NCBI GenBank assembly: GCA_019038645.1
Contig: JAHOYT010000035.1
Location: 1-63,373 of the forward strand
Direction: 5' to 3'
DNA length: 63,373 nucleotides
From: Bacteroidales bacterium
GTDB lineage: Bacteria; Bacteroidota; Bacteroidia; Bacteroidales; UBA12077
In this document: piece after piece, positions 1 to 63,373 of the stretch
Position numbering within the stretch: the first letter of the stretch is position 1
Layout of the letters: each line of letters opens with the position of its first letter
The notes under the pieces: model-generated
The model's database searches: none
Seen by the model: the letters and a program-made list of their open reading frames with translations, nothing else
Told to the model about the DNA's origin: nothing
Made by a program: the position numbers and the translations under genes

Positions 1-839
1 TCGGAAATCGTATGATGCGGACTTCTAAAAGGGCGAAGAGTCATTAATGATGTTTCACAATCAATTTTGCCGGCAACAGAATGAATCTTAGTAGTTTCCA
101 GTGCTTCGTGCAGGCTTAATGGCGGAATAATAGTTGGTATTCGTTTGGCCAGCATTGTTTTTCCTGCACCTGGCGGGCCAATCATTACGATATTATGTCC
201 TCCGGCAGCAGCTATTTCTAAAGCACGCTTAACATTTTCCTGTCCGCGTACATCCGAAAAATCATGTTCGTAATTATTAATATTTGAGAAAAACTCATCG
301 CGTGTGTCAATAATAGTTCTTTCTAATTCAGCTTCATCATTAAAAAATCCAATCACTTCCTTAATATTTTCAATTCCGTAAACTTCAAGGCCATCTACAA
401 CTGCAGCTTCGCGGGCATTTTCTTTTGGTAAAATAATACCCTTAAAACCTTCTTTTCTTGCCTGAATCGCTATGGGTAATACACCTTTAATTTTTTGTAA
501 TCCTCCGTCAAGAGAAAGTTCTCCCATTATCATATAATCACTTGCTTTATCAGGTTTTATTTGTTCCGAAGCAGCCATAATACCAATCGCAAGAGGAAGA
601 TCATAAGCCGAACCTTCTTTTCTGATATCGGCAGGAGCCATATTAATTACAATTTTTTTACCAGGTATTTTATATCCGTTTGTTCGTAAAGCAGAGTCTA
701 TTCTTTGTTGACTTTCTTTAACAGCACTATCGGGTAATCCCACAAGATAAAAATTAATACCCTGTGAAACACTTACTTCTATTGTTATTGTTGTTGCGCT
801 AATACCCTGTACCGCACTTCCAAAGGTCTTTACCAGCAT
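1..839 (-). CDS. YifB/ComM family Mg-chelatase-like AAA+ ATPase, 3' end beyond window
   Basis: Reading the minus strand from an ATG at 839 gives an uninterrupted 279-codon frame that runs off the left edge, so only the N-terminal part of a roughly 510-residue family is present. The protein begins [15 protein letters not shown], followed by the ChlI-type Lon-protease-like domain (about residues 20-140, with [12 protein letters not shown] and [19 protein letters not shown]). The Mg-chelatase AAA+ module follows, with Walker A GPPGAGKT near residue 220. ComM, the best-studied member, is a hexameric helicase promoting branch migration in natural transformation, but most YifB proteins are uncharacterised. 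The start lies 8 bases from the end of gmhA on the same strand, so the two are probably co-transcribed, with gmhA first. Confidence 0.93.
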
Positions 840-847
840 AAGAGAGT

Positions 848-1417
848 TTATTGTAGATTTTCCTCGATATAATGAATCAGCGCATGTATAATTTTTATGT
901 GAATTTCCTGAGCGCGATCAGCAAATTCAGATTTTGGTGCGCGAATTTCCACATCACATATTTCGGCAAGTTTACCACCATCTTTGCCTGTTAAACCAAT
1001 AATTTTTATTCCTTTTTCATGTGCAACTCTGCATGCTTCTAAAACATTTTTTGAATTTCCACTTGTACTTATTGCTAAAAGAGTATCGCCTTCCTGACCA
1101 AGAGCTTCTAAATATCGAGAGAAAATATAATCATAACCAAAATCATTTGCAGTACATGAAATATGAGTTGGATCTGATATAGATATTGCAGCAATAGCTT
1201 GTCTGTTATCACGAAAACGTCCTGTAAGTTCTTCAGCAAAGTGCATAGCATCACTCATGGAACCACCATTACCACAAGAAATTACTTTTTTGCCTGATTT
1301 TACAGATGTTAAAATAATATCTCCTGCTGATTTAATATTTTCAAAGTTCATTTCGTTTGAAATGAATTTGTCTAAAATATCGCGGGCCTCTATAAAATCT
1401 TTTTTTATTTCTTTCAT
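848..1417 (-). CDS. gmhA: Phosphoheptose isomerase (sedoheptulose-7-phosphate isomerase)
   Basis: GmhA converts D-sedoheptulose 7-phosphate to D-glycero-D-manno-heptose 7-phosphate, the first step of ADP-heptose synthesis for LPS inner core. At 189 residues it has the usual family length and is a single SIS domain. The phosphosugar loop [17 protein letters not shown] (48-64) contains the expected His59 and Glu63. The second loop is STSGNSKNV, and the C-terminal segment [16 protein letters not shown] carries the Gln and His that complete the metal site in this family. It is a cytosolic enzyme. Its neighbours on this strand are yifB-like (downstream); the LPS genes kdsD and lptB are elsewhere in the window. 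Function by motif is confident; activity is inferred from the family. Confidence 0.93.
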
Positions 1418-1527
1418 TTTACAATAAGATTATTTAGCGAATGCTAAGATAAATATACATAAGATTTTTACCAAGCAATTTTTCTAAACATTTTATAAGT
1501 AGTTTAGTTAATGATGTTTCAAAACAT

Positions 1528-1549
1528 ATGTTAATGAAATTATTAACAT
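1528..1549. promoter_or_regulatory. AT-rich inverted repeat in divergent promoter region
   Basis: Perfect 8-base arms ATGTTAAT and ATTAACAT are separated by 6 bases, followed by a run of nine T. It lies between the divergent gmhA and bifunctional-nuclease genes, so it is better placed as an operator than as a terminator, although the T run would also fit a weak plus-strand terminator. The function is unknown. Confidence 0.3.
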
Positions 1550-1617
1550 GGTTTTTTTTTAAATAAATAAAATGTTAAACTTGCTTTTGTAAAGCGAAGA
1601 ATCTGATGGATTATAAA

Positions 1618-1640
1618 TTAAGCTGTATAGCTTAAGTTTG
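1618..1640 (+). promoter_or_regulatory. Bacteroidota -7 promoter element overlapped by a palindrome
   Basis: TAAGTTTG at 1633-1640 matches the Bacteroidota -7 consensus TAnnTTTG, 33 bases before the start of the gene at 1673. A perfect inverted repeat, TTAAGCT-gtat-AGCTTAA (1618-1635), overlaps its 5' part, so a bound protein would block the promoter. No -33 TTTG is seen at the usual distance. Confidence 0.45.
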
Positions 1641-1672
1641 TTCTGATTCTTTGATTACTTCAAAAATAGTAT

Positions 1673-2284
1673 ATGAGTAAAATTAAATTAAATGTATTAG
1701 GAATTTCGTATAGCCAGACCCAAACAGGCGCATATGCATTGGTTCTTACCGAAGAACATGGCGAACGACGAATCCCAATCATTATTGGAGGATTTGAAGC
1801 GCAGGCTATTGCAATTCAACTTGAAGGATTAAAACCTCCACGTCCTCTTACTCATGATTTGTTTTTAAGTTTTGCAATGTCATTTGGCATAAATTTGATT
1901 GAAGTGAATATTTACAGACTTGAGGAAGGTGTTTTTTATTCGCAACTTATATGCAATAATGGTGGGAAAGATATAACAATTGATGCAAGAACATCTGACG
2001 CTATTGCACTTGCACTTCGTTTTAAATGCCCGATTTATACTTCTGAAGAAATATTACAAAAATCCGGGATAGTAATTGATATTGATGAAGCCGGGAAATC
2101 TAAATCTGCAGTAAAAGATATAACAGATATAGAAAAGAAAAAAACACCCGCTTCTGATAGCAGTAAATACAAGGATCTTGACATTGATGCTCTTGAAGAA
2201 CTATTAGAAGAGGCTGTTAAAAAAGAAGAATATGAAAAGGCTTCAATTATTCAGGAAGAATTAAATAAAAGAAAATCACAATAA
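1673..2284 (+). CDS. Bifunctional nuclease (BFN/DUF151) family protein with UVR motif
   Basis: The first 145 or so residues match the BFN/DUF151 fold, recognisable by YALVLTEEHGERRIPIIIGG, the SFAMSFGINLIEVNIYRL segment and IDARTSDAIALALRFKCPIY. The tail (about 168-203) is a UvrB/UvrC-type helical motif, LEELLEEAVKKEEYEKASII, often found as a protein-interaction hairpin. The plant founder of the family has RNase and DNase activity; the bacterial role is not settled. The gene opens a plus-strand run with a nucleoside transporter 23 bases downstream. A TAnnTTTG promoter element sits just upstream. The linker (about 140-167) is charged and of low complexity. Confidence 0.85.
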   Translation: MSKIKLNVLGISYSQTQTGAYALVLTEEHGERRIPIIIGGFEAQAIAIQLEGLKPPRPLTHDLFLSFAMSFGINLIEVNIYRLEEGVFYSQLICNNGGKDITIDARTSDAIALALRFKCPIYTSEEILQKSGIVIDIDEAGKSKSAVKDITDIEKKKTPASDSSKYKDLDIDALEELLEEAVKKEEYEKASIIQEELNKRKSQ

Positions 2285-2307
2285 ATACCACCTTACGTAC
2301 TGAAACC

Positions 2308-3813
2308 ATGAAGAAAATTATAGTTTTTACAAGTTTGTTTTTTCTGCTTTTTATTACATCAACTTATTTCATTGCAAAAGCTAATGATGAAAGTGTTACT
2401 ACAGATACTGTTATTGAAAATTATTCTATTGAAGATACTGTAGTAGTAAGTGCTGAAAACGGAAGAGGCTTAGTGGAAGGAGATAGTGTTGTTAATACTA
2501 AATTAGGAGAGGGTTTAAGTTTTGTAACTATTTTAAGAGGATTGTTAGGGATGTTAGTTCTTATCGGTATTGCTTATGTTTTTAGTACTAACAGAAAGGC
2601 TATTTCGTGGAAAGTAGTAGGAATAGGGTTGCTCATTCAGATTTTATTAGCTATTGGAGTTCTTCAGGTTCCATTTATTCAGGCTTTCTTTGAGATAATT
2701 GGCAAGTTGTTTGTTAAGGTCCTGGATTTCACCAACGAAGGAACAAAATTTTTATTTAAGTCATTTGGTCAGGGCGTGATTGAAGCTCCATTATTAAATT
2801 TTGCAATTACAATTTTACCTACAATAATATTCTTCTCAGCATTAACAAGCGTTCTGTTTTATTTAGGAATAATTCAAAAAGTCGTGTGGGGTCTTGCATG
2901 GGTAATGACACGCTTATTAAAATTGTCAGGTGCAGAAAGCTTATCTGTAGCAGGAAATATATTTTTGGGACAAACGGAATCACCGTTAATGATTAAAGAG
3001 TATCTCGAAAAGATGAATCGTTCTGAAATTCTTTTAGTTATGGCTGGAGGAATGGCCACTTTAGCCGGAGGTGTTTTAGCCGTATATATAGCTTTTCTGG
3101 GTGGTGACGATCCGGTTCAGCGTCTGATTTTTGCAAAACATCTTTTGGCGGCTTCTATAATGGCTGCACCCGGAGTAGTAGTTATTTCTAAAATATTACT
3201 TCCTCAAACCGAAAAGATTAATTCTAATATTGAAATATCACAGGAGAAAATAGGGAAAAATGTTCTGGATGCAATTTCTAATGGTACTACACAGGGATTA
3301 AAACTGGCTGTGAATGTAGCGTCCATGTTACTTGTGTTTATTGCTTTTATAGCAATGTTTAATTATATATTTCTTAAAATAGGGGATTGGACTTCCTTAA
3401 ACGAAGTTATTACCAGAGTAACTGATGGCCAGTTTAATGAACTTTCATTACAATTTATTTTAGGATATTTATTTGCTCCTTTAATGTGGTTATTAGGTGT
3501 AGCTTCTGAAGATATTACATTAGTGGGCCGCATGTTAGGAGAGAAGCTTATTATGACTGAGTTTATCGGTTATGTTAGCCTTGCCGAGTTAAAAGCAGCA
3601 GGAGCATTTGCTTCGCAGAAATCCATTATTATGTCAACCTATATGTTATGTGGTTTTGCAAATTTTGCATCCATTGGAATCCAGATTGGAGGAATTGGCT
3701 CGTTGGCGCCCGGAAAGCGGGTAATGTTATCTCAATTAGGATTACGAGCTTTACTTGCCGGAACATTAGCTTCATTAATGTCTGCGACAATAATTGGAAT
3801 GATTTTAGGTTAA
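2308..3813 (+). CDS. NupC/CNT-family nucleoside transporter with N-terminal extension
   Basis: This is a concentrative nucleoside transporter that takes up nucleosides with Na+ or H+ across the inner membrane. The core begins near residue 70 (RGLLGMLVLIGIAYVFS) and contains the CNT signature GAESLSVAGNIFLGQTESPL, then LMAGGMATLAGGVLAVY-like and GFANFASIGIQIGGIG motifs. At 501 residues it is about 80-100 longer than NupC. The extra is an N-terminal hydrophobic segment (4-24) and a Ser/Thr/Val-rich, probably periplasmic stretch (25-65). The gene sits between the BFN gene and a secreted cyclophilin (4-base gap), suggesting one operon. Confidence 0.88.
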   Translation: MKKIIVFTSLFFLLFITSTYFIAKANDESVTTDTVIENYSIEDTVVVSAENGRGLVEGDSVVNTKLGEGLSFVTILRGLLGMLVLIGIAYVFSTNRKAISWKVVGIGLLIQILLAIGVLQVPFIQAFFEIIGKLFVKVLDFTNEGTKFLFKSFGQGVIEAPLLNFAITILPTIIFFSALTSVLFYLGIIQKVVWGLAWVMTRLLKLSGAESLSVAGNIFLGQTESPLMIKEYLEKMNRSEILLVMAGGMATLAGGVLAVYIAFLGGDDPVQRLIFAKHLLAASIMAAPGVVVISKILLPQTEKINSNIEISQEKIGKNVLDAISNGTTQGLKLAVNVASMLLVFIAFIAMFNYIFLKIGDWTSLNEVITRVTDGQFNELSLQFILGYLFAPLMWLLGVASEDITLVGRMLGEKLIMTEFIGYVSLAELKAAGAFASQKSIIMSTYMLCGFANFASIGIQIGGIGSLAPGKRVMLSQLGLRALLAGTLASLMSATIIGMILG

Positions 3814-3817
3814 ATTT

Positions 3818-4441
3818 ATGAACTACAAAAAATATCTTCTGTTATTTGCACTGTTTTTTGTTGTTTTGGCTGTGTATTGTCAGGATGAAAAAGATAATAC
3901 CGACTACCTGATTACCATTAATACTGATTATGGAAAAATTAAATTAATACTGTTTGATGATACTCCATTACATAAACAGAATTTTTTAGATTTAGCAACT
4001 GCCGGAGTTTATGATCATATAATCTTTCATCGTATAATTAACAATTTTATGATCCAAACAGGTGATTATACAACTCGTAATCAGCCAGTCGATTATAATC
4101 CAAAAATTATTAAAGACCCTGTTACGGCAGAGATCTTACCTCATTATTTGCATGTTCACGGAGCAATAGGAGCAGCCCGAAGCGGAGATGACATAAATCC
4201 TGAAAGAAAATCAAACAGCACACAGTTTTATATTATACAAAATAATAAGGGAGCTCATCATCTTGATGGTCAATATACTGTGTTCGGTCAGGTAATGAGT
4301 GGTTATGAAGTTTTGGATGCTATTGCAGCTCAGCCTACTTCTAAACGGGATCGCCCATTAAAAAATATTAGAATAACCGTTGATGTTATTGAAGTAAGTA
4401 AAGCTGATATTGAAAAGTTTTATAATTTTACATACAAATAA
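3818..4441 (+). CDS. Exported cyclophilin-type peptidyl-prolyl isomerase
   Basis: A hydrophobic signal sequence (residues 5-20) ending near VYCQD precedes a cyclophilin domain (about 28-198) that catalyses proline cis-trans isomerisation, here outside the cytoplasm. Diagnostic pieces are TDYGKIKLILFDDTPLHKQN, the catalytic-site motif FHRIINNFMIQTGD, GAIGAARSGD, NSTQFYI and HHLDGQYTVFGQV. Cys21, at the expected end of the signal (LAVYC), might be lipidated, but the residue before it is Tyr, so this is not a standard lipobox. The start is 4 bases after the transporter stop, so translation is probably coupled. Confidence 0.9.
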   Translation: MNYKKYLLLFALFFVVLAVYCQDEKDNTDYLITINTDYGKIKLILFDDTPLHKQNFLDLATAGVYDHIIFHRIINNFMIQTGDYTTRNQPVDYNPKIIKDPVTAEILPHYLHVHGAIGAARSGDDINPERKSNSTQFYIIQNNKGAHHLDGQYTVFGQVMSGYEVLDAIAAQPTSKRDRPLKNIRITVDVIEVSKADIEKFYNFTYK

Positions 4442-4456
4442 TAAAAATATTCTGCT

Positions 4457-5581
4457 ATGAAGAGAATTGTTGTTTTAGGTGCGGGTTTAGTCGGTAAAGC
4501 AATTGCTATTGATCTGGCAAAATCAAATGATGTTACAACGGTTGATAGTAATCACACAAGCCTTGAGAAACTACGTAATCATTCGAATATAAAGACTATA
4601 CTGACAAATTTATCGGACGAGGGAGAAATTCAGAATATTGTTAAAGATTTTGATCTGGTTATAGGATGTCTTCCGGGATACATGGGATATAAGACAGTTG
4701 AGCAAACAATTTTAGCAGGGAAAGATATTATTGATATTTCTTTTTTTCGCGAAGATCCTTTCGAGTTGGATGAACTTGCTAAAAAGCATAATGTAACCGC
4801 AATAATCGATGCCGGAGTTGCACCGGGAATGGGAAATATTATTCTCGGATATCATAACGCTCAAATGGAAGTGTCAAGTTATAAGTGTTATGGTGGAGGA
4901 TTACCATTTAAACGTGAATGGCCATTTGAGTATAAAGCAGTATTTTCTCCATTGGATGTTTTGGAAGAGTATATCCGACCAGCGAGATACATGTTAAATG
5001 GAGAGTTAGTTGTTCGCGAGGCGTTATCTGAAGCAGAAATGAGACATTTTGAGCCTATTGGATCACTGGAAGCATGGAATACTGATGGTTTGAGAACATT
5101 AATTAAAACAATGAAGATTCCGAATATGATCGAAAAAACTTTGCGATATCCCGGAACTGTTAAGTACATTAAAGTTTTAAGGGAAACAGGATTCTTTTCA
5201 AATGATCCATTGTTGGTTAATGGAAAACAAATTAGGCCTATTGATGTAACTACAAAACTACTTTTTCCGGTTTGGGAACTAAAAAAGGATGAAGAAGATT
5301 ATACCATGTTAAGGGTAATTGTTAAAGGGAAAAAGAACGGTATTGAAAAGAAATATACATACAATCTGTTTGACCGATATGACAAGAAAACAGAGACCAC
5401 ATCAATGGCCCGCACAACTGGCTATACATCAACAGCAATTGCAAACTTGTTTATTAACGGAAAGATAAAATATAAAGGAATTTGTCCGCCGGAATATATT
5501 GGTGTTGATAAAAAGAATTTTGAATTTATATTAAACTATCTGATGGAAAGAGGAGTGCAATATAAAGTGAGTGAAGAATAG
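4457..5581 (+). CDS. Saccharopine dehydrogenase family oxidoreductase
   Basis: A 374-residue cytosolic NAD(P)-dependent oxidoreductase of the saccharopine dehydrogenase / lysine 6-dehydrogenase type. The Rossmann motif GAGLVGKAIA starts at residue 8. The segment DFDLVIGCLPGYMGYKTVEQ and then DISFFREDPFELDELAKKH and IDAGVAPGMGNIILG are the typical core of this family. Whether it acts on saccharopine, lysine or a polyamine derivative cannot be told from sequence. It is the last gene of the 1673-5581 run and is followed by a clear terminator. Confidence 0.82.
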   Translation: MKRIVVLGAGLVGKAIAIDLAKSNDVTTVDSNHTSLEKLRNHSNIKTILTNLSDEGEIQNIVKDFDLVIGCLPGYMGYKTVEQTILAGKDIIDISFFREDPFELDELAKKHNVTAIIDAGVAPGMGNIILGYHNAQMEVSSYKCYGGGLPFKREWPFEYKAVFSPLDVLEEYIRPARYMLNGELVVREALSEAEMRHFEPIGSLEAWNTDGLRTLIKTMKIPNMIEKTLRYPGTVKYIKVLRETGFFSNDPLLVNGKQIRPIDVTTKLLFPVWELKKDEEDYTMLRVIVKGKKNGIEKKYTYNLFDRYDKKTETTSMARTTGYTSTAIANLFINGKIKYKGICPPEYIGVDKKNFEFILNYLMERGVQYKVSEE

Positions 5582-5610
5582 TGTAATAACAAATTTTCAA
5601 TATATAAAAG

Positions 5611-5640
5611 AACCCAAACAGAAGAAATTGTTTGGGTTTT
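5611..5640 (+). terminator. Rho-independent terminator
   Basis: Stem AACCCAAAC (5611-5619) with GTTTGGGTT (5630-5638) and a 10-base loop, followed by T-rich sequence. It lies 30 bases past the stop of the saccharopine-dehydrogenase-like gene and ends that operon. Confidence 0.8.
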
Positions 5641-5666
5641 GTATTTTGTTATTAAGATTAAATTTG
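5638..5666 (+). promoter_or_regulatory. Bacteroidota promoter (-33 TTTG, -7 TAAATTTG)
   Basis: TTTG at 5638-5641 and TAAATTTG at 5659-5666 are 17 bases apart, close to the expected -33/-7 spacing. The promoter would begin transcription about 50 bases before the small envelope protein at 5722. The -33 box overlaps the end of the upstream terminator. Confidence 0.55.
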
Positions 5667-5721
5667 ATATATGATGCTTGAAATATTTATGCTATTTTTA
5701 ATATAGATTTAAAGAACAGTT

Positions 5722-6249
5722 ATGAGAAAACTTATTTTAGTAATACTCACATTTTTAATTTACACCAATACTTTAAATGCGCAAGAAAATACCTTTAATA
5801 ATATAGATCTTGGTCTTGGGACAGGAATTAATTACGGTGGGTTTGGTATGAGTCTCACGTATGTTTTTACGCCAATATTATCAATTGAAGGACATTGTGG
5901 TTATAATTTTGTGGATATAGTTGGAGGAGGAGCACTAAATATTCATCTTGTGCCTAAAAACAAAACAAAATTTTACAGCCTTACATGGAAAAGTATGTAT
6001 GGTTATAATGCAATCATGAAAAACGAACACGGTAAATTGGAATCATTTTATGGCGTTAATTTTGGTTTAATAAATGAGTTTAGATTTGGAAGCAAGAAAA
6101 AGAATGGAATAAACATAGGTATCATTGTGCCACTAAGATCAGAAGATTTTAAAAATACCTATGAGGACATGGTTGATTCTGGGCATGAAATGTCTGATGG
6201 TTCCCCGGTTCTAATAAGTATTGGTTTTCATATTGAAACTAACAAGTAA
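5722..6249 (+). CDS. Small exported protein, possibly outer-membrane beta-barrel
   Basis: A 175-residue protein with a clear signal peptide (MRKLILVILTFLIYTNTLNA, cleavage before Gln21). The rest is rich in alternating Gly/aromatic/hydrophobic stretches (GLGTGINYGGFGMSLTYVF, IEGHCGYNFVDIVGGGALNI, FYGVNFGLINEFRFGSK), which fits an outer-membrane beta-barrel of about eight strands. I recognise no specific family. It has its own promoter upstream and a terminator downstream, so it is probably monocistronic. Function unknown. Confidence 0.7.
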   Translation: MRKLILVILTFLIYTNTLNAQENTFNNIDLGLGTGINYGGFGMSLTYVFTPILSIEGHCGYNFVDIVGGGALNIHLVPKNKTKFYSLTWKSMYGYNAIMKNEHGKLESFYGVNFGLINEFRFGSKKKNGINIGIIVPLRSEDFKNTYEDMVDSGHEMSDGSPVLISIGFHIETNK

Positions 6250-6263
6250 TATTTAAATAACAA

Positions 6264-6293
6264 AAATTCCCAAAATTAATAATTTGGGAATTT
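6264..6293. terminator. Bidirectional terminator between convergent genes
   Basis: Perfect 11-base stem AAATTCCCAAA (6264-6274) with TTTGGGAATTT (6283-6293), A-rich on the left and T-rich on the right. It can serve the gene ending at 6249 on plus and the DUF1684 gene ending at 6320 on minus. Confidence 0.7.
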
Positions 6294-6319
6294 AATTTTG
6301 TTTTTTGGGATTTGAACAA

Positions 6320-7237
6320 TTAATGATGCCCAAAATGTTCATTTATTTTTTCTCCTGCTAATATTTTTACCGACAAAATATTTTCCCGTGGGGGTAAAGG
6401 GCAAGTAGCAAATTCAGTAAATGCACAAGGAGGATTTGTAGCTTTGTTAAAGTCAATATATGTTCTTCCATTTTTATCGGGTTTTTCAACTGATAAAAAT
6501 CTTCCTGCTCCATACGTTTCTTCTGCACTTGTCTCATCTGCAAATATCAGGAATAACCCACTGCTAGTTCCATCACCTAATGGCATCAGAGAATATTCTT
6601 TTTCTTCGATTTGAAATTTCAATAAACCATAACATTTCTCATAATCAATATCTCCAATAACATTTGGTATTGCAATTTCCTTTGGAGTTTCAAATTTTTC
6701 AAATTTGGCTTCCACTCTCCATTTTAAATTAACCGGGAAAGAAGGCAGCTCTGCAAGTTGCTCAATTACAGGGCTCTCCAGATCCCGAAGTCTGATTCCA
6801 TATTTTTCGCCACGTTTAATAATATGCCATCTGAACGAACCCATTCGGAATATGGTAGTATTATTTTCCATATCTGTATTTATAATACGTTCTGTAATTA
6901 TAGAATCATTAACAAAAACCGAAACGTCCTTATTAACAGATATGCTGATATTGCCTTTGTACAGAATAATAGTTCCTATAAATCCGGGTGCTTTTTCCGG
7001 AAAAATAATATTATTTGCTTCATTGCTTCCAAAAGGATTTTGACCTTCTTTAAGCCAATGTAATCCAACTAAATTAAGCCAGCCGTTTTCTGATTTTAAG
7101 CTTTGCAGTCGTTGCTCTTGCCATTCCTGAACAGACTCTAAATAGTCTTCATCATTAAATTTATCGGTATTCGATTGGCAGGAAATTAAACCTAAAAATA
7201 TTAATAACAGGAAGATTCTGAAATTATACTTATGCAT
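6320..7237 (-). CDS. DUF1684 lipoprotein
   Basis: The N-terminus (IFLLLIFLGLISCQSN) is a lipoprotein signal with the lipid-bearing Cys at residue 20. The mature part matches DUF1684: WQEQRLQSLKSENGWLNLVG at the start and the diagnostic C-terminal signature YGAGRFLSV...TYIDFNKATNPPCAFTEF...CPLPPREN. The biochemical role of the family is unknown; members are usually described simply as DUF1684 proteins. It would sit in the periplasm or outer-membrane inner leaflet. It is transcribed alone, 60 bases downstream of the stress-related cluster on the same strand. Confidence 0.85.
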   Translation of the reverse strand: MHKYNFRIFLLLIFLGLISCQSNTDKFNDEDYLESVQEWQEQRLQSLKSENGWLNLVGLHWLKEGQNPFGSNEANNIIFPEKAPGFIGTIILYKGNISISVNKDVSVFVNDSIITERIINTDMENNTTIFRMGSFRWHIIKRGEKYGIRLRDLESPVIEQLAELPSFPVNLKWRVEAKFEKFETPKEIAIPNVIGDIDYEKCYGLLKFQIEEKEYSLMPLGDGTSSGLFLIFADETSAEETYGAGRFLSVEKPDKNGRTYIDFNKATNPPCAFTEFATCPLPPRENILSVKILAGEKINEHFGHH

Positions 7238-7296
7238 GGAATTAAAATTAAAATTTTGCGTAAGATAACAGAATGTTGTCTTATAACAAAATCATA

Positions 7297-7602
7297 TTAT
7301 AAGAGTTTAATAACCAAAATTCTTAATTCTTCATTTGTGTTATTAGTCCAGCCACGCAATTGATCCGACGTAATTTTAATTGTGTCGTTGGCTTTCATCT
7401 TCCATTTTTCACCATTAACAGTCAATAGTGCGCTGCCCGATATTATAAAAAACAGAGCATCGAGAGGATTTTTATGCTCTTCAAGACTTTCACCTGCTTT
7501 AAGGCTAATATGAATAAGCTCGGTTTTTTTATCGGTATGTAAAATGAAACCATCTATATCGAAAGGTACTTTTGGAGAATTTGTAAGATTTTGAATTTTC
7601 AT
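7297..7602 (-). CDS. Small cupin-domain protein
   Basis: A 101-residue single-domain cupin. The segment HISLKAGESLEEHKNPLDAL carries the first cupin motif with a His and Glu, and FIISGSALLTVNGEKWKMKANDTIKI the following strands; the second motif lacks the usual late His (RGWTNNTNEELRILVIK), so metal binding may be partial. Substrate unknown. It is the last gene of the Rrf2/Fe-S/cupin/YgbA group and resembles the cupin at 8022 only loosely, so the two are not a fresh duplication. Confidence 0.75.
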   Translation of the reverse strand: MKIQNLTNSPKVPFDIDGFILHTDKKTELIHISLKAGESLEEHKNPLDALFFIISGSALLTVNGEKWKMKANDTIKITSDQLRGWTNNTNEELRILVIKLL

Positions 7603-7676
7603 ATTAATATTTTTATTTAGCTGAAAGACCTGAAAGGTTTTGGAAATTTGTTAGGTTTTATATCAATTTAGGTAAG

Positions 7677-8009
7677 CTAATGGATTGTTTCAACCTTATG
7701 ATTTTTATATTTTAATTTATCGTAGTAATAAAGTAAAGTGTCTTTTGGATATTTCATCAGCATTTTACGACCGGAATAACGCATAACTTTTTTTATCCTT
7801 CCTTGCTGATCTTTATTATAACAGTGAATTTTGCAGTTGGAACAAACGGGCTTATCTTTTTCAAACGGACAACTTAATAGTCGTTTAAAAGCATAATTCT
7901 TTAGTTCTGCGCAGTTTTCACAAAGATCAGAACTTTGGTGATGATCCTGACAATATACGGAAATCATCAACTCAATAATACGTTTTTCTCTTTTTATCCT
8001 GTAATGCAT
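7677..8009 (-). CDS. YgbA-type (nitrous oxide-stimulated promoter family) Cys-rich protein
   Basis: A cytosolic protein of about 110 residues with the cysteine pattern of the YgbA_NO family: MHYRIKREKRIIELMISVYC, then C30-x2-C33, C47-P, C56-x2-C59-x3-C63 (CSNCKIHC), and the tail VMRYSGRKMLMKYP. In enterobacteria ygbA is induced by nitric oxide through NsrR. The cysteines suggest a metal or cluster site, but this is not proved here. A TTG nine bases upstream is also in frame, but the ATG at 8009 fits the family start better. It is tightly packed with the upstream cupin. Confidence 0.85.
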   Translation of the reverse strand: MHYRIKREKRIIELMISVYCQDHHQSSDLCENCAELKNYAFKRLLSCPFEKDKPVCSNCKIHCYNKDQQGRIKKVMRYSGRKMLMKYPKDTLLYYYDKLKYKNHKVETIH

Positions 8010-8021
8010 ACTCAACAAAAA

Positions 8022-8360
8022 CTATAAAACCTTTGTTTTTCCTCCTGGCTTAGGAACTTTCGTAACAAGAATTCTAAGAATTGCGTTACTTTTATTATAC
8101 CAGCAGTGTGGAATTTTTGCAGGGCTGTCAATTAATGTGTCTTTCGTAACTTCTAATTGTTCATCACCAACTTCAACTATTCCTGTTCCTTCTAAAACAT
8201 AAAAAATAGCATCGACAGGAGTAATGTGTCTTTTTAGTTGTTCGCCAGGGTGTAACAAAATGTGTGTTACAATAGCGTGATCACTATTATATAAATTCCG
8301 GGCATCTACTCCGTGTGGGTTTGGACGTGCTTCAGCTTCTGTGTATATTTTTGTTTTCAT
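8022..8360 (-). CDS. Cupin-domain protein
   Basis: A 112-residue single cupin with a complete metal-binding pattern: HPGEQLKRHITPVDAIFYVLEG (motif 1, His/His/Glu-like) and DTLIDSPAKIPHCWYNKSN (motif 2, with His). Such small cupins bind Fe, Zn or Mn; the substrate is unknown. It lies between the Fe-S protein (85 bases upstream) and the YgbA-type gene (about a dozen bases downstream), which supports a role in the same stress response. No signal peptide is present. Confidence 0.8.
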   Translation of the reverse strand: MKTKIYTEAEARPNPHGVDARNLYNSDHAIVTHILLHPGEQLKRHITPVDAIFYVLEGTGIVEVGDEQLEVTKDTLIDSPAKIPHCWYNKSNAILRILVTKVPKPGGKTKVL

Positions 8361-8445
8361 AGTTTAGTTTGTTAGAAATCCTGACAAGTAAATATGAAAC
8401 CCGTCAGGATCGATTTTGTTTAAAAATTGTTAAATATAATGTTAT

Positions 8446-9399
8446 TTATACCCAGTCTTCGTGTTGAATTTTACCATTAACGTCGACTGTTATCGATTTA
8501 ATCGGAACTTTCCGCGATGCATTCTGAGAAGCTATTTGAGCCATTTGTAAAATACCACCGCAACAAGGCACTGTCATTTTCATTACTGTGATAGTGTTTA
8601 CTTTTGCGTCGTCAATCAGGGAAATTAACTTTTGGACATAAACGTCAGTATTTGAATCTAATTTAGGACAGGCAATGGCTAGTGTTTTTCCTTTTAAATG
8701 TTTATTATGAAAATCGCCTAATGAAAATGCAACACAATCAGCCGCCAAAACAAGATCCGAATTTTGAAAATGTGATGCTGCCGGATTAATCAGATGCATT
8801 TGAACCGGCCAATGTGTTAATTGTGACGGAACATTACCGGTTTGTTCCGCCGGAGCGGATTCAGGCTTATTGAATGATTGTGATAGCGAACCAGGGCATC
8901 CTCCGTCATGTTCATGATGGTGATGTTCATGTTGGTGATGATTATTATCCTGATTATGCTCATCGTCACTACAGCCACAAGCAGCTGGAGTAGACTCCTT
9001 TTCTTCAGGTGCTCCATTATGTACCAGAGAAATAATTTGGTCAACATCAAAATCGATATTTTCACTATTTTCCTGCATCCATTTTACGCCTTGATTGTAA
9101 AAACCAATCTCATTATGATCTTTTAAGTGAGTTAGATGTGCTATAATTGTATTTTCACCTTTTTTAACCATTTCTTTAATTACAGCAATTTCATCGTATG
9201 GTTGAGCTTCACGTTCTATAATTTCAATTGCTCCCTCAGGGCAATGACCAATACAAGCACCTAATCCATCACACATTAAATCACTGATCAATCTTGCTTT
9301 GCCATCAATCATCTGTAATGCACCTTCGTGGCAGTTTGGTATACATTCGCCGCATCCGGTACATTTTTCTTCATCTATTTCTATTATTTCTCTTTTCAT
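8446..9399 (-). CDS. Ferredoxin-like 4Fe-4S protein with His-rich linker
   Basis: A 317-residue cytosolic Fe-S protein. The N-terminus has two cluster motifs: C13-x2-C16-x2-C19-x3-C23 (CTGCGECIPNCHEGA) and C43-x5-C49-x3-C53 (CDGLGACIGHCPEGA), the second lacking one usual Cys. Residues 141-168 form a linker with CGC, a run of His between 148 and 164, and GGCPG. The C-terminal domain (about 200-317) has Cys222, Cys244 and a VPCCGG motif at 278-282, typical of proteins often called 4Fe-4S binding or ATP-binding iron-sulfur proteins. Reaction unknown; a redox carrier or metal-delivery role is inferred. It is the first gene downstream of the divergent-free spacer behind the Rrf2 gene. Confidence 0.85.
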   Translation of the reverse strand: MKREIIEIDEEKCTGCGECIPNCHEGALQMIDGKARLISDLMCDGLGACIGHCPEGAIEIIEREAQPYDEIAVIKEMVKKGENTIIAHLTHLKDHNEIGFYNQGVKWMQENSENIDFDVDQIISLVHNGAPEEKESTPAACGCSDDEHNQDNNHHQHEHHHHEHDGGCPGSLSQSFNKPESAPAEQTGNVPSQLTHWPVQMHLINPAASHFQNSDLVLAADCVAFSLGDFHNKHLKGKTLAIACPKLDSNTDVYVQKLISLIDDAKVNTITVMKMTVPCCGGILQMAQIASQNASRKVPIKSITVDVNGKIQHEDWV

Positions 9400-9486
9400 A
9401 TCTTATTTAAAAAAACAATTAAGTAAACGAGTACCAAAAAAACGAATTGTTTTTCACTCGACCAAATTTTTTTAGATGATTTTTGT

Positions 9487-9502
9487 CATGTCAATTGGCA
9501 TG
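9487..9502. promoter_or_regulatory. Imperfect palindrome, candidate operator
   Basis: CATGTCAATTGGCATG is a 16-base inverted repeat with one mismatched pair, about 88 bases upstream of the Fe-S protein start and downstream of the Rrf2 gene. It could be the binding site of that Rrf2 regulator or of a Crp/Fnr-type protein. No function is shown. Confidence 0.4.
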
Positions 9503-9674
9503 TATTAACAGTTTGAGGATGTAATGCCCAAGCTGTGAATGGAATAATGGTGTGTTTTAGCGACACGAAAAATTAAATTTGCTCGTTTTGAAAAAGCATT
9601 GGGACGTCAGGTGCAATTATTCACTACTAAAATCCAGGTGATAAAAATTATTTTGGGTCTAATATCTCATCTAA

Positions 9675-10073
9675 TTACAGATACATATCCACCGTTTGTC
9701 CTTGTAAATAATTCTTAAATTCAAGCGTCATTTTGCTGGTAACATTTTTAAAAATACATTTATCAAAAGGACAGATAGGTTTATCCATTGGGCATGTGCT
9801 AATTTCAATTACACCTTCAATTACCTCATAAAGCTCCAGAAAGCTAATATCTTCGGCTTTCTTTTTTAAAGAAAAACCACCACTTGGGCCTCGTTGTGAA
9901 GTTAAATATCCGGCCTTAACCAGTCGTTGCATTACTTTAGCAACATGATGTTTTGATGTACTGGTACGTTCGGCGATTTTTATTACATTTAATCCTTCTT
10001 TTTCGCGCGCAATAAGGATAATACCGTGTAAAGCTATGGAAGCCGCTTCTGAGAGTGAAAATACTTTTGACAT
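9675..10073 (-). CDS. Rrf2-family transcriptional regulator (NsrR/IscR-like)
   Basis: A 132-residue winged-helix regulator. The N-terminal HTH (LSEAASIALHGIILIA, then STSKHHVAKVMQRLVKAGYL, and the wing RGPSGGFSL) is followed by the three-cysteine cluster site C94-x6-C101-x4-C106 (CPMDKPICPFDKC), as in NsrR and IscR, which sense nitric oxide or Fe-S status with a cluster. The gene is upstream, on the same strand, of an Fe-S protein, cupins and a YgbA-type gene, which points to NO or redox control of them. A -7 element lies just upstream. Confidence 0.9.
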   Translation of the reverse strand: MSKVFSLSEAASIALHGIILIAREKEGLNVIKIAERTSTSKHHVAKVMQRLVKAGYLTSQRGPSGGFSLKKKAEDISFLELYEVIEGVIEISTCPMDKPICPFDKCIFKNVTSKMTLEFKNYLQGQTVDMYL

Positions 10074-10109
10074 ATTGGTCTTTTTAGGTAATTCTGGTAA
10101 TTAAATGCT

Positions 10110-10117
10110 CAAATGTA
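10110..10117 (-). promoter_or_regulatory. -7 promoter element for the Rrf2 gene
   Basis: On the minus strand this reads TACATTTG, an exact match to TAnnTTTG, 36 bases before the Rrf2 start codon. No good -33 box is seen. Confidence 0.45.
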
Positions 10118-10299
10118 ATGAAATATTTTTTATTAACAGTTAAAACAGTGTAATATGTTGATGTAACAGGCCTTTATGGAATTTTGCTTTATATATATTT
10201 TAAAAATTGTTGAATAGAAATCCGGTGAAATGAACAATTCTGCTCATTGTTTATTTAATTTTACAGATTAATATAATACTTAGAAAACAAAATATATAA

Positions 10300-11094
10300 A
10301 TGAAACAATATCTCAACCTGCTTGATCATGTTATAAAAAACGGAGTAAAAAAGGAAGATCGAACCGGAACAGGAACTATCAGTACTTTTGGTTATCAGAT
10401 GAGATTTAATTTACAGGATGGATTTCCGTTGCTCACTACCAAAAAACTTCATTTAAGATCTATTATTTATGAATTACTATGGTTTTTAAATGGAGATACG
10501 AATGTAAAATATTTGAATGACCATAAAGTAAAAATTTGGGATGAGTGGGCTAACGAAAATGGTGATTTGGGAAATATTTATGGACATCAGTGGAGATCAT
10601 GGCCGGCGCCTAATGGAGAATCTGTTGATCAGATTTCTCAGATTATTAATTCAATTAAAAACAATCCTGATTCACGACGACATATTGTAAGTGCTTGGAA
10701 TGTAGGTGATTTAAACAATATGGCGTTGCCTCCTTGTCATATTTTGTTTCAATTTTATGTGGCTGATGGCAAATTATCTTGTCAGTTGTATCAACGAAGT
10801 GCAGATATATTTTTGGGCGTTCCGTTTAATATTGCATCATATGCTATTTTATTAAAAATGGTTGCGCAGGCAACAGGACTGGAACCTTTTGAGTTTATTC
10901 ATACATTAGGTGATGCCCATATTTATATAAATCACATTGAGCAAGTAAAATTGCAGTTATCGCGCGAACCAAAATTTTTGCCAAACCTAAAAATGAATTT
11001 TGATAAAAATGATATTTTTTCTTTTGAATTTGATGATTTTGAACTGGAGAATTATGATCCGCATCCACATATAAAGGGAGCGATATCAGTATAA
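10300..11094 (+). CDS. thyA: Thymidylate synthase
   Basis: ThyA methylates dUMP to dTMP with methylenetetrahydrofolate, giving dihydrofolate. It is 264 residues, the exact length of the E. coli enzyme. The N-terminal [16 protein letters not shown] binds phosphate, the active-site segment [11 protein letters not shown]...[13 protein letters not shown] carries the nucleophile Cys146, and the C-terminus [11 protein letters not shown] is the closing tail. The folA gene follows 28 bases later, so the product dihydrofolate is recycled by the next enzyme in the operon. Confidence 0.98.
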
Positions 11095-11122
11095 TGAACA
11101 ATTAATAATTAATAATTTTAAT

Positions 11123-11608
11123 ATGTTATCTATAATAGTGGCGGTAGCCGGAAACAATGTAATTGGAAAGGATAACGATCTGATTTGGCATTTGCCCCGG
11201 GATTTAAAGCATTTTAAGGAAACAACCATAGGGCATTATGTAATTCAGGGCAGGAAAACCTACGAATCGTGTGGAAGACCTTTGCCAAACAGAACGAACG
11301 TAATAATTACAAGAGATAAAAATTATACAGCTGATGGTTGTATTGTTGTTCATTCATTAGAACAGGCAATTTTTGAAGCAAAAAATGATCCTGAAGCTTT
11401 TATTATTGGTGGTGGGAAAATCTATGAACAGGCTTTATCATTGGTTGACAGAATATATTTAACAAAAATCCATCATTTATTTGAAGGTGACACATACTTT
11501 CCTGAAATTAAAAAGGATGAATGGACAGAGGTTGACCGGAGAGATTTTGAAGCAGATGAAAAGAATAAATATCCTTTTACAATATTGATATTGGATAGGA
11601 AGAAATAA
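11123..11608 (+). CDS. folA: Dihydrofolate reductase
   Basis: FolA reduces dihydrofolate to tetrahydrofolate with NADPH. The 161-residue sequence has the standard features: VAVAGNNVIGKDNDLIWHLP (Trp loop), DLKHFKETTIGHYVIQGRKT with the NADPH site, and FIIGGGKIYEQAL. The acidic active-site residue in the position after Pro is Asp (LPRDLKHF). It directly follows thyA, as in many bacteria, and is followed by a strong terminator shared with clpX. Confidence 0.97.
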   Translation: MLSIIVAVAGNNVIGKDNDLIWHLPRDLKHFKETTIGHYVIQGRKTYESCGRPLPNRTNVIITRDKNYTADGCIVVHSLEQAIFEAKNDPEAFIIGGGKIYEQALSLVDRIYLTKIHHLFEGDTYFPEIKKDEWTEVDRRDFEADEKNKYPFTILILDRKK

Positions 11609-11620
11609 AAGCTCACAAAA

Positions 11621-11649
11621 CCGCCCGGCTGCTTTGAGAGGCCAGGCGG
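11621..11649 (+). other. GC-rich hairpin before terminator
   Basis: CCGCCCGGC (11621-11629) can pair with GCCAGGCGG (11641-11649) with one mismatch, a striking GC-rich stem in AT-rich surroundings. No T tract follows, so it is either an mRNA 3'-end stabiliser for thyA-folA or a remnant of a repeat. Confidence 0.45.
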
Positions 11650-11660
11650 ATAATCTAATA

Positions 11661-11691
11661 AAAAACAGCCACTTTATTAGTGGCTGTTTTT
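11661..11691. terminator. Strong bidirectional terminator between folA and clpX
   Basis: Perfect 13-base stem AAAAACAGCCACT / AGTGGCTGTTTTT with loop TTATT. The A and T runs at both ends make it work in either direction between the convergent folA and clpX. Confidence 0.88.
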
Positions 11692-11730
11692 GTTTGTAAA
11701 CCGTGATTCGGATTTATGTTAAATTAAAAA

Positions 11731-12951
11731 TTATGCAGCTTTTAACCTTTGGATATTTATTTTACCCATTTTTTCTTTTGCATATTCAAAAGTAATATTT
11801 ACCTCTGTTTCATCTTTCGATGGCATGTCAAACATTACATCCATCATAATAGCTTCGCAAATGGAACGTAATCCTCTGGCTCCTAATTTAAATTCGATTG
11901 CTTTATCTACAATGTAATCAAATACTTCCTCTTCAAAACTTAATTTTACACCATCCATATCAAAAAGCTTTTCGTATTGCTTAATAATGGCATTTTTAGG
12001 TTCCGTAAGAATTCTTCTTAATGCTTTTTTCTGAAGTGGATCTAAATAAGTTAATACAGGTAACCGCCCAATAATTTCTGGAATTAATCCAAATGATTTT
12101 AAATCCTGAGGTGCAATGTATTGTAATAAATTGTCTCTGTCGATCTGATCTTTTTTCTTGCTGGCTGAGTATCCAACAACCTGAGTATTTAGTCTGTGAC
12201 CAATTTTGCGCTCTATTCCATCAAAAGCACCACCACAAATAAATAGTATGTTCTTGGTATTTACCGGAATCATTTTCTGATCGGGATGCTTACGGCCACC
12301 TTGTGGTGGAACATTAATAATTGATCCTTCCAGCAATTTTAATAATCCTTGCTGAACACCTTCTCCTGAAACGTCTCGTGTAATTGATGGATTATCACCT
12401 TTACGTGCAATTTTATCAATTTCATCAATAAAAACGATGCCTTTTTCTGCAGCTTCAACATTATAATCAGCAACCTGTAATAATCGGGTTAAAATACTTT
12501 CAATATCTTCACCAACATAACCGGCTTCGGTTAGTACAGTTGCATCAACAATTGTAAACGGAACGTGAAGCATCTTAGCAATGGTTCTTGCCAAAAGAGT
12601 TTTTCCTGTTCCTGTTTCACCCACAAGAACAATATTTGATTTTTCAATTTCAATATCTTCCTTGTCATTCTTGTTAGTTTGCAACAGTCTTTTATAATGA
12701 TTGTATACTGCTACCGAAAGGTATTTTTTAGCTTCTTCCTGACCAATAACATACTGATCAAGAAAATCTTTAATCTCTATGGGTTTAAGTAATTCCAGCT
12801 GATTTACATCAAAATCACCCTTTTTCTGAAGTTCTTCCAGAACTATATCGTGTGCCTGCTCAATACAACGATCACAGATATGTCCTGATAATCCTGCAAT
12901 TAAAAGATTTGTATCTTTTTTTTCTCTCCCACAAAACGAACACTTATCCAT
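11731..12951 (-). CDS. clpX: ATP-dependent Clp protease ATP-binding subunit ClpX
   Basis: ClpX unfolds substrates and feeds them to ClpP. The 406 residues start with the C4 zinc finger (C4, C7, C26, C29), then Walker A GETGTGKT, Walker [11 protein letters not shown], the pore region and the sensor-2 motif GARGLRSI. The loop that usually carries IGF for docking to ClpP reads [11 protein letters not shown], so IGF is replaced by VGY. It is the third gene of tig-clpP-clpX, but a terminator hairpin separates it from clpP, so part of its expression may depend on read-through or its own promoter. Confidence 0.97.
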
Positions 12952-13001
12952 TGTACTAATAGTATTAATTAATGAGGCAAATTTACGGGATTAATTATAA
13001 T

Positions 13002-13028
13002 AAAAAAACCGCATTTTGATTAATGCGG
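13002..13028 (-). terminator. Terminator or attenuator between clpP and clpX
   Basis: On the minus strand CCGCATT / AATGCGG forms a 7-base stem with a 6-base loop followed by seven T, 25 bases past the clpP stop. It would end or reduce transcription before clpX. Confidence 0.72.
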
Positions 13029-13052
13029 CTTAATTTTGGGTAAAAAGTATAT

Positions 13053-13736
13053 TTATTTCTTATTTCCGTTTCTTAACAGCACTTCATCAATCATTCCGTA
13101 CTTTTTCGCCTCTTCAGCTGTCATCCAGAAATCACGATCAGAGTCTTTTTCAATTTTCTTAAAAGTATTACCGGTGTGTATTGCTAATATTTCGTATAAT
13201 TCTTTCTTTAATTTAAGAATTTCGCGTGCCGTAATCTCAATATCAGTTGCCTGACCCTGAGCACCGCCCATTGGCTGGTGTATCATTACTCTTGAATGAG
13301 TAAGAGCCGTGCGTTTGCCTTTTGTTCCGGATGCAAGTAAAACAGCACCCATGGAAGCCGCCATACCTGTACAAATGGTTGCTATATCAGGACTAATGTA
13401 TTGCATAGTATCATAGATCCCTAATCCGGCGTGAACTCCGCCACCAGGTGTATTCATATATACCTGAATATCTTTTGACGGATCGGTTGATTCAAGGAAA
13501 AGTAATTGTGCCTGAATAATATTAGCAACATAATCGTCAATCGGTACACCTAAAAAGAGAATTCTGTCCATCATAAGACGGGAGAATACATCCATTTGGG
13601 CAATATTTAACTGACGTTCTTCAATAATCGTTGGCGATATATAATTATCATAAACTGAAGAATATTTTTCCAACGATAGGCTGCTGATACCAATATGCTT
13701 GGTTGCATATTTTTTAAATTCGTCTTTCGGAATCAT
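13053..13736 (-). CDS. clpP: ATP-dependent Clp protease proteolytic subunit ClpP
   Basis: ClpP is the serine protease barrel that degrades proteins delivered by ClpX. The catalytic triad is visible with the spacing of E. coli ClpP: Ser128 in [10 protein letters not shown], His153 in [10 protein letters not shown], and Asp202 in DSDRDFWM. At 227 residues it carries an N-terminal stretch of about 30 residues before the core, in the range of a propeptide. It lies between tig (55-base gap upstream) and clpX. Confidence 0.97.
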
Positions 13737-13790
13737 AATTTTAATCAGATTTAATTAGTAGCTGATAAAGTTAGTTAAATTTGGACTAAA

Positions 13791-15185
13791 TTATTTACTT
13801 TTCTTTTTATCTTTTTTCTGATCTTTTTCCTTATCTGTTTCCCAAAGCTTTTGAAAATCTTCAACAGTAATTTCTTTATTATCAAGCTTAATAGATTCTT
13901 TTATGAAATCAACTACTTTATCTTCGAATTTCTTCTCGTAAAGATTTCTTTTCTCACCATCTTTTTTTAGAATCTCTTGTGCATATTGCTCTAATTGTTC
14001 ATCGGGCATGTTTGCCAGGCCATACTGAGCAAACTGAGCTGCAGTAACTTCTTTGGCTGCATCAAGAACTTCGCTTTCTTCTACTTTGATTTCGTTATCT
14101 CTTATAATCTTATCTTTAATCAATTGCCATTTTAAATCGTCTTCGAATTTAGGATATTCTTCTTCGATTTGTTCAGCAGTAAATTTGCCTTCATTTACAA
14201 CAGTTAACCAACGCTTTAAAAACTCTGTTGGTAATTCAGGATTTATTTTCTCTACAAACTTTTGTTTTGCATCGATCATGAATCTGTAATCTGTTTCACG
14301 AACAAAATTTAATTTTACTTCTTCAGTAACTTTTGCTTTGAACTCCTTGTCAGATTTTATTACATCTTTACCAAAAGCTTTATCGTATAATTCCTGATTA
14401 ATTTCTGCTTTTTCGAAACGCTGAATTTTTACAATTTCGAACTGGAAATCACCGTTTATTTCTTTTGCAACTTCTTTATCCATTTTTAACATGGAAGCTA
14501 TTTCGGAATCGCTTGGATAAGCTTTACGAACATCAAAATCTACTTTATCACCAACTTTTTTACCTGCAAATGTTGCTTTAATATCTGCGTCTTTAATGTA
14601 TTCAATAGTTATTCTTACATCATCAGCTTTGATTCCATCTTCCAGAATTTTTCCTTCTTCATTTAGCTGAATAAAATTACCCGAAAGCATTTCAATATCT
14701 GTTGTTACTTCAGCATCCTTAAATTCGCCAAATTTACGGGCATAATTATCGGTGTTTGATTCTAATAATTTATCATCAACCTTGATATCATAATAAGGAA
14801 CCTTATCTTTTTTCGAAAGTTTTATTTCAACTTCGGGTGCAATAGCCACATCGAACAAAAATTCAAATTCGGTTTCGTTGTCGAAATCGGCAGTTTTCTG
14901 ATTTTCAGCAGGTAATGGTTCTCCAAGAAGGTTTAATTTTTCGTCGCGTATGTAGTTGGTAAGAGATTCAGAAATAAGCTTATTTACTTCTTCTACAAGA
15001 ATTCCTTTACCATACATTTTGTTGATTAAACCAATTGGGACTTTGCCAGGACGGAAACCATCAATTCGGGCTTTCTTACGGTAATCTTTAATAACAGTTT
15101 CTACTTTTTCAGCATAATCATCTTTTGAAATGTTTACCTTAAGCACCGCTGTTAAATCATTAATGTTCTCTTTAACTATGTTCAT
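13791..15185 (-). CDS. tig: Trigger factor (ribosome-associated chaperone)
   Basis: Trigger factor binds near the ribosomal exit tunnel and shields nascent chains. The N-terminal ribosome-binding signature GFRPGKVPIGLINKMYGKG is clear at about residues 43-61. The middle FKBP-like segment (about 145-235) is divergent and probably without isomerase activity, as is common in Bacteroidota. The C-terminal helical arms follow, ending in a Lys-rich tail. At 464 residues its length is normal. It leads tig-clpP-clpX, the classic chaperone-protease order. Confidence 0.94.
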   Translation of the reverse strand: MNIVKENINDLTAVLKVNISKDDYAEKVETVIKDYRKKARIDGFRPGKVPIGLINKMYGKGILVEEVNKLISESLTNYIRDEKLNLLGEPLPAENQKTADFDNETEFEFLFDVAIAPEVEIKLSKKDKVPYYDIKVDDKLLESNTDNYARKFGEFKDAEVTTDIEMLSGNFIQLNEEGKILEDGIKADDVRITIEYIKDADIKATFAGKKVGDKVDFDVRKAYPSDSEIASMLKMDKEVAKEINGDFQFEIVKIQRFEKAEINQELYDKAFGKDVIKSDKEFKAKVTEEVKLNFVRETDYRFMIDAKQKFVEKINPELPTEFLKRWLTVVNEGKFTAEQIEEEYPKFEDDLKWQLIKDKIIRDNEIKVEESEVLDAAKEVTAAQFAQYGLANMPDEQLEQYAQEILKKDGEKRNLYEKKFEDKVVDFIKESIKLDNKEITVEDFQKLWETDKEKDQKKDKKKSK

Positions 15186-15217
15186 TACTTATGTGTTTGA
15201 GAATTTATAAATTTTAA

Positions 15218-15260
15218 AAACCGCCAAACCACCGATTCTGCTCGATAGTTTAAGCGGTTT
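15218..15260 (-). terminator. Probable terminator of the tRNA-Leu transcript
   Basis: On the minus strand AAACCGC (from 15260) pairs with GCGGTTT (to 15218) around a 29-base loop and is followed by T-rich sequence, 12 bases past the tRNA 3' end. The long loop makes it a moderate call. Confidence 0.45.
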
Positions 15261-15271
15261 GATTTGTTAAG

Positions 15272-15353
15272 TGCGGATGAAGGGACTCGAACCCCCACGC
15301 CTTTCGGCACTAGATCCTAAGTCTAGCTCGGCTACCAATTACGACACATCCGC
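15272..15353 (-). tRNA. tRNA-Leu (anticodon UAG)
   Basis: On the minus strand an 82-base class II tRNA folds: acceptor arms GCGGATG and CATCCGC with discriminator A, anticodon stem CTAGA/TCTAG with loop CTTAGGA giving anticodon TAG, long variable arm TGCCGAAAGGCG typical of tRNA-Leu, and T arm GGGGGTTCGAGTCCC. CCA is not encoded. It reads CUA leucine codons. Confidence 0.95.
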
Positions 15354-15364
15354 AAAAGTGAGTG

Positions 15365-15372
15365 CAAATATA
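15365..15372 (-). promoter_or_regulatory. -7 promoter element for tRNA-Leu
   Basis: Reads TATATTTG on the minus strand, an exact TAnnTTTG match. Its edge is 11 bases from the tRNA 5' end, so transcription would begin just before the tRNA. Confidence 0.55.
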
Positions 15373-15528
15373 TTACAAATTTTTATATTACACAGAATAA
15401 TTTAATAAATTATTAACTCCTAACCGGGTTTTGTTAATATAAAGATTAATAAAGTTTTCGGAGTTTAATTTAGATTGATTTTTGATAATATTTTCAATAA
15501 CTTGAAACATGTTTTAAAGAGATTTGCT

Positions 15529-16389
15529 ATGAGAAAATCTTTTTATATGTTGGTGGTATTTTTACTCTTTTTTGGGTTTTCTCTAATGGCTCAGGAAGAA
15601 AAAGTATTTCTGAGCTCAAAAATAGAAGCTCTTTGGAAAACTTCAGCTGATTTTAAAACTCCTGAATCGGTTTATTTCTGCAAAAAACTAAATGTAATCT
15701 TTGTTTCTAATATTAACGGGAAACCACTTGAAAAAGACAATAACGGTTTTATTTCAAAATTAGCTCCTGATGGGAATATTGTAAAAGTAGATTGGATAAA
15801 AGGTTTACATGCTCCAAAGGGTATGGGAGTTTATAAAGAAAGACTTTTTGTTACAGATATTGATCGTGTTGCAGAAATTGATATTACAACTGAGCAGATT
15901 GTGAGATTTTATGATGTTCCCGATGCAAAGTTTTTAAATGATATAGTAATTGATGCTGCCGGAAGGATTTATATCTCTGATATGCAAACAAGTGTAATTT
16001 ATATTTTATATAACGGGGTTGTTAAAAAATGGCTGATTGGCAAATCACTTAACGGGCCGAACGGATTATGCTTAATGAAAGATTTTCTACTCATTGGCAC
16101 GCGCGATAAGATACAGAAAGTCAGTATATTAAATAAAACAATTAGCGACTATTTATTAAACACCGGAGGTATTGACGGGTTAATCTGTTATGAAAGCAAG
16201 CATTTAATTTATTCAGACTGGAGTGGCAATATTTATTTAGCTTGTCTTGGCCAGGAAACAAGAAAATTGATGGATACATCTCCTTTAAAGATAAATGCAG
16301 CAGATATTGGATTTGACTATGAGAAAAGGATAATATTTGTTCCTACTTTTTATGATAACCGGGTAATGGCATATCGACTAAAAGACTAA
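15529..16389 (+). CDS. Exported SMP-30/gluconolactonase-like beta-propeller protein
   Basis: The ATG at 15529 gives a standard signal peptide (MRKSFYMLVVFLLFFGFSLMA, cleavage before QEE); an in-frame TTG at 15475 would put 18 unneeded residues in front. The mature protein of about 265 residues has repeated propeller blades of the SMP-30/NHL kind: FKTPESVYFCKKLNVIFVSN, LHAPKGMGVYKERLFVTDID, LNDIVIDAAGRIYISDMQ, LNGPNGLCLM. Family members include lactonases and carbohydrate-binding periplasmic proteins; the substrate here is not known. It overlaps the convergent gene at 16386 by four bases. Confidence 0.78.
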   Translation: MRKSFYMLVVFLLFFGFSLMAQEEKVFLSSKIEALWKTSADFKTPESVYFCKKLNVIFVSNINGKPLEKDNNGFISKLAPDGNIVKVDWIKGLHAPKGMGVYKERLFVTDIDRVAEIDITTEQIVRFYDVPDAKFLNDIVIDAAGRIYISDMQTSVIYILYNGVVKKWLIGKSLNGPNGLCLMKDFLLIGTRDKIQKVSILNKTISDYLLNTGGIDGLICYESKHLIYSDWSGNIYLACLGQETRKLMDTSPLKINAADIGFDYEKRIIFVPTFYDNRVMAYRLKD

Positions 16390-16928
16390 TTTCTTTTCAC
16401 ATAAAATCCCATTTTATCGGGATGATCTGAGACTATCTCATTACCATCAAATTTTCTGAGCATGAAAAGGGAAATAATATCTCCCCCGGCAGCCCAGGAA
16501 AAGAAAATCCCAAAAGAAAGAAAAAACCCATTTCCTAAAATAATTCCTGCAACTGAAGGGATTATGCCCATAATAATAAGAGGCATTACTCCACCAAGTC
16601 GGTAATACTTTACTTTTAGAGGTTCTTTGCAATGACAATACGGAGTTATCCCATTAATGCCGAATTTAATTGATTTAAATCCTTTTTTTGTAAACAACGC
16701 CCAGATTATTCCATGCAGTAATTCGTGAAGAATGATTCCTGCAATCAGAACATAGATAAAAAGCCTCATAAATTCTTTTCTGCCTGTTTCGAAAGTTTCA
16801 AAATCCCAAATCAGAACAAAAGGGATTAAAATAATTGCAGTAACAGGAAAAATCATTATTAGAGAGTAAAGATTGACTTTACCTGTACTTAGAGTGTATT
16901 CCTTTATGTTTTCTGGAGTTAATTTCAT
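16386..16928 (-). CDS. DUF3267 membrane zinc metallopeptidase
   Basis: A 180-residue integral membrane protein. The zinc-binding motif HELLHG begins at His68 (His68, Glu69, His72) inside a hydrophobic segment, as in the DUF3267 putative zincin peptidase family. Other hydrophobic segments lie at 22-40, 56-75 and 112-155. The C-terminal DHPDKMGFYV may provide further ligands. Substrate unknown; the layout resembles site-2-type intramembrane proteases without proof of that activity. It ends inside the tail of the convergent propeller gene with no terminator between them. Confidence 0.82.
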   Translation of the reverse strand: MKLTPENIKEYTLSTGKVNLYSLIMIFPVTAIILIPFVLIWDFETFETGRKEFMRLFIYVLIAGIILHELLHGIIWALFTKKGFKSIKFGINGITPYCHCKEPLKVKYYRLGGVMPLIIMGIIPSVAGIILGNGFFLSFGIFFSWAAGGDIISLFMLRKFDGNEIVSDHPDKMGFYVKRN

Positions 16929-16953
16929 TTCCGGGAAATTAAAATAGAAAATT

Positions 16954-17021
16954 CACACTTCGACAGGCTCAGTGTGACTATTAGGAAATAGAAATTGTCA
17001 TATTGAGCTTGTCGAAATATG
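16954..17021. repeat. Imperfect inverted repeat of dispersed REP-like type
   Basis: Two 25-base arms, 16954-16978 (core TTCGACAGGCTCAGTGTGAC) and 16997-17021 (core GTCATATTGAGCTTGTCGAA), are imperfect reverse complements about 18 bases apart. Sequences of the TTCGACAAGCTCA type are, from general knowledge, common intergenic repeats in many genomes of this phylum. It lies between lptB and the DUF3267 gene. Confidence 0.7.
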
Positions 17022-17071
17022 AATAACTTTCTGTTTTGGATTATCCCATAAATAATTAAAGTTTTCGGGTT

Positions 17072-17833
17072 TTAATCATCATTAATACCAATTGTACGTA
17101 AATCGAAGTTTTTACCAAGGTAAACACGACGAACCTGCTCATCCTGGGCAAGCTCTTTTGCATTTCCTGCTTTTAATATTGAGCCTTCGAAAAGCAAATA
17201 TGCACGATCAGTTATTGATAATGTTTCATGAACATTATGATCAGTTATTAAAATACCAATATTTTTTTCTTTAAGTTTTCCAACAATTTCCTGAATATCT
17301 TCTACAGCAATTGGATCGACACCTGCAAAAGGCTCGTCGAGTAATATGAAATTTGGTTTTATAGCCAAAGCGCGTGCAATTTCAGTTCTTCGGCGTTCAC
17401 CACCTGAGAGTTGAATTCCAAGGCTTTTACGTATTTTCTGTAATCCAAATTCGTCAATAAGGTTCTCTAATCTTTCACGTTGTTCTTCTTTTGACATATG
17501 AGACATTTCAAGAACTGCTTTTATATTATCTTCGACACTTAATTGTCTGAAAACGGAAGCTTCCTGTGCCAGATATCCAACACCCCTTTGTGCTCGTTTA
17601 TAAACTGGTTCTTTTGTAATATCAACATTGTCAAGATAAATTTTGCCTGAAAAAGGTGTAATTAATCCAACAATCATATAAAAGGTTGTCGTTTTTCCCG
17701 CACCATTCGGACCAAGTAATCCAACAATTTCTCCTTGCTCAACTTCAACAGAAACACCTTTTACGACAGTTCTTGAACGATATTTTTTTACTAATGCATC
17801 GGTTCGCAGTGTTATCTTTTTACCCTGACTCAT
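17072..17833 (-). CDS. lptB: LPS export ABC transporter ATP-binding protein LptB
   Basis: LptB powers LPS extraction from the inner membrane with LptFG. The 253 residues have Walker [18 protein letters not shown], the LptB-type segment [20 protein letters not shown], signature [16 protein letters not shown], Walker [20 protein letters not shown] and the switch His in [10 protein letters not shown]. The N-terminus has a short extension before the core. It ends the group kdsD-tatC-DUF5686-lptB; with kdsD it links Kdo supply to LPS export. Confidence 0.95.
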
Positions 17834-17900
17834 TTGAATTTTGTTTTTACAAATGTAAATATTTTAATTAAAATTAATTTAATATAAAAATGGAGAGATT

Positions 17901-20366
17901 TTAAAAAACAAACTGAACAGCTAATCTCAGACCAAACTTCTCTATATCTTCATGGTCTAAATAGGATAAACGCCACATGGCATCAACTCTAAAAATTTTT
18001 AAAATATTTTCGATTCCAACGCTCGCTTCAAGATAAGGATCGTTAACCTGATATAATCCTTCCGGAAAATCCATAATATTTTCGTGACGATTACTAAGCT
18101 CTCCTATTAAGCCCTTTGCAGAGACAACTTCACGCCATTTTAATTTTCTCATTAAAGGAATTTTATTTAAAAATAATCCCTGAAAATGGTGCTCTGCATA
18201 TAAACTGACATATCGGTCACTGGCAAATTCATAATAGTTCATCATATTAAAAGCATAACGATCGAAAGCGTAGGTTTCGTTTCCTTCGTGAAGTTTTAAT
18301 AAGGGATAAGGTAAAGTTCCAAAAACCTGACCCGCATCAATTATGTATTTAAAATATCCAAAGGGTCCTAAAGGCACTTTATGTGCAAAGCTCACGTTTA
18401 GTTTATAATATTCATATTGACTATCAAAAACATTTTTCAAACCGGCAGTGAAGTTTATATTTATAACAGGCTTATCGGTTCCAAGACTTACTCTTTCGAA
18501 TTCTCCACGTAGGTATTTTTCATTTTTTGCATAACGAATGTTTAATGTAACTTCTGAGGCTGTTACATTATCATAAAAAACAGTATCGGTTACATTACTT
18601 TTCTGAAATGGAATATATGTAGTCGGTTCAATGCTTTTGTAATTAAATTCCAGTTTGTTAGAAAATCCCTGAAACCATTCTTTTTCCACATCAACGCGAA
18701 AGTCGTTAACCATGGTAAGCTTGTAATTTGGATTTCTTCGAAGAATTGAGGTGAAAAAGTTATCTTCAGTTAAAGCATTTGAGCTTTGTCCCAGTTGTTG
18801 AATATCATGTTTGTATTCAGTTCCAATAGCTAAACGAGGGTTGTTATTAAACAGATATAAAAATCCTCCTCCATATTTAAAACGATTATCTTTTTCTCCA
18901 TATGCTGCATGAGAATATATCATGAGGTTTGTGCTGAAATTATTACTTGTTCGTCCTCCAAGCCTGATTCTATTACCTTCAATTTCATTAAAGCTAAAAA
19001 GTTTATAATATGGTCCAAGTTCGAACAATCCTACTTCATAATGATACATAGCAAACATCCCGACAATTTTCTCATATGTTCTATAAATAGGCACAAGCTG
19101 TATTGAGTCAACCATTTTATAGATATCCTTTTCTTTGGGAGTAAGATTTATTGGCCTGTATTTATCCCAGTATTCCTCATCGTTAATAATAGCATCTTCC
19201 AGAACAATAACATTGTCGTTTATTTTGGTAACATGATCCGGCATTTCAGTGTCAAGCTGAATATCCATGTAATTGGTGGTCTTTTTTCCAAAAAATCCTA
19301 ATGTTTTATCAGTAAGGTTAAAATCGAAAAAAAGTTTCTCGTTTTTTAAAAACCACAAACTATCTTTTACCGGTTTAAATTCATATTCTGCAACAAAATC
19401 ATTAATATAATTTATATTAACTTCCTTTGACATTCGCATTTGTATTTTTACAATTGCAAAAGTTGTATCGTTTACCCAGAAGTCTCCACGAAATGTTCTT
19501 TCTTGTTTTCGTTTAGGAATATATGAAATTTGGTAGCACCATTTATTTCCAATAAATGCACTGTCAATTAAATAGTACTTATAATACATTAAACCAAAAT
19601 CTGCAATAGGACTAACAAAACCGGGCTCAAAAACTGTCAGGTAGTTTTCATAAATATTAATTTTTTGATACATTTTACCGGTAAATTGAGATAAACTAGC
19701 ATTTTCAACTCCAGAAATTTTTGTGGCTGTTATTATTTCCCGTTCAGTTTTCGGATTTCGGTTAAAGTAATAATCCGAAAAAGATTCAGTAATGAATATT
19801 GGAAGGTAAGATTTACCAGTAATAGCGGAAGTATCGACGTAATCGAAAATAAATTGAAAATTTCGAAGCAATCTTTGTTCACGAAACTCTTTATCGACAT
19901 TATTTATATCGATTTCAACCTTATTATATAACTTATAAGTATAAGAATCAAATTTACGGGGATTGTGCTTTTTTTTATTCGCTATAATATTCCTTAGAAT
20001 AGGATGGGCGGGATTTTCGGTCGGCAAAACAACGATTTCCTGTAATTCAAAAATAGTAGATTCTAACGAAAAATTTATTTCCTGAAAGTGATTTTTACTG
20101 ACAAAGCGCGATTGTTTTTTATAACCAACAAATGAAACCACAATTGAATCATAGTAATTTCGTGTTTCGAGAAAATACTCACCGTCTGTATTAGTGATTG
20201 TACCAATTGTTGAATTTTTGAAAGTTACATTTACAAAAGGGATTGGCTCATGGGTAACTGCATCAAAGATTTTGCCCCGAACCTTAGTAATTTGGGCAAA
20301 ATTCTGATTGCCGTTAAAAATAAAAATTAAAAATATAATGATCCAAAAAGGGAACTTGTTTCTCAT
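17901..20366 (-). CDS. DUF5686 outer-membrane protein with carboxypeptidase-like regulatory domain
   Basis: An 821-residue protein with a signal peptide (1-24), an Ig-like CarboxypepD_reg domain (about 27-110: VRGKIFDAVTHEPIPFVNV, TDGEYFL), and a long DUF5686 region ending in aromatic beta-strands and a terminal Phe (LAVQFVF), as expected of an outer-membrane barrel. It resembles the plug-and-barrel layout of TonB-dependent receptors but lacks a TonB plug. The function of the family is unknown. It sits between tatC and lptB, with 39 and 67 bases on either side, so a place in envelope assembly is inferred. Confidence 0.85.
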   Translation of the reverse strand: MRNKFPFWIIIFLIFIFNGNQNFAQITKVRGKIFDAVTHEPIPFVNVTFKNSTIGTITNTDGEYFLETRNYYDSIVVSFVGYKKQSRFVSKNHFQEINFSLESTIFELQEIVVLPTENPAHPILRNIIANKKKHNPRKFDSYTYKLYNKVEIDINNVDKEFREQRLLRNFQFIFDYVDTSAITGKSYLPIFITESFSDYYFNRNPKTEREIITATKISGVENASLSQFTGKMYQKINIYENYLTVFEPGFVSPIADFGLMYYKYYLIDSAFIGNKWCYQISYIPKRKQERTFRGDFWVNDTTFAIVKIQMRMSKEVNINYINDFVAEYEFKPVKDSLWFLKNEKLFFDFNLTDKTLGFFGKKTTNYMDIQLDTEMPDHVTKINDNVIVLEDAIINDEEYWDKYRPINLTPKEKDIYKMVDSIQLVPIYRTYEKIVGMFAMYHYEVGLFELGPYYKLFSFNEIEGNRIRLGGRTSNNFSTNLMIYSHAAYGEKDNRFKYGGGFLYLFNNNPRLAIGTEYKHDIQQLGQSSNALTEDNFFTSILRRNPNYKLTMVNDFRVDVEKEWFQGFSNKLEFNYKSIEPTTYIPFQKSNVTDTVFYDNVTASEVTLNIRYAKNEKYLRGEFERVSLGTDKPVININFTAGLKNVFDSQYEYYKLNVSFAHKVPLGPFGYFKYIIDAGQVFGTLPYPLLKLHEGNETYAFDRYAFNMMNYYEFASDRYVSLYAEHHFQGLFLNKIPLMRKLKWREVVSAKGLIGELSNRHENIMDFPEGLYQVNDPYLEASVGIENILKIFRVDAMWRLSYLDHEDIEKFGLRLAVQFVF

Positions 20367-20405
20367 TTTTCGAACTCTAAATCAATAAATTTAACGCTTA
20401 ATTCT

Positions 20406-21206
20406 TTATGTATTTATCCTTTTAACGATTTTTTTGGAAATTATTATACCTGCTTCGTAAAGAATTAATAATGGGAAAGTAACAAGAATAAGGCTAAAAA
20501 CATCCGGAGGTGTTATTGTTGCAGCTAATATTAATATAACAATAATAGAATGACGTCTGTATTTTTTAAGGAATTTAGGTGTTACTAATCCTGCTTTACT
20601 TAAAAAGTATATTAAAACAGGTAGCTCAAATGTTATTCCTGAAGCAAGCGTTATCGAAGTTAAAATACCTACATATGATTTTAAATTAATTTGATTAACA
20701 ACCTGATCACTTACATTATATGATCCCAAAAAATGAACAGACAAAGGAGCAATTACAAAATAACCGAACAAAACTCCGGTGAGGAAAAGGAATGAACTAA
20801 TAGTAACAGCTCCCTTCGTATGTTTGGCTTCATTTTCGCGTAGAGCAGGTTTCATAAAGCGCCAAAACTCCCAAAATATATATGGAAAACTAACAACTAT
20901 ACCTACAAATAAAGACGTAGTAATATGCATGGAAAATTGCCCGGCCATTTTAATGCTGATGAGCTGAAAAGGTTTTGTGTTTATACATAGTTTGGGTATG
21001 TCAACTTTTTGGCTTAGCAGACATAAAAGTTTATTTGTAAAAAAATCCGGATTTTTAGGAGCAAGTAATACTTTATCAAAAACAATTTCGTGAAATATAA
21101 ATGCTGCGATAGCAATAGTAACAACCGCCACAAAAGCTCTTATCAAATGCCATCTCAATTGTTCGAGATGTTCCAGGAATGTCATGTCGTTATTTTTTGC
21201 AGTCAT
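20406..21206 (-). CDS. tatC: Sec-independent protein translocase TatC
   Basis: TatC is the receptor for twin-arginine signal peptides in the inner membrane. The N-terminal signature MTFLEHLEQLRWHLIRA begins at residue 8, and six hydrophobic segments follow, with FPYIFWEFWRFMKPAL and RRHSIIVILILAATITPPD typical of the family. At 266 residues the length is normal. Its presence matters for the Tat-like leader of the radical SAM protein at 33371. It lies 26 bases after kdsD; tatA is not in the window. Confidence 0.95.
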   Translation of the reverse strand: MTAKNNDMTFLEHLEQLRWHLIRAFVAVVTIAIAAFIFHEIVFDKVLLAPKNPDFFTNKLLCLLSQKVDIPKLCINTKPFQLISIKMAGQFSMHITTSLFVGIVVSFPYIFWEFWRFMKPALRENEAKHTKGAVTISSFLFLTGVLFGYFVIAPLSVHFLGSYNVSDQVVNQINLKSYVGILTSITLASGITFELPVLIYFLSKAGLVTPKFLKKYRRHSIIVILILAATITPPDVFSLILVTFPLLILYEAGIIISKKIVKRINT

Positions 21207-21232
21207 ATATTATTAATATTAATGTAATTGTT

Positions 21233-22189
21233 TTAAACAATTCCTTCTTTTAAGATATCATGTAAATGAACCATGCCAACATACTTATCTTTTTTAATAA
21301 CTATAAGTTGCGTAATATGGTTGTTTTCCATTAATTGAAATGCATTTATTGCAAGTTCATCACTGTCTGCTGTTTTAGGATTTGCTGACATAATATCCCT
21401 GGCAGTTAAATTTTCGAATGAATTATATTTTTGTAACATTCGCCTGATATCACCATCTGTAATAATGCCGGATAATGTGCCTGAGTCATCTACAACAGCA
21501 GTAGCGCCCAAACGTTTTGAGCTTATTTCGACAATTACATTTTTGACATTTTCGTTTAATAAAACTTGAGGAACTTCATTATTTTTATATAAATCACTTA
21601 CACGCATATAAAGTTTTTTACCTAAAACGCCGCCCGGATGAAATTTCGCAAAATCTTCGCTTGAAAACCCACGGTATTCCAACAGACATACAGCAAGAGC
21701 ATCTCCAACTACAAGTTGTGCTGTTGTACTATTAGTAGGAGCCAGATTATTAGGGCAGGCTTCTTTATCAATAGTTGACTTTAAAACATAATCCGATTGT
21801 TTGCCCAAAAATGAATCTGTAGCAGATACCATTCCGATCAAGGTATTTCCTCTGCTTTTAATAAGCGGAACCAATACTTTTATTTCGGGAGTATTTCCAC
21901 TTTTTGAAATGCAGATAATTACATCATCTTCCTGAATAATTCCTAAATCGCCATGAATAGCATCTGCCGCATGCATAAATATGGCCGGCGTACCTGTTGA
22001 ATTTAGAGTAGCAACAATTTTTTGAGAAATATTAGCACTTTTTCCAATCCCGGTAATAATTACTCTGCCTTTACTTTCATATATTATTTTTACTGTCCTT
22101 TCAAAATCCTGATCTATGTAATCAGCTAATTTCCTGATAGATTCAGATTCCTGCAAAATTGTATTTTTAGCTAATTCGATAATGTTCAT
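21233..22189 (-). CDS. kdsD: Arabinose-5-phosphate isomerase (KpsF/GutQ family)
   Basis: KdsD makes arabinose 5-phosphate from ribulose 5-phosphate, the first step to Kdo of lipid A-core. It has an N-terminal SIS domain (about 30-170: GIGKSANISQKIVATLNSTG, HGDLGIIQ, ISKSGNTPEIK) and two C-terminal CBS domains (about 195-318), total 318 residues from the ATG at 22189. A TTG 33 bases earlier is in frame, but the ATG (MNIIELAKNTI) matches the family start. It is divergent from recQ and heads the group with tatC and lptB. Confidence 0.92.
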   Translation of the reverse strand: MNIIELAKNTILQESESIRKLADYIDQDFERTVKIIYESKGRVIITGIGKSANISQKIVATLNSTGTPAIFMHAADAIHGDLGIIQEDDVIICISKSGNTPEIKVLVPLIKSRGNTLIGMVSATDSFLGKQSDYVLKSTIDKEACPNNLAPTNSTTAQLVVGDALAVCLLEYRGFSSEDFAKFHPGGVLGKKLYMRVSDLYKNNEVPQVLLNENVKNVIVEISSKRLGATAVVDDSGTLSGIITDGDIRRMLQKYNSFENLTARDIMSANPKTADSDELAINAFQLMENNHITQLIVIKKDKYVGMVHLHDILKEGIV

Positions 22190-22430
22190 ATGTAAATAGA
22201 TTAAAATTCTGATATTAGTCAAAAAGTGAATAAAAATGTCAGAATTGTTTATTATGATTTTAAAAAATTATTGTAAATTTATATACAAATGTATTTATTT
22301 TTGAGATAAACAAAGAAGGTTTCGTTTTAAAACATGTTTTTGAAATAAATTATAAGTTTGTTTATTCAGAAATATTTTATGTTTATTAAGTTGACCTAAA
22401 TCGTTTTATAGTTATAATATATTGATTGGT

Positions 22431-24626
22431 ATGAGTGTAGGAGCGGATATTTCGTTAAAAGATTCCCTGAAAAAATATTTTGGATTTGATTCCTTTAAAG
22501 GAAATCAGGAAGTGGTTATTAGAAATGTACTGGAAGGAAATGATTCATTCGTTTTAATGCCAACCGGAGGAGGTAAATCCTTATGTTATCAATTATCATC
22601 ATTGATAATGGGAGGAACTGCAATTGTTATTTCTCCTCTTATTGCATTAATGAAAAATCAGGTAGATTCTATGCGAGGATTTAGTACAGAAGAAGGAATT
22701 GCACATTTTCTTAACTCATCGCTGACCAAAACACAGATGCAAAAAGTAAAACAGGATGTGCTTGATGGAAAAACAAAATTGCTTTATGTTGCTCCGGAAT
22801 CACTTACAAAAGAGGAAAATATTAACTTCCTTAAACAAGTAGAAATTTCCTTTTATGCAGTTGATGAGGCACATTGTATTTCTGAATGGGGACATGATTT
22901 CAGACCTGAATACAGGCGTATACGACCTATTATAAACAAAATTGGCGTTGCACCACTAATTGCTTTAACAGCAACAGCCACACCCAAAGTGCAAAGCGAT
23001 ATCCAGAAAAACCTTGATATGCTGAAGGCCAGTGTTTTTAAGTCTTCATTTAATCGTGAGAACCTTTACTATGAAGTAAGACCAAAGGTTGATGCAGCAA
23101 AAGAAATAATTAAATTTATAAAAAATAACTCAGGAAAATCCGGAATAATATACTGTTTAAGCCGTAAGAAAGTTGAAGAACTGGCTGAAATATTAAAGGT
23201 AAATGGAATTAAGGTTTTACCCTATCATGCAGGAATGGATGCAGCGACCCGTAGCCAGAACCAGGATATGTTTCTTATGGAAGATGTTGATGTGATTGTG
23301 GCAACCATTGCTTTTGGAATGGGAATCGATAAACCAGATGTTCGTTTCGTTATTCATTATGATATTCCAAAGAGTCTTGAAGGTTATTACCAGGAAACAG
23401 GCCGTGCAGGACGTGATGGAGGAGAAGGCAAGTGTATATCATTTTATAGCTATAAAGATATACAGAAGCTTGAAAAATTCATGCAGGGAAAACCGTTGGC
23501 AGAGCAGGAGATCGGGAAACAATTACTAGTTGAAACTGTAGCTTATGCGGAAGGTGCTGTTTGCCGGAGAAAAATTTTATTGCATTATTTTGGCGAGGAA
23601 TATAAAATTGAAAACTGCGAAAATTGTGATAATTGTAACCATCCGAAAGAGCAGTTCGAGGGGCAGGATGATGTTGTACTTGCACTGAATGCAATTATTG
23701 TTGTTAAAGAAAAATTTAAATCAGAACATGTTTCAAATGTTCTTGCAGGAGTTAAAAATTCGGCTATAAAATCCTATAAACATCATGAGCTGGAGATATT
23801 TGGAGATGGTTCCAAGGAAGATCCTAAATACTGGAACGCAGTATTGAGGCAGGCTCTGGTTGCCGGTTTTATTGATAAGGATATTGAAAACTATGGTTTG
23901 CTAAGTGTGAATAAGGCTGGAAAAGAGTTTATCAATAATCCGACATCATTTACTTTATCTAAAGATCATGATTACGAATCGGGTGATGATGAAACAGATG
24001 CCAAATCGGGAGGTGGAAAAACCGGGGCTGTCGATAATGAGTTATTCAATATTTTAAAAGATTTAAGAAAAAAAGTAGCTAAAGATTTAAATCTACCGCC
24101 ATTTGTGATTTTTCAGGACCCATCGATTGAAGATATGGCAATACAATATCCTATTTCATTAGATGAAATGCAGCGAATTGTTGGAGTTGGTACTGGTAAA
24201 GCCCAAAAATACAGTGGGGAATTTATTGAATTAATAAAAAAATATGTTGAAGAAAAAGAGATTATTCGCCCGATGGATATGGTTGTTAAATCGGTAGTGA
24301 ATAAATCCGGTATGAAAGTATATATTATTCAGAGCATTGATCGACAGATATCTTTGGCTGACATTGCAAATGCAAAGGGATTGGAAATGAAGCAGCTGCT
24401 TGAAGAGATTGAATCGATTGTTCAGTCCGGAACAAAGTTGAATATTGATTATTACATAAGTGAAACAATTGACGAAGATAAACAGGATGATATTTATGAA
24501 TATTTTCGCGAGGAGGCTGAAACCGAATCTATTGATGCTGCCCTTGAGGAGCTGGGAGAGGAATATTATTCCGAAGAAGAAATTAGATTAATGAGGATTA
24601 AATTTTTCTCTGAGCTGGGAAATTAA
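22431..24626 (+). CDS. recQ: ATP-dependent DNA helicase RecQ
   Basis: A 3'-5' superfamily 2 helicase for recombination and fork repair. In order: DEAD-type core with Walker A MPTGGGKSLCYQ, DEAH box VDEAHCISEWGHDFRPEY and TATATPKVQ; helicase C domain with ETGRAGRDGG; RecQ zinc-binding segment with Cys at CRRK and CENCDNC; winged helix; HRDC domain (about 520-600); and a C-terminal helical tail of about 130 residues beyond E. coli RecQ (609). The ATG at 22431 is preferred over the TTG nine bases earlier. It is followed by a strong terminator. Confidence 0.96.
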   Translation: MSVGADISLKDSLKKYFGFDSFKGNQEVVIRNVLEGNDSFVLMPTGGGKSLCYQLSSLIMGGTAIVISPLIALMKNQVDSMRGFSTEEGIAHFLNSSLTKTQMQKVKQDVLDGKTKLLYVAPESLTKEENINFLKQVEISFYAVDEAHCISEWGHDFRPEYRRIRPIINKIGVAPLIALTATATPKVQSDIQKNLDMLKASVFKSSFNRENLYYEVRPKVDAAKEIIKFIKNNSGKSGIIYCLSRKKVEELAEILKVNGIKVLPYHAGMDAATRSQNQDMFLMEDVDVIVATIAFGMGIDKPDVRFVIHYDIPKSLEGYYQETGRAGRDGGEGKCISFYSYKDIQKLEKFMQGKPLAEQEIGKQLLVETVAYAEGAVCRRKILLHYFGEEYKIENCENCDNCNHPKEQFEGQDDVVLALNAIIVVKEKFKSEHVSNVLAGVKNSAIKSYKHHELEIFGDGSKEDPKYWNAVLRQALVAGFIDKDIENYGLLSVNKAGKEFINNPTSFTLSKDHDYESGDDETDAKSGGGKTGAVDNELFNILKDLRKKVAKDLNLPPFVIFQDPSIEDMAIQYPISLDEMQRIVGVGTGKAQKYSGEFIELIKKYVEEKEIIRPMDMVVKSVVNKSGMKVYIIQSIDRQISLADIANAKGLEMKQLLEEIESIVQSGTKLNIDYYISETIDEDKQDDIYEYFREEAETESIDAALEELGEEYYSEEEIRLMRIKFFSELGN

Positions 24627-24658
24627 ATTTATTTTTCAAATTATTAACATAACTTTAC

Positions 24659-24684
24659 GGGATACAATTAGTATCCCTTTTTTT
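24659..24684 (+). terminator. Rho-independent terminator after recQ
   Basis: GGGATAC-aatta-GTATCCC followed by seven T, 33 bases past the recQ stop. It isolates recQ from the ABC transporter genes. Confidence 0.9.
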
Positions 24685-24708
24685 AATAATCACTAAACTC
24701 TGAATTTT

Positions 24709-25596
24709 GTGGAAACGGTATTAAAAATAAACAATTTAAGTAAAAATTACGGTAATATACGGGCAATACAGGATGTATCATTCGAAGTAAAAAAGGGCGA
24801 AGTGTATGGCATTCTGGGACCAAATGGAAGTGGAAAAACAACTACACTTGCTGTAATTATGGGAGTTTTAAATGCTAATGGTGGTAATTATGAGTGGTTT
24901 GAAAAGCCATTCAGCAAATTGTCACGAAGAAGAATAGGCGCCTTGATAGAAACACCAAATTTTTATCCTTATCTGACCTTATGGGAGAATTTAAAAATTG
25001 TTGCTAAAATTAAAGATGCTCCTGAAGAGGATATTAATCATGCTTTAGGAGTAGCAAATCTTCTGAAACGAAAACACACTAATTTCGGACATCTTTCGCT
25101 TGGGATGAAACAAAGAATGTCATTGGCTTCTGTTTTAATTGGAAATCCTGAGGTTTTAGTTCTGGACGAACCTACAAACGGGCTCGATCCTGAAGGATTT
25201 GCCGAAGTAAGAAATATAATTCTTTCACAAGCAAATGAAGGAAAAACAATAATTATTGCAAGCCATATTTTAGATGAGGTTGAGAAAGTATGTTCACATG
25301 TTGCAATATTAAAGTCAGGAGAATTAATTGCAAATGGCAGAGTAGGTGAATTGTTATCTTCAGAAGAAACGGTGTTTATTCAATCTGAAAGGATGGACGA
25401 ACTTATCGGAATTTTAAATGATTCTGAATTAACAAGTAAGGTTTATATGGCTGAAGATGACATAGCCGTAGTAATGAATTCCAATTACAAATCGACAGAT
25501 TTAAGTAAATTTTGTTTTGAAAAAGGATTTCCTCTTTCCAAAATTGTTGTTAAAAAACAAAGTTTGGAAGATCAGTTCCTGCAATTAGTTAAATAG
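24709..25596 (+). CDS. ABC-2 type transporter ATP-binding protein
   Basis: A 295-residue ATPase starting with GTG. It shows Walker A GPNGSGKTTTLAV, the Q-loop region GALIETPNFYPYLTLWENL, signature LSLGMKQRMSLASVL, Walker B VLVLDEPTNGLDPEG and H-loop IIIASHILDEVEKVC. The C-terminal 80 residues are the regulatory extension common to BcrA/CcmA-like ATPases. It pairs with the permease 31 bases downstream. The substrate is unknown; lipids, peptides or antibiotics are all possible for this class. Confidence 0.93.
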   Translation: METVLKINNLSKNYGNIRAIQDVSFEVKKGEVYGILGPNGSGKTTTLAVIMGVLNANGGNYEWFEKPFSKLSRRRIGALIETPNFYPYLTLWENLKIVAKIKDAPEEDINHALGVANLLKRKHTNFGHLSLGMKQRMSLASVLIGNPEVLVLDEPTNGLDPEGFAEVRNIILSQANEGKTIIIASHILDEVEKVCSHVAILKSGELIANGRVGELLSSEETVFIQSERMDELIGILNDSELTSKVYMAEDDIAVVMNSNYKSTDLSKFCFEKGFPLSKIVVKKQSLEDQFLQLVK

Positions 25597-25627
25597 GTTT
25601 TATTATCGAATAAATATTTTTAGAAAG

Positions 25628-26455
25628 ATGAAAAAATTATTTGCTCTCGAAAAAATAAAAGCATTATCATATCCGGCATTTAAAACATTAATGATAATTC
25701 ATTTCCTTCTTTTCTTTTTGGTAATTCTGGTTGTATCAAGATTTCATTTTAGTATTCCGGGTTTTTCTGTTAAAGGATTGTATCAGTTCCCGAATATCTG
25801 GGAATTTTTTCCGTGGGTAGCAAGTTGGTTTAATTTGTTTCTGGCAATTGTGGTTATTATACTCGCAGGGAATGAATTTGCTAATAAAACTTTTCGGCAA
25901 AATGTTATTGATGGTCTAAGCAGAAACGATTTAATAAAAGGTAAACTAGTATTAATTTTTACTATTGCTGTGTATACTTTTATTATGGTATTGCTTGCAG
26001 TTTTTATTTTTGGACTGATTAATACAAAAAATATTTCGTTTGATATAATTTTTGAAAATTCATATCTGATTCTGATATATTTTGTTCAGGCGATTGGATA
26101 TATGACACTTGGATTACTTATTTCAATAATTTTCAGAAATAATGCGCTGTCAATTGTTATGTTTATTCTTTATTTTTTCCCTATTGAACCAATTATCCGG
26201 GCAATTTTTAAAACTGAAGCAAGAAAGTTTTTCCCAATAAAGATTATATCGAATCTGACACCAACACCTGAATTTTTGACTATGACATCAGAAAATTCGT
26301 ATACTAATACTTCAGGAACAAGCTCATTAGATTTTAGCGAAATCGGATTATTACCGGAAAAACTACCTCTTGGAATTACTGTAATTCTGGCAACGGGTTA
26401 CATAGGATTTTTTATTGCGCTTTCAACAATATTATTAAATAAACGAAATTTATAA
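25628..26455 (+). CDS. ABC-2 type transporter permease
   Basis: A 275-residue membrane protein with about six hydrophobic segments (20-40, 65-80, 108-130, 145-165, 170-190, 245-268). The stretch AGNEFANKTFRQNVIDGLSRNDLIKGK is the ABC-2 coupling region, resembling BcrB-type permeases. A larger outside loop (about 195-240) is Ser/Thr/Asn rich. With the preceding ATPase it makes a simple two-gene exporter of unknown substrate. It converges on the unknown gene at 26478. Confidence 0.85.
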   Translation: MKKLFALEKIKALSYPAFKTLMIIHFLLFFLVILVVSRFHFSIPGFSVKGLYQFPNIWEFFPWVASWFNLFLAIVVIILAGNEFANKTFRQNVIDGLSRNDLIKGKLVLIFTIAVYTFIMVLLAVFIFGLINTKNISFDIIFENSYLILIYFVQAIGYMTLGLLISIIFRNNALSIVMFILYFFPIEPIIRAIFKTEARKFFPIKIISNLTPTPEFLTMTSENSYTNTSGTSSLDFSEIGLLPEKLPLGITVILATGYIGFFIALSTILLNKRNL

Positions 26456-26477
26456 GATTTTACCTGGCAGGAGAATG

Positions 26478-26984
26478 TTATGAAGAGCCCTCTGAAGGCT
26501 GGCTATTTTTTATATTAACTAATTCAGTGCATTTTTCATAATCTTCTGTCTTTGTAAAATATTCGAGCAAATCGTTTGTAAAAGACTCATCCTTAAAATA
26601 CGGATGCAGAATATCAAAATTAACAGCTCCATTTATAGTAAGATCAAAATAATCCTCTTTGCTGATTTCATTAACTTCATTTTTAATGGAATCTTTTTCT
26701 ACAGACTGATTCAGGGTACTGCTTATTTCTGAAAATAATTCTGTTTTGCTATGATAATTCTCGATGTAGCCTGACAACTCTTTTTGTAATTTTATTCCGT
26801 CAGCATTTTCATGTAGTAATCGTTTATTAAAATTAAACCTGTAACTAAGTTTTTTTGAACGCAGGTCTGATACAGGCTCCTTTAATATTTCTTTTATTTT
26901 TTCCTCATTACTATGGATCAGACTCAGGTTAAACTTTATCCTTGATTTTAATGACTCAATAGTTTCACGAAATAGCTTAATCAT
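26478..26984 (-). CDS. Protein of unknown function, charged and helical
   Basis: A 168-residue protein I do not recognise. It has no signal peptide or membrane segment. It is rich in Lys, Glu, Asn and Ser with predicted helical heptad-like stretches at 1-90, and acidic/aromatic patches later (EDYFDLTINGAVNFDILHPYF, NDLLEYFTKTEDYEKCTEL). It is flanked by an ABC permease (convergent) and an OppC-type gene (upstream, 111-base gap). Codon use looks like that of its neighbours. It could be a lineage-specific cytosolic protein. Confidence 0.6.
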   Translation of the reverse strand: MIKLFRETIESLKSRIKFNLSLIHSNEEKIKEILKEPVSDLRSKKLSYRFNFNKRLLHENADGIKLQKELSGYIENYHSKTELFSEISSTLNQSVEKDSIKNEVNEISKEDYFDLTINGAVNFDILHPYFKDESFTNDLLEYFTKTEDYEKCTELVNIKNSQPSEGSS

Positions 26985-27095
26985 AACTATATTTATTAGT
27001 TTGCTATTGTTGGTTGTATAACAATATAGTATGATTATATGTTTGCGTTATTTTGACAAACGTCAGTTTTTAATTAATAAAAAACCGGAAATATA

Positions 27096-28322
27096 TTAAG
27101 ATTTGCTTTTGGTGTCAAAAGCATCCCGAAGTCCGTTCCCCACCAGAGTAAAGCATAAAACCATGAGCATTATTGCTATTCCTGGTAAAATTGCCAGATA
27201 AGCTTTGTCCATAATAATGTAACCATAGTGTTCCTTAATCATAGTTCCCCATGAAGGTACAGGTGGCTGAACACCAATTCCTAAAAAACTTAAACCAGCT
27301 TCAAGAAGTATTGCAGTAGCAAAATTTGCAGCAGAAACAATAATAACCGGGTTCATTGCATTCGGCATAATATGCCTGAAAATAATTCTTGTATTACTGT
27401 AACCAAGCGCCCGTGCAGCTTCAACATAATCTTTTTCACGAATACTTAAAACCTGACCCCGAACAACACGGGCAACCTCAACCCACATTGTAAGTCCTAC
27501 AGCAATAAATATTTGCCAGAACCCTTTACCAATTACCAGCGTAATTGCAATAACCATTAGCAGAGTTGGAATAGACCAGACAACATTTATTAACCACATA
27601 ATTATATCATCAACAAATCCTTTAAAATAACCGGCAACCGCGCCAAGAGTTATTCCAATTATTAGTGATATTAAAACTGAAATAAATCCTACCGACAATG
27701 AAATTCTTGTCCCGATTAATAGGCGGCTTAATAAATCCCTGCCAAAGCGATCTGTACCAAGAAAATACCGTTTCGTAATTATGTGGTTTTGTTCAAGTAT
27801 ATTTTGTGTTTCCTGCAGTGTTAATTCCCCCGGATCTCCCTGAATACTTATAAAATAATAAGTACCATTTTTAAATTTAATATTTGAGCCATATTTAACT
27901 TTTTCAATAACATCAATGGGGTTAAGTTCTGTATAAAAAGACTCTTCATTTTCAATATCATTAAATTCTTCGACAATAAGTTTTTCGTTTTCGAAATAAT
28001 AATTATTTATAGGGATATAGGAAAACTCATCCTTTATACCAAAGATCATTTTTTGAAAAAATCCAGGTTTTTCCAATTGTTCATTTTTTCGGACTTTTAG
28101 TAGCATACATTTAAATCCGGGTTTTTTAGCCGATATTTCCAGAATTTGTGAGTTGGCAAAACTTGTTTTATCGGGAGTAATTAAATATCCTAAAACTCCT
28201 GTCAGCAGAGCAAAGAATATTATATACAAAGCATAGAGCGAAATTTTGTTTTTTTTAAACTTTTGCCAGGCAAGGTCATTCAATGAACCTGACAAGTTTT
28301 TATTTCGTTTTCTGAACATCAT
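27096..28322 (-). CDS. Dipeptide/oligopeptide ABC transporter permease (OppC/DppC type)
   Basis: The C-terminal 220 residues are a standard DppC-like permease: FGRDLLSRLLIGTRISLSVG, the EAA loop EAARALGYSNTRIIFRHIMP, and LSFLGIGVQPPVPSWGTMI. Before them lies the N-terminal AWQKFKKNKISLYALYII segment and an unusually long extracytoplasmic insertion (about 60-195). From the Met at 28322 the protein has 408 residues, still about 100 more than OppC; a TTG or other start at 28373 would overlap the upstream glycosyltransferase by 26 bases. Neither the partner permease nor ATPases or binding protein are adjacent. Confidence 0.85.
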   Translation of the reverse strand: MMFRKRNKNLSGSLNDLAWQKFKKNKISLYALYIIFFALLTGVLGYLITPDKTSFANSQILEISAKKPGFKCMLLKVRKNEQLEKPGFFQKMIFGIKDEFSYIPINNYYFENEKLIVEEFNDIENEESFYTELNPIDVIEKVKYGSNIKFKNGTYYFISIQGDPGELTLQETQNILEQNHIITKRYFLGTDRFGRDLLSRLLIGTRISLSVGFISVLISLIIGITLGAVAGYFKGFVDDIIMWLINVVWSIPTLLMVIAITLVIGKGFWQIFIAVGLTMWVEVARVVRGQVLSIREKDYVEAARALGYSNTRIIFRHIMPNAMNPVIIVSAANFATAILLEAGLSFLGIGVQPPVPSWGTMIKEHYGYIIMDKAYLAILPGIAIMLMVLCFTLVGNGLRDAFDTKSKS

Positions 28323-28347
28323 ATCAAATCCAAAATTATCTTTTTTA

Positions 28348-29460
28348 TTAATATTTTCTGTCTTTCCACACAAATTTTCCGGTTAATCCCGAAATAACAG
28401 TAGTTACAATGTAAAGCGGATAAATTAATTGTACGAAAGGAAAGAAAAGTAACAAACGAGATTGTTTGAAAAAACATGTAACCGGTATGAGTATTATTAA
28501 ATCAATTAAAGATTTAATAAGAAAAACTGAAAGTGTAATTTTTAAAAAATAAATGTCGGTAATTGCACATACTGCACTTAAAACTAATAAGGCATTTATT
28601 AATGTCACAATTACTGCAGTAAAAATAATATCAAAATCACGATAGGCTTTGCTTTTTGATGTCCATCGGATACGCTGATTAAAAAATTCTGTAACAGATT
28701 GAGCCGGTTTTGTATAAACTATTGCGTCCTTTGATTTTATAAAATGTATACTCTTTTTATCAATAGATTTAGCATGTAACATCAAAAAGATATCATCGCC
28801 CGAAGCAAATTCACTCATTAAATTACTATTTTCATACAGATTTTTTTCAAATAATAGATTTGATCCATTATTCATTATCGGTTTGTTAATTCCAATAGCA
28901 CCGGCACCTGATCCTATAAGGCTTAAGAACTCAAGATTTTGTAGTTTAGGAAAAATACCCTTTGGGTTTCTGAAAGTTACAGGTCCGGAAAGCATTTTTG
29001 GTCTGTATGTAATATAATAATTCATCATTGCTTGCAGCCAGTCAGGCCCTGCAATGCAATCTGCGTCGATTGTAATAATAACATCTGAATTTGAGTTTAT
29101 TATGCCAAAATTTATTGCATCTTTTTTCCCGGATTGATTATCAGGTAATTTAAGCAATTTAATGAATTCATATTTTTCCGAATATTTTTTAATAATACTG
29201 ATTGAACCATCCGATGAGTGGTCATCAATAATTAAAATTCCGGTTTTGTTTTTGGGATAACTTTGGTTTATCAAAGATTGCAGCAAGGAAGGAATATTCT
29301 TTTCTTCGTTTCGGCATGCAATAATAATACTAACCGGGTTTTTACTGATTTCTTCTGTCATTTCTGATGAACGAAGTTTCATCCATCCAAAGGCAAAAAG
29401 GAGGATAATAAAAGAATATATCAGTGTAATAAATAAAGCTATGTATTCAGCAATCATCAT
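28348..29460 (-). CDS. Membrane-bound family 2 glycosyltransferase
   Basis: An inner-membrane GT2 enzyme that transfers a sugar from a nucleotide donor. After an N-terminal membrane segment (5-27) come the donor-site motifs NPVSIIIACRNEEKNIP and IIDDHSSDGS, the DxD-like TIDADC, and the late QRIRW motif; three further membrane segments lie in the last 90 residues. At about 371 residues it resembles poly-GlcNAc/hyaluronan-type and other processive or lipid-linked transferases; the product is unknown. The ATG at 29460 is used; a TTG lies nine bases earlier. Confidence 0.87.
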   Translation of the reverse strand: MMIAEYIALFITLIYSFIILLFAFGWMKLRSSEMTEEISKNPVSIIIACRNEEKNIPSLLQSLINQSYPKNKTGILIIDDHSSDGSISIIKKYSEKYEFIKLLKLPDNQSGKKDAINFGIINSNSDVIITIDADCIAGPDWLQAMMNYYITYRPKMLSGPVTFRNPKGIFPKLQNLEFLSLIGSGAGAIGINKPIMNNGSNLLFEKNLYENSNLMSEFASGDDIFLMLHAKSIDKKSIHFIKSKDAIVYTKPAQSVTEFFNQRIRWTSKSKAYRDFDIIFTAVIVTLINALLVLSAVCAITDIYFLKITLSVFLIKSLIDLIILIPVTCFFKQSRLLLFFPFVQLIYPLYIVTTVISGLTGKFVWKDRKY

Positions 29461-29545
29461 ATTTATCAAAAGTAAGAAATATAAAATTTATTATGATATT
29501 GATTATAGTACTCAATTTTCATAACTTAGCTTAAAACAATATATC

Positions 29546-31072
29546 ATGAAAAATGCAATTAAGTTTTTTCATTATTTATTGGTTATTATTTTTATTGTGA
29601 TTACAATCGAATGTAATTCACAGTCAGATGAATGCATCGATCGTGAGCCCGTTGTGGCCGGTTCTTTCTATCCTGAAAATCCTGCACAGTTAAAAACATA
29701 CCTTGAATCTTTATTTGCACAGAGTGAATATGTAAAGACATATGATAATGTTTTAGCTGTGATTGTTCCTCATGCTGGTTATGTATATTCGGGAAAGGTG
29801 GCTGCTTCAGGTTATAATCAGATTGATCCGGACAAAGAGTATGATAATATTTTTATTATTGCTTCAAGTCATAGAGTAATGTTCAATGGAGCATCAGTTT
29901 ATAATTTGGGTGATTATATTACACCACTAGGGAAAGTAGCTGTGAATAAAGAACTCGCAGATAAGCTGATCAGGGAAAATGAAATATTTGTTTTTAATCA
30001 GGATGCTCATGCTGCGGAACACAGCCTTGAGGTTCAGCTACCTTTTCTACAATATAAAATGAACAAGGATTTTCAGATAGTTCCAATTGTAACCGGAACA
30101 CAGACCCTGGGTGAAATAAAAAAGTTAGCAGAAGTATTATTACCGTATTTCAATGAAAATAATTTGTTTATCGTAAGCACAGATTTTTCACATTATCCTG
30201 ATTACAATAATGCCCTGATAGCAGATAAGAAAACAGGAGATGCAATTCTTTCAAATTCGGTTGTTAATGTTATTAATGCTATTAACTGGAATGGTTCTGC
30301 AAATTTTGAAAATCTGGTAACAAGTCTATGTGGCTGGCCATCGGTTTTGACTTTATTAAATATAACGGAAAAGAATCCGGATATTCAGGTTATACATGTT
30401 GATTATCAAAATTCCGGTGATGTTTCGGGCGATAAAAGCCGGGTAGTTGGTTACCATTCAATAGTTTTTGCAAAGAAAAAAACACAGAATATGTCACAAA
30501 CTAAATTTATTTTAAGCGATCATGAAAAACAAAATTTATTGGAGATTGCAAGGACAACTATTGTAGAGTACTTAGAAAAAGGAAAGACTCCTGTAATCGA
30601 TAAATCATTAATAACAAAGGCAATGGAGACGAAATGTGGCGCGTTTGTTACTTTGCATAAAAAAGGAGAGTTACGGGGATGTATAGGGCGTTTTGTTGCT
30701 GATGAACCGTTATATATAATCGTACAAAAGATGGCTGTAGCGGCGGCAACTGAAGATAGCCGTTTCACAGTTGTAAAAAATGAGGAAATGCACGATATTG
30801 ATCTTGAAATTTCGGTACTTACTCCTCTTGAGAAGATTGAATCTGTTGATGAAATTGAAATGGGAAGACATGGAATTTATATTAAAAAGGGTTTCTCCTC
30901 AGGAACATTTTTACCTCAGGTAGCGATTGAAACAGGATGGACCAAGGAAGAATTTCTGGGTTATTGTGCACGAAATAAGGCCGGTATCGGCTGGGAAGGG
31001 TGGAAGGAAGCAGATATTTATATTTATGAGGCTTTAATTTTTGGAGAAAAGGAAATTATTAATAATAAATAG
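29546..31072 (+). CDS. AmmeMemoRadiSam system MEMO-AMMECR1 fusion protein
   Basis: A 508-residue fusion of the two non-radical-SAM parts of the AmmeMemoRadiSam trio. The N-terminus has a hydrophobic leader (8-23) ending in a Cys (ITIECNS), so export is likely though not by a textbook lipobox. The MEMO domain (about 32-310) has REPVVAGSFYP, VPHAGYVYSG (His76), SSHR (His109), AEHSLEVQLPFLQ, STDFSHYPDY (His216) and SLCGWPS (Cys262), resembling the metal-binding residues of human MEMO1. The AMMECR1 domain (about 325-505) has GAFVTLHKKGELRGCIGRF and NKAGIGWEGW. The biochemical function is unknown in any organism that I can name with confidence. Confidence 0.92.
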   Translation: MKNAIKFFHYLLVIIFIVITIECNSQSDECIDREPVVAGSFYPENPAQLKTYLESLFAQSEYVKTYDNVLAVIVPHAGYVYSGKVAASGYNQIDPDKEYDNIFIIASSHRVMFNGASVYNLGDYITPLGKVAVNKELADKLIRENEIFVFNQDAHAAEHSLEVQLPFLQYKMNKDFQIVPIVTGTQTLGEIKKLAEVLLPYFNENNLFIVSTDFSHYPDYNNALIADKKTGDAILSNSVVNVINAINWNGSANFENLVTSLCGWPSVLTLLNITEKNPDIQVIHVDYQNSGDVSGDKSRVVGYHSIVFAKKKTQNMSQTKFILSDHEKQNLLEIARTTIVEYLEKGKTPVIDKSLITKAMETKCGAFVTLHKKGELRGCIGRFVADEPLYIIVQKMAVAAATEDSRFTVVKNEEMHDIDLEISVLTPLEKIESVDEIEMGRHGIYIKKGFSSGTFLPQVAIETGWTKEEFLGYCARNKAGIGWEGWKEADIYIYEALIFGEKEIINNK

Positions 31073-31180
31073 AAATAATCTCCTTCGGATTTTTGCTTAT
31101 TACATTAATTTGAGTGTTAATTCATTTATTTAATAATAAAAGCCAATAAATTTTTAATTACGAAGACTAAAATATTAATA

Positions 31181-33307
31181 TTGGATAAATACAATCATAA
31201 AAAAATTGTTAAACCTGGTATTATTTTGCTGGGTTTTATTGCTTTAGTAACACAGGTTGTTTTATTAAGAGAATTTCTTACTTTCTTTAATGGAAATGAG
31301 TTGGTTATTGGAATTATTCTTGCCAACTGGATGCTTCTTACAGGATTTGGAGCATACATCAGCAGATTTATTAATAATAAAAACAGAATTCATTGGATCC
31401 TGATTCTCTTGGGTTTACTGGCATTTTTACCAACTATTTCTGTTTTGGCTTTACATATTTTTTGGTATACGTTTTTTCTTCCCGGAATGATGGCTGGAAT
31501 AGTTCATGTGTTTTATTATTCTTTAATAATTTTGAGCCCGTTTTGTATAATTTCAGGAATTCTTTTTACTCTATTTGCTAAAGAGGAATCCTTAATGTTT
31601 AAAAAAAACAAGATCGGAGATGTCTACGCATGGGAGTCACTGGGAAGTTTAATTGGTGGTATCATTTTAAACTTTTTACTGATTTGGATTTTTTCTACTT
31701 TTCAAAGCCTTTTTCTGATCATGATTTTGGCAACAATAGTTACAGCTGTACTATGTATTAAAACCAGACACTATTATACTTCAGGGATATTCATTTTTAT
31801 AGCATTAGTTTATAGCTTTTTATTTTTAGAAAATAATTTAGATCAAAAAGTAAGGGAATTAGCCTTCCCAGGTCAAACCGTAACTTATTCCAGCGATTCG
31901 CCTTTTGGTCTTTTTGCTATTACCCAACAAGATGGTCAAATAAATTATTATGAGAACAATATTTTAATGGCGGCGTCCGGTGATATTATTTCAAAGGAAG
32001 AATCTGTGCATTTTGCTATGGTACAACACAATAATCCGGAACATATATTGGTTTTATCGGGAATCATATCAGGAATTACAGATGAAATTATTGAATACCC
32101 TGTTAATTCAATTGATTATGTGGATGTAAATCCTGAAATAATAAAAATGGCTAAAAGAAATTTTAATGCTGATTCCTATAAAATGCTGAATTTAATTGAA
32201 AAAGATGCTCTTCGGTTTTTAAAAAAGAATCAAAAAAAGTATGATGTTGTTTTAATTAATCTTCCCAAACCATCAACTATTCAGTTGAACAGATACTACA
32301 CACTGGAGTTTTTCCAATTATTAAAAAAGAACCTGAACGAAGAAGCAGTGATATCATTATCTGTGCCGTCCGGGGCAAACTATATGAGCGATGAAGCAAG
32401 GGAATTTCTATCAATTATTTACACAACATTAAAGTCTGAATTTGAGAATGTGCTTATTCTCCCGGCAAATGAAGATTTCCTTTTGGCCTCCGATGCTCCA
32501 CTAACTTACAAAATAGCTGAAACGGTTGAGGAAAAAAACATACCGACAGAATATGTTAATACATATTATTTCGACGACGAACTGTTACTGATTCGAAACC
32601 AGCAAATTATGGAACAAATTGACATTGAAGTTCCATTAAACAGAGATTTTAGTCCGGTATTTTATCAAAGTCAGATTAAGTTATGGATGAGTCGGTTCAA
32701 TATTAAATACTGGATTCCTGCCGTATTGATTTTACTTTTATCAGGATTCTTTTTTATTAAGGCCGGAACCTTATATAAGGGTGTATACGCTGCCGGGTTT
32801 GCAGGAACGAGTATTGAAATTGTATTGTTATTAGCTTTTCAGGTGGTTTTTGGATATGTATATGCAGTAGTTGGAATAATTATCATGATTTTTATGGGTG
32901 GACTTGCATATGGATCATATTATGTCCCTAAATATTTTAAGAAAATAGACAAGAAGCTGTTTAGCAACTTGCTGTTGTGTATTTCATTATTTGCTTTCAT
33001 GTTGCCGGTTATTTTCATTTTATTAAAAAACATTGAAATCTACGATGTAATTATCATTATTATTTTCACTATTTTACTTTCTGTAATTTCTATTTTAACA
33101 GGTGCAATGTTTTCTGTCGCCAGCAAAATTTCAAGCAATGATTATGGAATAGTTGCTTCAAATGCCTATGGGTTAGATTTGCTTGGAGCAGCGACAGGAG
33201 CTTTGTTATTTACCATTTACTTAATCCCACTGTTAGGTTTTGGATGGTCGGTTGTAATAGCAGGGATTTTTAATTTAGCACTTGCAATTGTAGTTGCAAA
33301 AAAATAA
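31181..33307 (+). CDS. Polytopic membrane protein with spermidine-synthase-like domain
   Basis: A 708-residue protein in three parts: seven or so membrane segments (1-220), a soluble Rossmann methyltransferase-like domain of spermidine synthase type (about 225-470), and six more membrane segments (495-708). The soluble part has HFAMVQHNNPEHILVLSG, VDYVDVNPEI-like IDYVDVNPEIIKMAKRN and YDVVLINLPKPSTIQLNRYY. The Gly-rich GGGDG loop and the catalytic Asp region of true spermidine synthases are altered, so aminopropyl transfer is doubtful. The frame begins with TTG and no ATG is available for 50 codons. It lies between the MEMO-AMMECR1 gene and the radical SAM gene. Confidence 0.83.
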   Translation: MDKYNHKKIVKPGIILLGFIALVTQVVLLREFLTFFNGNELVIGIILANWMLLTGFGAYISRFINNKNRIHWILILLGLLAFLPTISVLALHIFWYTFFLPGMMAGIVHVFYYSLIILSPFCIISGILFTLFAKEESLMFKKNKIGDVYAWESLGSLIGGIILNFLLIWIFSTFQSLFLIMILATIVTAVLCIKTRHYYTSGIFIFIALVYSFLFLENNLDQKVRELAFPGQTVTYSSDSPFGLFAITQQDGQINYYENNILMAASGDIISKEESVHFAMVQHNNPEHILVLSGIISGITDEIIEYPVNSIDYVDVNPEIIKMAKRNFNADSYKMLNLIEKDALRFLKKNQKKYDVVLINLPKPSTIQLNRYYTLEFFQLLKKNLNEEAVISLSVPSGANYMSDEAREFLSIIYTTLKSEFENVLILPANEDFLLASDAPLTYKIAETVEEKNIPTEYVNTYYFDDELLLIRNQQIMEQIDIEVPLNRDFSPVFYQSQIKLWMSRFNIKYWIPAVLILLLSGFFFIKAGTLYKGVYAAGFAGTSIEIVLLLAFQVVFGYVYAVVGIIIMIFMGGLAYGSYYVPKYFKKIDKKLFSNLLLCISLFAFMLPVIFILLKNIEIYDVIIIIIFTILLSVISILTGAMFSVASKISSNDYGIVASNAYGLDLLGAATGALLFTIYLIPLLGFGWSVVIAGIFNLALAIVVAKK

Positions 33308-33370
33308 TTTGCATTTGGTATGATTCAGCTTTAAATTTGAATATAACTATTTCATTATCGAATTATTTTT

Positions 33371-34510
33371 ATGAAGAAGAAAATCAATAAGCGTGAATTC
33401 ATGAAATATGGAGTTTTAGGTTCCTGTGCTTGTGTACTTGGTGTGGGGAAGGTTCATGCATTTACTCATGGATTTTCTGAAAAAACAGATGATTTATGGA
33501 AATGGAGCAAATTATCGAAATATTATATAGATACGCCGCGTGGTGTAAAATGTCTTATTTGTCCGAACGAATGTGTCATAAAGGAAGGTGAAACAGGAGA
33601 TTGCAAATCCCGGATTAATTACAAAGAGAAAATTTATTCTATTGGTTATGGAAATCCATGCTCATTGCATGTTGATCCAATTGAGAAAAAACCTTTGTAT
33701 CATTTTTTACCTGAAAGCAAAGCTTTTTCACTTGCAGTGGCAGGTTGTAATTTAGCGTGTTTGAATTGCCAGAACTGGCAAATTTCGCAGGTTGGTCCAA
33801 AAGAAACCCGTAATTATGATTTAATGCCGCCGGAAGTTTATAAACAGGCACAAAACTATAAGTGCCGGTCTATTGCATATACTTATTCGGAGCCGATTGC
33901 TTTCTACGAGTATTTCTACGATTCGGCAAAGATTGCAAAACAGAATGGAATTAAAAATGTAATGGTTTCTGCTGGTTATATCAATGAAAGACCTTTGCGG
34001 GAAATTGCTCAGTATGTTGATGCTGCTAATATTGATCTGAAAAGTTTCGATGATGAAATTTATGCCCGTTTAAATGCAGGAAAATTGCAACCCATTTTAG
34101 ATACATTGAAGGTATTAAAAGATGAAGGTGTATGGCTGGAAATTACAAACCTGATTGTTCCGGAATGGACCGATGACCTTGATATGATCAAACGTATGTG
34201 CGATTGGCTCTATAAACATGGATTTGAGGATTACCCATTACATTTTAGTCGTTTTTCTCCTCTGCATAAACTCACACATTTACCATCGACTCCCGTAAGT
34301 GTTTTAAATAATGCAAGAGAAATAGCCCTGAATGCAGGATTGAAATATGTGTATATTGGAAATGTTCCCGGATCGGATGCTCAAAATACTGTGTGTCCAA
34401 AATGTAAAAAGATTGTGATCGAAAGAAAAGGTTATCGGATTCTTCAAAACAACATTGTAAACGGTAAATGCAAAATTTGTAATACTACAATTGCAGGAGT
34501 ATGGAATTAA
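33371..34510 (+). CDS. amrS: AmmeMemoRadiSam system radical SAM enzyme, with export-like leader
   Basis: A 379-residue radical SAM protein. The cluster motif C126-x3-C130-x2-C133 (CNLACLNCQNWQIS) is preceded by a four-Cys region (C61, C64, C68, C78) and followed by GNPCSLHVDPIEKKPLYHF-like and IDLKSFDDEIY segments typical of the AmrS/PflA-like group; a zinc-ribbon of CxxC pairs (342/345, 367/370) ends the protein. The first 30 residues are unusual: NKREFMKYGVLGSCACVLG resembles a Tat leader with KR instead of RR and a Cys that could be lipidated (LGSC). It lies 63 bases after the membrane protein and completes the trio. Confidence 0.93.
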   Translation: MKKKINKREFMKYGVLGSCACVLGVGKVHAFTHGFSEKTDDLWKWSKLSKYYIDTPRGVKCLICPNECVIKEGETGDCKSRINYKEKIYSIGYGNPCSLHVDPIEKKPLYHFLPESKAFSLAVAGCNLACLNCQNWQISQVGPKETRNYDLMPPEVYKQAQNYKCRSIAYTYSEPIAFYEYFYDSAKIAKQNGIKNVMVSAGYINERPLREIAQYVDAANIDLKSFDDEIYARLNAGKLQPILDTLKVLKDEGVWLEITNLIVPEWTDDLDMIKRMCDWLYKHGFEDYPLHFSRFSPLHKLTHLPSTPVSVLNNAREIALNAGLKYVYIGNVPGSDAQNTVCPKCKKIVIERKGYRILQNNIVNGKCKICNTTIAGVWN

Positions 34511-34529
34511 TTTTATAAAGAAAAAACAG

Positions 34530-34549
34530 ATTCCTGTATGCACAGGAAT
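34530..34549. repeat. Short perfect inverted repeat
   Basis: ATTCCTGT-atgc-ACAGGAAT, an 8-base stem with a 4-base loop, 20 bases past the radical SAM gene. It lacks a T tract, so it is either an mRNA 3' hairpin or a small dispersed repeat near the larger element at 34593. Confidence 0.55.
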
Positions 34550-34592
34550 GACCAAAAAACAAATTAGGATTAAATATTAACAAATGTGTCGA

Positions 34593-34718
34593 GGCTGTTT
34601 CAAAAGTAACAAACTGTCATTCCATCGAAAAAGGGAATCTCATATTTAACATTTATACAATTACTAATGAGATCTCCAATCAAGTTGGAGATGACAAAAA
34701 AGGACTTTTGAAACAGCC
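34593..34718. repeat. Composite palindromic miniature element
   Basis: Perfect 15-base terminal inverted repeats, GGCTGTTTCAAAAGT (34593-34607) and ACTTTTGAAACAGCC (34704-34718), enclose nested inverted repeats: TGTCAT with ATGACA, ATTCC with GGAAT, ATCTCAT with ATGAGAT, and ATCTCC with GGAGAT. The whole 126 bases could fold into a multi-arm structure. No open reading frame is inside. It resembles REP/BIME or MITE-type intergenic repeats. Confidence 0.75.
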
Positions 34719-34789
34719 ACTTTTAAAACCTTATAAAACCAATTTATGGTGCAAGAGTATTTCGCTTGTGCCTTTTTTATAAATACTAA

Positions 34790-35173
34790 CTATTTCAAAA
34801 CCAGCTTAGACGCAATAATGCCTGCCGTAATCCCCGCTACATTCGAAAAAAAATCAACCGGATTAAAAGTACGTCCCGGAATGTATATTTGAGCATATTC
34901 ACTAATACCGGATAAGATTAAAGCTCCTGTTACAAAGTAAATCAGGTATTTTGGTTTTATCCTGAAGTAATTGTCTGCTTTCCATAAAACATATAAAATT
35001 GCCAGGCTGAAATACACCAGAAAGTGTAAAATGTAATCCAATCGAAAACTTTGATCCTTAATAACTACATTTAATTTTGGACTATTTGGTATTAATGAGA
35101 AATAAAGTATAACGGCTATCCAAACCCAGAAGGCTGCAGCAAATAGTCTTTTATTTTTTAAAACGAACTCCAT
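34790..35173 (-). CDS. VanZ-family membrane protein
   Basis: A 127-residue protein with four hydrophobic segments (about 10-27, 48-65, 74-95, 105-125). The stretch YFSLIPNSPK, DYILHFLVYFSLAILYVLW and SEYAQIYIPGRTFNPVDFFSNVAG is the VanZ-like signature; the DxxxN motif (DFFSN) is conserved. The family takes its name from a glycopeptide-resistance accessory protein, but in Bacteroidota it is a common small membrane protein of unknown role. It lies alone between the palindromic repeat and the copper ATPase gene. Confidence 0.87.
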   Translation of the reverse strand: MEFVLKNKRLFAAAFWVWIAVILYFSLIPNSPKLNVVIKDQSFRLDYILHFLVYFSLAILYVLWKADNYFRIKPKYLIYFVTGALILSGISEYAQIYIPGRTFNPVDFFSNVAGITAGIIASKLVLK

Positions 35174-35265
35174 GAATTTATAGAATCAAGTATTTAGTAT
35201 TAATTTGGCGAAAGTGGTAAAAATAATTTTTTATTTTGAAAAGCCTTGATATTGTATTTTGATTC

Positions 35266-37485
35266 TCATGTCTTAAATCCGGATTTTAATCTTAAGCTAT
35301 TTAGCACCACCGAAACCGAACTAAATGCCATTGCTCCACCAGCAATCATAGGGCTAAGCATAAATCCATTCACAGGATAAAGTATTCCGGCTGCAATAGG
35401 AATTGCAATAATATTATAAATAAATGCCCAAAATAAATTTTCTTTAATAGTTCTTACGGTCGCTTTTGAAAGCTTCAGGGAAGCTGCAATTTTTTCTAAA
35501 TCTCCTTTTACCAGAGTTATATCTGCACTTTCAATGGCAGTGTCAGTTCCGTGCCCCATGGCAATTCCTATATCGGCCTGAGAAAGAGCAGGAGAATCGT
35601 TAATCCCATCACCAACCATGGCTATTTTATATCCGTTTTGTTGCAAATCTTTTACATAATCCAGCTTGTCTTTGGGTAAAACTTCAGCCTTAAATTTATC
35701 GATTCCTGTTTGTTTAGAAATTTCTTCTGCTGTACCCTTATTGTCGCCTGTTAACATATGAACCTGCAGGTTCATCTTGTGCAGGTCCTGAACAGCACGA
35801 ACCGAGCTTTCTTTTATTTTATCAGAAATGGAAATTAAGGCAACAAGCGATTTGTTTTTTGCAACGAAAACATGAGTTTGTGCCCGATCACCAAATTGGT
35901 TAAAGTATTGTTGTTCTTCATTTATATCAATTTGGTTTTCTTTCATTAGTTGATAATTACCAATATGATATTTGTTTTTGTTAATAATTGCACAAACTCC
36001 CATACCAGTTTGGCTATTAAACTTAACAATATTCAAACTGCTGTTTGATAAATGAATCAAATATTTTACAATTGAATTAGCCAAAGGATGTTCTGACCTT
36101 TTTTCTATGGCAAGTACTTCTTCCAAAACCCGATCTCGTTTTACATCACTTTTTAACCAGATTATTTCATTTACTTCTGGTTGCCCTTTTGTAATTGTTC
36201 CGGTTTTGTCAACAATAACAATATCTATTTGCTTTGCATTTTCAAGTGTTTCGGCATTTTTAATCAAAATGCCATTTTCTGCACCTTTACCTATTCCAAC
36301 CATTAAAGCCGTTGGTGTTGCCAATCCAAGAGCACAGGGACAAGCAATTATCAAAACAGTAACCAAAGTAACAAATGCGTAAGTAATTTTTGGTTCTGGT
36401 CCAAGAAAATACCACATAAGTGCACTTATTATAGCCATGCTTATAACAAGGGGCGCAAAAACTGAAGCAATCTTATCGGCAAGTTTTTGAACGGGAGCTT
36501 TGCTTCCCTGAGCAGTTTTAACCATTTCAATAATCTGCGAAAGCATCGTGTTTTTTCCAATTTTTTGGGCAATCATCTTAAAACTACCTGTATTATTTAT
36601 GGTAGCTCCAATTACTAAATCATTCTCTGTTTTTTCAACAGGAATAGCTTCTCCGGTAATCATGCTTTCGTCTATAAAGGAGTTGCCTTCAATAATTTTT
36701 CCATCAACAGGAATTCGTTCTCCAGGCCGTATTATTAATATATCTCCAATTTCGACATTATCAATAGAGATTTCCTGTTCCTGATTATTTTTAATTACCC
36801 GTGCAGTTTTTACTTTTAAACCTAATAGTTTTTTTATGGAACCAGATGTTTTTGCTTTTGCTTTTTCTTCAAGATATCTTCCTAAAAGAATTAAAGCAAT
36901 AATTACAACTGCAGCTTCGAAATAAACATGAGGCATTATTCCTTTAGAAATAAGAAATTCAGGAAATATAGTATTGAAAGTACTGAATAAAAATGCTGTT
37001 CCGGTACTTAAAGCAACCAAAGTATCCATATTGACCGACTTGTTTATAGCTTGCTTATATGCAATGATATAAAAGTCACGACCAAACCAGACCAAAACCG
37101 GAATTGCGATGAATAGCATAATCCAGTTTGCAAATGGAATATTCGGGAAAAACATTGCTACAGCAAAAACTGGAAATGCTAAAAGAATTGAAAAAAGAGC
37201 TTTCTGCTTTGCTTTTTTTAAAAGGGCTTTTTCTTTGAATTCTAATTCTTTAATATTATCATCGGATTGTTCTGTGATCAATTTGTATCCGATACTTTCG
37301 ATGGATTTTTCAAAATCATGAGCAGAAACTTGTATCTCATCAAATTCAACAAGAACAATGGCTGAAGCAAAATTTACATTCGCTGAATTTACTCCCTTAA
37401 TCGATTTAAGCATTGATTCAACACTTTGTGCACAAACGGCACAACTCATTCCTTCAACCTGATATGTTTCTTTTTTTAAGTTCAT
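35266..37485 (-). CDS. copA: Copper-exporting P-type ATPase
   Basis: A P1B-type ATPase that pumps Cu(I) out of the cytoplasm. One N-terminal heavy-metal domain (residues 5-70) has [13 protein letters not shown] with C15 and C18. The membrane metal site is [13 protein letters not shown]. Phosphorylation motif [12 protein letters not shown]-site segment [21 protein letters not shown] and [12 protein letters not shown] are all present. At 739 residues with eight membrane helices it is a normal CopA. A small HMA chaperone gene lies 14 bases upstream on the same strand, a usual pairing. No CueR-like regulator is nearby. Confidence 0.95.
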
Positions 37486-37499
37486 TTAAAAATATCTGA

Positions 37500-37721
37500 T
37501 TATAATTTCTCAATTTCATAACCTGATTTTGTAATCGCACTCTGAACCGCATTAATTATTTCCTTTTCATCAGAATCTTCAAAATTTACTTCTAATGTTT
37601 TGTCTTTATCATCAATGAAAACTGTCCACAATTCGATTCCTGTAATCGTGTTCATGACTGATTTAATCGTATTAATACAGCCGTCACATTTAAGATTGGT
37701 TTTAAACTTAATTGTATTCAT
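37500..37721 (-). CDS. Small heavy-metal-associated protein (copper chaperone-like)
   Basis: A 73-residue single HMA domain with the beta-alpha-beta-beta-alpha-beta pattern and the metal motif KCDGCINTIKSVM (C13-x2-C16), followed by GIELWTVFIDDKDKTLEVNF. It would carry Cu(I) to the ATPase encoded 14 bases downstream. The residue between the two Cys (DG) differs from the usual MXCXXC methionine, and the Met before the first Cys is replaced by Leu-Lys, so metal preference may differ. Confidence 0.88.
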   Translation of the reverse strand: MNTIKFKTNLKCDGCINTIKSVMNTITGIELWTVFIDDKDKTLEVNFEDSDEKEIINAVQSAITKSGYEIEKL

Positions 37722-37885
37722 TTTATTGATTAGTTGGCGTTTGGTAATCTGAAGTTTAATTAAAAAATGGCCCCGGAAGCGTTCAAGAAAATGATTATGA
37801 GAAAAATTACCTTGTTATTAACCTTGCTTCCGAAACCACTTTGTTTTTAATAAACAATCATTTTTATAAATTGTTTACTGTATTT

Positions 37886-38548
37886 TTAATTATTGCAATT
37901 TTCATTGCAACATTCAATTTTATTCTTTTTTACTTTTTCAAAAGCTTCTTTACCTTCATTAAAAGTAAACCATGCAATTCCTAATGATCCTAAACTATCA
38001 ATATACCCTATATTAAATATTGCATATAATCCACTTGATATTAATAAAACTATTGATAAATATAAACACGATTTGGTGCAATTTGCATCTGCTATTATAG
38101 CATCGGAGTTTAGTTTTTTACCAATTGATAATTTATATCGCATTAAAAAGAACATTGTTAGAATCGAAATTCCTGATATTATTAATCCGGGAATAGTTGT
38201 TTCAGGTTTATTATTTTCGATTATGTTAAAAACAACACCAACAATAATTCCCAATGTTAAAAAATAAAAACCTGTGCCTGTTATTCTTAATGCTTGTCGT
38301 TCAAATTTATCCCTATGATCAATATCAGAATATTTCATTCTGAAAACCATATGAGCAATTCCAAAACCCGAAATTACCTCAACAAAACTATCTGTCCCAA
38401 AACCAAGAAGCGATAAAGCTTCATCTTTTATTCCAAAATATACAGAAACAATTCCTTCAATAACGTTATAAATAATCGTTATAATGCTTAAAATAAATGC
38501 AATATTCAGGAGTTTATCACGATCCATAAAAGAATAAAAGATACGCAT
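37886..38548 (-). CDS. CDF-like cation transporter
   Basis: About 220 residues with six hydrophobic segments in the pattern of cation diffusion facilitators. The second-helix motif ALSLLGFGTDSFVEVISG keeps one Asp, but the usual His is Gly/Phe, and the helix-five motif reads DANCTKSCLYLS with Cys residues in place of the HxxxD pair. The cytosolic C-terminal domain is missing and the protein ends in a short Cys/Asn tail (CCNENCNN). AAAGGAT upstream of the ATG at 38548 supports that start over the in-frame TTG at 38590. Together with copA this suggests metal homeostasis; the ion is unknown. Confidence 0.75.
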   Translation of the reverse strand: MRIFYSFMDRDKLLNIAFILSIITIIYNVIEGIVSVYFGIKDEALSLLGFGTDSFVEVISGFGIAHMVFRMKYSDIDHRDKFERQALRITGTGFYFLTLGIIVGVVFNIIENNKPETTIPGLIISGISILTMFFLMRYKLSIGKKLNSDAIIADANCTKSCLYLSIVLLISSGLYAIFNIGYIDSLGSLGIAWFTFNEGKEAFEKVKKNKIECCNENCNN

Positions 38549-38586
38549 ATCCTTTATTGTACAAATGTAAGAATTTATTTGTATGA

Positions 38587-39540
38587 TCAAAGTTTATTTT
38601 TGACGAAAAAAAGAGATCCAATGACCGAAGGAATTGCTAAATTGACAAACCATAATAATGTTGTGGATAAAATAATTCCCGGAACATTGTCAGAAAATAT
38701 TCCGATAAAGAAAATAGCAAGAGAGCCCCGAATCCCCAGTTCTATAAGAGTTGTAGTAGGGACTAAAGTTGCAAACAAATATATAAGACTAATGGAAATG
38801 TATGCCTGAATTAAAGTTAAATGAATATTAAAAAAAATCAGTAAAAGAAAAAATTGGCTTGCAAACACAAAATAACGCATAAAACTTAGTACAAGGACTT
38901 TGTGTAACGACATAAATTTTGTTTCTGATAAGTATTCAATTTGATCTGTCCGGGTTTTAAAAAAAGAAATTTTCAATAAAATTGGTTTGATTTTTTTAAT
39001 ATTGAAATAAGTCAGGATCAGGATTAATAAAATTAGGAATAGTACAAAAGCAGACAAGAAATTGAATATAGGGTTTAGGTTAATAATTTCGGGAAATAAT
39101 ACTAAAATCAAAACAAAACCTACAATTCCTGTTGCAACTGTTGTAATAAATTGTGCAAAACTTCCAATACCAGTAGCTAAAACTCCAAAAGTTCGTTTTC
39201 CTTTTTCCATGAAAAGAACTCTGCCACCAATTTCGCCTATACGGTTTGGAGTGAAAATGCCAATTGTTATTCCTGAAAAAACGGCTTGTAAAGCACTGAT
39301 AAAACTAAAATATTGAATTTTATCAATTAAAGTTTTCCATTTAATTGTCTCAATACACCAGTTTAGAAACATTAATAAAATAACAATCAGTAGTATTACT
39401 AAATCAATCGACGAATAATGTTGAGAAGAAAAAGTTATCTCCTTTAGTTCCTCGAAATTTGCTATTTTGTAAATAATAAAACCATACGATAGCAAAATTA
39501 AAACGATGCTAATAATTGTTTTTTTTGTTTTTCTTGTCAT
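38587..39540 (-). CDS. Flippase-like / lysylphosphatidylglycerol synthase TM-region family protein
   Basis: A 317-residue integral membrane protein of the UPF0104/AglD-MprF-like group, with about eight hydrophobic segments. Typical pieces are NWCIETIKWKTLI near residue 60, the FSGITIGIFTPNRIGEIGGR motif and TLVPTTTLIELGIRGSLAIF late in the chain. Proteins of this kind resemble the flippase half of MprF; only the membrane part is present here, with no synthase domain. The gene overlaps nothing but ends 40 bases before the CDF-like gene starts. Confidence 0.83.
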   Translation of the reverse strand: MTRKTKKTIISIVLILLSYGFIIYKIANFEELKEITFSSQHYSSIDLVILLIVILLMFLNWCIETIKWKTLIDKIQYFSFISALQAVFSGITIGIFTPNRIGEIGGRVLFMEKGKRTFGVLATGIGSFAQFITTVATGIVGFVLILVLFPEIINLNPIFNFLSAFVLFLILLILILTYFNIKKIKPILLKISFFKTRTDQIEYLSETKFMSLHKVLVLSFMRYFVFASQFFLLLIFFNIHLTLIQAYISISLIYLFATLVPTTTLIELGIRGSLAIFFIGIFSDNVPGIILSTTLLWFVNLAIPSVIGSLFFVKNKL

Positions 39541-39706
39541 TAAAATAGTTATTCAACTATGTCAAAGATATAAGAAGAATCGGTATTGTTTGATATTGAT
39601 TTAAGATTTTCGATCTTTACAAAGCATAAGTTCATAGTTCAGATTTTTTTATTTGTGTTTAATTTATAGCTGTTATTTCTTCATTCTTAATTTTTAATTA
39701 TTGTAT

Positions 39707-40483
39707 ATGAGTTATGTTCGTCCCAAAAAGAGTTTAGGTCAGCATTTTTTGAAGGATCTAAATATTGCCCAAAAAATAGTTGATGCTATTGAAGGTTTGC
39801 CACAAAAAACTGTTCTTGAGATTGGTCCGGGTACAGGTGTTTTAACATCTCTTTTGCTTAAAAAAGAAGATATTGATCTTTATGCTATTGAGACTGATTC
39901 TGAAGCCTACGAATATATACAGGCAACTTATCCTTCCATGGGCGAAAAGCTAATTTTGAGGAACGTTCTAAAATTTGATTTTAAGGAGATTTTTCATCAC
40001 CCGATGACTATTATTGGAAATTTCCCCTATAACATTGGGAGCCAAATATTATTTAAAGTGCTCGAAAATCGTGATATGGTTTTAGATGTAGTTTGTATGC
40101 TCCAGAAAGAAGTAGCAGAAAGAATCAGCGCTTCGCATGGAAATAAAACTTACGGAATATTAAGTGTTCTTTTACAGGCATTTTACGATATTGATTATTT
40201 ATTTACGGTTGGTCCTAATGTGTTTGACCCGCCACCAAAAGTAAATTCAGCAGTAATTCATTTAAAAAGAAATAAACGAAAAAAACTGGATTGTAGCGAA
40301 GAGCTGTTTTTCAGGATCGTAAAATTAGGTTTTAACCAAAGAAGAAAGACATTGCGGAACTCCTTAAAAAGTATTTTGTTAAATTTACCAACAGATAATG
40401 AAATTTTTGGGAAAAGACCTGAGCAATTGAATGTGGAAGAGTTTATTTATCTAACAAATCTTATTGACTCTGAAATAAAATAA
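39707..40483 (+). CDS. rsmA: 16S rRNA dimethyladenosine transferase RsmA (KsgA)
   Basis: RsmA dimethylates the two adjacent adenines of helix 45 in 16S rRNA, a late checkpoint of small-subunit assembly. The 258 residues from the ATG at 39707 (a TTG two codons earlier is also in frame) have SLGQHFLKD, the SAM-binding EIGPGTGVLT, the catalytic NFPYNIGSQI and FDPPPKVNSAV. The C-terminal helical domain contains LGFNQRRKTLRNSL. The gene is followed 24 bases later by mgtE; the rsmA-mgtE order is common in Bacteroidota. Confidence 0.96.
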   Translation: MSYVRPKKSLGQHFLKDLNIAQKIVDAIEGLPQKTVLEIGPGTGVLTSLLLKKEDIDLYAIETDSEAYEYIQATYPSMGEKLILRNVLKFDFKEIFHHPMTIIGNFPYNIGSQILFKVLENRDMVLDVVCMLQKEVAERISASHGNKTYGILSVLLQAFYDIDYLFTVGPNVFDPPPKVNSAVIHLKRNKRKKLDCSEELFFRIVKLGFNQRRKTLRNSLKSILLNLPTDNEIFGKRPEQLNVEEFIYLTNLIDSEIK

Positions 40484-40507
40484 TTTTATAACTCAAATAT
40501 ACTAACC

Positions 40508-41863
40508 ATGCAATTCGAATTATCCAAAGAATATATTGATCAACTTCGCGATCAGATCGAAAAGAGTAATGAGGTTAAAGCATTCGAAATGGTGAAGAGT
40601 CTTCACCCAGCCGATATTGCTGAAATTTACGATGAGCTTAATGTTGATGAAGCACGCTTTATTCATGTAATGCTTGATCCTGAAGATGCTGCTGATGTTT
40701 TGGTTGAGTTAGAAGAAGACGACCGTGAAAGGTTTCTTAAGGTTTTGCCCAGTGAAGATATTGCTGATTTTATTGAAAAGCTTGATTCTGATGATGCAGC
40801 AGATGTAATTGGTGAGTTCCCGGAAGAAAAGCAGGAGGAGGTAATATCACACATAGACGACCTTGAACAGGCGGGCGATATTGTTGATCTTCTGAATTAT
40901 GATGAGGATACGGCAGGAGGATTGATGGCTAAGGAATTAATTACAGTTAATGAAAACTGGAATATAATGACTTGCCTTAAAGAAATGCGTAAACAAGCCG
41001 AGGATGTTGATGAGATTTATTATGTATATGTTATTGATAATAAAGAAGTTTTGAAAGGAACATTATCATTAAAAAAATTATTACTTTCTTCATCGAGCAG
41101 GAAGATAGCTAATATCAGTAATACTGATGTTATTTCTGTAAAAACAGATACTCCTTCTGAAGAGGTCGCTAACATTATGGATAAATACGACCTTGTTGCA
41201 CTGCCTGTAGTTGATACTCTAAACAGATTGGTTGGTCGAATTACCATTGATGACGTTGTTGATGTTATTCGTGAAGAAGCTGAACGTGATTATCAGTTGG
41301 TTTCTGGTATAACGCAGGATGTTGAATCTTCGGATAGTGCATGGATACACACACGGGCACGTATTCCATGGTTATTTATTGGTTTGTTTGGCGGAATTAT
41401 TGCTGCTTTGGTAATGGGTGTGTACGAAGTTGATTTGGGAGTTAACACCAGGATGGTATTTTTTGTTCCGTTGATAGCTGCGATGGGAGGTAATGTAGGA
41501 GTTCAATCGTCTTCTATTATTGTTCAGGCATTAGCAAGTAATTCAATGGGATTTGAAGGAATAGGAAGGAAGTTAGTTAAAGAGCTCGGTGTTGCTACAA
41601 TAAACGGTATTATTTTATCTACTGTGATTTTTGCCTATAATTACTTTTTTAGCGACTCGTTCGCATTAACCATAACAGTTAGCGCAGCATTATTTTCAGT
41701 TATTGTGTTTGCATCAATGTTTGGAACTTATGTCCCAATGTTATTAAATAAATTAAAAATTGATCCTGCATTAGCAACAGGGCCGTTTATTACTACAGTT
41801 AATGATATTATGGGATTGTTTATTTATTTGATGATTGGACGTGTTTTTTTTACATTTTTTTAA
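40508..41863 (+). CDS. mgtE: Magnesium transporter MgtE
   Basis: MgtE is a Mg2+-gated Mg2+ channel. The 451 residues show the acidic N domain (about 20-125, with LHPADIAEIYDELN and SDDAADVIGEFPEE), two CBS domains (about 130-255, with DEDTAGGLMAKE), the connecting helix, and five membrane helices (about 280-451) with the pore motif PLIAAMGGNVGVQSSSI and ATGPFITTVNDIMG. All key segments are intact. It follows rsmA in a likely two-gene operon and converges on the LysE-type gene with 16 bases between the stops. Confidence 0.96.
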   Translation: MQFELSKEYIDQLRDQIEKSNEVKAFEMVKSLHPADIAEIYDELNVDEARFIHVMLDPEDAADVLVELEEDDRERFLKVLPSEDIADFIEKLDSDDAADVIGEFPEEKQEEVISHIDDLEQAGDIVDLLNYDEDTAGGLMAKELITVNENWNIMTCLKEMRKQAEDVDEIYYVYVIDNKEVLKGTLSLKKLLLSSSSRKIANISNTDVISVKTDTPSEEVANIMDKYDLVALPVVDTLNRLVGRITIDDVVDVIREEAERDYQLVSGITQDVESSDSAWIHTRARIPWLFIGLFGGIIAALVMGVYEVDLGVNTRMVFFVPLIAAMGGNVGVQSSSIIVQALASNSMGFEGIGRKLVKELGVATINGIILSTVIFAYNYFFSDSFALTITVSAALFSVIVFASMFGTYVPMLLNKLKIDPALATGPFITTVNDIMGLFIYLMIGRVFFTFF

Positions 41864-41879
41864 TGATTATTAACCATAC

Positions 41880-42518
41880 TTAGAATCCATTCTTTAAGTA
41901 AACATAAAAAAAGATCGATTCAGAATAAATCATTTTTATAATTATAAGTACAAGAAGGCCTGTTAATATTTGAAAAATTCTTCGGACATTTTTCTCATTT
42001 GAGAAATAATTACGAAACGCATTAAATCCAAATAACATAATTGCTAAACCAGACATCATAGAAATTTCGAATAGTACCAAAAATAAATACTCACCATAAG
42101 TAATACTTTGACCCAGGTTAAATGCGGCAGGCAAACAAACTGAAACCCAGAACATCCACAGTGGGCCATTTACCAACATTATAGCTATTATATGTTTTCC
42201 ACTGATACTACGTGACTGCTTTTTAGGACTAATAGAATTAATACTAAATATTTTTACTGCAATATATATTAGAAGAGAGATACCTGCAATAGCAAGTGTA
42301 TGAAATACAATTGGAGGAAGCTGAAAACTTTTTGATGTAATAATTAAGAAAAGTCCGATAAAAAATTCAGTAAGTCCTGCAAAAATAAGATACATTCCTC
42401 CATGAATAAGTCCTTTATTCGAATCTTTTAATACTTCTGAAAAAGCAAGGAAAATAATTGGCCCCGGAGTAACTCCTCCTATAAAACCTAATAAAATAGG
42501 TGTGAGCAAATCGACCAT
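41880..42518 (-). CDS. LysE-family translocator
   Basis: A 212-residue membrane protein with six hydrophobic segments. The first carries GFIGGVTPGPIIFLAFSEVL, the Pro-Gly-Pro signature of the LysE/RhtB amino-acid exporters. The last helix region (RRIFQILTGLLVLIIIKMIY) also fits. Substrate is unknown; members export amino acids or other small solutes. It is the last gene of a minus-strand run with a PepSY-type membrane protein 19 bases upstream, so it may serve a metal or redox function with its neighbours rather than amino acid export. Confidence 0.8.
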   Translation of the reverse strand: MVDLLTPILLGFIGGVTPGPIIFLAFSEVLKDSNKGLIHGGMYLIFAGLTEFFIGLFLIITSKSFQLPPIVFHTLAIAGISLLIYIAVKIFSINSISPKKQSRSISGKHIIAIMLVNGPLWMFWVSVCLPAAFNLGQSITYGEYLFLVLFEISMMSGLAIMLFGFNAFRNYFSNEKNVRRIFQILTGLLVLIIIKMIYSESIFFYVYLKNGF

Positions 42519-42537
42519 ATTGTCTAAATTAGAATAA

Positions 42538-43104
42538 TTAAAAAACTTTCCAATAATATAGCAGAAGAAAAATAACCGGTACGATAATCCCTAATGTTGT
42601 AAGCCATGCTCCACGGCCTGTAATTCCATTTTTTCCTTTTAATATGAACAAGCCTGTTATAGCAAGCAACATTAATGATATTGCATAAATATCAGAAATA
42701 GCTGTCCACCATTTTCGCGGATTGTAGTGTAAATAATTATACTGGTGTAATACAGGCCGGCGTTTCGATGTTTCAATATTTCCCTGACCTGATTCTAAAT
42801 TAATAATAACATTTCCGTCTTTAATAAACACCTTAAGTGTACTGTCATTTTGAAAATAGTGATTTTTGTATTTTTCTTCAGGTGCAATTTCTTCAAGCAA
42901 TGAAATTACATTTATACGACTTAAGTTTTCTTTTTCTAAAGGAGCAGTTTTAATAATAACTACATTGCTTTTAATTACATAACTTGGATTCCAGTCATCA
43001 ATATGATTTAAAGCAATTCCTGACAGGCCGTATATTATTGTCAAATAAAAGAAAATATAGCCCAAATCACGATGGACATTCCTGTTTAGTTTTCTAAAGT
43101 TCAT
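42538..43104 (-). CDS. PepSY-associated TM-helix protein
   Basis: A 188-residue membrane protein with a first helix (about 16-33: LGYIFFYLTIIYGLSGIAL) preceded by RKLNRNVHRDLG, a periplasmic part of about 90 residues, and two more helices near the C-terminus. The motifs HRDLG, HYNPRKWWTAISDIYAISLM and ALTGLFILKGKNG-like ITGLFILKGKNGITGRG are typical of PepSY-associated membrane proteins linked to iron and siderophore reduction. His residues in the helices (HRD, LHQYNYLHYN) may bind haem. It is downstream of a His-rich lipoprotein and upstream of the LysE gene. Confidence 0.82.
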   Translation of the reverse strand: MNFRKLNRNVHRDLGYIFFYLTIIYGLSGIALNHIDDWNPSYVIKSNVVIIKTAPLEKENLSRINVISLLEEIAPEEKYKNHYFQNDSTLKVFIKDGNVIINLESGQGNIETSKRRPVLHQYNYLHYNPRKWWTAISDIYAISLMLLAITGLFILKGKNGITGRGAWLTTLGIIVPVIFLLLYYWKVF

Positions 43105-43188
43105 TGTTTATCTTAATAGAAAGATGTCCGAAAGTTTTTACACTCCCGGACAAACTTAATAAATCTATATTATAAAAATAACTGTTTC

Positions 43189-43854
43189 TTAGTGAGAATG
43201 TTCTTCACCTTCTTCATGTTCGTGGTCATGATCGTGTTCTTCATCTTCAGCATGATCATGATGATCATCATCACCTTCAACATGCTCGTTATCATGTTCA
43301 CATTCTTTAACTTCTAATTTAGTGGCTTCAATCCAGAATTGAGAATAATAACCATCATCAGATTCAGAAATTTGAGTTCTCATGGCTTCAATTTGAGCAT
43401 CCCTTTCTTTTTCTTCATCTTCCTCTTCATCATGTGTTCCTGCTGAATGATCGTGTATTGCTTCGCTTTCCATACCTTCGGCTAATTCTTTTTCTAAACC
43501 AACAACATAAGCTTCATCAATACGCAATTCTTTTACAGTTCCTTTAACAATAACAGAGCTGCCTTCCAATTCTTTTTCGAAAACACCAATCGCATCATTT
43601 GGAGTAATTTTTATCGCAACATCAGGATTTTCACCTATAATAAACATTCTTTTACCACCGTGCGAACAAACATGATTTACCATTCCTGTAATAACAACGT
43701 CTTTGTCTACAAAGCTTTGTATGTCTGCCATTACCTGATCAACAGTAACTTTAGTAATTTCTTTATCACAACAAGCTTCTTTTTTTTGTTCTTTGTTTCC
43801 ACAAGAGATAAGCAAACCTGTAATTGCAAGAATCCCCAACACTTTTTTAATCAT
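43189..43854 (-). CDS. His-rich OB-fold-like lipoprotein, possible metal-binding
   Basis: A 221-residue lipoprotein: the leader ends in LLISC with the lipidated Cys18, and EACCD follows at 27-30. Residues 37-122 look like a small OB-fold domain (VDKDVVITGMVNHVCSHGGKRMFI is its centre, with His61, Cys63 and His65; then VIVKGTVKELRID). After an acidic linker, a tail from about 190 is made of His, Asp and Glu repeats and surely binds metal ions. Function not known; a periplasmic metal buffer or sensor linked to the PepSY-type protein downstream is inferred. Tandem 11-base repeats lie just before the gene. Confidence 0.75.
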   Translation of the reverse strand: MIKKVLGILAITGLLISCGNKEQKKEACCDKEITKVTVDQVMADIQSFVDKDVVITGMVNHVCSHGGKRMFIIGENPDVAIKITPNDAIGVFEKELEGSSVIVKGTVKELRIDEAYVVGLEKELAEGMESEAIHDHSAGTHDEEEDEEKERDAQIEAMRTQISESDDGYYSQFWIEATKLEVKECEHDNEHVEGDDDHHDHAEDEEHDHDHEHEEGEEHSH

Positions 43855-43869
43855 AAATTTTAGCTTTAA

Positions 43870-43897
43870 TTAGTTAATAATTAGTTAATAATTAGTT
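43870..43897. repeat. Short tandem repeat upstream of the His-rich lipoprotein gene
   Basis: TTAGTTAATAA occurs twice in tandem (43870-43880, 43881-43891) with a third partial copy to 43897. The 11-base period is close to one helical turn, so it may be an operator array or only an AT-rich slippage product. Confidence 0.5.
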
Positions 43898-43973
43898 CAG
43901 CCCATAAATTTAATAATGATTTAGTTAAAATTGATTGTGGTTTGATTTTTTAACATGGATTTAACCTGTACAG

Positions 43974-45233
43974 TTAAAATGTTGTGTTAATAGCTTCAAC
44001 CGGGCTAAGTTTGGAGGCTTTATATGATGGAAAAATACCTGATATTATTCCAATACTTGCAGAAATAAGTAATCCTAACATAATATTTCCCAGGGTTAAT
44101 GTTATATCCAGTTCAATTTTATTTGAAGCAATTAAACTCCCGATAAAAATTAACAACAACCCAATTATGCCGCCAATCAGAGATAACATAATAGCTTCAA
44201 ATAAAAACTGAAACAAAATGAATTTACGTGTTGCTCCTAACGACTTTTGAATTCCAATGAGGTTTGTTCTTTCTTTTACCGAAACAAACATAATATTTGC
44301 AATTCCAAAACCTCCTACAAGAATTGAAAATCCTCCGATAAGCCAGCCAGCCATATTAATTACTCCAAAAATACTATTTAAGGCTGAGTCCAGAATACTT
44401 GACTGATTAAGTGCAAAATTATCTTTTTGTTTAGGCCTTAGGGTTCGTGTTGATCTTAAAATACTTCTTAGTTCATCTTTTAATTCTGCAACCGATACAT
44501 TGGATTTTGCTTTTACCATTATCATCGGATTCGTATTTTCACTTTTGATATCCATAAAAGATTTGGAATAAATTATTGGAATAATAATCATTTCATCCAG
44601 ACTACCTCCACTATTTAATATGTCTTTTCCTTCTTTAGCAATTAACCCCACTACTGTAACTTTTCTGCCCTGAATCTTAATTTCTTTTCCTACAGGTTTG
44701 GCTCCCTGAAAGAGGTCTTTTGCAAGCTGATGGCCAATAAGACAAATGTTTTTACCTGCAACGGATTCAAAGGGTGTAAAATAGCGTCCGTCTTCAAGCT
44801 CAAAGGATCTTATCTTTTCAAACTCATGTGAATTTGCCCAAATAATAGCATCTTCTGCAGTATTGTTTTTATATTTTATATTACGTAGTGCTGATGCAGC
44901 GAAATTTACAATTTCTGCTTTTTCAGATCTCTTTTTAATTTGTTCATACTCTTTAACGGATGGAAGTGGCCTGTTCAGGTATTCCCACCAGGCAAATTCT
45001 TCTCCGGGTGGTGGCGCCCATGGCCATTTCTGAACATAAATAATATCGTCGCCTAAAGAAGACAAACTGGTCCGTATAGTATTTTCAAGAGAATCGAGAA
45101 TAGTAAAGACAGAGATGATTGCAAAAATTCCAATAGTTATGCCAAGTAAGGTAAGAAGTGTTCTTAAACGATTTACTTTTAGGGCATTAATTGCAAACAG
45201 AAAGCTCTCTTTTAGTAAATTTAAAAAAAGCAT
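43974..45233 (-). CDS. MacB/FtsX-type ABC transporter permease
   Basis: A 419-residue permease of the MacB family, which works as a mechanotransmitter rather than as a pore. N-terminal helix and MacB periplasmic core domain (about 20-255: RLRTLLTLLGITIGIFAII, then LSSLGDDIIYVQKWPW) are followed by three FtsX-type helices (about 290-419: SVKERTNLIGIQKSLGATRK and SYKASKLSPVEAI). The ATPase partner is not adjacent. Substrates in the family range from macrolides to lipoproteins. It is divergent from purH. Confidence 0.9.
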   Translation of the reverse strand: MLFLNLLKESFLFAINALKVNRLRTLLTLLGITIGIFAIISVFTILDSLENTIRTSLSSLGDDIIYVQKWPWAPPPGEEFAWWEYLNRPLPSVKEYEQIKKRSEKAEIVNFAASALRNIKYKNNTAEDAIIWANSHEFEKIRSFELEDGRYFTPFESVAGKNICLIGHQLAKDLFQGAKPVGKEIKIQGRKVTVVGLIAKEGKDILNSGGSLDEMIIIPIIYSKSFMDIKSENTNPMIMVKAKSNVSVAELKDELRSILRSTRTLRPKQKDNFALNQSSILDSALNSIFGVINMAGWLIGGFSILVGGFGIANIMFVSVKERTNLIGIQKSLGATRKFILFQFLFEAIMLSLIGGIIGLLLIFIGSLIASNKIELDITLTLGNIMLGLLISASIGIISGIFPSYKASKLSPVEAINTTF

Positions 45234-45399
45234 ATTTAGTACTTTTATGATTTGAAAAGTTTTTTAACAAATATACGACTTCCGATTTTTTTTTGGTGTA
45301 TTATTTATATTTTCGAACAATTAATTTAGAATAGTTAATTTAGAAGGGATTCTGTAAATTTTAAACTCATCTAATTTAAAAATAACTGATTATTTTGAT

Positions 45400-45407
45400 T
45401 ATTTTTG
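45400..45407 (+). promoter_or_regulatory. -7 promoter element for purH
   Basis: TATTTTTG matches TAnnTTTG exactly, 24 bases before the purH start codon. The -33 box is not clear. Confidence 0.45.
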
Positions 45408-45431
45408 TCGGACTTTAACAAAATTTTGTAA

Positions 45432-46958
45432 ATGAACGATTTAAAGCGAATTAACTCAGCATTAATTTCGGTTTATAACAAATCTGATTTAGAACCGATT
45501 ATACAAAAACTTACTGATTTAAATATTCAATTATATTCTACGGGTGGAACAAAGGAATTTATTGAAAACCTTGGTGTTAGCGTTACAGCCATCGAAGACA
45601 TAACCGACTATCCTTCGATTCTGGGAGGAAGAGTAAAAACTTTGCACCCAAAAGTTTTTGGCGGAATTCTTGCCCGAAGAGATAATGATTCAGATATTGA
45701 ACAACTTGCACAGTATAAGATTCCTGAAATAGATTTGGTTATTGTGGATTTATATCCTTTTGAAGACACAGTTGCCTCAGGAGCAGAAGAACAGGATGTA
45801 ATTGAAAAAATCGATATTGGTGGCATTTCTTTAATCAGGGCGACAGCAAAGAATTTTAAAGACACGCTAATTATTTCTTCAAAAAATCAGTATCAGGAAT
45901 TTCTTAATTTACTTGATACGAAAAACGGTGAAAGCTCTTTAGAGGATCGAAAGTTATTTGCTTTGGAAGCATTTAATGTGTCTTCGCATTACGATACCGA
46001 AATTTTTAATTATTTCAACAGAGATGTACAAAAACAGGTGTTTAAGCAAAGTTCTATTGAAGGAAATGAATTACGTTATGGCGAAAATCCTCATCAAAAG
46101 GGAATTTTCTTTGGAAAACTAGAAGACGTTTTCGATCAGTTGCATGGCAAGCAAATTTCATATAATAACCTTCTCGATATTGAAGCAGCAGTTCAGTTAA
46201 TAGCTGAATTTGATGAAACTACTTTTGCGATTTTAAAACACAATAATGCGTGCGGTATTGCTTCAAGAAATAATTTAGTTGATGCCTGGAATGACGCTTT
46301 AGCTGGCGATCCTGTTTCTGCATTTGGAGGAATCCTTATAACTAACAAAGAAGTGAGCATGAATGCTGCGATTGAAATTGACAAAATCTTTTTTGAGGTA
46401 ATTATCGCTCCTTCATACGCCAGTGATGCTTTGGAAGTATTAAAGAAAAAGAAAAACAGGATTATTCTAATTCAAAAGGCAGATCAGTTTCCTAAAACAC
46501 AGTATAGATCAATGCTGAACGGAGCTCTTGTGCAGGATAGAGATTTGAAAATGGAAGTAGCCGCTGATTTAAAAACGGCAACTAAAAATGCTCCTTCAAA
46601 AGAAGAAATAGAAGATTTATTGTTTGCAAATAAAATAGTAAAACATTCCAAATCAAATACAATTGTTTTAGCAAAAAACAAACAATTATGTGCAAGTGGT
46701 GTTGGTCAGACATCGAGAGTTGATGCACTAAAGCAAGCCATAACTAAAGCGAATAATTTCAATCTTAGCATTAAAGGAGCCGTTATGGCATCGGATGCAT
46801 TTTTCCCTTTTGCAGATTCTGTGCAAATAGCAAATGAAGCAGGTATAACTTCAGTTATTCAGCCGGGAGGATCAGTAAAGGATCAGGAATCAATTGATTA
46901 TTGCAATAAAAATGGAGTTGCAATGGTATTTACAGGAACAAGACATTTTAAACATTAA
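45432..46958 (+). CDS. purH: Bifunctional AICAR transformylase / IMP cyclohydrolase
   Basis: PurH performs the last two steps of IMP synthesis. The N-terminal cyclohydrolase domain (1-200) has SALISVYNKSDLEP, LYSTGGTKEF and GGRVKTLHPKVFGGIL; the C-terminal transformylase domain has ELRYGENPHQKG, ILKHNNACGIA, DPVSAFGGI, SDAFFPFADSV, QPGGSVKDQ and VFTGTRHFKH at the very end. At 508 residues it is of normal length. It leads the plus-strand run into mreB (36-base gap), a common order in Bacteroidota. Confidence 0.97.
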   Translation: MNDLKRINSALISVYNKSDLEPIIQKLTDLNIQLYSTGGTKEFIENLGVSVTAIEDITDYPSILGGRVKTLHPKVFGGILARRDNDSDIEQLAQYKIPEIDLVIVDLYPFEDTVASGAEEQDVIEKIDIGGISLIRATAKNFKDTLIISSKNQYQEFLNLLDTKNGESSLEDRKLFALEAFNVSSHYDTEIFNYFNRDVQKQVFKQSSIEGNELRYGENPHQKGIFFGKLEDVFDQLHGKQISYNNLLDIEAAVQLIAEFDETTFAILKHNNACGIASRNNLVDAWNDALAGDPVSAFGGILITNKEVSMNAAIEIDKIFFEVIIAPSYASDALEVLKKKKNRIILIQKADQFPKTQYRSMLNGALVQDRDLKMEVAADLKTATKNAPSKEEIEDLLFANKIVKHSKSNTIVLAKNKQLCASGVGQTSRVDALKQAITKANNFNLSIKGAVMASDAFFPFADSVQIANEAGITSVIQPGGSVKDQESIDYCNKNGVAMVFTGTRHFKH

Positions 46959-46994
46959 TATAAACCATACATTTAATTTAACAGAGGACATATA

Positions 46995-48017
46995 ATGGGA
47001 TTGTTTTCATTTTTTACCCAGGAATTAGCAATAGACTTAGGAACTGCTAATACTATCATAATTTATAACGATAAAATTGTTGTTGACGAACCATCAATTG
47101 TTGCTGTAGAACAGGCTACCGGTAAGCTTATTGCTATTGGGAAAAAAGCCCGTCAAATGCATGGTAAAACACACACAAATATTCGTACAATCAGGCCACT
47201 GAAAGATGGTGTAATTGCAGACTTTAATGCTGCTGAATTAATGATTCGCGGAATGATTAAAATGATTAATCAAAAGCCACAATTATTTGCTCCTTCTCTT
47301 AGAATGGTAGTATGTATACCTTCAGGAAGCACTGAGGTTGAAATGCGTGCTGTTCGTGATTCTTCAGAACATGCCGGAGGCCGTGATGTTTATATGATTT
47401 ACGAACCTATGGCTGCTGCAATAGGTATGGGAATTGATGTTGAAGAACCTAAAGGTAGTATGGTTGTTGATATCGGAGGAGGAACCACAGAAGTAGCTGT
47501 TATTGCGCTTGGCGGAATTGTAAGTAATAAATCAATACGTATCGCAGGTGATGCTTTTACAGCTGATATTCAGGCTTATATGCGTCATCAGCATAATATT
47601 AAAATAGGAGAAAGAACAGCCGAAGATATTAAAATTAATGTAGGATCTTGTTTGGCTGAACTTGAAAATCCTCCTGAAGATTATCTTGTTAGAGGACCGA
47701 ATCTTATGACTGCAATGCCTGTTGAAATCCCGGTTTCATATCAGGAAATTGCTCATTGTCTGGATAAATCTATTTCAAAAGTTGAAACCGCAATTTTGGG
47801 TGTGCTGGAGCAAACACCTCCTGAATTATATGCGGATATAGTTAACGATGGAGTTTACCTTGCAGGTGGTGGTGCATTAATGAGAGGTCTGGATAAACGG
47901 TTAACCGATAAAATAGGAATACAATTTCATGTTGCTGAAGACCCTTTGCATGCTGTTGCCCGTGGAACAGGAATTTCATTGAAAAATGCCGATAAGTTTT
48001 CATTCCTGATGAGATAG
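46995..48017 (+). CDS. mreB: Rod-shape-determining actin homologue MreB
   Basis: MreB forms membrane-bound filaments that guide lateral wall growth. The 340 residues show all actin-fold motifs: IDLGTANTIIIYND (phosphate 1), RMVVCIPSG, YEPMAAAIGMGI, VVDIGGGTTEVAVIALGG (phosphate 2) and LAGGGALMRGLDKRL (adenosine). The start at 46995 is preceded by AGAGGA, one of the few purine-rich ribosome sites here. It is the first of mreB-mreC-mreD-mrdA-rodA. Confidence 0.97.
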   Translation: MGLFSFFTQELAIDLGTANTIIIYNDKIVVDEPSIVAVEQATGKLIAIGKKARQMHGKTHTNIRTIRPLKDGVIADFNAAELMIRGMIKMINQKPQLFAPSLRMVVCIPSGSTEVEMRAVRDSSEHAGGRDVYMIYEPMAAAIGMGIDVEEPKGSMVVDIGGGTTEVAVIALGGIVSNKSIRIAGDAFTADIQAYMRHQHNIKIGERTAEDIKINVGSCLAELENPPEDYLVRGPNLMTAMPVEIPVSYQEIAHCLDKSISKVETAILGVLEQTPPELYADIVNDGVYLAGGGALMRGLDKRLTDKIGIQFHVAEDPLHAVARGTGISLKNADKFSFLMR

Positions 48018-48047
48018 TGAAAATAAATTCTGATAAGTAATTTTAAA

Positions 48048-48878
48048 ATGAGAAGCTTACTAAACTTTTTATTGCGAATACATTTTTTGTTATTATTTAT
48101 ACTTATCGAAATTTTTTCAATAACACTTTTAATCAATAATAATAACTTTCATAAAGCAAGATTTGTAAATTATACAAAGCAGATTGCTGGTAATCTTTAT
48201 ACAAGAACTGCAAGCCTGAAACAATATTTGTCTTTGGCTGAGGAAAATCAACGATTAACCAAAGAAAATAACAGACTTCTTAATATTATTGAATCAACGT
48301 ATAAATCTGATGAGATATTTTTTCGTACTGTAAAAGATACGATTTTTAATCAAAGATATCAGTATACTCCTGCCCGGATTATTAATAATTCTGTTAATAA
48401 AAAACATAACTTTATTACTCTTAACAAAGGAAGTCAGCAGGGATTAAAACCAGAGATGGCAGTAGTTTCCGAAGGGAGTGTTGTAGGAGTAGTGAAAGGA
48501 GTATCGAAGAATTATGCAACTGTAATATCTTTATTGAATCTTGATTTAAGAATTAGTTCAAAGATTAAGAAAAACGGATATTTTGGTTCTCTGATGTGGG
48601 AAGGAAAAGGATATCAGACTGCAATTTTAAATGAAATACCACTAAATGCAGATATTCAGATTGGCGATACTATAATTACCAGTGGTTTTTCATCGATATA
48701 TCCGGAAGGAATTTTGATCGGGTTTATTGAGGATTTTACTGAAAAAGGCGGTAGCTTTTACGAAATTAAGGTTAAATTATCAACAGATTTTAAACGGCTT
48801 GATAACGTTAATGTTATTGGTAATTTGTTACAAACTGAAAAAATTGAATTAGAAAAACAAGCTGAAGGAAATGATTAA
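48048..48878 (+). CDS. mreC: Rod-shape-determining protein MreC
   Basis: MreC is a bitopic periplasmic protein that activates PBP2. A membrane segment lies at 8-28; a coiled-coil with EENQRLTKENNRLLN at about 64-78 follows, and then the beta-sheet core domain with the characteristic NKGSQQGLKPEMAVVSEGSVVG and ISSKIKKNGYFGSL. At 276 residues the length is normal. The gene overlaps mreD by eight bases and follows mreB by 30, so all are co-translated. Confidence 0.95.
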   Translation: MRSLLNFLLRIHFLLLFILIEIFSITLLINNNNFHKARFVNYTKQIAGNLYTRTASLKQYLSLAEENQRLTKENNRLLNIIESTYKSDEIFFRTVKDTIFNQRYQYTPARIINNSVNKKHNFITLNKGSQQGLKPEMAVVSEGSVVGVVKGVSKNYATVISLLNLDLRISSKIKKNGYFGSLMWEGKGYQTAILNEIPLNADIQIGDTIITSGFSSIYPEGILIGFIEDFTEKGGSFYEIKVKLSTDFKRLDNVNVIGNLLQTEKIELEKQAEGND

Positions 48879-49386
48879 ATTATTACCCCGTTATATAATG
48901 AGTTTTATTTTGCTTGTTTTCTTACAGGTATTTATCCTTAATAATATTCAGTTTAGCGGGTATATTAATCCATATATTTATGTGTTATTTATTTTGGTTC
49001 TGCCATTTGAAACTCCTAAATGGTTGCTTTTAGTAATTGCTTTAATCCTTGGTTTAACGGTTGATTTATTTTCTAATACTCCTGGTATGCATAGTTCGGC
49101 TACCGTTTTTATGGCTTTTTTACGTCCGTATGTATTAAAGATTATATCTCCAAGAGATGGTTATGAATCAGAAACATTGCCTCAATTAAAACATTATGGA
49201 TCGGCTTGGTTTATAAGGTATTCGGCTATCCTGATTTTTACTCATCATCTGTTCTTATTTTATATTGAGGTATTCAGGTTCTCGGAGTTTTTTGCTACAT
49301 TTCTAAGGGTTATTTTAAGTTCTGTATTTACTATTATTTTAGTTTTAATTAGTCAGTATTTTTATCGTAAGGATATCAGACGGTAA
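48871..49386 (+). CDS. mreD: Rod-shape-determining protein MreD
   Basis: A 171-residue membrane protein with five hydrophobic segments (about 8-25, 30-45, 48-66, 106-125, 144-163) and the family motif PFETPKWLLLVIALILGLTVD followed by FSNTPGMHSSATVFMAFLRP. MreD bridges MreC and the PBP2-RodA synthase in the membrane. It overlaps mreC by eight bases, indicating translational coupling. Sequence conservation in this family is low, but position and topology make the call firm. Confidence 0.92.
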   Translation: MIKLLPRYIMSFILLVFLQVFILNNIQFSGYINPYIYVLFILVLPFETPKWLLLVIALILGLTVDLFSNTPGMHSSATVFMAFLRPYVLKIISPRDGYESETLPQLKHYGSAWFIRYSAILIFTHHLFLFYIEVFRFSEFFATFLRVILSSVFTIILVLISQYFYRKDIRR

Positions 49387-49409
49387 AAGATAAATTAATT
49401 TTATTCAGA

Positions 49410-51251
49410 GTGGATTCTTTTGCTAACAGAAGACATATTATTCGGTTTATTATCATACTTATAGGGTTGATATTTACTATAAAACTATTTATTCTTCAGG
49501 TAGTTGATAGTTCTTATAAGCTCACAGCAAGCAGTAATGTTCTCAGATATGTAACTCAGTTTCCAGCCCGCGGATTAATTTATGACAGAAACGGAGAGCT
49601 ACTTGTTTATAATGAAGCAACTTATGATTTAATGGTTGTTCCGAATCAATTAATGCCATTCGACACTACAGAGTTTTGTCAAATTCTTAATCTTAAAAAA
49701 GAATATGTACAAGAAGCTATCAAAAGAGCCAGGAAATTTTCTATATACAATTCATCGGTTTTTTTAAAGCAGGTATCATCAAGAACTTATGCTAATCTGC
49801 AGGAAAAACTTTACAAATATCCCGGATTTTATGTTCAGGCACGGACGTTAAGAAAATATCCTTCGGATATTGGTGCTCACCTGCTTGGATATGTGGGTGA
49901 AGTAAATGAAAAAATAATCGAAAAAGATGATTATTATAAATCCGGAGATTATATAGGAATTAGTGGTATTGAACAATCCTATGAAGAGTATATTAGAGGG
50001 AAAAAAGGAGTAAATGTATATTTGGTTGATGTTCATAACAGAATAAAGGGAACGTATGCTAATGGACGCCTGGACAAACAGGCAGTTGTTGGGTCTAATA
50101 TTATATCAACTATTGATGCAGATCTTCAGGCTTATGGCGAGAAATTAATGAAAAATAAAATTGGAAGTATTGTGGCAATAGAACCTTCTTCGGGAGAAAT
50201 CCTTGCTATTGTATCAACACCTTCCTATAACCCTGAATTGTTGGTTGGTCGTAAAAGAACAGAAAATTATGTGGATTTGATGTCTGACTCACTTAAGCCC
50301 CTTTTTAACAGAGCATTAATGGCGCAGTATCCTCCGGGATCAACTTTTAAGGTAATTAATGCTCTTATTGGATTACAGGAAAAAGTTTTATTTCCATACA
50401 CCAAATATGATTGTGAAGGAGCATACTACGCAGGAAGGCTAAGGGTTGGATGCCATTTTCATAAAACACCACTGAATTTGATAGAATCAATTCAAATGTC
50501 ATGTAATACGTATTACTGCAATGTTTTTAGAAGTATTTTGGATAACAGGAAATATCCATCAATTCGGGAATCTTTTGATCTGTGGAGAGAATATGTTATG
50601 TCATTTGGATTCGGAACATATCTGAACAGCGATTTTAGTAATGAACTTAAGGGACTGGTTCCTACAAAACAAACCTATGACAAGATATACGGGGAAAGAG
50701 GATGGAGGTCACTTACCCTAATTTCAATGGCAATTGGACAGGGAGAGCTGGGAACAACACCACTTCAAATGGCAAATATGACTGCTGCGATTGCAAATCG
50801 TGGTTTTTATTATATACCGCACAGCGTAAAAGAAATTGAAGGTGATCATGTTCTTGACAATCGTTTTTTCGAAAAACAGTACACAAAAATAGATTCAAAT
50901 TATTTTGAATTAGCAATTGAAGGAATGGATCTGGCCGTTAACGGAGAGGCTGGAACCGGGAGTACAGCCAGAACAGCACAAATCTCAAATATTACAGTTT
51001 GTGGTAAAACAGGAACAGCAGAAAACCCTCATGGAGAGGACCATTCAATTTTTATAGCATTTGCACCCAAAGAAAAACCCGAAATAGCTATTGCAGTATA
51101 TATTGAAAACGGAGGATTTGGAGGTACATGGGCTGCTCCAACAGCAAAATTGATGATAGAGGAATATTTGAATGATTCTATATCAGTTCCGTGGTGGGAA
51201 GAATATATTTTAAATGCAGAAATTAATTATAATAATGCAGAGAAGGATTAA
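49410..51251 (+). CDS. mrdA: Penicillin-binding protein 2, elongasome transpeptidase
   Basis: PBP2 cross-links peptidoglycan together with RodA. The frame starts with GTG. After the membrane anchor (about 9-29) come the pedestal domain (PARGLIYDRNGELLVYN) and the transpeptidase with the active-site PPGSTFKVINA (Ser-x-x-Lys), SCN in QMSCNTYYCN and VCGKTGTAENPHGEDHS (Lys-Thr-Gly). At 613 residues it is typical. Its last 17 bases overlap the start of rodA, its partner glycosyltransferase. Confidence 0.96.
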   Translation: MDSFANRRHIIRFIIILIGLIFTIKLFILQVVDSSYKLTASSNVLRYVTQFPARGLIYDRNGELLVYNEATYDLMVVPNQLMPFDTTEFCQILNLKKEYVQEAIKRARKFSIYNSSVFLKQVSSRTYANLQEKLYKYPGFYVQARTLRKYPSDIGAHLLGYVGEVNEKIIEKDDYYKSGDYIGISGIEQSYEEYIRGKKGVNVYLVDVHNRIKGTYANGRLDKQAVVGSNIISTIDADLQAYGEKLMKNKIGSIVAIEPSSGEILAIVSTPSYNPELLVGRKRTENYVDLMSDSLKPLFNRALMAQYPPGSTFKVINALIGLQEKVLFPYTKYDCEGAYYAGRLRVGCHFHKTPLNLIESIQMSCNTYYCNVFRSILDNRKYPSIRESFDLWREYVMSFGFGTYLNSDFSNELKGLVPTKQTYDKIYGERGWRSLTLISMAIGQGELGTTPLQMANMTAAIANRGFYYIPHSVKEIEGDHVLDNRFFEKQYTKIDSNYFELAIEGMDLAVNGEAGTGSTARTAQISNITVCGKTGTAENPHGEDHSIFIAFAPKEKPEIAIAVYIENGGFGGTWAAPTAKLMIEEYLNDSISVPWWEEYILNAEINYNNAEKD

Positions 51252-52659
51252 CATATGGAGTAGTATTGACTGGCTAACAGTTACGATTTATTTAGTACTT
51301 GTTTTTTTAGGCTGGATAAATATTTATGCTGCTGTTTATAATGAAGATCATCAGAGTATTCTCGATTTTTCGCAACGTTACGGAAAGCAATTAATATGGA
51401 TTTCTGCTGCACTTGTAATTGCATTTATTGTATTTGTTATTGACATTAATTTTTATTCTTATTTTGCATATATCTTTTATGGTATATTGATTGTTGTTTT
51501 AATTGGAGTATTAATATTTGGAAAAGAAATTCACGGCGCCCGATCGTGGTATGAGTTAGGGAATATACGCATACAACCAGCCGAGTTTGCTAAAATTGCA
51601 ACGGCCCTGGCCCTGGCCCGATATTTAACCTCATATAATTTACAGATAAATACAGTAAAGTCATATGTAAGAATTGCAGCAATTATTTTAATTCCTTCAG
51701 TGTTGATTTTAATGCAAAACGATACCGGATCAGCACTGGTTTATTTTGCCTTTATTTTTGTTTTGTATCGCGAAGGAATCTCTGAAAGCATTATTTTACT
51801 GGGTTTATTCGTAATAATATTATTTATCCTCGCTCTTGTAATTGATACGCTTATAATTATTTTGTTATCAATTGGCGTGGTATTTATTATTTTTTGGTTT
51901 CTAAACCGAAAAATTAAACATACCGGTATTGCTTTTATTGTTCTTTTATTTGCTTCTTCTGCAATTTATGGTTTAAATGAAGTTCTTAATGCGGGCTTAT
52001 CGTATTATTATATTTTGTTAATTTCACTTGGAATATCCGGACTTGTATATATAATTCTTGCTATTAGTTATAAAATAAAAAATGTTGCTCTACTTCTGAT
52101 ATTTTTGATAGGATCTATCGCATTTACATATTCTGTAGATTATGTTTTTAACAATTTTCTTGAGCAACATCAGCAAAAAAGAATTAATGTTGTTTTAGGT
52201 CTGGAATCTGATCCATATGGAGTAGAATATAATGTAAACCAATCGAAAATTGCAATTGGCTCGGGCGGATTAACAGGAAAGGGTTTTTTGCGGGGCACTC
52301 AAACAAAATTTGATTTTGTGCCTGAGCAAAGCACTGATTTTATATTTTGTACAATAGGAGAAGAATGGGGATTTCTGGGGACGTTGTTTGTTGTTTTACT
52401 ATTTATTTTCTTTTTATACAGGCTTATTGGCTTGGCTGAGCGGCAACGTTCGTCTTTTAGCAGAATATACGGATACGGAGTTGTATCTGTCTTTCTGTTT
52501 CATATAGTTATTAATATAGGAATGACAATTGGTCTGGTTCCGGTAATAGGTATTCCGCTTCCCTTTTTTAGTTATGGAGGATCTTCCTTATGGGCGTTTA
52601 CAATTTTGTTGTTTATTTTCCTGAGACTTGATGCAAGCAGACTGGAGTTGCTCCAGTAA
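51235..52659 (+). CDS. rodA: SEDS-family peptidoglycan glycosyltransferase RodA
   Basis: RodA polymerises lipid II into glycan strands in the elongasome. The ATG at 51235 lies inside the end of mrdA; an earlier in-frame ATG at 51214 is possible but less likely. Key segments are HGARSWYELGNIRIQPAEFAK, LMQNDTGSALVYFAFIFVLYR, the GKGFLRGTQTKFDFVPEQSTDFIF loop and IPLPFFSYGGSSLWAF. At 474 residues it is longer than E. coli RodA (370), with extra hydrophobic segments between about 195 and 300, as in other Bacteroidota. It ends the mre run and converges on kamA. Confidence 0.95.
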   Translation: MQRRINIWSSIDWLTVTIYLVLVFLGWINIYAAVYNEDHQSILDFSQRYGKQLIWISAALVIAFIVFVIDINFYSYFAYIFYGILIVVLIGVLIFGKEIHGARSWYELGNIRIQPAEFAKIATALALARYLTSYNLQINTVKSYVRIAAIILIPSVLILMQNDTGSALVYFAFIFVLYREGISESIILLGLFVIILFILALVIDTLIIILLSIGVVFIIFWFLNRKIKHTGIAFIVLLFASSAIYGLNEVLNAGLSYYYILLISLGISGLVYIILAISYKIKNVALLLIFLIGSIAFTYSVDYVFNNFLEQHQQKRINVVLGLESDPYGVEYNVNQSKIAIGSGGLTGKGFLRGTQTKFDFVPEQSTDFIFCTIGEEWGFLGTLFVVLLFIFFLYRLIGLAERQRSSFSRIYGYGVVSVFLFHIVINIGMTIGLVPVIGIPLPFFSYGGSSLWAFTILLFIFLRLDASRLELLQ

Positions 52660-52676
52660 ATATCTTATCAGAAATA

Positions 52677-54860
52677 TTATAATTTCAGGTTGGAGAATTC
52701 ATTCGTAATTTCAAAATTGTATTTTGGATATTCAAAAACAGGAAATCTTCTTTCAGTTTCACCTATGGAATAGCCCCATATTGTTCCATAATCTTCGCGG
52801 GTTTCTCCCATTCGTTCTAATTGCTTTAAGTATTCACCTATTGGCTTGGATTCAACGATAATAACATCATCCATATTATTAATAATTGGACTATGGTTAC
52901 GTGTAGAATCATGATCGAATTTTAATATCCTTCGTCCACGACGTGTAATTCCTATTGTTCTGAATGTAAGGCTTTTTCCTACGCCTGGAAGGTTTATCAC
53001 ATTTCTGTCGGTTGCCAAAAAGGGTAAATTTTCCTGGTCGCGCAGATAATTAATATTCTCAATCATATTACTTGCATTAAGCTGGTAAGTTTTTAAGAGC
53101 TCAATGTATTTTTGAGGAATTTTACCAATTCTTTTTTCTTCCAGTTGCTCCTGAACGGCTCTGGCATTTGTGGCAAAATTATTATAATTCTCCATATAAC
53201 CTTTAACAGAAAATGTATAATAAGTAATAACACCGATATCATTTAAAACTTTACGTAATTTGTTAGTATGACCTCTGCGTGAAGCAGCAGCTGTAAACAC
53301 AAGCTGATTTGTAACTGTCCATCCTGCTCTGGCAATTTTATCTATGCAGTCTTTTACTTCAGGTGTAATTTCTATTGCAGATTCAAAATGAGTTTGTATA
53401 ACAAACTGATGAATTCCTATTTGAGATGCCTTGTCTTTAAAATCTGTTAATATCTTTATTAATTCCGGAGTAACCCTCTGTGGCAAATAAACCGGCAATC
53501 TTGTTCCTAATCTAACTCTAAGCATTTCAGCATGCTTTTCCCCTTCCGGAAGTTCTTTATTTTTCTCTCTTTTATTATTTGCCATTTCATAAACAGCATC
53601 AAGGATTTCTTTAAGAGATCTGTCGGAACTCATTAAGGCATCACCTCCTGTAATCAGAATATCTCTTAGTTGATTGTCGTTTTCGAAATATTCAAGCAAG
53701 CGATTCAACTTGTCCGGCCATTTTTCTGTAGGTTGAAGTTTTTTCAGATCAAAATTTAAGTTGCCTCTTTGGAAATCATACATACGTTGACAAGAAGCAC
53801 ATAATCCACCACAAGCCCGTCCCATTGAATCCGGAATAAGAATTGCGACCTCCGGATATCTTCTGTGTAAACTATGTGCTGAGGGTAGAATCCATCCTGC
53901 CGCATTTGGTTTTCCGCGTTCAACAATATCTTCTTTTTCCCATGCAACAATATGTCCAAATTCGTGAACTAATTCTTTACTATAAATAATGTAGTCCCGT
54001 ATTGCTGCATCGGCATGATTTTTCTTTCTTTTGTCAGTATCCAGTAAAGAAAGATAATACGGATTAACAAAGAATGGAATACCTTCTGCTTCCGCTTCTT
54101 TTAAAACTTGCATGGTATCGTTATCTAACGAATAATCCAGCATTCGGTTTAATAAATCAGGATTTCTAATAGCAAATTTTAAATGAAACAATTTGCTGTT
54201 CCACCATTCGTTTATTTTATTTATTTTTTCTTCAAAAGATAATTCCGGTTCAAAATAAAATCTGGCACTTTTTATTTTACCCGAATCAATTAAATCTATA
54301 ATGATATTTATGATTCGTTCTTTATTTTTTTGCCTTTTTTCAATAATGTCCTGATCCAGTCCTGACGGATGTTTGCTCATCCACTGCTCAATCTGTTCTC
54401 TCGAAGGTGTTTTGTATTTTTTACTACCCGAAAATTGCCTGAACAACTCCAGCATATCTAAAAAAAAGCAGTATTTACCTCCACCTGTTCCATCTTTAGC
54501 AGCAAGCCACAAAATCTTAAATGGGGTATTTATTCTCTTTTGCCCACGAACATTTAAATCTGTGTATATTTGATCTGTATGATCAATATAATCCAGAATT
54601 CGAATAGCGGCAATTTCCTGCCATTTTATTTTCTCAAAAGCTTTTCGTCCGGAGGCCTTTTTTTTATAGTAATTAAAAGCCAGCTCATTATTTTTCAGCT
54701 CAGATTCAGCCCATTTTTTTAAAGATTTATTTACCTCAAGATCATTTTCCGAATTCAATAATATTTCTTTAAGTCTCGGGTTTTCATCAAGTATCTCATT
54801 TAATTTAACTTGTGACTTGTGACTAATTTGAACTTTTTCTTCTGCTGAATAACTGGCCAT
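52677..54860 (-). CDS. Long KamA-family (lysine 2,3-aminomutase-like) radical SAM protein
   Basis: A 727-residue protein from the ATG at 54860 (an in-frame TTG is four codons earlier). The radical SAM motif CGGLCASCQRMY (C350, C354, C357) lies in the middle, followed by ITGGDALMSSDRSLKEIL, RLPVYLPQRVTPELI and a late NLPGVGKSLTF, the probable position of the PLP-binding Lys of aminomutases. True lysine 2,3-aminomutases have about 420 residues, so 300 extra lie before the cluster motif, including LVHEFGHIVAW. Substrate unknown; beta-amino acid formation is the family activity. Confidence 0.85.
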   Translation of the reverse strand: MASYSAEEKVQISHKSQVKLNEILDENPRLKEILLNSENDLEVNKSLKKWAESELKNNELAFNYYKKKASGRKAFEKIKWQEIAAIRILDYIDHTDQIYTDLNVRGQKRINTPFKILWLAAKDGTGGGKYCFFLDMLELFRQFSGSKKYKTPSREQIEQWMSKHPSGLDQDIIEKRQKNKERIINIIIDLIDSGKIKSARFYFEPELSFEEKINKINEWWNSKLFHLKFAIRNPDLLNRMLDYSLDNDTMQVLKEAEAEGIPFFVNPYYLSLLDTDKRKKNHADAAIRDYIIYSKELVHEFGHIVAWEKEDIVERGKPNAAGWILPSAHSLHRRYPEVAILIPDSMGRACGGLCASCQRMYDFQRGNLNFDLKKLQPTEKWPDKLNRLLEYFENDNQLRDILITGGDALMSSDRSLKEILDAVYEMANNKREKNKELPEGEKHAEMLRVRLGTRLPVYLPQRVTPELIKILTDFKDKASQIGIHQFVIQTHFESAIEITPEVKDCIDKIARAGWTVTNQLVFTAAASRRGHTNKLRKVLNDIGVITYYTFSVKGYMENYNNFATNARAVQEQLEEKRIGKIPQKYIELLKTYQLNASNMIENINYLRDQENLPFLATDRNVINLPGVGKSLTFRTIGITRRGRRILKFDHDSTRNHSPIINNMDDVIIVESKPIGEYLKQLERMGETREDYGTIWGYSIGETERRFPVFEYPKYNFEITNEFSNLKL

Positions 54861-55036
54861 CTCTCTTATCAATTTAGATACTTCAAAAATATGATCTGCT
54901 ATACTTAATTATTTAAAAATTAAATGCAGCTTTAATAAATCCTTATCACAAGAATAAAATCAAAAAAGGATTTTTCAGGAAAGGCAAAATTATTGAAAAA
55001 CGAGCAGAAATAAAAGTTGTAATGTGGTTAAAAGAA

Positions 55037-55633
55037 CTAAATCTCCTTAAAATCTATCTTATGCACTGTTTTTATGTAATATATGATATCAGAAAAAAAC
55101 AATTTAAAATTTTGCTTAAGGAATTCATAATTTTCTTTCATTACTTCAATCGCAAAATCGGAGTGGTCAGGCAAGGAAGTGTATTTCGACATGGTGCTTA
55201 AAACGGATCTGATACCTTCAACATCTTTATATGAATACAGTCTGTTATTAGAAATAAGCTTAGGAACAAAGACCTGAACTTCGGCAGGAAGCATATCGTT
55301 GTATTTTAAAAGCAAATTGTGAAAATCATCAATATAATCCTTTAATTCAATAAACGAATATTTTGACCAGCTAATAGCCAGAAAGTGATCATACACTATA
55401 TCCATAACAACACCTGCATACTTTCTGTATTTAGGAGCAAATAGTAATTTAGTATCAAGTGTATGTGTATTTTTATCTGTGAAAGAGTCTATAAATCTGT
55501 GCAATAATATTCCTTCTTTAATTTTTTCGGGATAAATATGATACCCACTTCCTTTCACATAATCTCCTATGAAGTTGCCTATTTTAACTTCTTCATTATC
55601 GCCGGAAAGATATATGTGTGCAAGAAAGTTCAT
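55037..55633 (-). CDS. Acyl carrier protein phosphodiesterase-like protein
   Basis: A 198-residue protein of the AcpH/DUF479 group, HD-superfamily-like hydrolases that in E. coli remove 4'-phosphopantetheine from holo-ACP. Start MNFLAHIYLSG, then GNFIGDYVKG, GILLHRFIDSFTDKN and MDIVYDHFLAISW, in which the His and Asp residues match the metal site. The E. coli gene is dispensable. The annotation by family is good, but the physiological role here is inferred. It stands alone, with 176 bases to kamA and a 282-base divergent spacer to the P-loop protein gene. Confidence 0.87.
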   Translation of the reverse strand: MNFLAHIYLSGDNEEVKIGNFIGDYVKGSGYHIYPEKIKEGILLHRFIDSFTDKNTHTLDTKLLFAPKYRKYAGVVMDIVYDHFLAISWSKYSFIELKDYIDDFHNLLLKYNDMLPAEVQVFVPKLISNNRLYSYKDVEGIRSVLSTMSKYTSLPDHSDFAIEVMKENYEFLKQNFKLFFSDIIYYIKTVHKIDFKEI

Positions 55634-55722
55634 TAAATGGTTTAGATAAAATATGAATACTATACTAATTTACGTATGTTTTTGCTAATTTGTTCAAACC
55701 GTTGACCATTTACCCTTTTTTT

Positions 55723-55743
55723 AAACATGTTTCTTAACATGTT
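55723..55743. promoter_or_regulatory. Twin palindromes of the AACATGTT type
   Basis: AAACATGTTT (55723-55732) and AACATGTT (55736-55743) lie 12 bases apart in the divergent spacer between the AcpH-like gene and the P-loop protein gene. The same palindrome recurs in two other spacers of this window (15505, 22329). Candidate operators for one regulator; unproved. Confidence 0.35.
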
Positions 55744-55861
55744 TTATGATTTTTTTGTGGATTTCTGTAATTATCATATAATTAGGTTGTTGTTAAAAGA
55801 TGTTAAAGCTATAACTAGCTAAAGTTTATACCTTTAAATTATGATATTTTAGTTTAAAATT

Positions 55862-55869
55862 TAACTTTG
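55862..55869 (+). promoter_or_regulatory. -7 promoter element (TAACTTTG)
   Basis: Exact TAnnTTTG match 46 bases before the start codon of the P-loop protein gene. No clear -33 box. Confidence 0.55.
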
Positions 55870-55904
55870 TTACGCATTATTTAAAATTAATCAATTAAAA
55901 TAAA

Positions 55905-55911
55905 AAGGAGG
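55905..55911 (+). promoter_or_regulatory. Strong Shine-Dalgarno sequence AAGGAGG
   Basis: AAGGAGG ends four bases before the ATG at 55916. Such a site is rare in Bacteroidota, where most genes of this window have none, and it decides the start. Confidence 0.8.
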
Positions 55912-55915
55912 AATT

Positions 55916-57256
55916 ATGGCCAAGAAAAATGTTCTTATTATAGGAGCAGCTGGAAGAGATTTCCATAACTTTAATACTTATTACAGAGATAACGCAGATT
56001 ATAATGTTGTTGCATTTACTGCTGCACAAATTCCGGATATTGACGGGAGAAAATACCCTGCTGAATTAGCTGGTAGTTTATATCCTGCTGGAATTCCAAT
56101 TTATGCTCAGGATGAGTTAGTTAAATTAATTAAAGAATTAGCAGTTGAAGACTGCGTATTTTCATATAGTGATGTACCTTATCAGGTTGTAATGAATTTA
56201 AGTGCTGAGGTTAATGCAGCTGGTGCAAATTTTGTTTTATTGGGTCCTGAAAGAACTATGATTAAAAGTACTAAACCAGTTATTGCTATTGGTGCTGTTC
56301 GTACAGGTTGTGGTAAATCACAAACTTCACGTAGAATTATTGAATTATTAATGGAGCATGGACTTAAAGTTGTTGCTATTCGACATCCAATGCCTTATGG
56401 TGATTTAGTTGCTCAAAAAGTTCAGCGTTTTGCAACTGTTGAAGATTTAGCAAAACATAAATGTACGATTGAGGAAATGGAAGAGTACGAACCTCATGTA
56501 ACACGTGGTAATGTAATTTATGCCGGGGTTGATTATGAAGCAATTGTTAGAGCTGCTGAAAATGATCCTGATGGTTGTGATGTTATTCTTTGGGATGGTG
56601 GAAATAATGATTTCCCTTTCTATAAGCCTGATTTAACAGTAACTGTTGTTGATCCACACAGACCAGGTCATGAATTGTCTTATTATCCTGGCGAAGCAAC
56701 TTTACGTTTAGCTGATTATGTTGTAATTAACAAAATGGATTCGGCCGATGCAGATGCTATTCAAATTGTTCGTGAGAATATAGCAAAAGTTAACCCTAAT
56801 GCAGTAGTTGTTGATGCAGCTTCTCCGCTTACAATTGACAAACCTGAATTAGTAAGAGGTAAAAAAGTTCTTGTTGTTGAGGATGGACCAACTTTAACTC
56901 ATGGTGAAATGAAAATTGGAGCCGGAACAGTTGCAGCTATGAAATGTGGTGCAGGTGAATTAATTGATCCAAGAGAATATGCTGTAGGTAAATTAGCCGA
57001 AACATTTAAAATTTATCCTAATATTGGAACATTGCTTCCTGCTATGGGATATGGCGATCAACAAATAAAGGACCTGGAAGAGACTATTAATAAAACACCT
57101 TGTGATGTTGTTGTAATTGGTACACCAATTGACCTTAGCAGAATTGTTAAAATCAAAAAGCCAACTGTTAAAGTAGGTTACGATTTACAGGAAATTGGTC
57201 AACCTGATTTAAAACAGGCTGTTAATGATTTTATTCAAAAGAAAAATTTGAAGTAA
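55916..57256 (+). CDS. Cyclic 2,3-diphosphoglycerate synthetase-like P-loop protein
   Basis: A 446-residue cytosolic protein matching the cDPGS family, named after an archaeal enzyme that makes cyclic 2,3-diphosphoglycerate. N-terminal Rossmann part (KKNVLIIGAAGRDFHNFN, YPAELAGSLYPAGIPIY), P-loop-like VRTGCGKSQTSRRIIE near 140, DVILWDGGNNDFPFYKPDL, VVDPHRPGHELSYYPGE, VINKMDSA (GTPase-type NKxD) and a C-terminal YPNIGTLLPAMGYGDQQIKD. The bacterial role is unknown. A strong ribosome site, a good promoter element and codons rich in GTT, GCT, GAA suggest high expression. A terminator follows. Confidence 0.85.
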   Translation: MAKKNVLIIGAAGRDFHNFNTYYRDNADYNVVAFTAAQIPDIDGRKYPAELAGSLYPAGIPIYAQDELVKLIKELAVEDCVFSYSDVPYQVVMNLSAEVNAAGANFVLLGPERTMIKSTKPVIAIGAVRTGCGKSQTSRRIIELLMEHGLKVVAIRHPMPYGDLVAQKVQRFATVEDLAKHKCTIEEMEEYEPHVTRGNVIYAGVDYEAIVRAAENDPDGCDVILWDGGNNDFPFYKPDLTVTVVDPHRPGHELSYYPGEATLRLADYVVINKMDSADADAIQIVRENIAKVNPNAVVVDAASPLTIDKPELVRGKKVLVVEDGPTLTHGEMKIGAGTVAAMKCGAGELIDPREYAVGKLAETFKIYPNIGTLLPAMGYGDQQIKDLEETINKTPCDVVVIGTPIDLSRIVKIKKPTVKVGYDLQEIGQPDLKQAVNDFIQKKNLK

Positions 57257-57275
57257 TATACAATACCTTGTATTT

Positions 57276-57309
57276 AAGAAGCTGTCTCAAAAGGACAGCT
57301 TCTTATTTT
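57276..57309 (+). terminator. Rho-independent terminator
   Basis: AAGAAGCTGTC (57276-57286) pairs with GACAGCTTCTT (57294-57304) around TCAAAAG, followed by ATTTT. It ends transcription of the cDPGS-like gene; the stem also resembles the ends of the palindromic element at 34593. Confidence 0.85.
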
Positions 57310-57396
57310 GGTGTGGTTTTAGAATTAACGTTATTTAAACTTGAATTTTTATATTTATCTGGTATTTTTGTAAAAAGTAATTTAAAGAAAATAATT

Positions 57397-58014
57397 ATGA
57401 AGAGGATTATTTTAGTTTTTCTTGCAATCTTTTTAATGAGCAGTTATATTGATGCACAGGTAATTTATCCGGAAGAAACTGATACTACAACATTAAATCA
57501 AAACGAAGAAAAAGAAGATAATAGTACGGAAATTGAAAGCATAGAGCAAAAAACAGACATTATTTATCAGCACGATGGGAACAAAATGTTGGTTAATGTA
57601 AAAAAGATTTATCTGAATGACCTTTATTATTCCTTACCGGGAGAAACAAAAGTTAATAAAATGGATCAACGCCTCGTACATAAAATTGAATATAAAACAG
57701 GGAAAGTTGAAATACTAAATGAAACTGCTCCTGAAATAAGAGAGGTTGGTGATTACAGAAAAGTTAAAGTTACAAGGAACCCTGACGATGTTGAAGGTCT
57801 GATTGAGGTTGCAAAACTGGAAGCAAAAGCAGAAGGAAGCGATAGAGGATATTCGACTCCAAAGACACTGGAGAGATCGGCTGTTATTATTCTCAGAAGA
57901 AAAGCAGCTCTTGTTAATGCAGATATTGTTTTAATTACTGATAAAAAATCCTATGCAGCCTTTGGAGAAATACCTTCATTAACTTTATACGGGAAAGCAT
58001 ATTCTTATCGATAA
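57397..58014 (+). CDS. Exported protein of unknown function
   Basis: From the ATG at 57397 the protein has 205 residues with a signal peptide (MKRIILVFLAIFLMSSYIDA, cleavage before Gln21). In-frame upstream sequence to 57268 crosses the terminator and is not used. The mature part starts with an acidic low-complexity stretch (ETDTTTLNQNEEKEDNSTEI), followed by a folded region with NKMLVNVKKIYLNDLYYSLPGE and, near the end, ADIVLITDKKSYAAFGEIPS. I recognise no family. It could be a periplasmic or surface protein; a terminator lies downstream. Confidence 0.65.
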   Translation: MKRIILVFLAIFLMSSYIDAQVIYPEETDTTTLNQNEEKEDNSTEIESIEQKTDIIYQHDGNKMLVNVKKIYLNDLYYSLPGETKVNKMDQRLVHKIEYKTGKVEILNETAPEIREVGDYRKVKVTRNPDDVEGLIEVAKLEAKAEGSDRGYSTPKTLERSAVIILRRKAALVNADIVLITDKKSYAAFGEIPSLTLYGKAYSYR

Positions 58015-58034
58015 GTAAAAAAAGAATAATAGAA

Positions 58035-58060
58035 AAAAGGGAGCTGAAAAGCTCCCTTTT
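58035..58060. terminator. Bidirectional terminator
   Basis: AAAAGGGAGCT-gaaa-AGCTCCCTTTT, a perfect 11-base stem with a GAAA tetraloop between the convergent exported-protein and acyltransferase genes. A and T runs on both sides let it act in both directions. Confidence 0.88.
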
Positions 58061-58061
58061 A

Positions 58062-59414
58062 TTATTTTGTAATTCCATCCATCTTACCGAGGATATAATT
58101 ATAGGTGCTTGTTAATTCTATTAAATCTTTGTTTTTGAATAATGTTTTGAGATTATATCTTATTCCGGATAACATTTTTTTGAATTCAATATAATAATGA
58201 AAGGCAAATAATCCGGCAAAAGGCAACAAAATAATTAAAGCAATAGTATGCCACCACTGGTTCAGCAGGAGCAGTCCGGTGGTAATAAGAATAATATAGT
58301 ATACCGGAAACAAGAGTAATGCTATAACAGATCGGAATGAGCTTAAAAATTGAGGATCTTTTACTTTTTTAGTTGCCCACACAGGGATTTTATAAGGTAA
58401 ATAGTTTAATATTCCACCCAAAAGATATAAAGGTAAGAATAGAACAGCTAGTAATGCCTGACCAATTAAACTAATGTTTGAAAATTTACCTTTTTGAATT
58501 ACTCTGTTTCTGAAATGAAGTTTTTTGAGCAATTCAGAATACCTTAAAGTTTTGTCATTCAGCTCTTTTGCTTCATTAGGGTTTGAATCCACGAATTCAT
58601 TTAATTGTTTTATTATATTTTGTTCCGCAAATAACTGGTTGGGTTGTTTCCTGTTTTTGAATCCCATCTTTTTAATCATCTCCGGAAGAAAGATATACCT
58701 GATATTGTCAAACATTTCATAATATTCATCATTTCCAATATGAATCATATATTTCTTTAACTCTTCAGATAACTTTTCCCTGAGCTTGTTCAATGCTCTG
58801 GGCGGATTCTTTTTATATTCATCGTAATAATCGCTAACACTTATTGGTTCGCCAAAATAAATAAATAATTTACTGCGGAAATTTATGTAATTGCTCCAGT
58901 CAAGACCCACCGGAATAATTTTGATATTTAGCTTAAAATCATTTGATTCTTCGGCTTCGAATGCAATACGCGAAATGCCTTTTTTAAGTGTTTTTAATTT
59001 TCTGAACCCTGCATGATAACCTTCAGGCAAGATCACAAGCCCGTTTTTGTTTTTTAATACATCAATTGTTTTCTGAAAAACGGCTTCATTATTTCCCAGA
59101 CTTTCTTTACCATCCCGGATTCTATAAATAGGCAAAATCTTAAAAAGAGTTAAAAGTTTTTCAATTGTTTTCTTTTTAAAAATATCTGCCCTTGCTAAAA
59201 ATACAGGTTCTGTTTTAATAGTGGCTAATATGGCCAAAGCATCCATTAAAGCATTCTGATGATTCGGTGCGTATATTATAATATCGTTTTTCGGTACGTT
59301 TTCGTAATTATATACTGTAGTTCTGAAATAGGTCTTAGTAACTTTGTTAACATAAGGTCGTAATAACGAATAAATAAATGATTTTTTTTCAATGGTTTCT
59401 CTGCTTATCGCCAT
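58062..59414 (-). CDS. PlsC-like acyltransferase with C-terminal membrane segments
   Basis: A 450-residue protein. The first 220 residues are a PlsC-type acyltransferase with the catalytic NHQNALMDALAIL (NHx4D), PVFLARADIF, and the acceptor motif LPEGYHAGFRK. A helical linker follows and three or four membrane segments lie between about 305 and 425. PlsC proteins acylate lysophosphatidic acid; the longer two-part form here, known in Bacteroidota, may act on other glycerolipids. The gene is upstream of nothing on its strand and downstream of the bile-acid-symporter-type gene (18-base gap), so they form a pair. Confidence 0.87.
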   Translation of the reverse strand: MAISRETIEKKSFIYSLLRPYVNKVTKTYFRTTVYNYENVPKNDIIIYAPNHQNALMDALAILATIKTEPVFLARADIFKKKTIEKLLTLFKILPIYRIRDGKESLGNNEAVFQKTIDVLKNKNGLVILPEGYHAGFRKLKTLKKGISRIAFEAEESNDFKLNIKIIPVGLDWSNYINFRSKLFIYFGEPISVSDYYDEYKKNPPRALNKLREKLSEELKKYMIHIGNDEYYEMFDNIRYIFLPEMIKKMGFKNRKQPNQLFAEQNIIKQLNEFVDSNPNEAKELNDKTLRYSELLKKLHFRNRVIQKGKFSNISLIGQALLAVLFLPLYLLGGILNYLPYKIPVWATKKVKDPQFLSSFRSVIALLLFPVYYIILITTGLLLLNQWWHTIALIILLPFAGLFAFHYYIEFKKMLSGIRYNLKTLFKNKDLIELTSTYNYILGKMDGITK

Positions 59415-59432
59415 AATTTAATTATTAGTAAG

Positions 59433-60365
59433 TTATTTTAGAGGTTTTCGGGACCATATTGCTGCAATTCCCAATCCTGATAAAATATGCCAGATCCCCC
59501 AAAGTGCTGCAATAAAAGCCATTCCCCCATTTCCGTTAAATAGATTTGGATTAAAAATGAGGACCAGGGCAAGTCCGGAATTTTGAATTCCGGTTTCAAT
59601 TGTTATTGTACGAATATTATTCTGGCGTAATTTAAAAAGTTTCGCGAGTGAAAAACCTGTTGTAAGTGCCATGGCATTGTGAATTAGCACAATAAGAAAA
59701 ACCAGATGGACATATTCTAAAAAGTGTTCCCAGTTTAAAGCGAGGGCTCCAACCACATAACTACCAAAAATAACTATTGAAGCTATTTTAATCGGCTTAA
59801 CAATTTTCGAAGTAATTTTTGGGAATTTATATGAAAATAACATTCCAATAGTTAAAGGAATACCAAGCAAAATAAACATAGTTTTGAACATTTCAAGAGG
59901 ATTAATTTCAATAGGAATTATTAATCCTGATCCTTTTGAATATATCGATGCATAAATGCCACCCCAAAAAGCAAAATTCAAAGGGGTCATGATCAATGCA
60001 GAAAAATCTGCAACGGCTGTTAAACTAACAGAAAGTTCAGTGTTTCCTTTAGCCAATGAAGTCATGAAATTGGAAATATTTCCACCAGGGCATGCTGCAA
60101 CCAGGATCATTCCTAAAGCAATACTCGGCGATGGATTAATAATTAAAACCAAAGCTAATGTAAGAATTGGTAATATGAGAAACTGAGCTGCAACACCAAT
60201 AATGCCGGATTTAGGGTTTGTAAATACTTTTTTAAAACGGTCCGTTTTAAGCTCCAGGGCAACACCAAACATAACAAATGCTAATGTCATATTTAAAAGG
60301 AATAAACTTTCCTCATTAAAGTTTAAACGAACACCATCTAATATTTCTAATGAATCTGAAAACAT
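59433..60365 (-). CDS. Bile acid:sodium symporter family transporter
   Basis: A 310-residue membrane protein of the BASS family with nine or ten hydrophobic segments. MTLAFVMFGVALELKTDRFK at the start, LVAACPGGNISNFMTSLAKGN (the crossover Pro-Gly-Gly-Asn) and TIETGIQNSGLALVLI (second crossover) mark the fold. Members carry bile acids, pantoate, or other organic anions with Na+; the substrate here is unknown, though an environmental or gut role cannot be judged. It pairs with the acyltransferase downstream. Confidence 0.92.
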   Translation of the reverse strand: MFSDSLEILDGVRLNFNEESLFLLNMTLAFVMFGVALELKTDRFKKVFTNPKSGIIGVAAQFLILPILTLALVLIINPSPSIALGMILVAACPGGNISNFMTSLAKGNTELSVSLTAVADFSALIMTPLNFAFWGGIYASIYSKGSGLIIPIEINPLEMFKTMFILLGIPLTIGMLFSYKFPKITSKIVKPIKIASIVIFGSYVVGALALNWEHFLEYVHLVFLIVLIHNAMALTTGFSLAKLFKLRQNNIRTITIETGIQNSGLALVLIFNPNLFNGNGGMAFIAALWGIWHILSGLGIAAIWSRKPLK

Positions 60366-60606
60366 ATCGTTAGTTTTTGATGTGGTTAAAAATAAGCAAA
60401 TGAATTCAAAAAAAGAAAAGTGCGTTTTATATGCCGATATTTTTACCTTAAAAGAGCCAGTGTTTATTTACTATTTGTTTTGTTTGGTCAAAAACTGATT
60501 TATAATCCCGATAATATTGTTAAAGATTTTATATCTTTACCTTAACCTATTCCGGCTAAAAAGCCAACCATCTTACTATTTAATAATATTAAAATGTGAT
60601 TAAATA

Positions 60607-61035
60607 GTGGAAAACAAACAAATATTAAAATTAATTGAGGATGTATCCGCAGTTCTTTCAATTATGATAGAACTGAAAAAAAGCGGGAGATTTCGTGAAG
60701 CTCTCGAGAAAATTGATGATACATTACTTAAATATTTCGATTGTGATCAGGATTTTTTATATTCTGTTTCGGAAGATTTCCTTATTAATGCACTTAAACA
60801 GAAAAAAGGTCTTAGTTCAGAACAGCTGGCAACTTTGGCAGAATTATTAAGTGAAAAGGGTGATATTCTTTTAGTGCAAAATAATTTAAAAGAAAGCCGG
60901 AAAGTACTTAAAAACACCCTGAAGATTTACTACTTTTTGAATGAAGATCAGGACTTCTTTTCTTTTAAGAATATGAATAAGATGTTACTTATTAATGATA
61001 AGTTGTCCAGAATTAATCTTAAAATTCAATCCTGA
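60607..61035 (+). CDS. Small all-helical protein, TPR-like, unknown function
   Basis: A 142-residue cytosolic protein beginning with GTG. Secondary structure by eye is all helix, in pairs of about 17 residues: ISAVLSIMIELKKSGRFREAL-like VLSIMIELKKSGRFREAL, EKIDDTLLKYFD, then LATLAELLSEKGDILL and ESRKVLKNTLKIYYFLNED. The last two pairs resemble a TPR unit. It may belong to a small DUF family, but I cannot name it with confidence. It stands alone between divergent and convergent genes. Confidence 0.6.
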   Translation: MENKQILKLIEDVSAVLSIMIELKKSGRFREALEKIDDTLLKYFDCDQDFLYSVSEDFLINALKQKKGLSSEQLATLAELLSEKGDILLVQNNLKESRKVLKNTLKIYYFLNEDQDFFSFKNMNKMLLINDKLSRINLKIQS

Positions 61036-61084
61036 AATTAATACCCTGAAGATTTTTTTAGTAAAAATGACCCGCAAATATTTG

Positions 61085-62398
61085 TTAAGAATCTCTGTAC
61101 CCTGGTTCCCCCAATAAAGTAAACATGTTTTTTTTATACTCTTCAACTCCTTGTTGATCAAACGGGTTTACTCCAAGCAGATATCCGCTTAGCGAACACG
61201 ATTTTTCAAAAAAGTAAATTAACTGACCAAGGAAATATTCATTTAATTCAGGTATTGTAATTTTTATGTTCGGTACTTTTCCATCCACATGAGCAGCTAT
61301 AGTTCCTGACTCAGCCATTTTATTCACAAAATCAAGAGGTTTTTCAGACAGGTAATTTAGTTTATCGAAATTATCCGTATCAAAAGGAATTTTCAGATCA
61401 GACCTTGTTTTTTCTACAGAAATTATTGTTTCAAAAATATTTCGTAAACCTTCCTGAATATATTGCCCTAAAGAATGAAGATCGGTTGTGAAATTTACGC
61501 TGGCCGGAAAAATTCCTTTGTTTTCCTTTCCTTCGCTCTCTCCGAATAACTGTTTCCACCATTCTGCAAAAAAACTAAGCTGAGGGCTAAAACATGCCAG
61601 AATTTCTGTTGTTTTATTTTTTAAGTATAATGCATGTCTTATAGAAGCATACTGATATACAGGGTTTCCATTAAAGTTTTGATTTTGAGCTGTAATCATC
61701 ATTGCTTTTGCACCAGATAATAATTCTTCGATATTAAAACCGGCACATGCAACCGGTAATAATCCTACAGGCGATAAAACAGAATATCTTCCACCAATAT
61801 CATCATTAATTGTAAATGTCTTATAACCTTCCTTTTTAGAAAGTTCTCTTAAAGCTCCTTTTGTTTTATCCGTTATAGCAACAATTCTTTTTCTTGCTTC
61901 ATTTTTACCCGATCTGCTTTCCAAATCCTTTCGAAGAAGCCTGAAAGCAATTGCAGGTTCTGTAGTCGTGCCGGATTTTGAAATTACAATTATTGAATAT
62001 TGTTTGTCTTTTAAAAAATCTAAAAGATCGTAATGATAATCTTCAGAAAGGTTTTGTCCGGCAAAAATCACCTTTGGGTTTATGCCCTTTTGTAAATGAT
62101 CAAAATTTCCTGATAATGCATTAATAATTGCTTTTGATCCGGCATAGGAGCCACCGATTCCCACAACAACAATAATCTCAGAGATTTTTCGCAATTCTTC
62201 AGCTGTTTTATTAATTTCGGAAATCAGATCGGTCGAAATTGTTTCGGGTAGTTTAATCCATCCAAGGAATTCAGAACCCCGCCCTGTCCCGGAAATGAGT
62301 TTTTTATCTTCTTGTCTGATAAGTTTGTCATAATTTTTGAATTCTTCCTGGCTAATAAATGGAAGTGCGTTTTTTAAATCAATTTGAAGATTCTTCAT
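61085..62398 (-). CDS. pgi: Glucose-6-phosphate isomerase
   Basis: Pgi interconverts glucose 6-phosphate and fructose 6-phosphate. The 437-residue short form typical of many bacteria shows GIGGSYAGSKAIINAL, SKSGTTTEPAIAFR, GGRYSVLSPVGLLPVA, EWWKQLFGESEGK (catalytic Glu), LGQYIQEG and, at the C-terminus, NPFDQQGVEEYKKNMFTLLG with the catalytic Lys. It follows gpsA by 22 bases, so glycolysis and glycerolipid precursor supply share a transcript. Confidence 0.97.
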   Translation of the reverse strand: MKNLQIDLKNALPFISQEEFKNYDKLIRQEDKKLISGTGRGSEFLGWIKLPETISTDLISEINKTAEELRKISEIIVVVGIGGSYAGSKAIINALSGNFDHLQKGINPKVIFAGQNLSEDYHYDLLDFLKDKQYSIIVISKSGTTTEPAIAFRLLRKDLESRSGKNEARKRIVAITDKTKGALRELSKKEGYKTFTINDDIGGRYSVLSPVGLLPVACAGFNIEELLSGAKAMMITAQNQNFNGNPVYQYASIRHALYLKNKTTEILACFSPQLSFFAEWWKQLFGESEGKENKGIFPASVNFTTDLHSLGQYIQEGLRNIFETIISVEKTRSDLKIPFDTDNFDKLNYLSEKPLDFVNKMAESGTIAAHVDGKVPNIKITIPELNEYFLGQLIYFFEKSCSLSGYLLGVNPFDQQGVEEYKKNMFTLLGEPGYRDS

Positions 62399-62420
62399 GA
62401 CAAACAGATTTTTATATATA

Positions 62421-63373
62421 TTACCTAATGTTTTCTGTTAATATTTTTATTTCAATTGCAGGTGAGATTTTTTCGTAAAGGATATTGTAAACGGCCTCTG
62501 TTATAGGCATGTTAACCAAATATTTTTTATTAATTTCCATGATTGATTTTGTAGCATAATAACCTTCTGCTATCATTTTCATTTCAACCTGAGCCGATTT
62601 TACAGAATAACCTTTGCCGATCATATTTCCAAAAGTGCGATTTCTGCTAAACTGCGAATAGGCTGTAACCATTAAATCGCCCAGGTAAGCTGAGCTTTTA
62701 ATATCGCGTGTTATAGGATGTACAACATCTACAAAACGTTTCATTTCCTGTAAGGCATTTGAAATAAGTACTGCATTAAAGTTATCTCCATAACCCAAGC
62801 CATGACAAATTCCGGCAGCAATAGCAAAAACATTTTTTAAAACAGCCGAATATTCAGTTCCGTATATATCCTCTGAGATGCTTGTTTTTATGTGTTGAGT
62901 GCTTAAAATATCGGCTACTAAACGCGCATTTTTTAAATTCGGTGATGCGATTGTTAAATAGGATAATCTTTCCAGAGCAACTTCTTCTGCATGACACGGC
63001 CCCGATATAACAGCAAATGACTCAAAAGGAACATTGTAAAACTGATTAGAAAATTCTGCAATAATCAGATTATCATCCGGAACAATTCCTTTAATTGCCG
63101 AAACAATAATCTTACTGCTTATATCAACTTTTAAATTCGTAAGAGCATCTTTTAAGAAAGCAGATGGTATTGCTAAAATTATTATATCAGCGTTTTCAAC
63201 AGTTTGGCTGATATCATTATAAAGGTCAATTTTATTTGTGTCGAGTGTAACTGAGCTTAAATAAAAATCATTATGTTTATGTTTTTTAATAAACTCAATT
63301 TTTTCTTTGCTTCTCATATACCAGTTGATTTCATCAACATTTTCGAGAAGCATTTTTATGATTGCTGTTGCCC
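62421..63373 (-). CDS. gpsA: NAD(P)H-dependent glycerol-3-phosphate dehydrogenase, 5' end beyond window
   Basis: GpsA reduces dihydroxyacetone phosphate to glycerol 3-phosphate for phospholipids. The frame stays open to the right edge: upstream of the Met at 63353 it reads ATAIIK, which continues the family's GxGxWATA Rossmann motif, so 63353 is internal and about 15 residues are missing. Visible segments are NWYMRSKEKIEF, IILAIPSAFLKDAL, SAIKGIVPDDN, GPCHAEEVALERLS, YGTEYSAVLKNVFAIAAGI (catalytic Lys) and AYLGDLMVTAYS. It heads the pair with pgi. Confidence 0.94.
   Translation of the reverse strand, partial: ATAIIKMLLENVDEINWYMRSKEKIEFIKKHKHNDFYLSSVTLDTNKIDLYNDISQTVENADIIILAIPSAFLKDALTNLKVDISSKIIVSAIKGIVPDDNLIIAEFSNQFYNVPFESFAVISGPCHAEEVALERLSYLTIASPNLKNARLVADILSTQHIKTSISEDIYGTEYSAVLKNVFAIAAGICHGLGYGDNFNAVLISNALQEMKRFVDVVHPITRDIKSSAYLGDLMVTAYSQFSRNRTFGNMIGKGYSVKSAQVEMKMIAEGYYATKSIMEINKKYLVNMPITEAVYNILYEKISPAIEIKILTENIR

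Follow-up and report, generated by a model that had tools for sequence, protein, structure and literature searches.

The trio of Memo, AMMECR1 and a radical SAM enzyme (rSAM), AmmeMemoRadiSam, has human relatives in MEMO1 and AMMECR1 and is without a known reaction. To our knowledge, radical SAM enzymes are treated as cytoplasmic, since SAM and low-potential electrons are found there, and we know of no availability of SAM outside the cytoplasm. Contexts that bring together Memo, AMMECR1 and an rSAM are reportedly described by Burroughs et al. (2019), a study that lay outside our literature search; the search itself returned nothing on an exported AmmeMemoRadiSam system or a periplasmic-type radical SAM enzyme, and none of the literature mentioning AmmeMemoRadiSam concerned its function, judged by titles. 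PMC7159879 cites Burroughs et al. (2019) for 'Memo-Ammecr1 systems'.

The window considered here, a stretch of 63,373 nucleotides from a Bacteroidales bacterium (GCA_019038645.1, contig JAHOYT010000035.1), carries such a core in three consecutive + strand ORFs (29546-34510): a Memo-AMMECR1 fusion (29546-31072, 508 aa), a membrane spermidine-synthase-like middle protein, abbreviated spd (31181-33307, 708 aa, TTG start), and an AmmeMemoRadiSam rSAM (33371-34510, 379 aa). All trio features given below lie on the same strand. The intergenic gaps measure 108 bp and 63 bp, and a pattern scan detected no + strand terminator-like site in either. Within the fusion, the Memo domain (aa 33-308, 29642..30469; TIGR04336 1.3e-74, PF01875) scores 250.9 bits against a cut-off of 26 and the AMMECR1 domain (aa 330-499, 30533..31042; TIGR04335 3.7e-49, PF01871) 166.4 bits against 99, while the radical SAM domain (aa 58-379, 33542..34507; TIGR04337 7.2e-107) reaches 357.3 bits against 220. 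With a PF01564 match (2.2e-20, aa 272-393) inside the multi-TM middle protein, the gene order and all three identities proposed in a first-pass annotation are borne out, and, with all three families above their NCBIfam cut-offs, the core is an already known system.

The likeness to AmmeMemoRadiSam extends to the retained metal ligands, LRGC motif and rSAM cysteines. Alignment to 7kq8 places H76, H109 and C262 of the fusion at H49, H81 and C244 of human MEMO1, given as iron ligands in PMC11081632; these residues are invariant in 17/17 fusion sequences, as are LRGC (aa 376-379) and G381 in the AMMECR1 domain. The rSAM has the CxxxCxxC cysteines (C126/C130/C133) and further sets at the N-terminal (C61/C64/C68/C78) and C-terminal ends (C342/C345/C367/C370), all invariant across 28/28 aligned rSAMs, leadered and leaderless together. 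An additional rSAM-Memo locus occurs elsewhere in the genome, its rSAM without a leader, and in this genome and its relatives the leaderless copy is accompanied by an unfused Memo. The existence of this second copy could be taken to mean that the trio is a broken copy or a relic left by duplication of the cytosolic system, but the invariant cysteines and fusion active-site residues, and the persistence of the system across bacteria and archaea, led us to reject that reading, the probability of which is close to nil. The trio instead appears to be a second, exported-type copy beside an ordinary intracellular copy of this widespread enzyme system.

The window's system is unlike AmmeMemoRadiSam in its predicted export, in the fusion of Memo to AMMECR1 and in its tie to a dedicated 14-TM protein. 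The hydrophobic leader attributed to the fusion is present (aa 1-22, 29546..29611), a Sec or lipoprotein-like signal followed by Cys23 in an imperfect lipobox (IEC-NSQ, Glu at -1). Cys23 and NSQ are kept among the window's close relatives, with E or Q at -1 in several and S, A or G in others, and several further relatives have no Cys at the leader end. Hydrophobic N-termini were found in 63/67 distinct fusion ORFs, the remainder being two cut by contig ends plus loci L058 and L074. On the rSAM, the Tat-like leader noted by the first-pass annotation exists (aa 1-30, 33371..33460; NKREFMK, a hydrophobic stretch, VHA), but its motif is KR-type and not a canonical twin arginine. One relative (L066) has SRREFLK, and the 48 core-locus rSAM ORFs comprise 40 with KR, six with RR (all archaeal) and two with neither, one of them cut by a contig end (L128) and the other with an odd N-terminus (L147). 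Leaders are absent from the paralogous cytosolic copies, and in a tree of 120 rSAMs a branch with SH-aLRT 95 has the leadered rows on one side (76 leadered and five not, two of these five cut by contig ends).

The KR motif and the imperfect lipobox would also suit uncleaved anchors, with the domains on the cytoplasmic face and an ordinary cytosolic AmmeMemoRadiSam tethered to the membrane. That arrangement is improbable: positive N-termini ahead of the hydrophobic stretch of the leader predict an N-in, C-out orientation, six exported rSAMs contain CxxCH inserts, and both the archaeal leaders, often with TatC encoded alongside, and the predicted position of the synthase-like domain (below) argue against it.

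Export is further connected to spd through gene content. Across 59 related genomes, 26 (window included) have a leader-bearing rSAM, and spd is present in 26/26 of these vs. 3/33 of the others (Fisher 9e-14, indicative given shared ancestry). The spd ORF lies ≤1.9 kb from the rSAM in 25/26 leader-bearing loci, the window among them (in L061 and L065 as a contig-edge fragment only), and in the 26th genome (G030) it is on another contig. Absence of the membrane protein next to its partners in related genomes, which the first-pass annotation named as grounds for rejecting its reading, was thus not observed. The fusion is present at 21/26 of these loci; in L077 and L079 it is absent from the vicinity despite the lack of a contig edge on that side. 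L058 and L074, where both fusion and rSAM are leaderless, come from genomes that lack spd altogether, and spd, TatC, a NapH-like protein and the 3-TM protein discussed below are all absent from 26 cytosolic-type loci. A phylum sample of 296 genomes yielded spd in seven (E≤1e-60, window included), all with a leadered rSAM and fusion adjacent, one of these rSAMs being cut by a contig end. When only the middle protein was used as a query, the 68 close loci divided into 45 with fusion and rSAM, nine with the fusion only, three with the rSAM only and 11 with neither; 8/10 genomes searched for partnerless spd loci carry a leadered rSAM outside the locus, and no exported rSAM was found in the genomes of L141 and L152. 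The genome follow-up left aside L110, where spd stands by itself on a contig of 3.4 kb. The same query alone retrieved no relative from viral contigs. Most of the genomes are MAGs, so that absence and linkage are imperfect measures. Chance adjacency of the trio was rejected on the linkage in relatives, the spd-only scan and the phylum sample.

The translocase that the rSAM leader would need may be the TatC encoded outside the operon (20406..21206, - strand; PF00902 1.5e-64), the only TatC match in the genome. Because nearly all Bacteroidota relatives (56/59) encode TatC, its co-occurrence is informative only in the archaea, where the exported form often adjoins TatC and a NapH-like protein. 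Among the 117 closest genomes to a Woesearchaeota MAG, nine encode TatC, and spd is present in 9/9 of these vs. 3/108 of the others (Fisher 3e-11; weak partial spd matches of 60-95 bits in G091, G145 and G180 left out). TatC lies inside the same locus in L123, L128, L132, L133, L137, L144, L148, L151, L235 and L236, and in the genome of L140 it and the exported rSAM are 3.8 kb apart; it was not found in the genome of L152 or in the archaeal spd genomes G095 and G166. All archaeal rSAM orthologues with an intact N-terminus (16/16) have a twin-arginine motif. The concern that the leaders might prove to be cytosolic N-terminal helices is countered by this motif, by the frequently adjoining TatC, by the leaderless cytosolic paralogues and by the joint absence of leaders and spd in L058 and L074.

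The closest described relatives of spd, the membrane-bound polyamine aminopropyltransferase PRK03612 and the fused MFS/spermidine synthase NF037959, likewise combine a TM region with a spermidine-synthase fold, but spd scores below both cut-offs (130.7 vs. 472 and 35.9 vs. 40, the latter match covering the synthase part only) and continues beyond the domain into another 6-TM half homologous to the first. Hydropathy counts range from 12 to 16 TM segments per spd sequence; in the window protein the AlphaFold helices (m7b1e0d953505), the repeat and the loop charges settle on a predicted 14. These would be TM1-TM6 (aa 10-194, 31208..31762), an extra TM7 taking the chain to the outside (aa 198-217, 31772..31831), an extra TM8 (aa 511-527, 32711..32761) and TM1'-TM6' (aa 530-707, 32768..33301), with the spermidine-synthase-like Rossmann domain (aa 233-480, 31877..32620) between TM7 and TM8. 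The two 6-TM halves form a direct 6+6 repeat and are homologous (hhalign prob 97.4, E 1.2e-11; ≤0.6% in 20 column shuffles). Two parallel homologous 6-TM halves are a feature of the MFS; no Pfam MFS profile matched spd, and no MFS fold was among the Foldseek matches listed (50 of 1368). Over 69 spd sequences, K+R is 15.8 inside vs. 1.6 outside, with each half agreeing in 68/69, which together with the internal repeat predicts that the synthase-like domain faces the outside (68/69 sequences); a cytoplasmic domain was rejected on the same charges. The middle protein's putative role as membrane partner, proposed in the first-pass annotation, rests on linkage and predicted topology.

An operon that by accident includes a genuine membrane-bound spermidine synthase would account for the best NCBIfam match (PRK03612) and for the best folds of the domain, which are spermidine synthases (1uir etc., Foldseek E 1.2e-11). 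The catalytic motif, however, is altered family-wide. At the GGGDGG and DxxDP positions, whose acids we take to be those of the spermidine synthase catalytic motif, the window protein reads SGIISG and NLPKP, with the acids missing; among family members, N stands at position 360 in 49/69 and D in 11/69, and position 363 is E or D in 41/69. The speE model gives only 61.8 against a cut-off of 249.6, and spd co-occurs with the exported rSAM from Bacteroidota to archaea. A true spermidine synthase was therefore rejected and is very improbable.

The acids on the nucleoside side are kept (D/E315 in 68/69 and D342 in 69/69; D315 and D342 in the window); they lie where beta 2 and beta 3 end and presumably bind the nucleoside. 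From topology and fold, we tentatively propose that the MFS-like repeat and the outward nucleoside-binding domain may serve the exported rSAM by supplying or recycling SAM or its products, a hypothesis we hold at well under even confidence. It is somewhat unlikely that spd is instead an enzyme, transferring an aminopropyl, carboxypropyl or methyl group onto a substrate that the rSAM and Memo-AMMECR1 modify further. Strong conservation of the polar residues E273, H277, D342, D355, N370 and R371 in 67-69 of 69 sequences looks less like decay than like a site for catalysis or binding, but the catalytic acids are mostly replaced, the aminopropyltransferase score is far below its cut-off, and SAM or dcSAM would still be required outside the cell. 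Predicted export is common to the supplier and enzyme readings.

Candidate electron carriers turn up repeatedly: in many bacteria a 3-TM b-type-like protein, in archaea a NapH-like protein, and in some rSAMs CxxCH inserts. The 3-TM protein, stand-alone or fused to spd, was found neither in the window nor in the rest of its genome; row L155 of the N-terminal alignment that covers these forms was a bad match and was disregarded. Its Pfam matches at E≤1 (DUF4405 in 10/18, best 7.6e-4; Ni_hydr_CYTB in 8/18, best 0.023) score below the cut-offs and only suggest a b-type cytochrome, and a Foldseek search of its fold gave nothing significant (best E 0.33). The NapH-like neighbor was observed in 8/19 archaeal genomes, with none in the other 11 within the stretches read. 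It resembles NapH/MauN-type membrane ferredoxins (PF12801 2.6e-12, weak TIGR02163 matches), but falls far below the napH cut-off and has a radical SAM enzyme as its partner; no such gene is at the window's trio locus.

Taken together, the leaders, linkage, joint absence, predicted topology and Tat co-occurrence in archaea point to the trio as very probably a dedicated extracytoplasmic AmmeMemoRadiSam system, consistent with the first-pass annotation's suggestion of chemistry attached to or outside the inner membrane. The Tat translocase would export the rSAM folded, with its iron-sulfur clusters in place, and the fusion, perhaps a lipoprotein, would leave via Sec. With its 14 TM segments, spd would be held in the inner membrane, its nucleoside-binding domain exposed to the compartment into which the other two are exported, and the three proteins could jointly carry out radical chemistry beyond the cytoplasm. 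Electrons may reach the rSAM across the membrane via the 3-TM protein, the NapH-like protein or a CxxCH insert. The closest solved rSAM by sequence is pyruvate formate-lyase activating enzyme (3c8f, E 3e-11, aa 123-280), from which the window's enzyme differs in having a leader and additional Cys sets at its N- and C-terminal ends. Since its nearest kin are glycyl-radical activases, the rSAM may install a radical on its fused partner, for example at the AMMECR1 LRGC loop; alternatively, its target may be a small substrate, subsequently acted on by the Memo iron site. No glycyl radical enzyme was detected among the flanking ORFs scanned.

An extracytoplasmic location is unexpected for radical-SAM chemistry. 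Should the rSAM work outside, SAM and electrons would be needed there, and candidate genes for both can now be named. A full pathway outside the cytoplasm is conceivable, though we rate it at somewhat less than an even chance: SAM would arrive via an MFS-like protein with an outward SAM-binding domain and electrons via interchangeable membrane redox modules, and some Woesearchaeota-like archaea would keep Tat almost solely for the rSAM. For a handful of reduced archaeal genomes, the co-occurrence also offers a possible reason for retaining Tat. With an exported, fused version, the substrate and product of the trio may be easier to catch and its function easier to test.

The three-gene make-up proposed in the first-pass annotation, namely a Memo-AMMECR1 fusion (29546–31072), a large membrane protein with a spermidine-synthase-like domain (Spd, 31181–33307) and a radical SAM enzyme (rSAM, 33371–34510), all on the plus strand, was borne out by profile matches to the window ORFs. 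The fusion contains a Memo domain (aa 33–308) and an AMMECR1 domain (aa 330–499), Spd holds a PF01564 domain flanked on both sides by blocks of transmembrane (TM) helices, and the third protein matches TIGR04337. The genes are 108 and 63 bp apart, and a scan of both gaps found no terminator-like site; these features fit a predicted operon, and several relatives have gene overlaps of a few bases. The intergenic stretch 3' of the rSAM gene holds a perfect 15-nt inverted repeat (GGCTGTTTCAAAAGT / ACTTTTGAAACAGCC, 34593–34607 and 34704–34718, arms 96 nt apart), possibly a small repeat element. Elsewhere in the window, a 168-aa ORF (26478–26984, minus strand) has no Pfam or NCBIfam match.

A TIGR04337 search of 59 related genomes revealed a second, shorter rSAM copy in the window's genome (C1:36432–37421). 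Short-type rSAMs start at or close to the domain without a leader, and mostly have a Memo gene of its own, not fused, as neighbor, often together with a separate AMMECR1 gene, whereas long-type rSAMs neighbor the fusion and Spd. None of 26 cytosolic-type loci contained Spd, TatC, or the candidate electron carriers, a NapH-like protein and a 3-TM protein. A KR or RR-x-F-[LI] leader followed by a hydrophobic stretch was present in 25 of the 28 long-clade rSAMs read in relatives, and the window rSAM has a leader of the same type (KREFM plus a hydrophobic stretch); the three leaderless enzymes are the second copy in L052 and those of L058 and L074. The L052 locus carries a tandem rSAM pair (318–1328 and 1353–2489), one leadered and one leaderless. 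The fusion has a hydrophobic N-terminus in 63 of 67 distinct ORFs, the other four being two contig-cut ORFs (L096 and L117) and those of L058 and L074. In an Omnitrophota locus (L170), the rSAM leader is Sec-like, not Tat-like, and the rSAM overlaps a leader-bearing fusion.

Leader-bearing rSAMs occurred in 26 of the 59 relatives, window's genome counted, and all 26 genomes encode Spd. In the neighborhood comparison the membrane protein, suggested at first pass as partner of the system, lay 1.9 kb or less from the leadered rSAM in 25 of 26 genomes (two as contig-edge fragments); in G030 it is on a different contig. Only 3 of the 33 genomes without a leader-bearing rSAM had Spd: G009 (70% complete, Spd contig-cut), G012 (a contig-end fragment) and G040 (a weak partial match). 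The association across the 59 relatives (Fisher 9e-14) is indicative only, because 19 of the 58 other genomes share one genus. The fusion was present at 21 of the 26 leadered-rSAM loci; three of the remaining five are at contig edges (L061, L065 and L080) and two are not (L077 and L079). G047 and G053, in which the sole long-clade rSAM is leaderless and adjoins a leaderless fusion, had no Spd match at 1e-20.

Scanning genome_contigs (84,980 species) with the Spd alignment identified 134 relatives. The best 80 of these, at least 14 of which are contigs already counted among the relatives, span Bacteroidota, Ignavibacteria, Woesearchaeota and other DPANN, Theionarchaea, Altiarchaeota, Anaerolineae, Omnitrophota and others. 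Among these 80, 68 loci were close (profile score ≥500 bits), and 45 had both fusion and rSAM within 4.5 kb; the other 23, many of which reach contig edges, had the fusion only (9), rSAM only (3) or neither (11). For 10 of the 11 partnerless loci the genome was searched, and a leadered rSAM was located elsewhere in 8 but not in the genomes of L141 and L152. The 12 more distant loci among the 80 had an rSAM nearby in one case; six of their genomes were searched, yielding a Tat-leader rSAM in four, a Sec-like leader in one and no leader in the rSAM copy read from the sixth (G071). In an even sample of the phylum (296 genomes, each ≥90% complete), 65 genomes had an rSAM and 7, the window's included, had Spd at E ≤ 1e-60, all 7 with an adjacent leadered rSAM and fusion (one rSAM contig-cut); such a leader was absent from all 7 other rSAMs read, most with long open frames. 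Two loci had stand-alone genes: on a Desulfobacterales contig, an AMMECR1 protein bearing a hydrophobic leader is encoded immediately ahead of the membrane protein (L162:928–1662, plus strand), and an Ignavibacteriales locus has a second Memo near the exported trio (L107:2615–3667, minus strand; 350 aa, PF01875 3.8e-24, signal-like N-terminus).

A twin-arginine motif (SRREFLK, SRRDFIK, TRRQFIG and similar) was present in each of the 16 archaeal long-clade rSAMs whose N-terminus is intact. TatC shares the locus in L123, L128, L132, L133, L137, L144, L148, L151, L235 and L236, and lies 3.8 kb from the exported rSAM in L140's genome. Of 13 genomes searched (12 archaeal and one Bacteroidota, L106, with TatC beside the fusion), 12 had a single TatC, unlinked in G064 and G068, and L152's had none. 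Among the 117 genomes nearest that of L123, a Woesearchaeota MAG, TatC occurred in 9 and full-length Spd in 12, including all 9 TatC genomes versus 3 of 108 others (Fisher 3e-11, indicative only because the genomes are related and incomplete). Ten of the 12 had an RR-leadered rSAM, G135's being cut and G067 (L152's genome) having only a short rSAM. As TIGR04337 itself was found in 71 of the 117, these sequence distributions indicate that Tat accompanies the exported form and not the family as such. In the window, TatC (20406–21206, minus strand) is 8.3 kb from the trio and adjoins a DUF5686 plus CarbopepD_reg_2 protein (17901–20366, minus strand). By coordinates, TatC is also ~8 kb from the trio in G002, G003, G011 and G016, on the same contig but 17–42 kb off in G001, G013 and G021, and on a separate contig in other relatives.

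A quickly built tree of 120 rSAM domains, midpoint-rooted only and with long branches flagged (L074 included), has a branch (SH-aLRT 95) that sets apart the 76 leadered sequences together with 5 unleadered ones, two of these contig-cut. From this grouping, the export trait looks old, with bacteria and archaea sharing it and a few losses.

The AlphaFold model of Spd (pLDDT 85.7, pTM 0.85) has seven long helices, the soluble domain and six long helices, the last of which (655–707) is long enough for two TM segments. By profile comparison, the second half (aa 529–708) repeats the first (aa 8–194) in direct orientation (97.4%, E 1.2e-11; ≤0.6% in 20 column shuffles, 0.2% with the profile reversed). 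Across 69 sequences, K+R averaged 15.8 in predicted inside loops versus 1.6 in predicted outside loops, each half alone gave the same orientation in 68 of 69, and TM7 was hydrophobic in 67 of 68 sequences and TM8 in 68 of 69, which together place the synthase-like domain outside, as a prediction. The domain's fold matches spermidine synthases; since the nucleoside-side acids are kept, the catalytic acids mostly are not, and E273, H277, P364, R371 and F377 are present in 69 of 69, it is conserved with a function that has probably changed.

Several putative redox modules accompany the system. Spd has ~120 extra N-terminal residues in 21 distinct bacterial relatives, and 7 close relatives encode this family as its own 110-residue ORF between the fusion and Spd. 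This 3-TM protein has three helices and conserved histidines (H90 and H94 in 18 of 18, H34 and H76 in 17 of 18); it matched the DUF4405 and cytochrome b561 families only below threshold, a fold search returned nothing significant, and searches did not find it in the window or the window's genome. A NapH-like 4Fe-4S membrane protein is beside the system in 8 of 19 archaeal Spd genomes, and in six exported rSAMs (four from Chloroflexi by record title, two from the window's phylum) the catalytic domain is preceded by a CxxCH insert, which may bind a c-type heme or a different metal.

The core Memo-AMMECR1-rSAM system has already been described (Burroughs et al. 2019, as cited in the available text of PMC7159879); no paper on the exported form was found in the literature searched, mostly without subscription journals. 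Fusion residues H76, H109 and C262, invariant in 17 of 17, align with H49, H81 and C244, the iron ligands of human MEMO1 in the available text of PMC11081632, and the solved structure nearest to the window rSAM is pyruvate formate-lyase activase. As a working guess, either the fused partner or a small substrate would receive a radical from the rSAM, and the Memo iron site would act second. That three unrelated redox modules accompany the same exported enzyme suggests that electrons reach it through the membrane.
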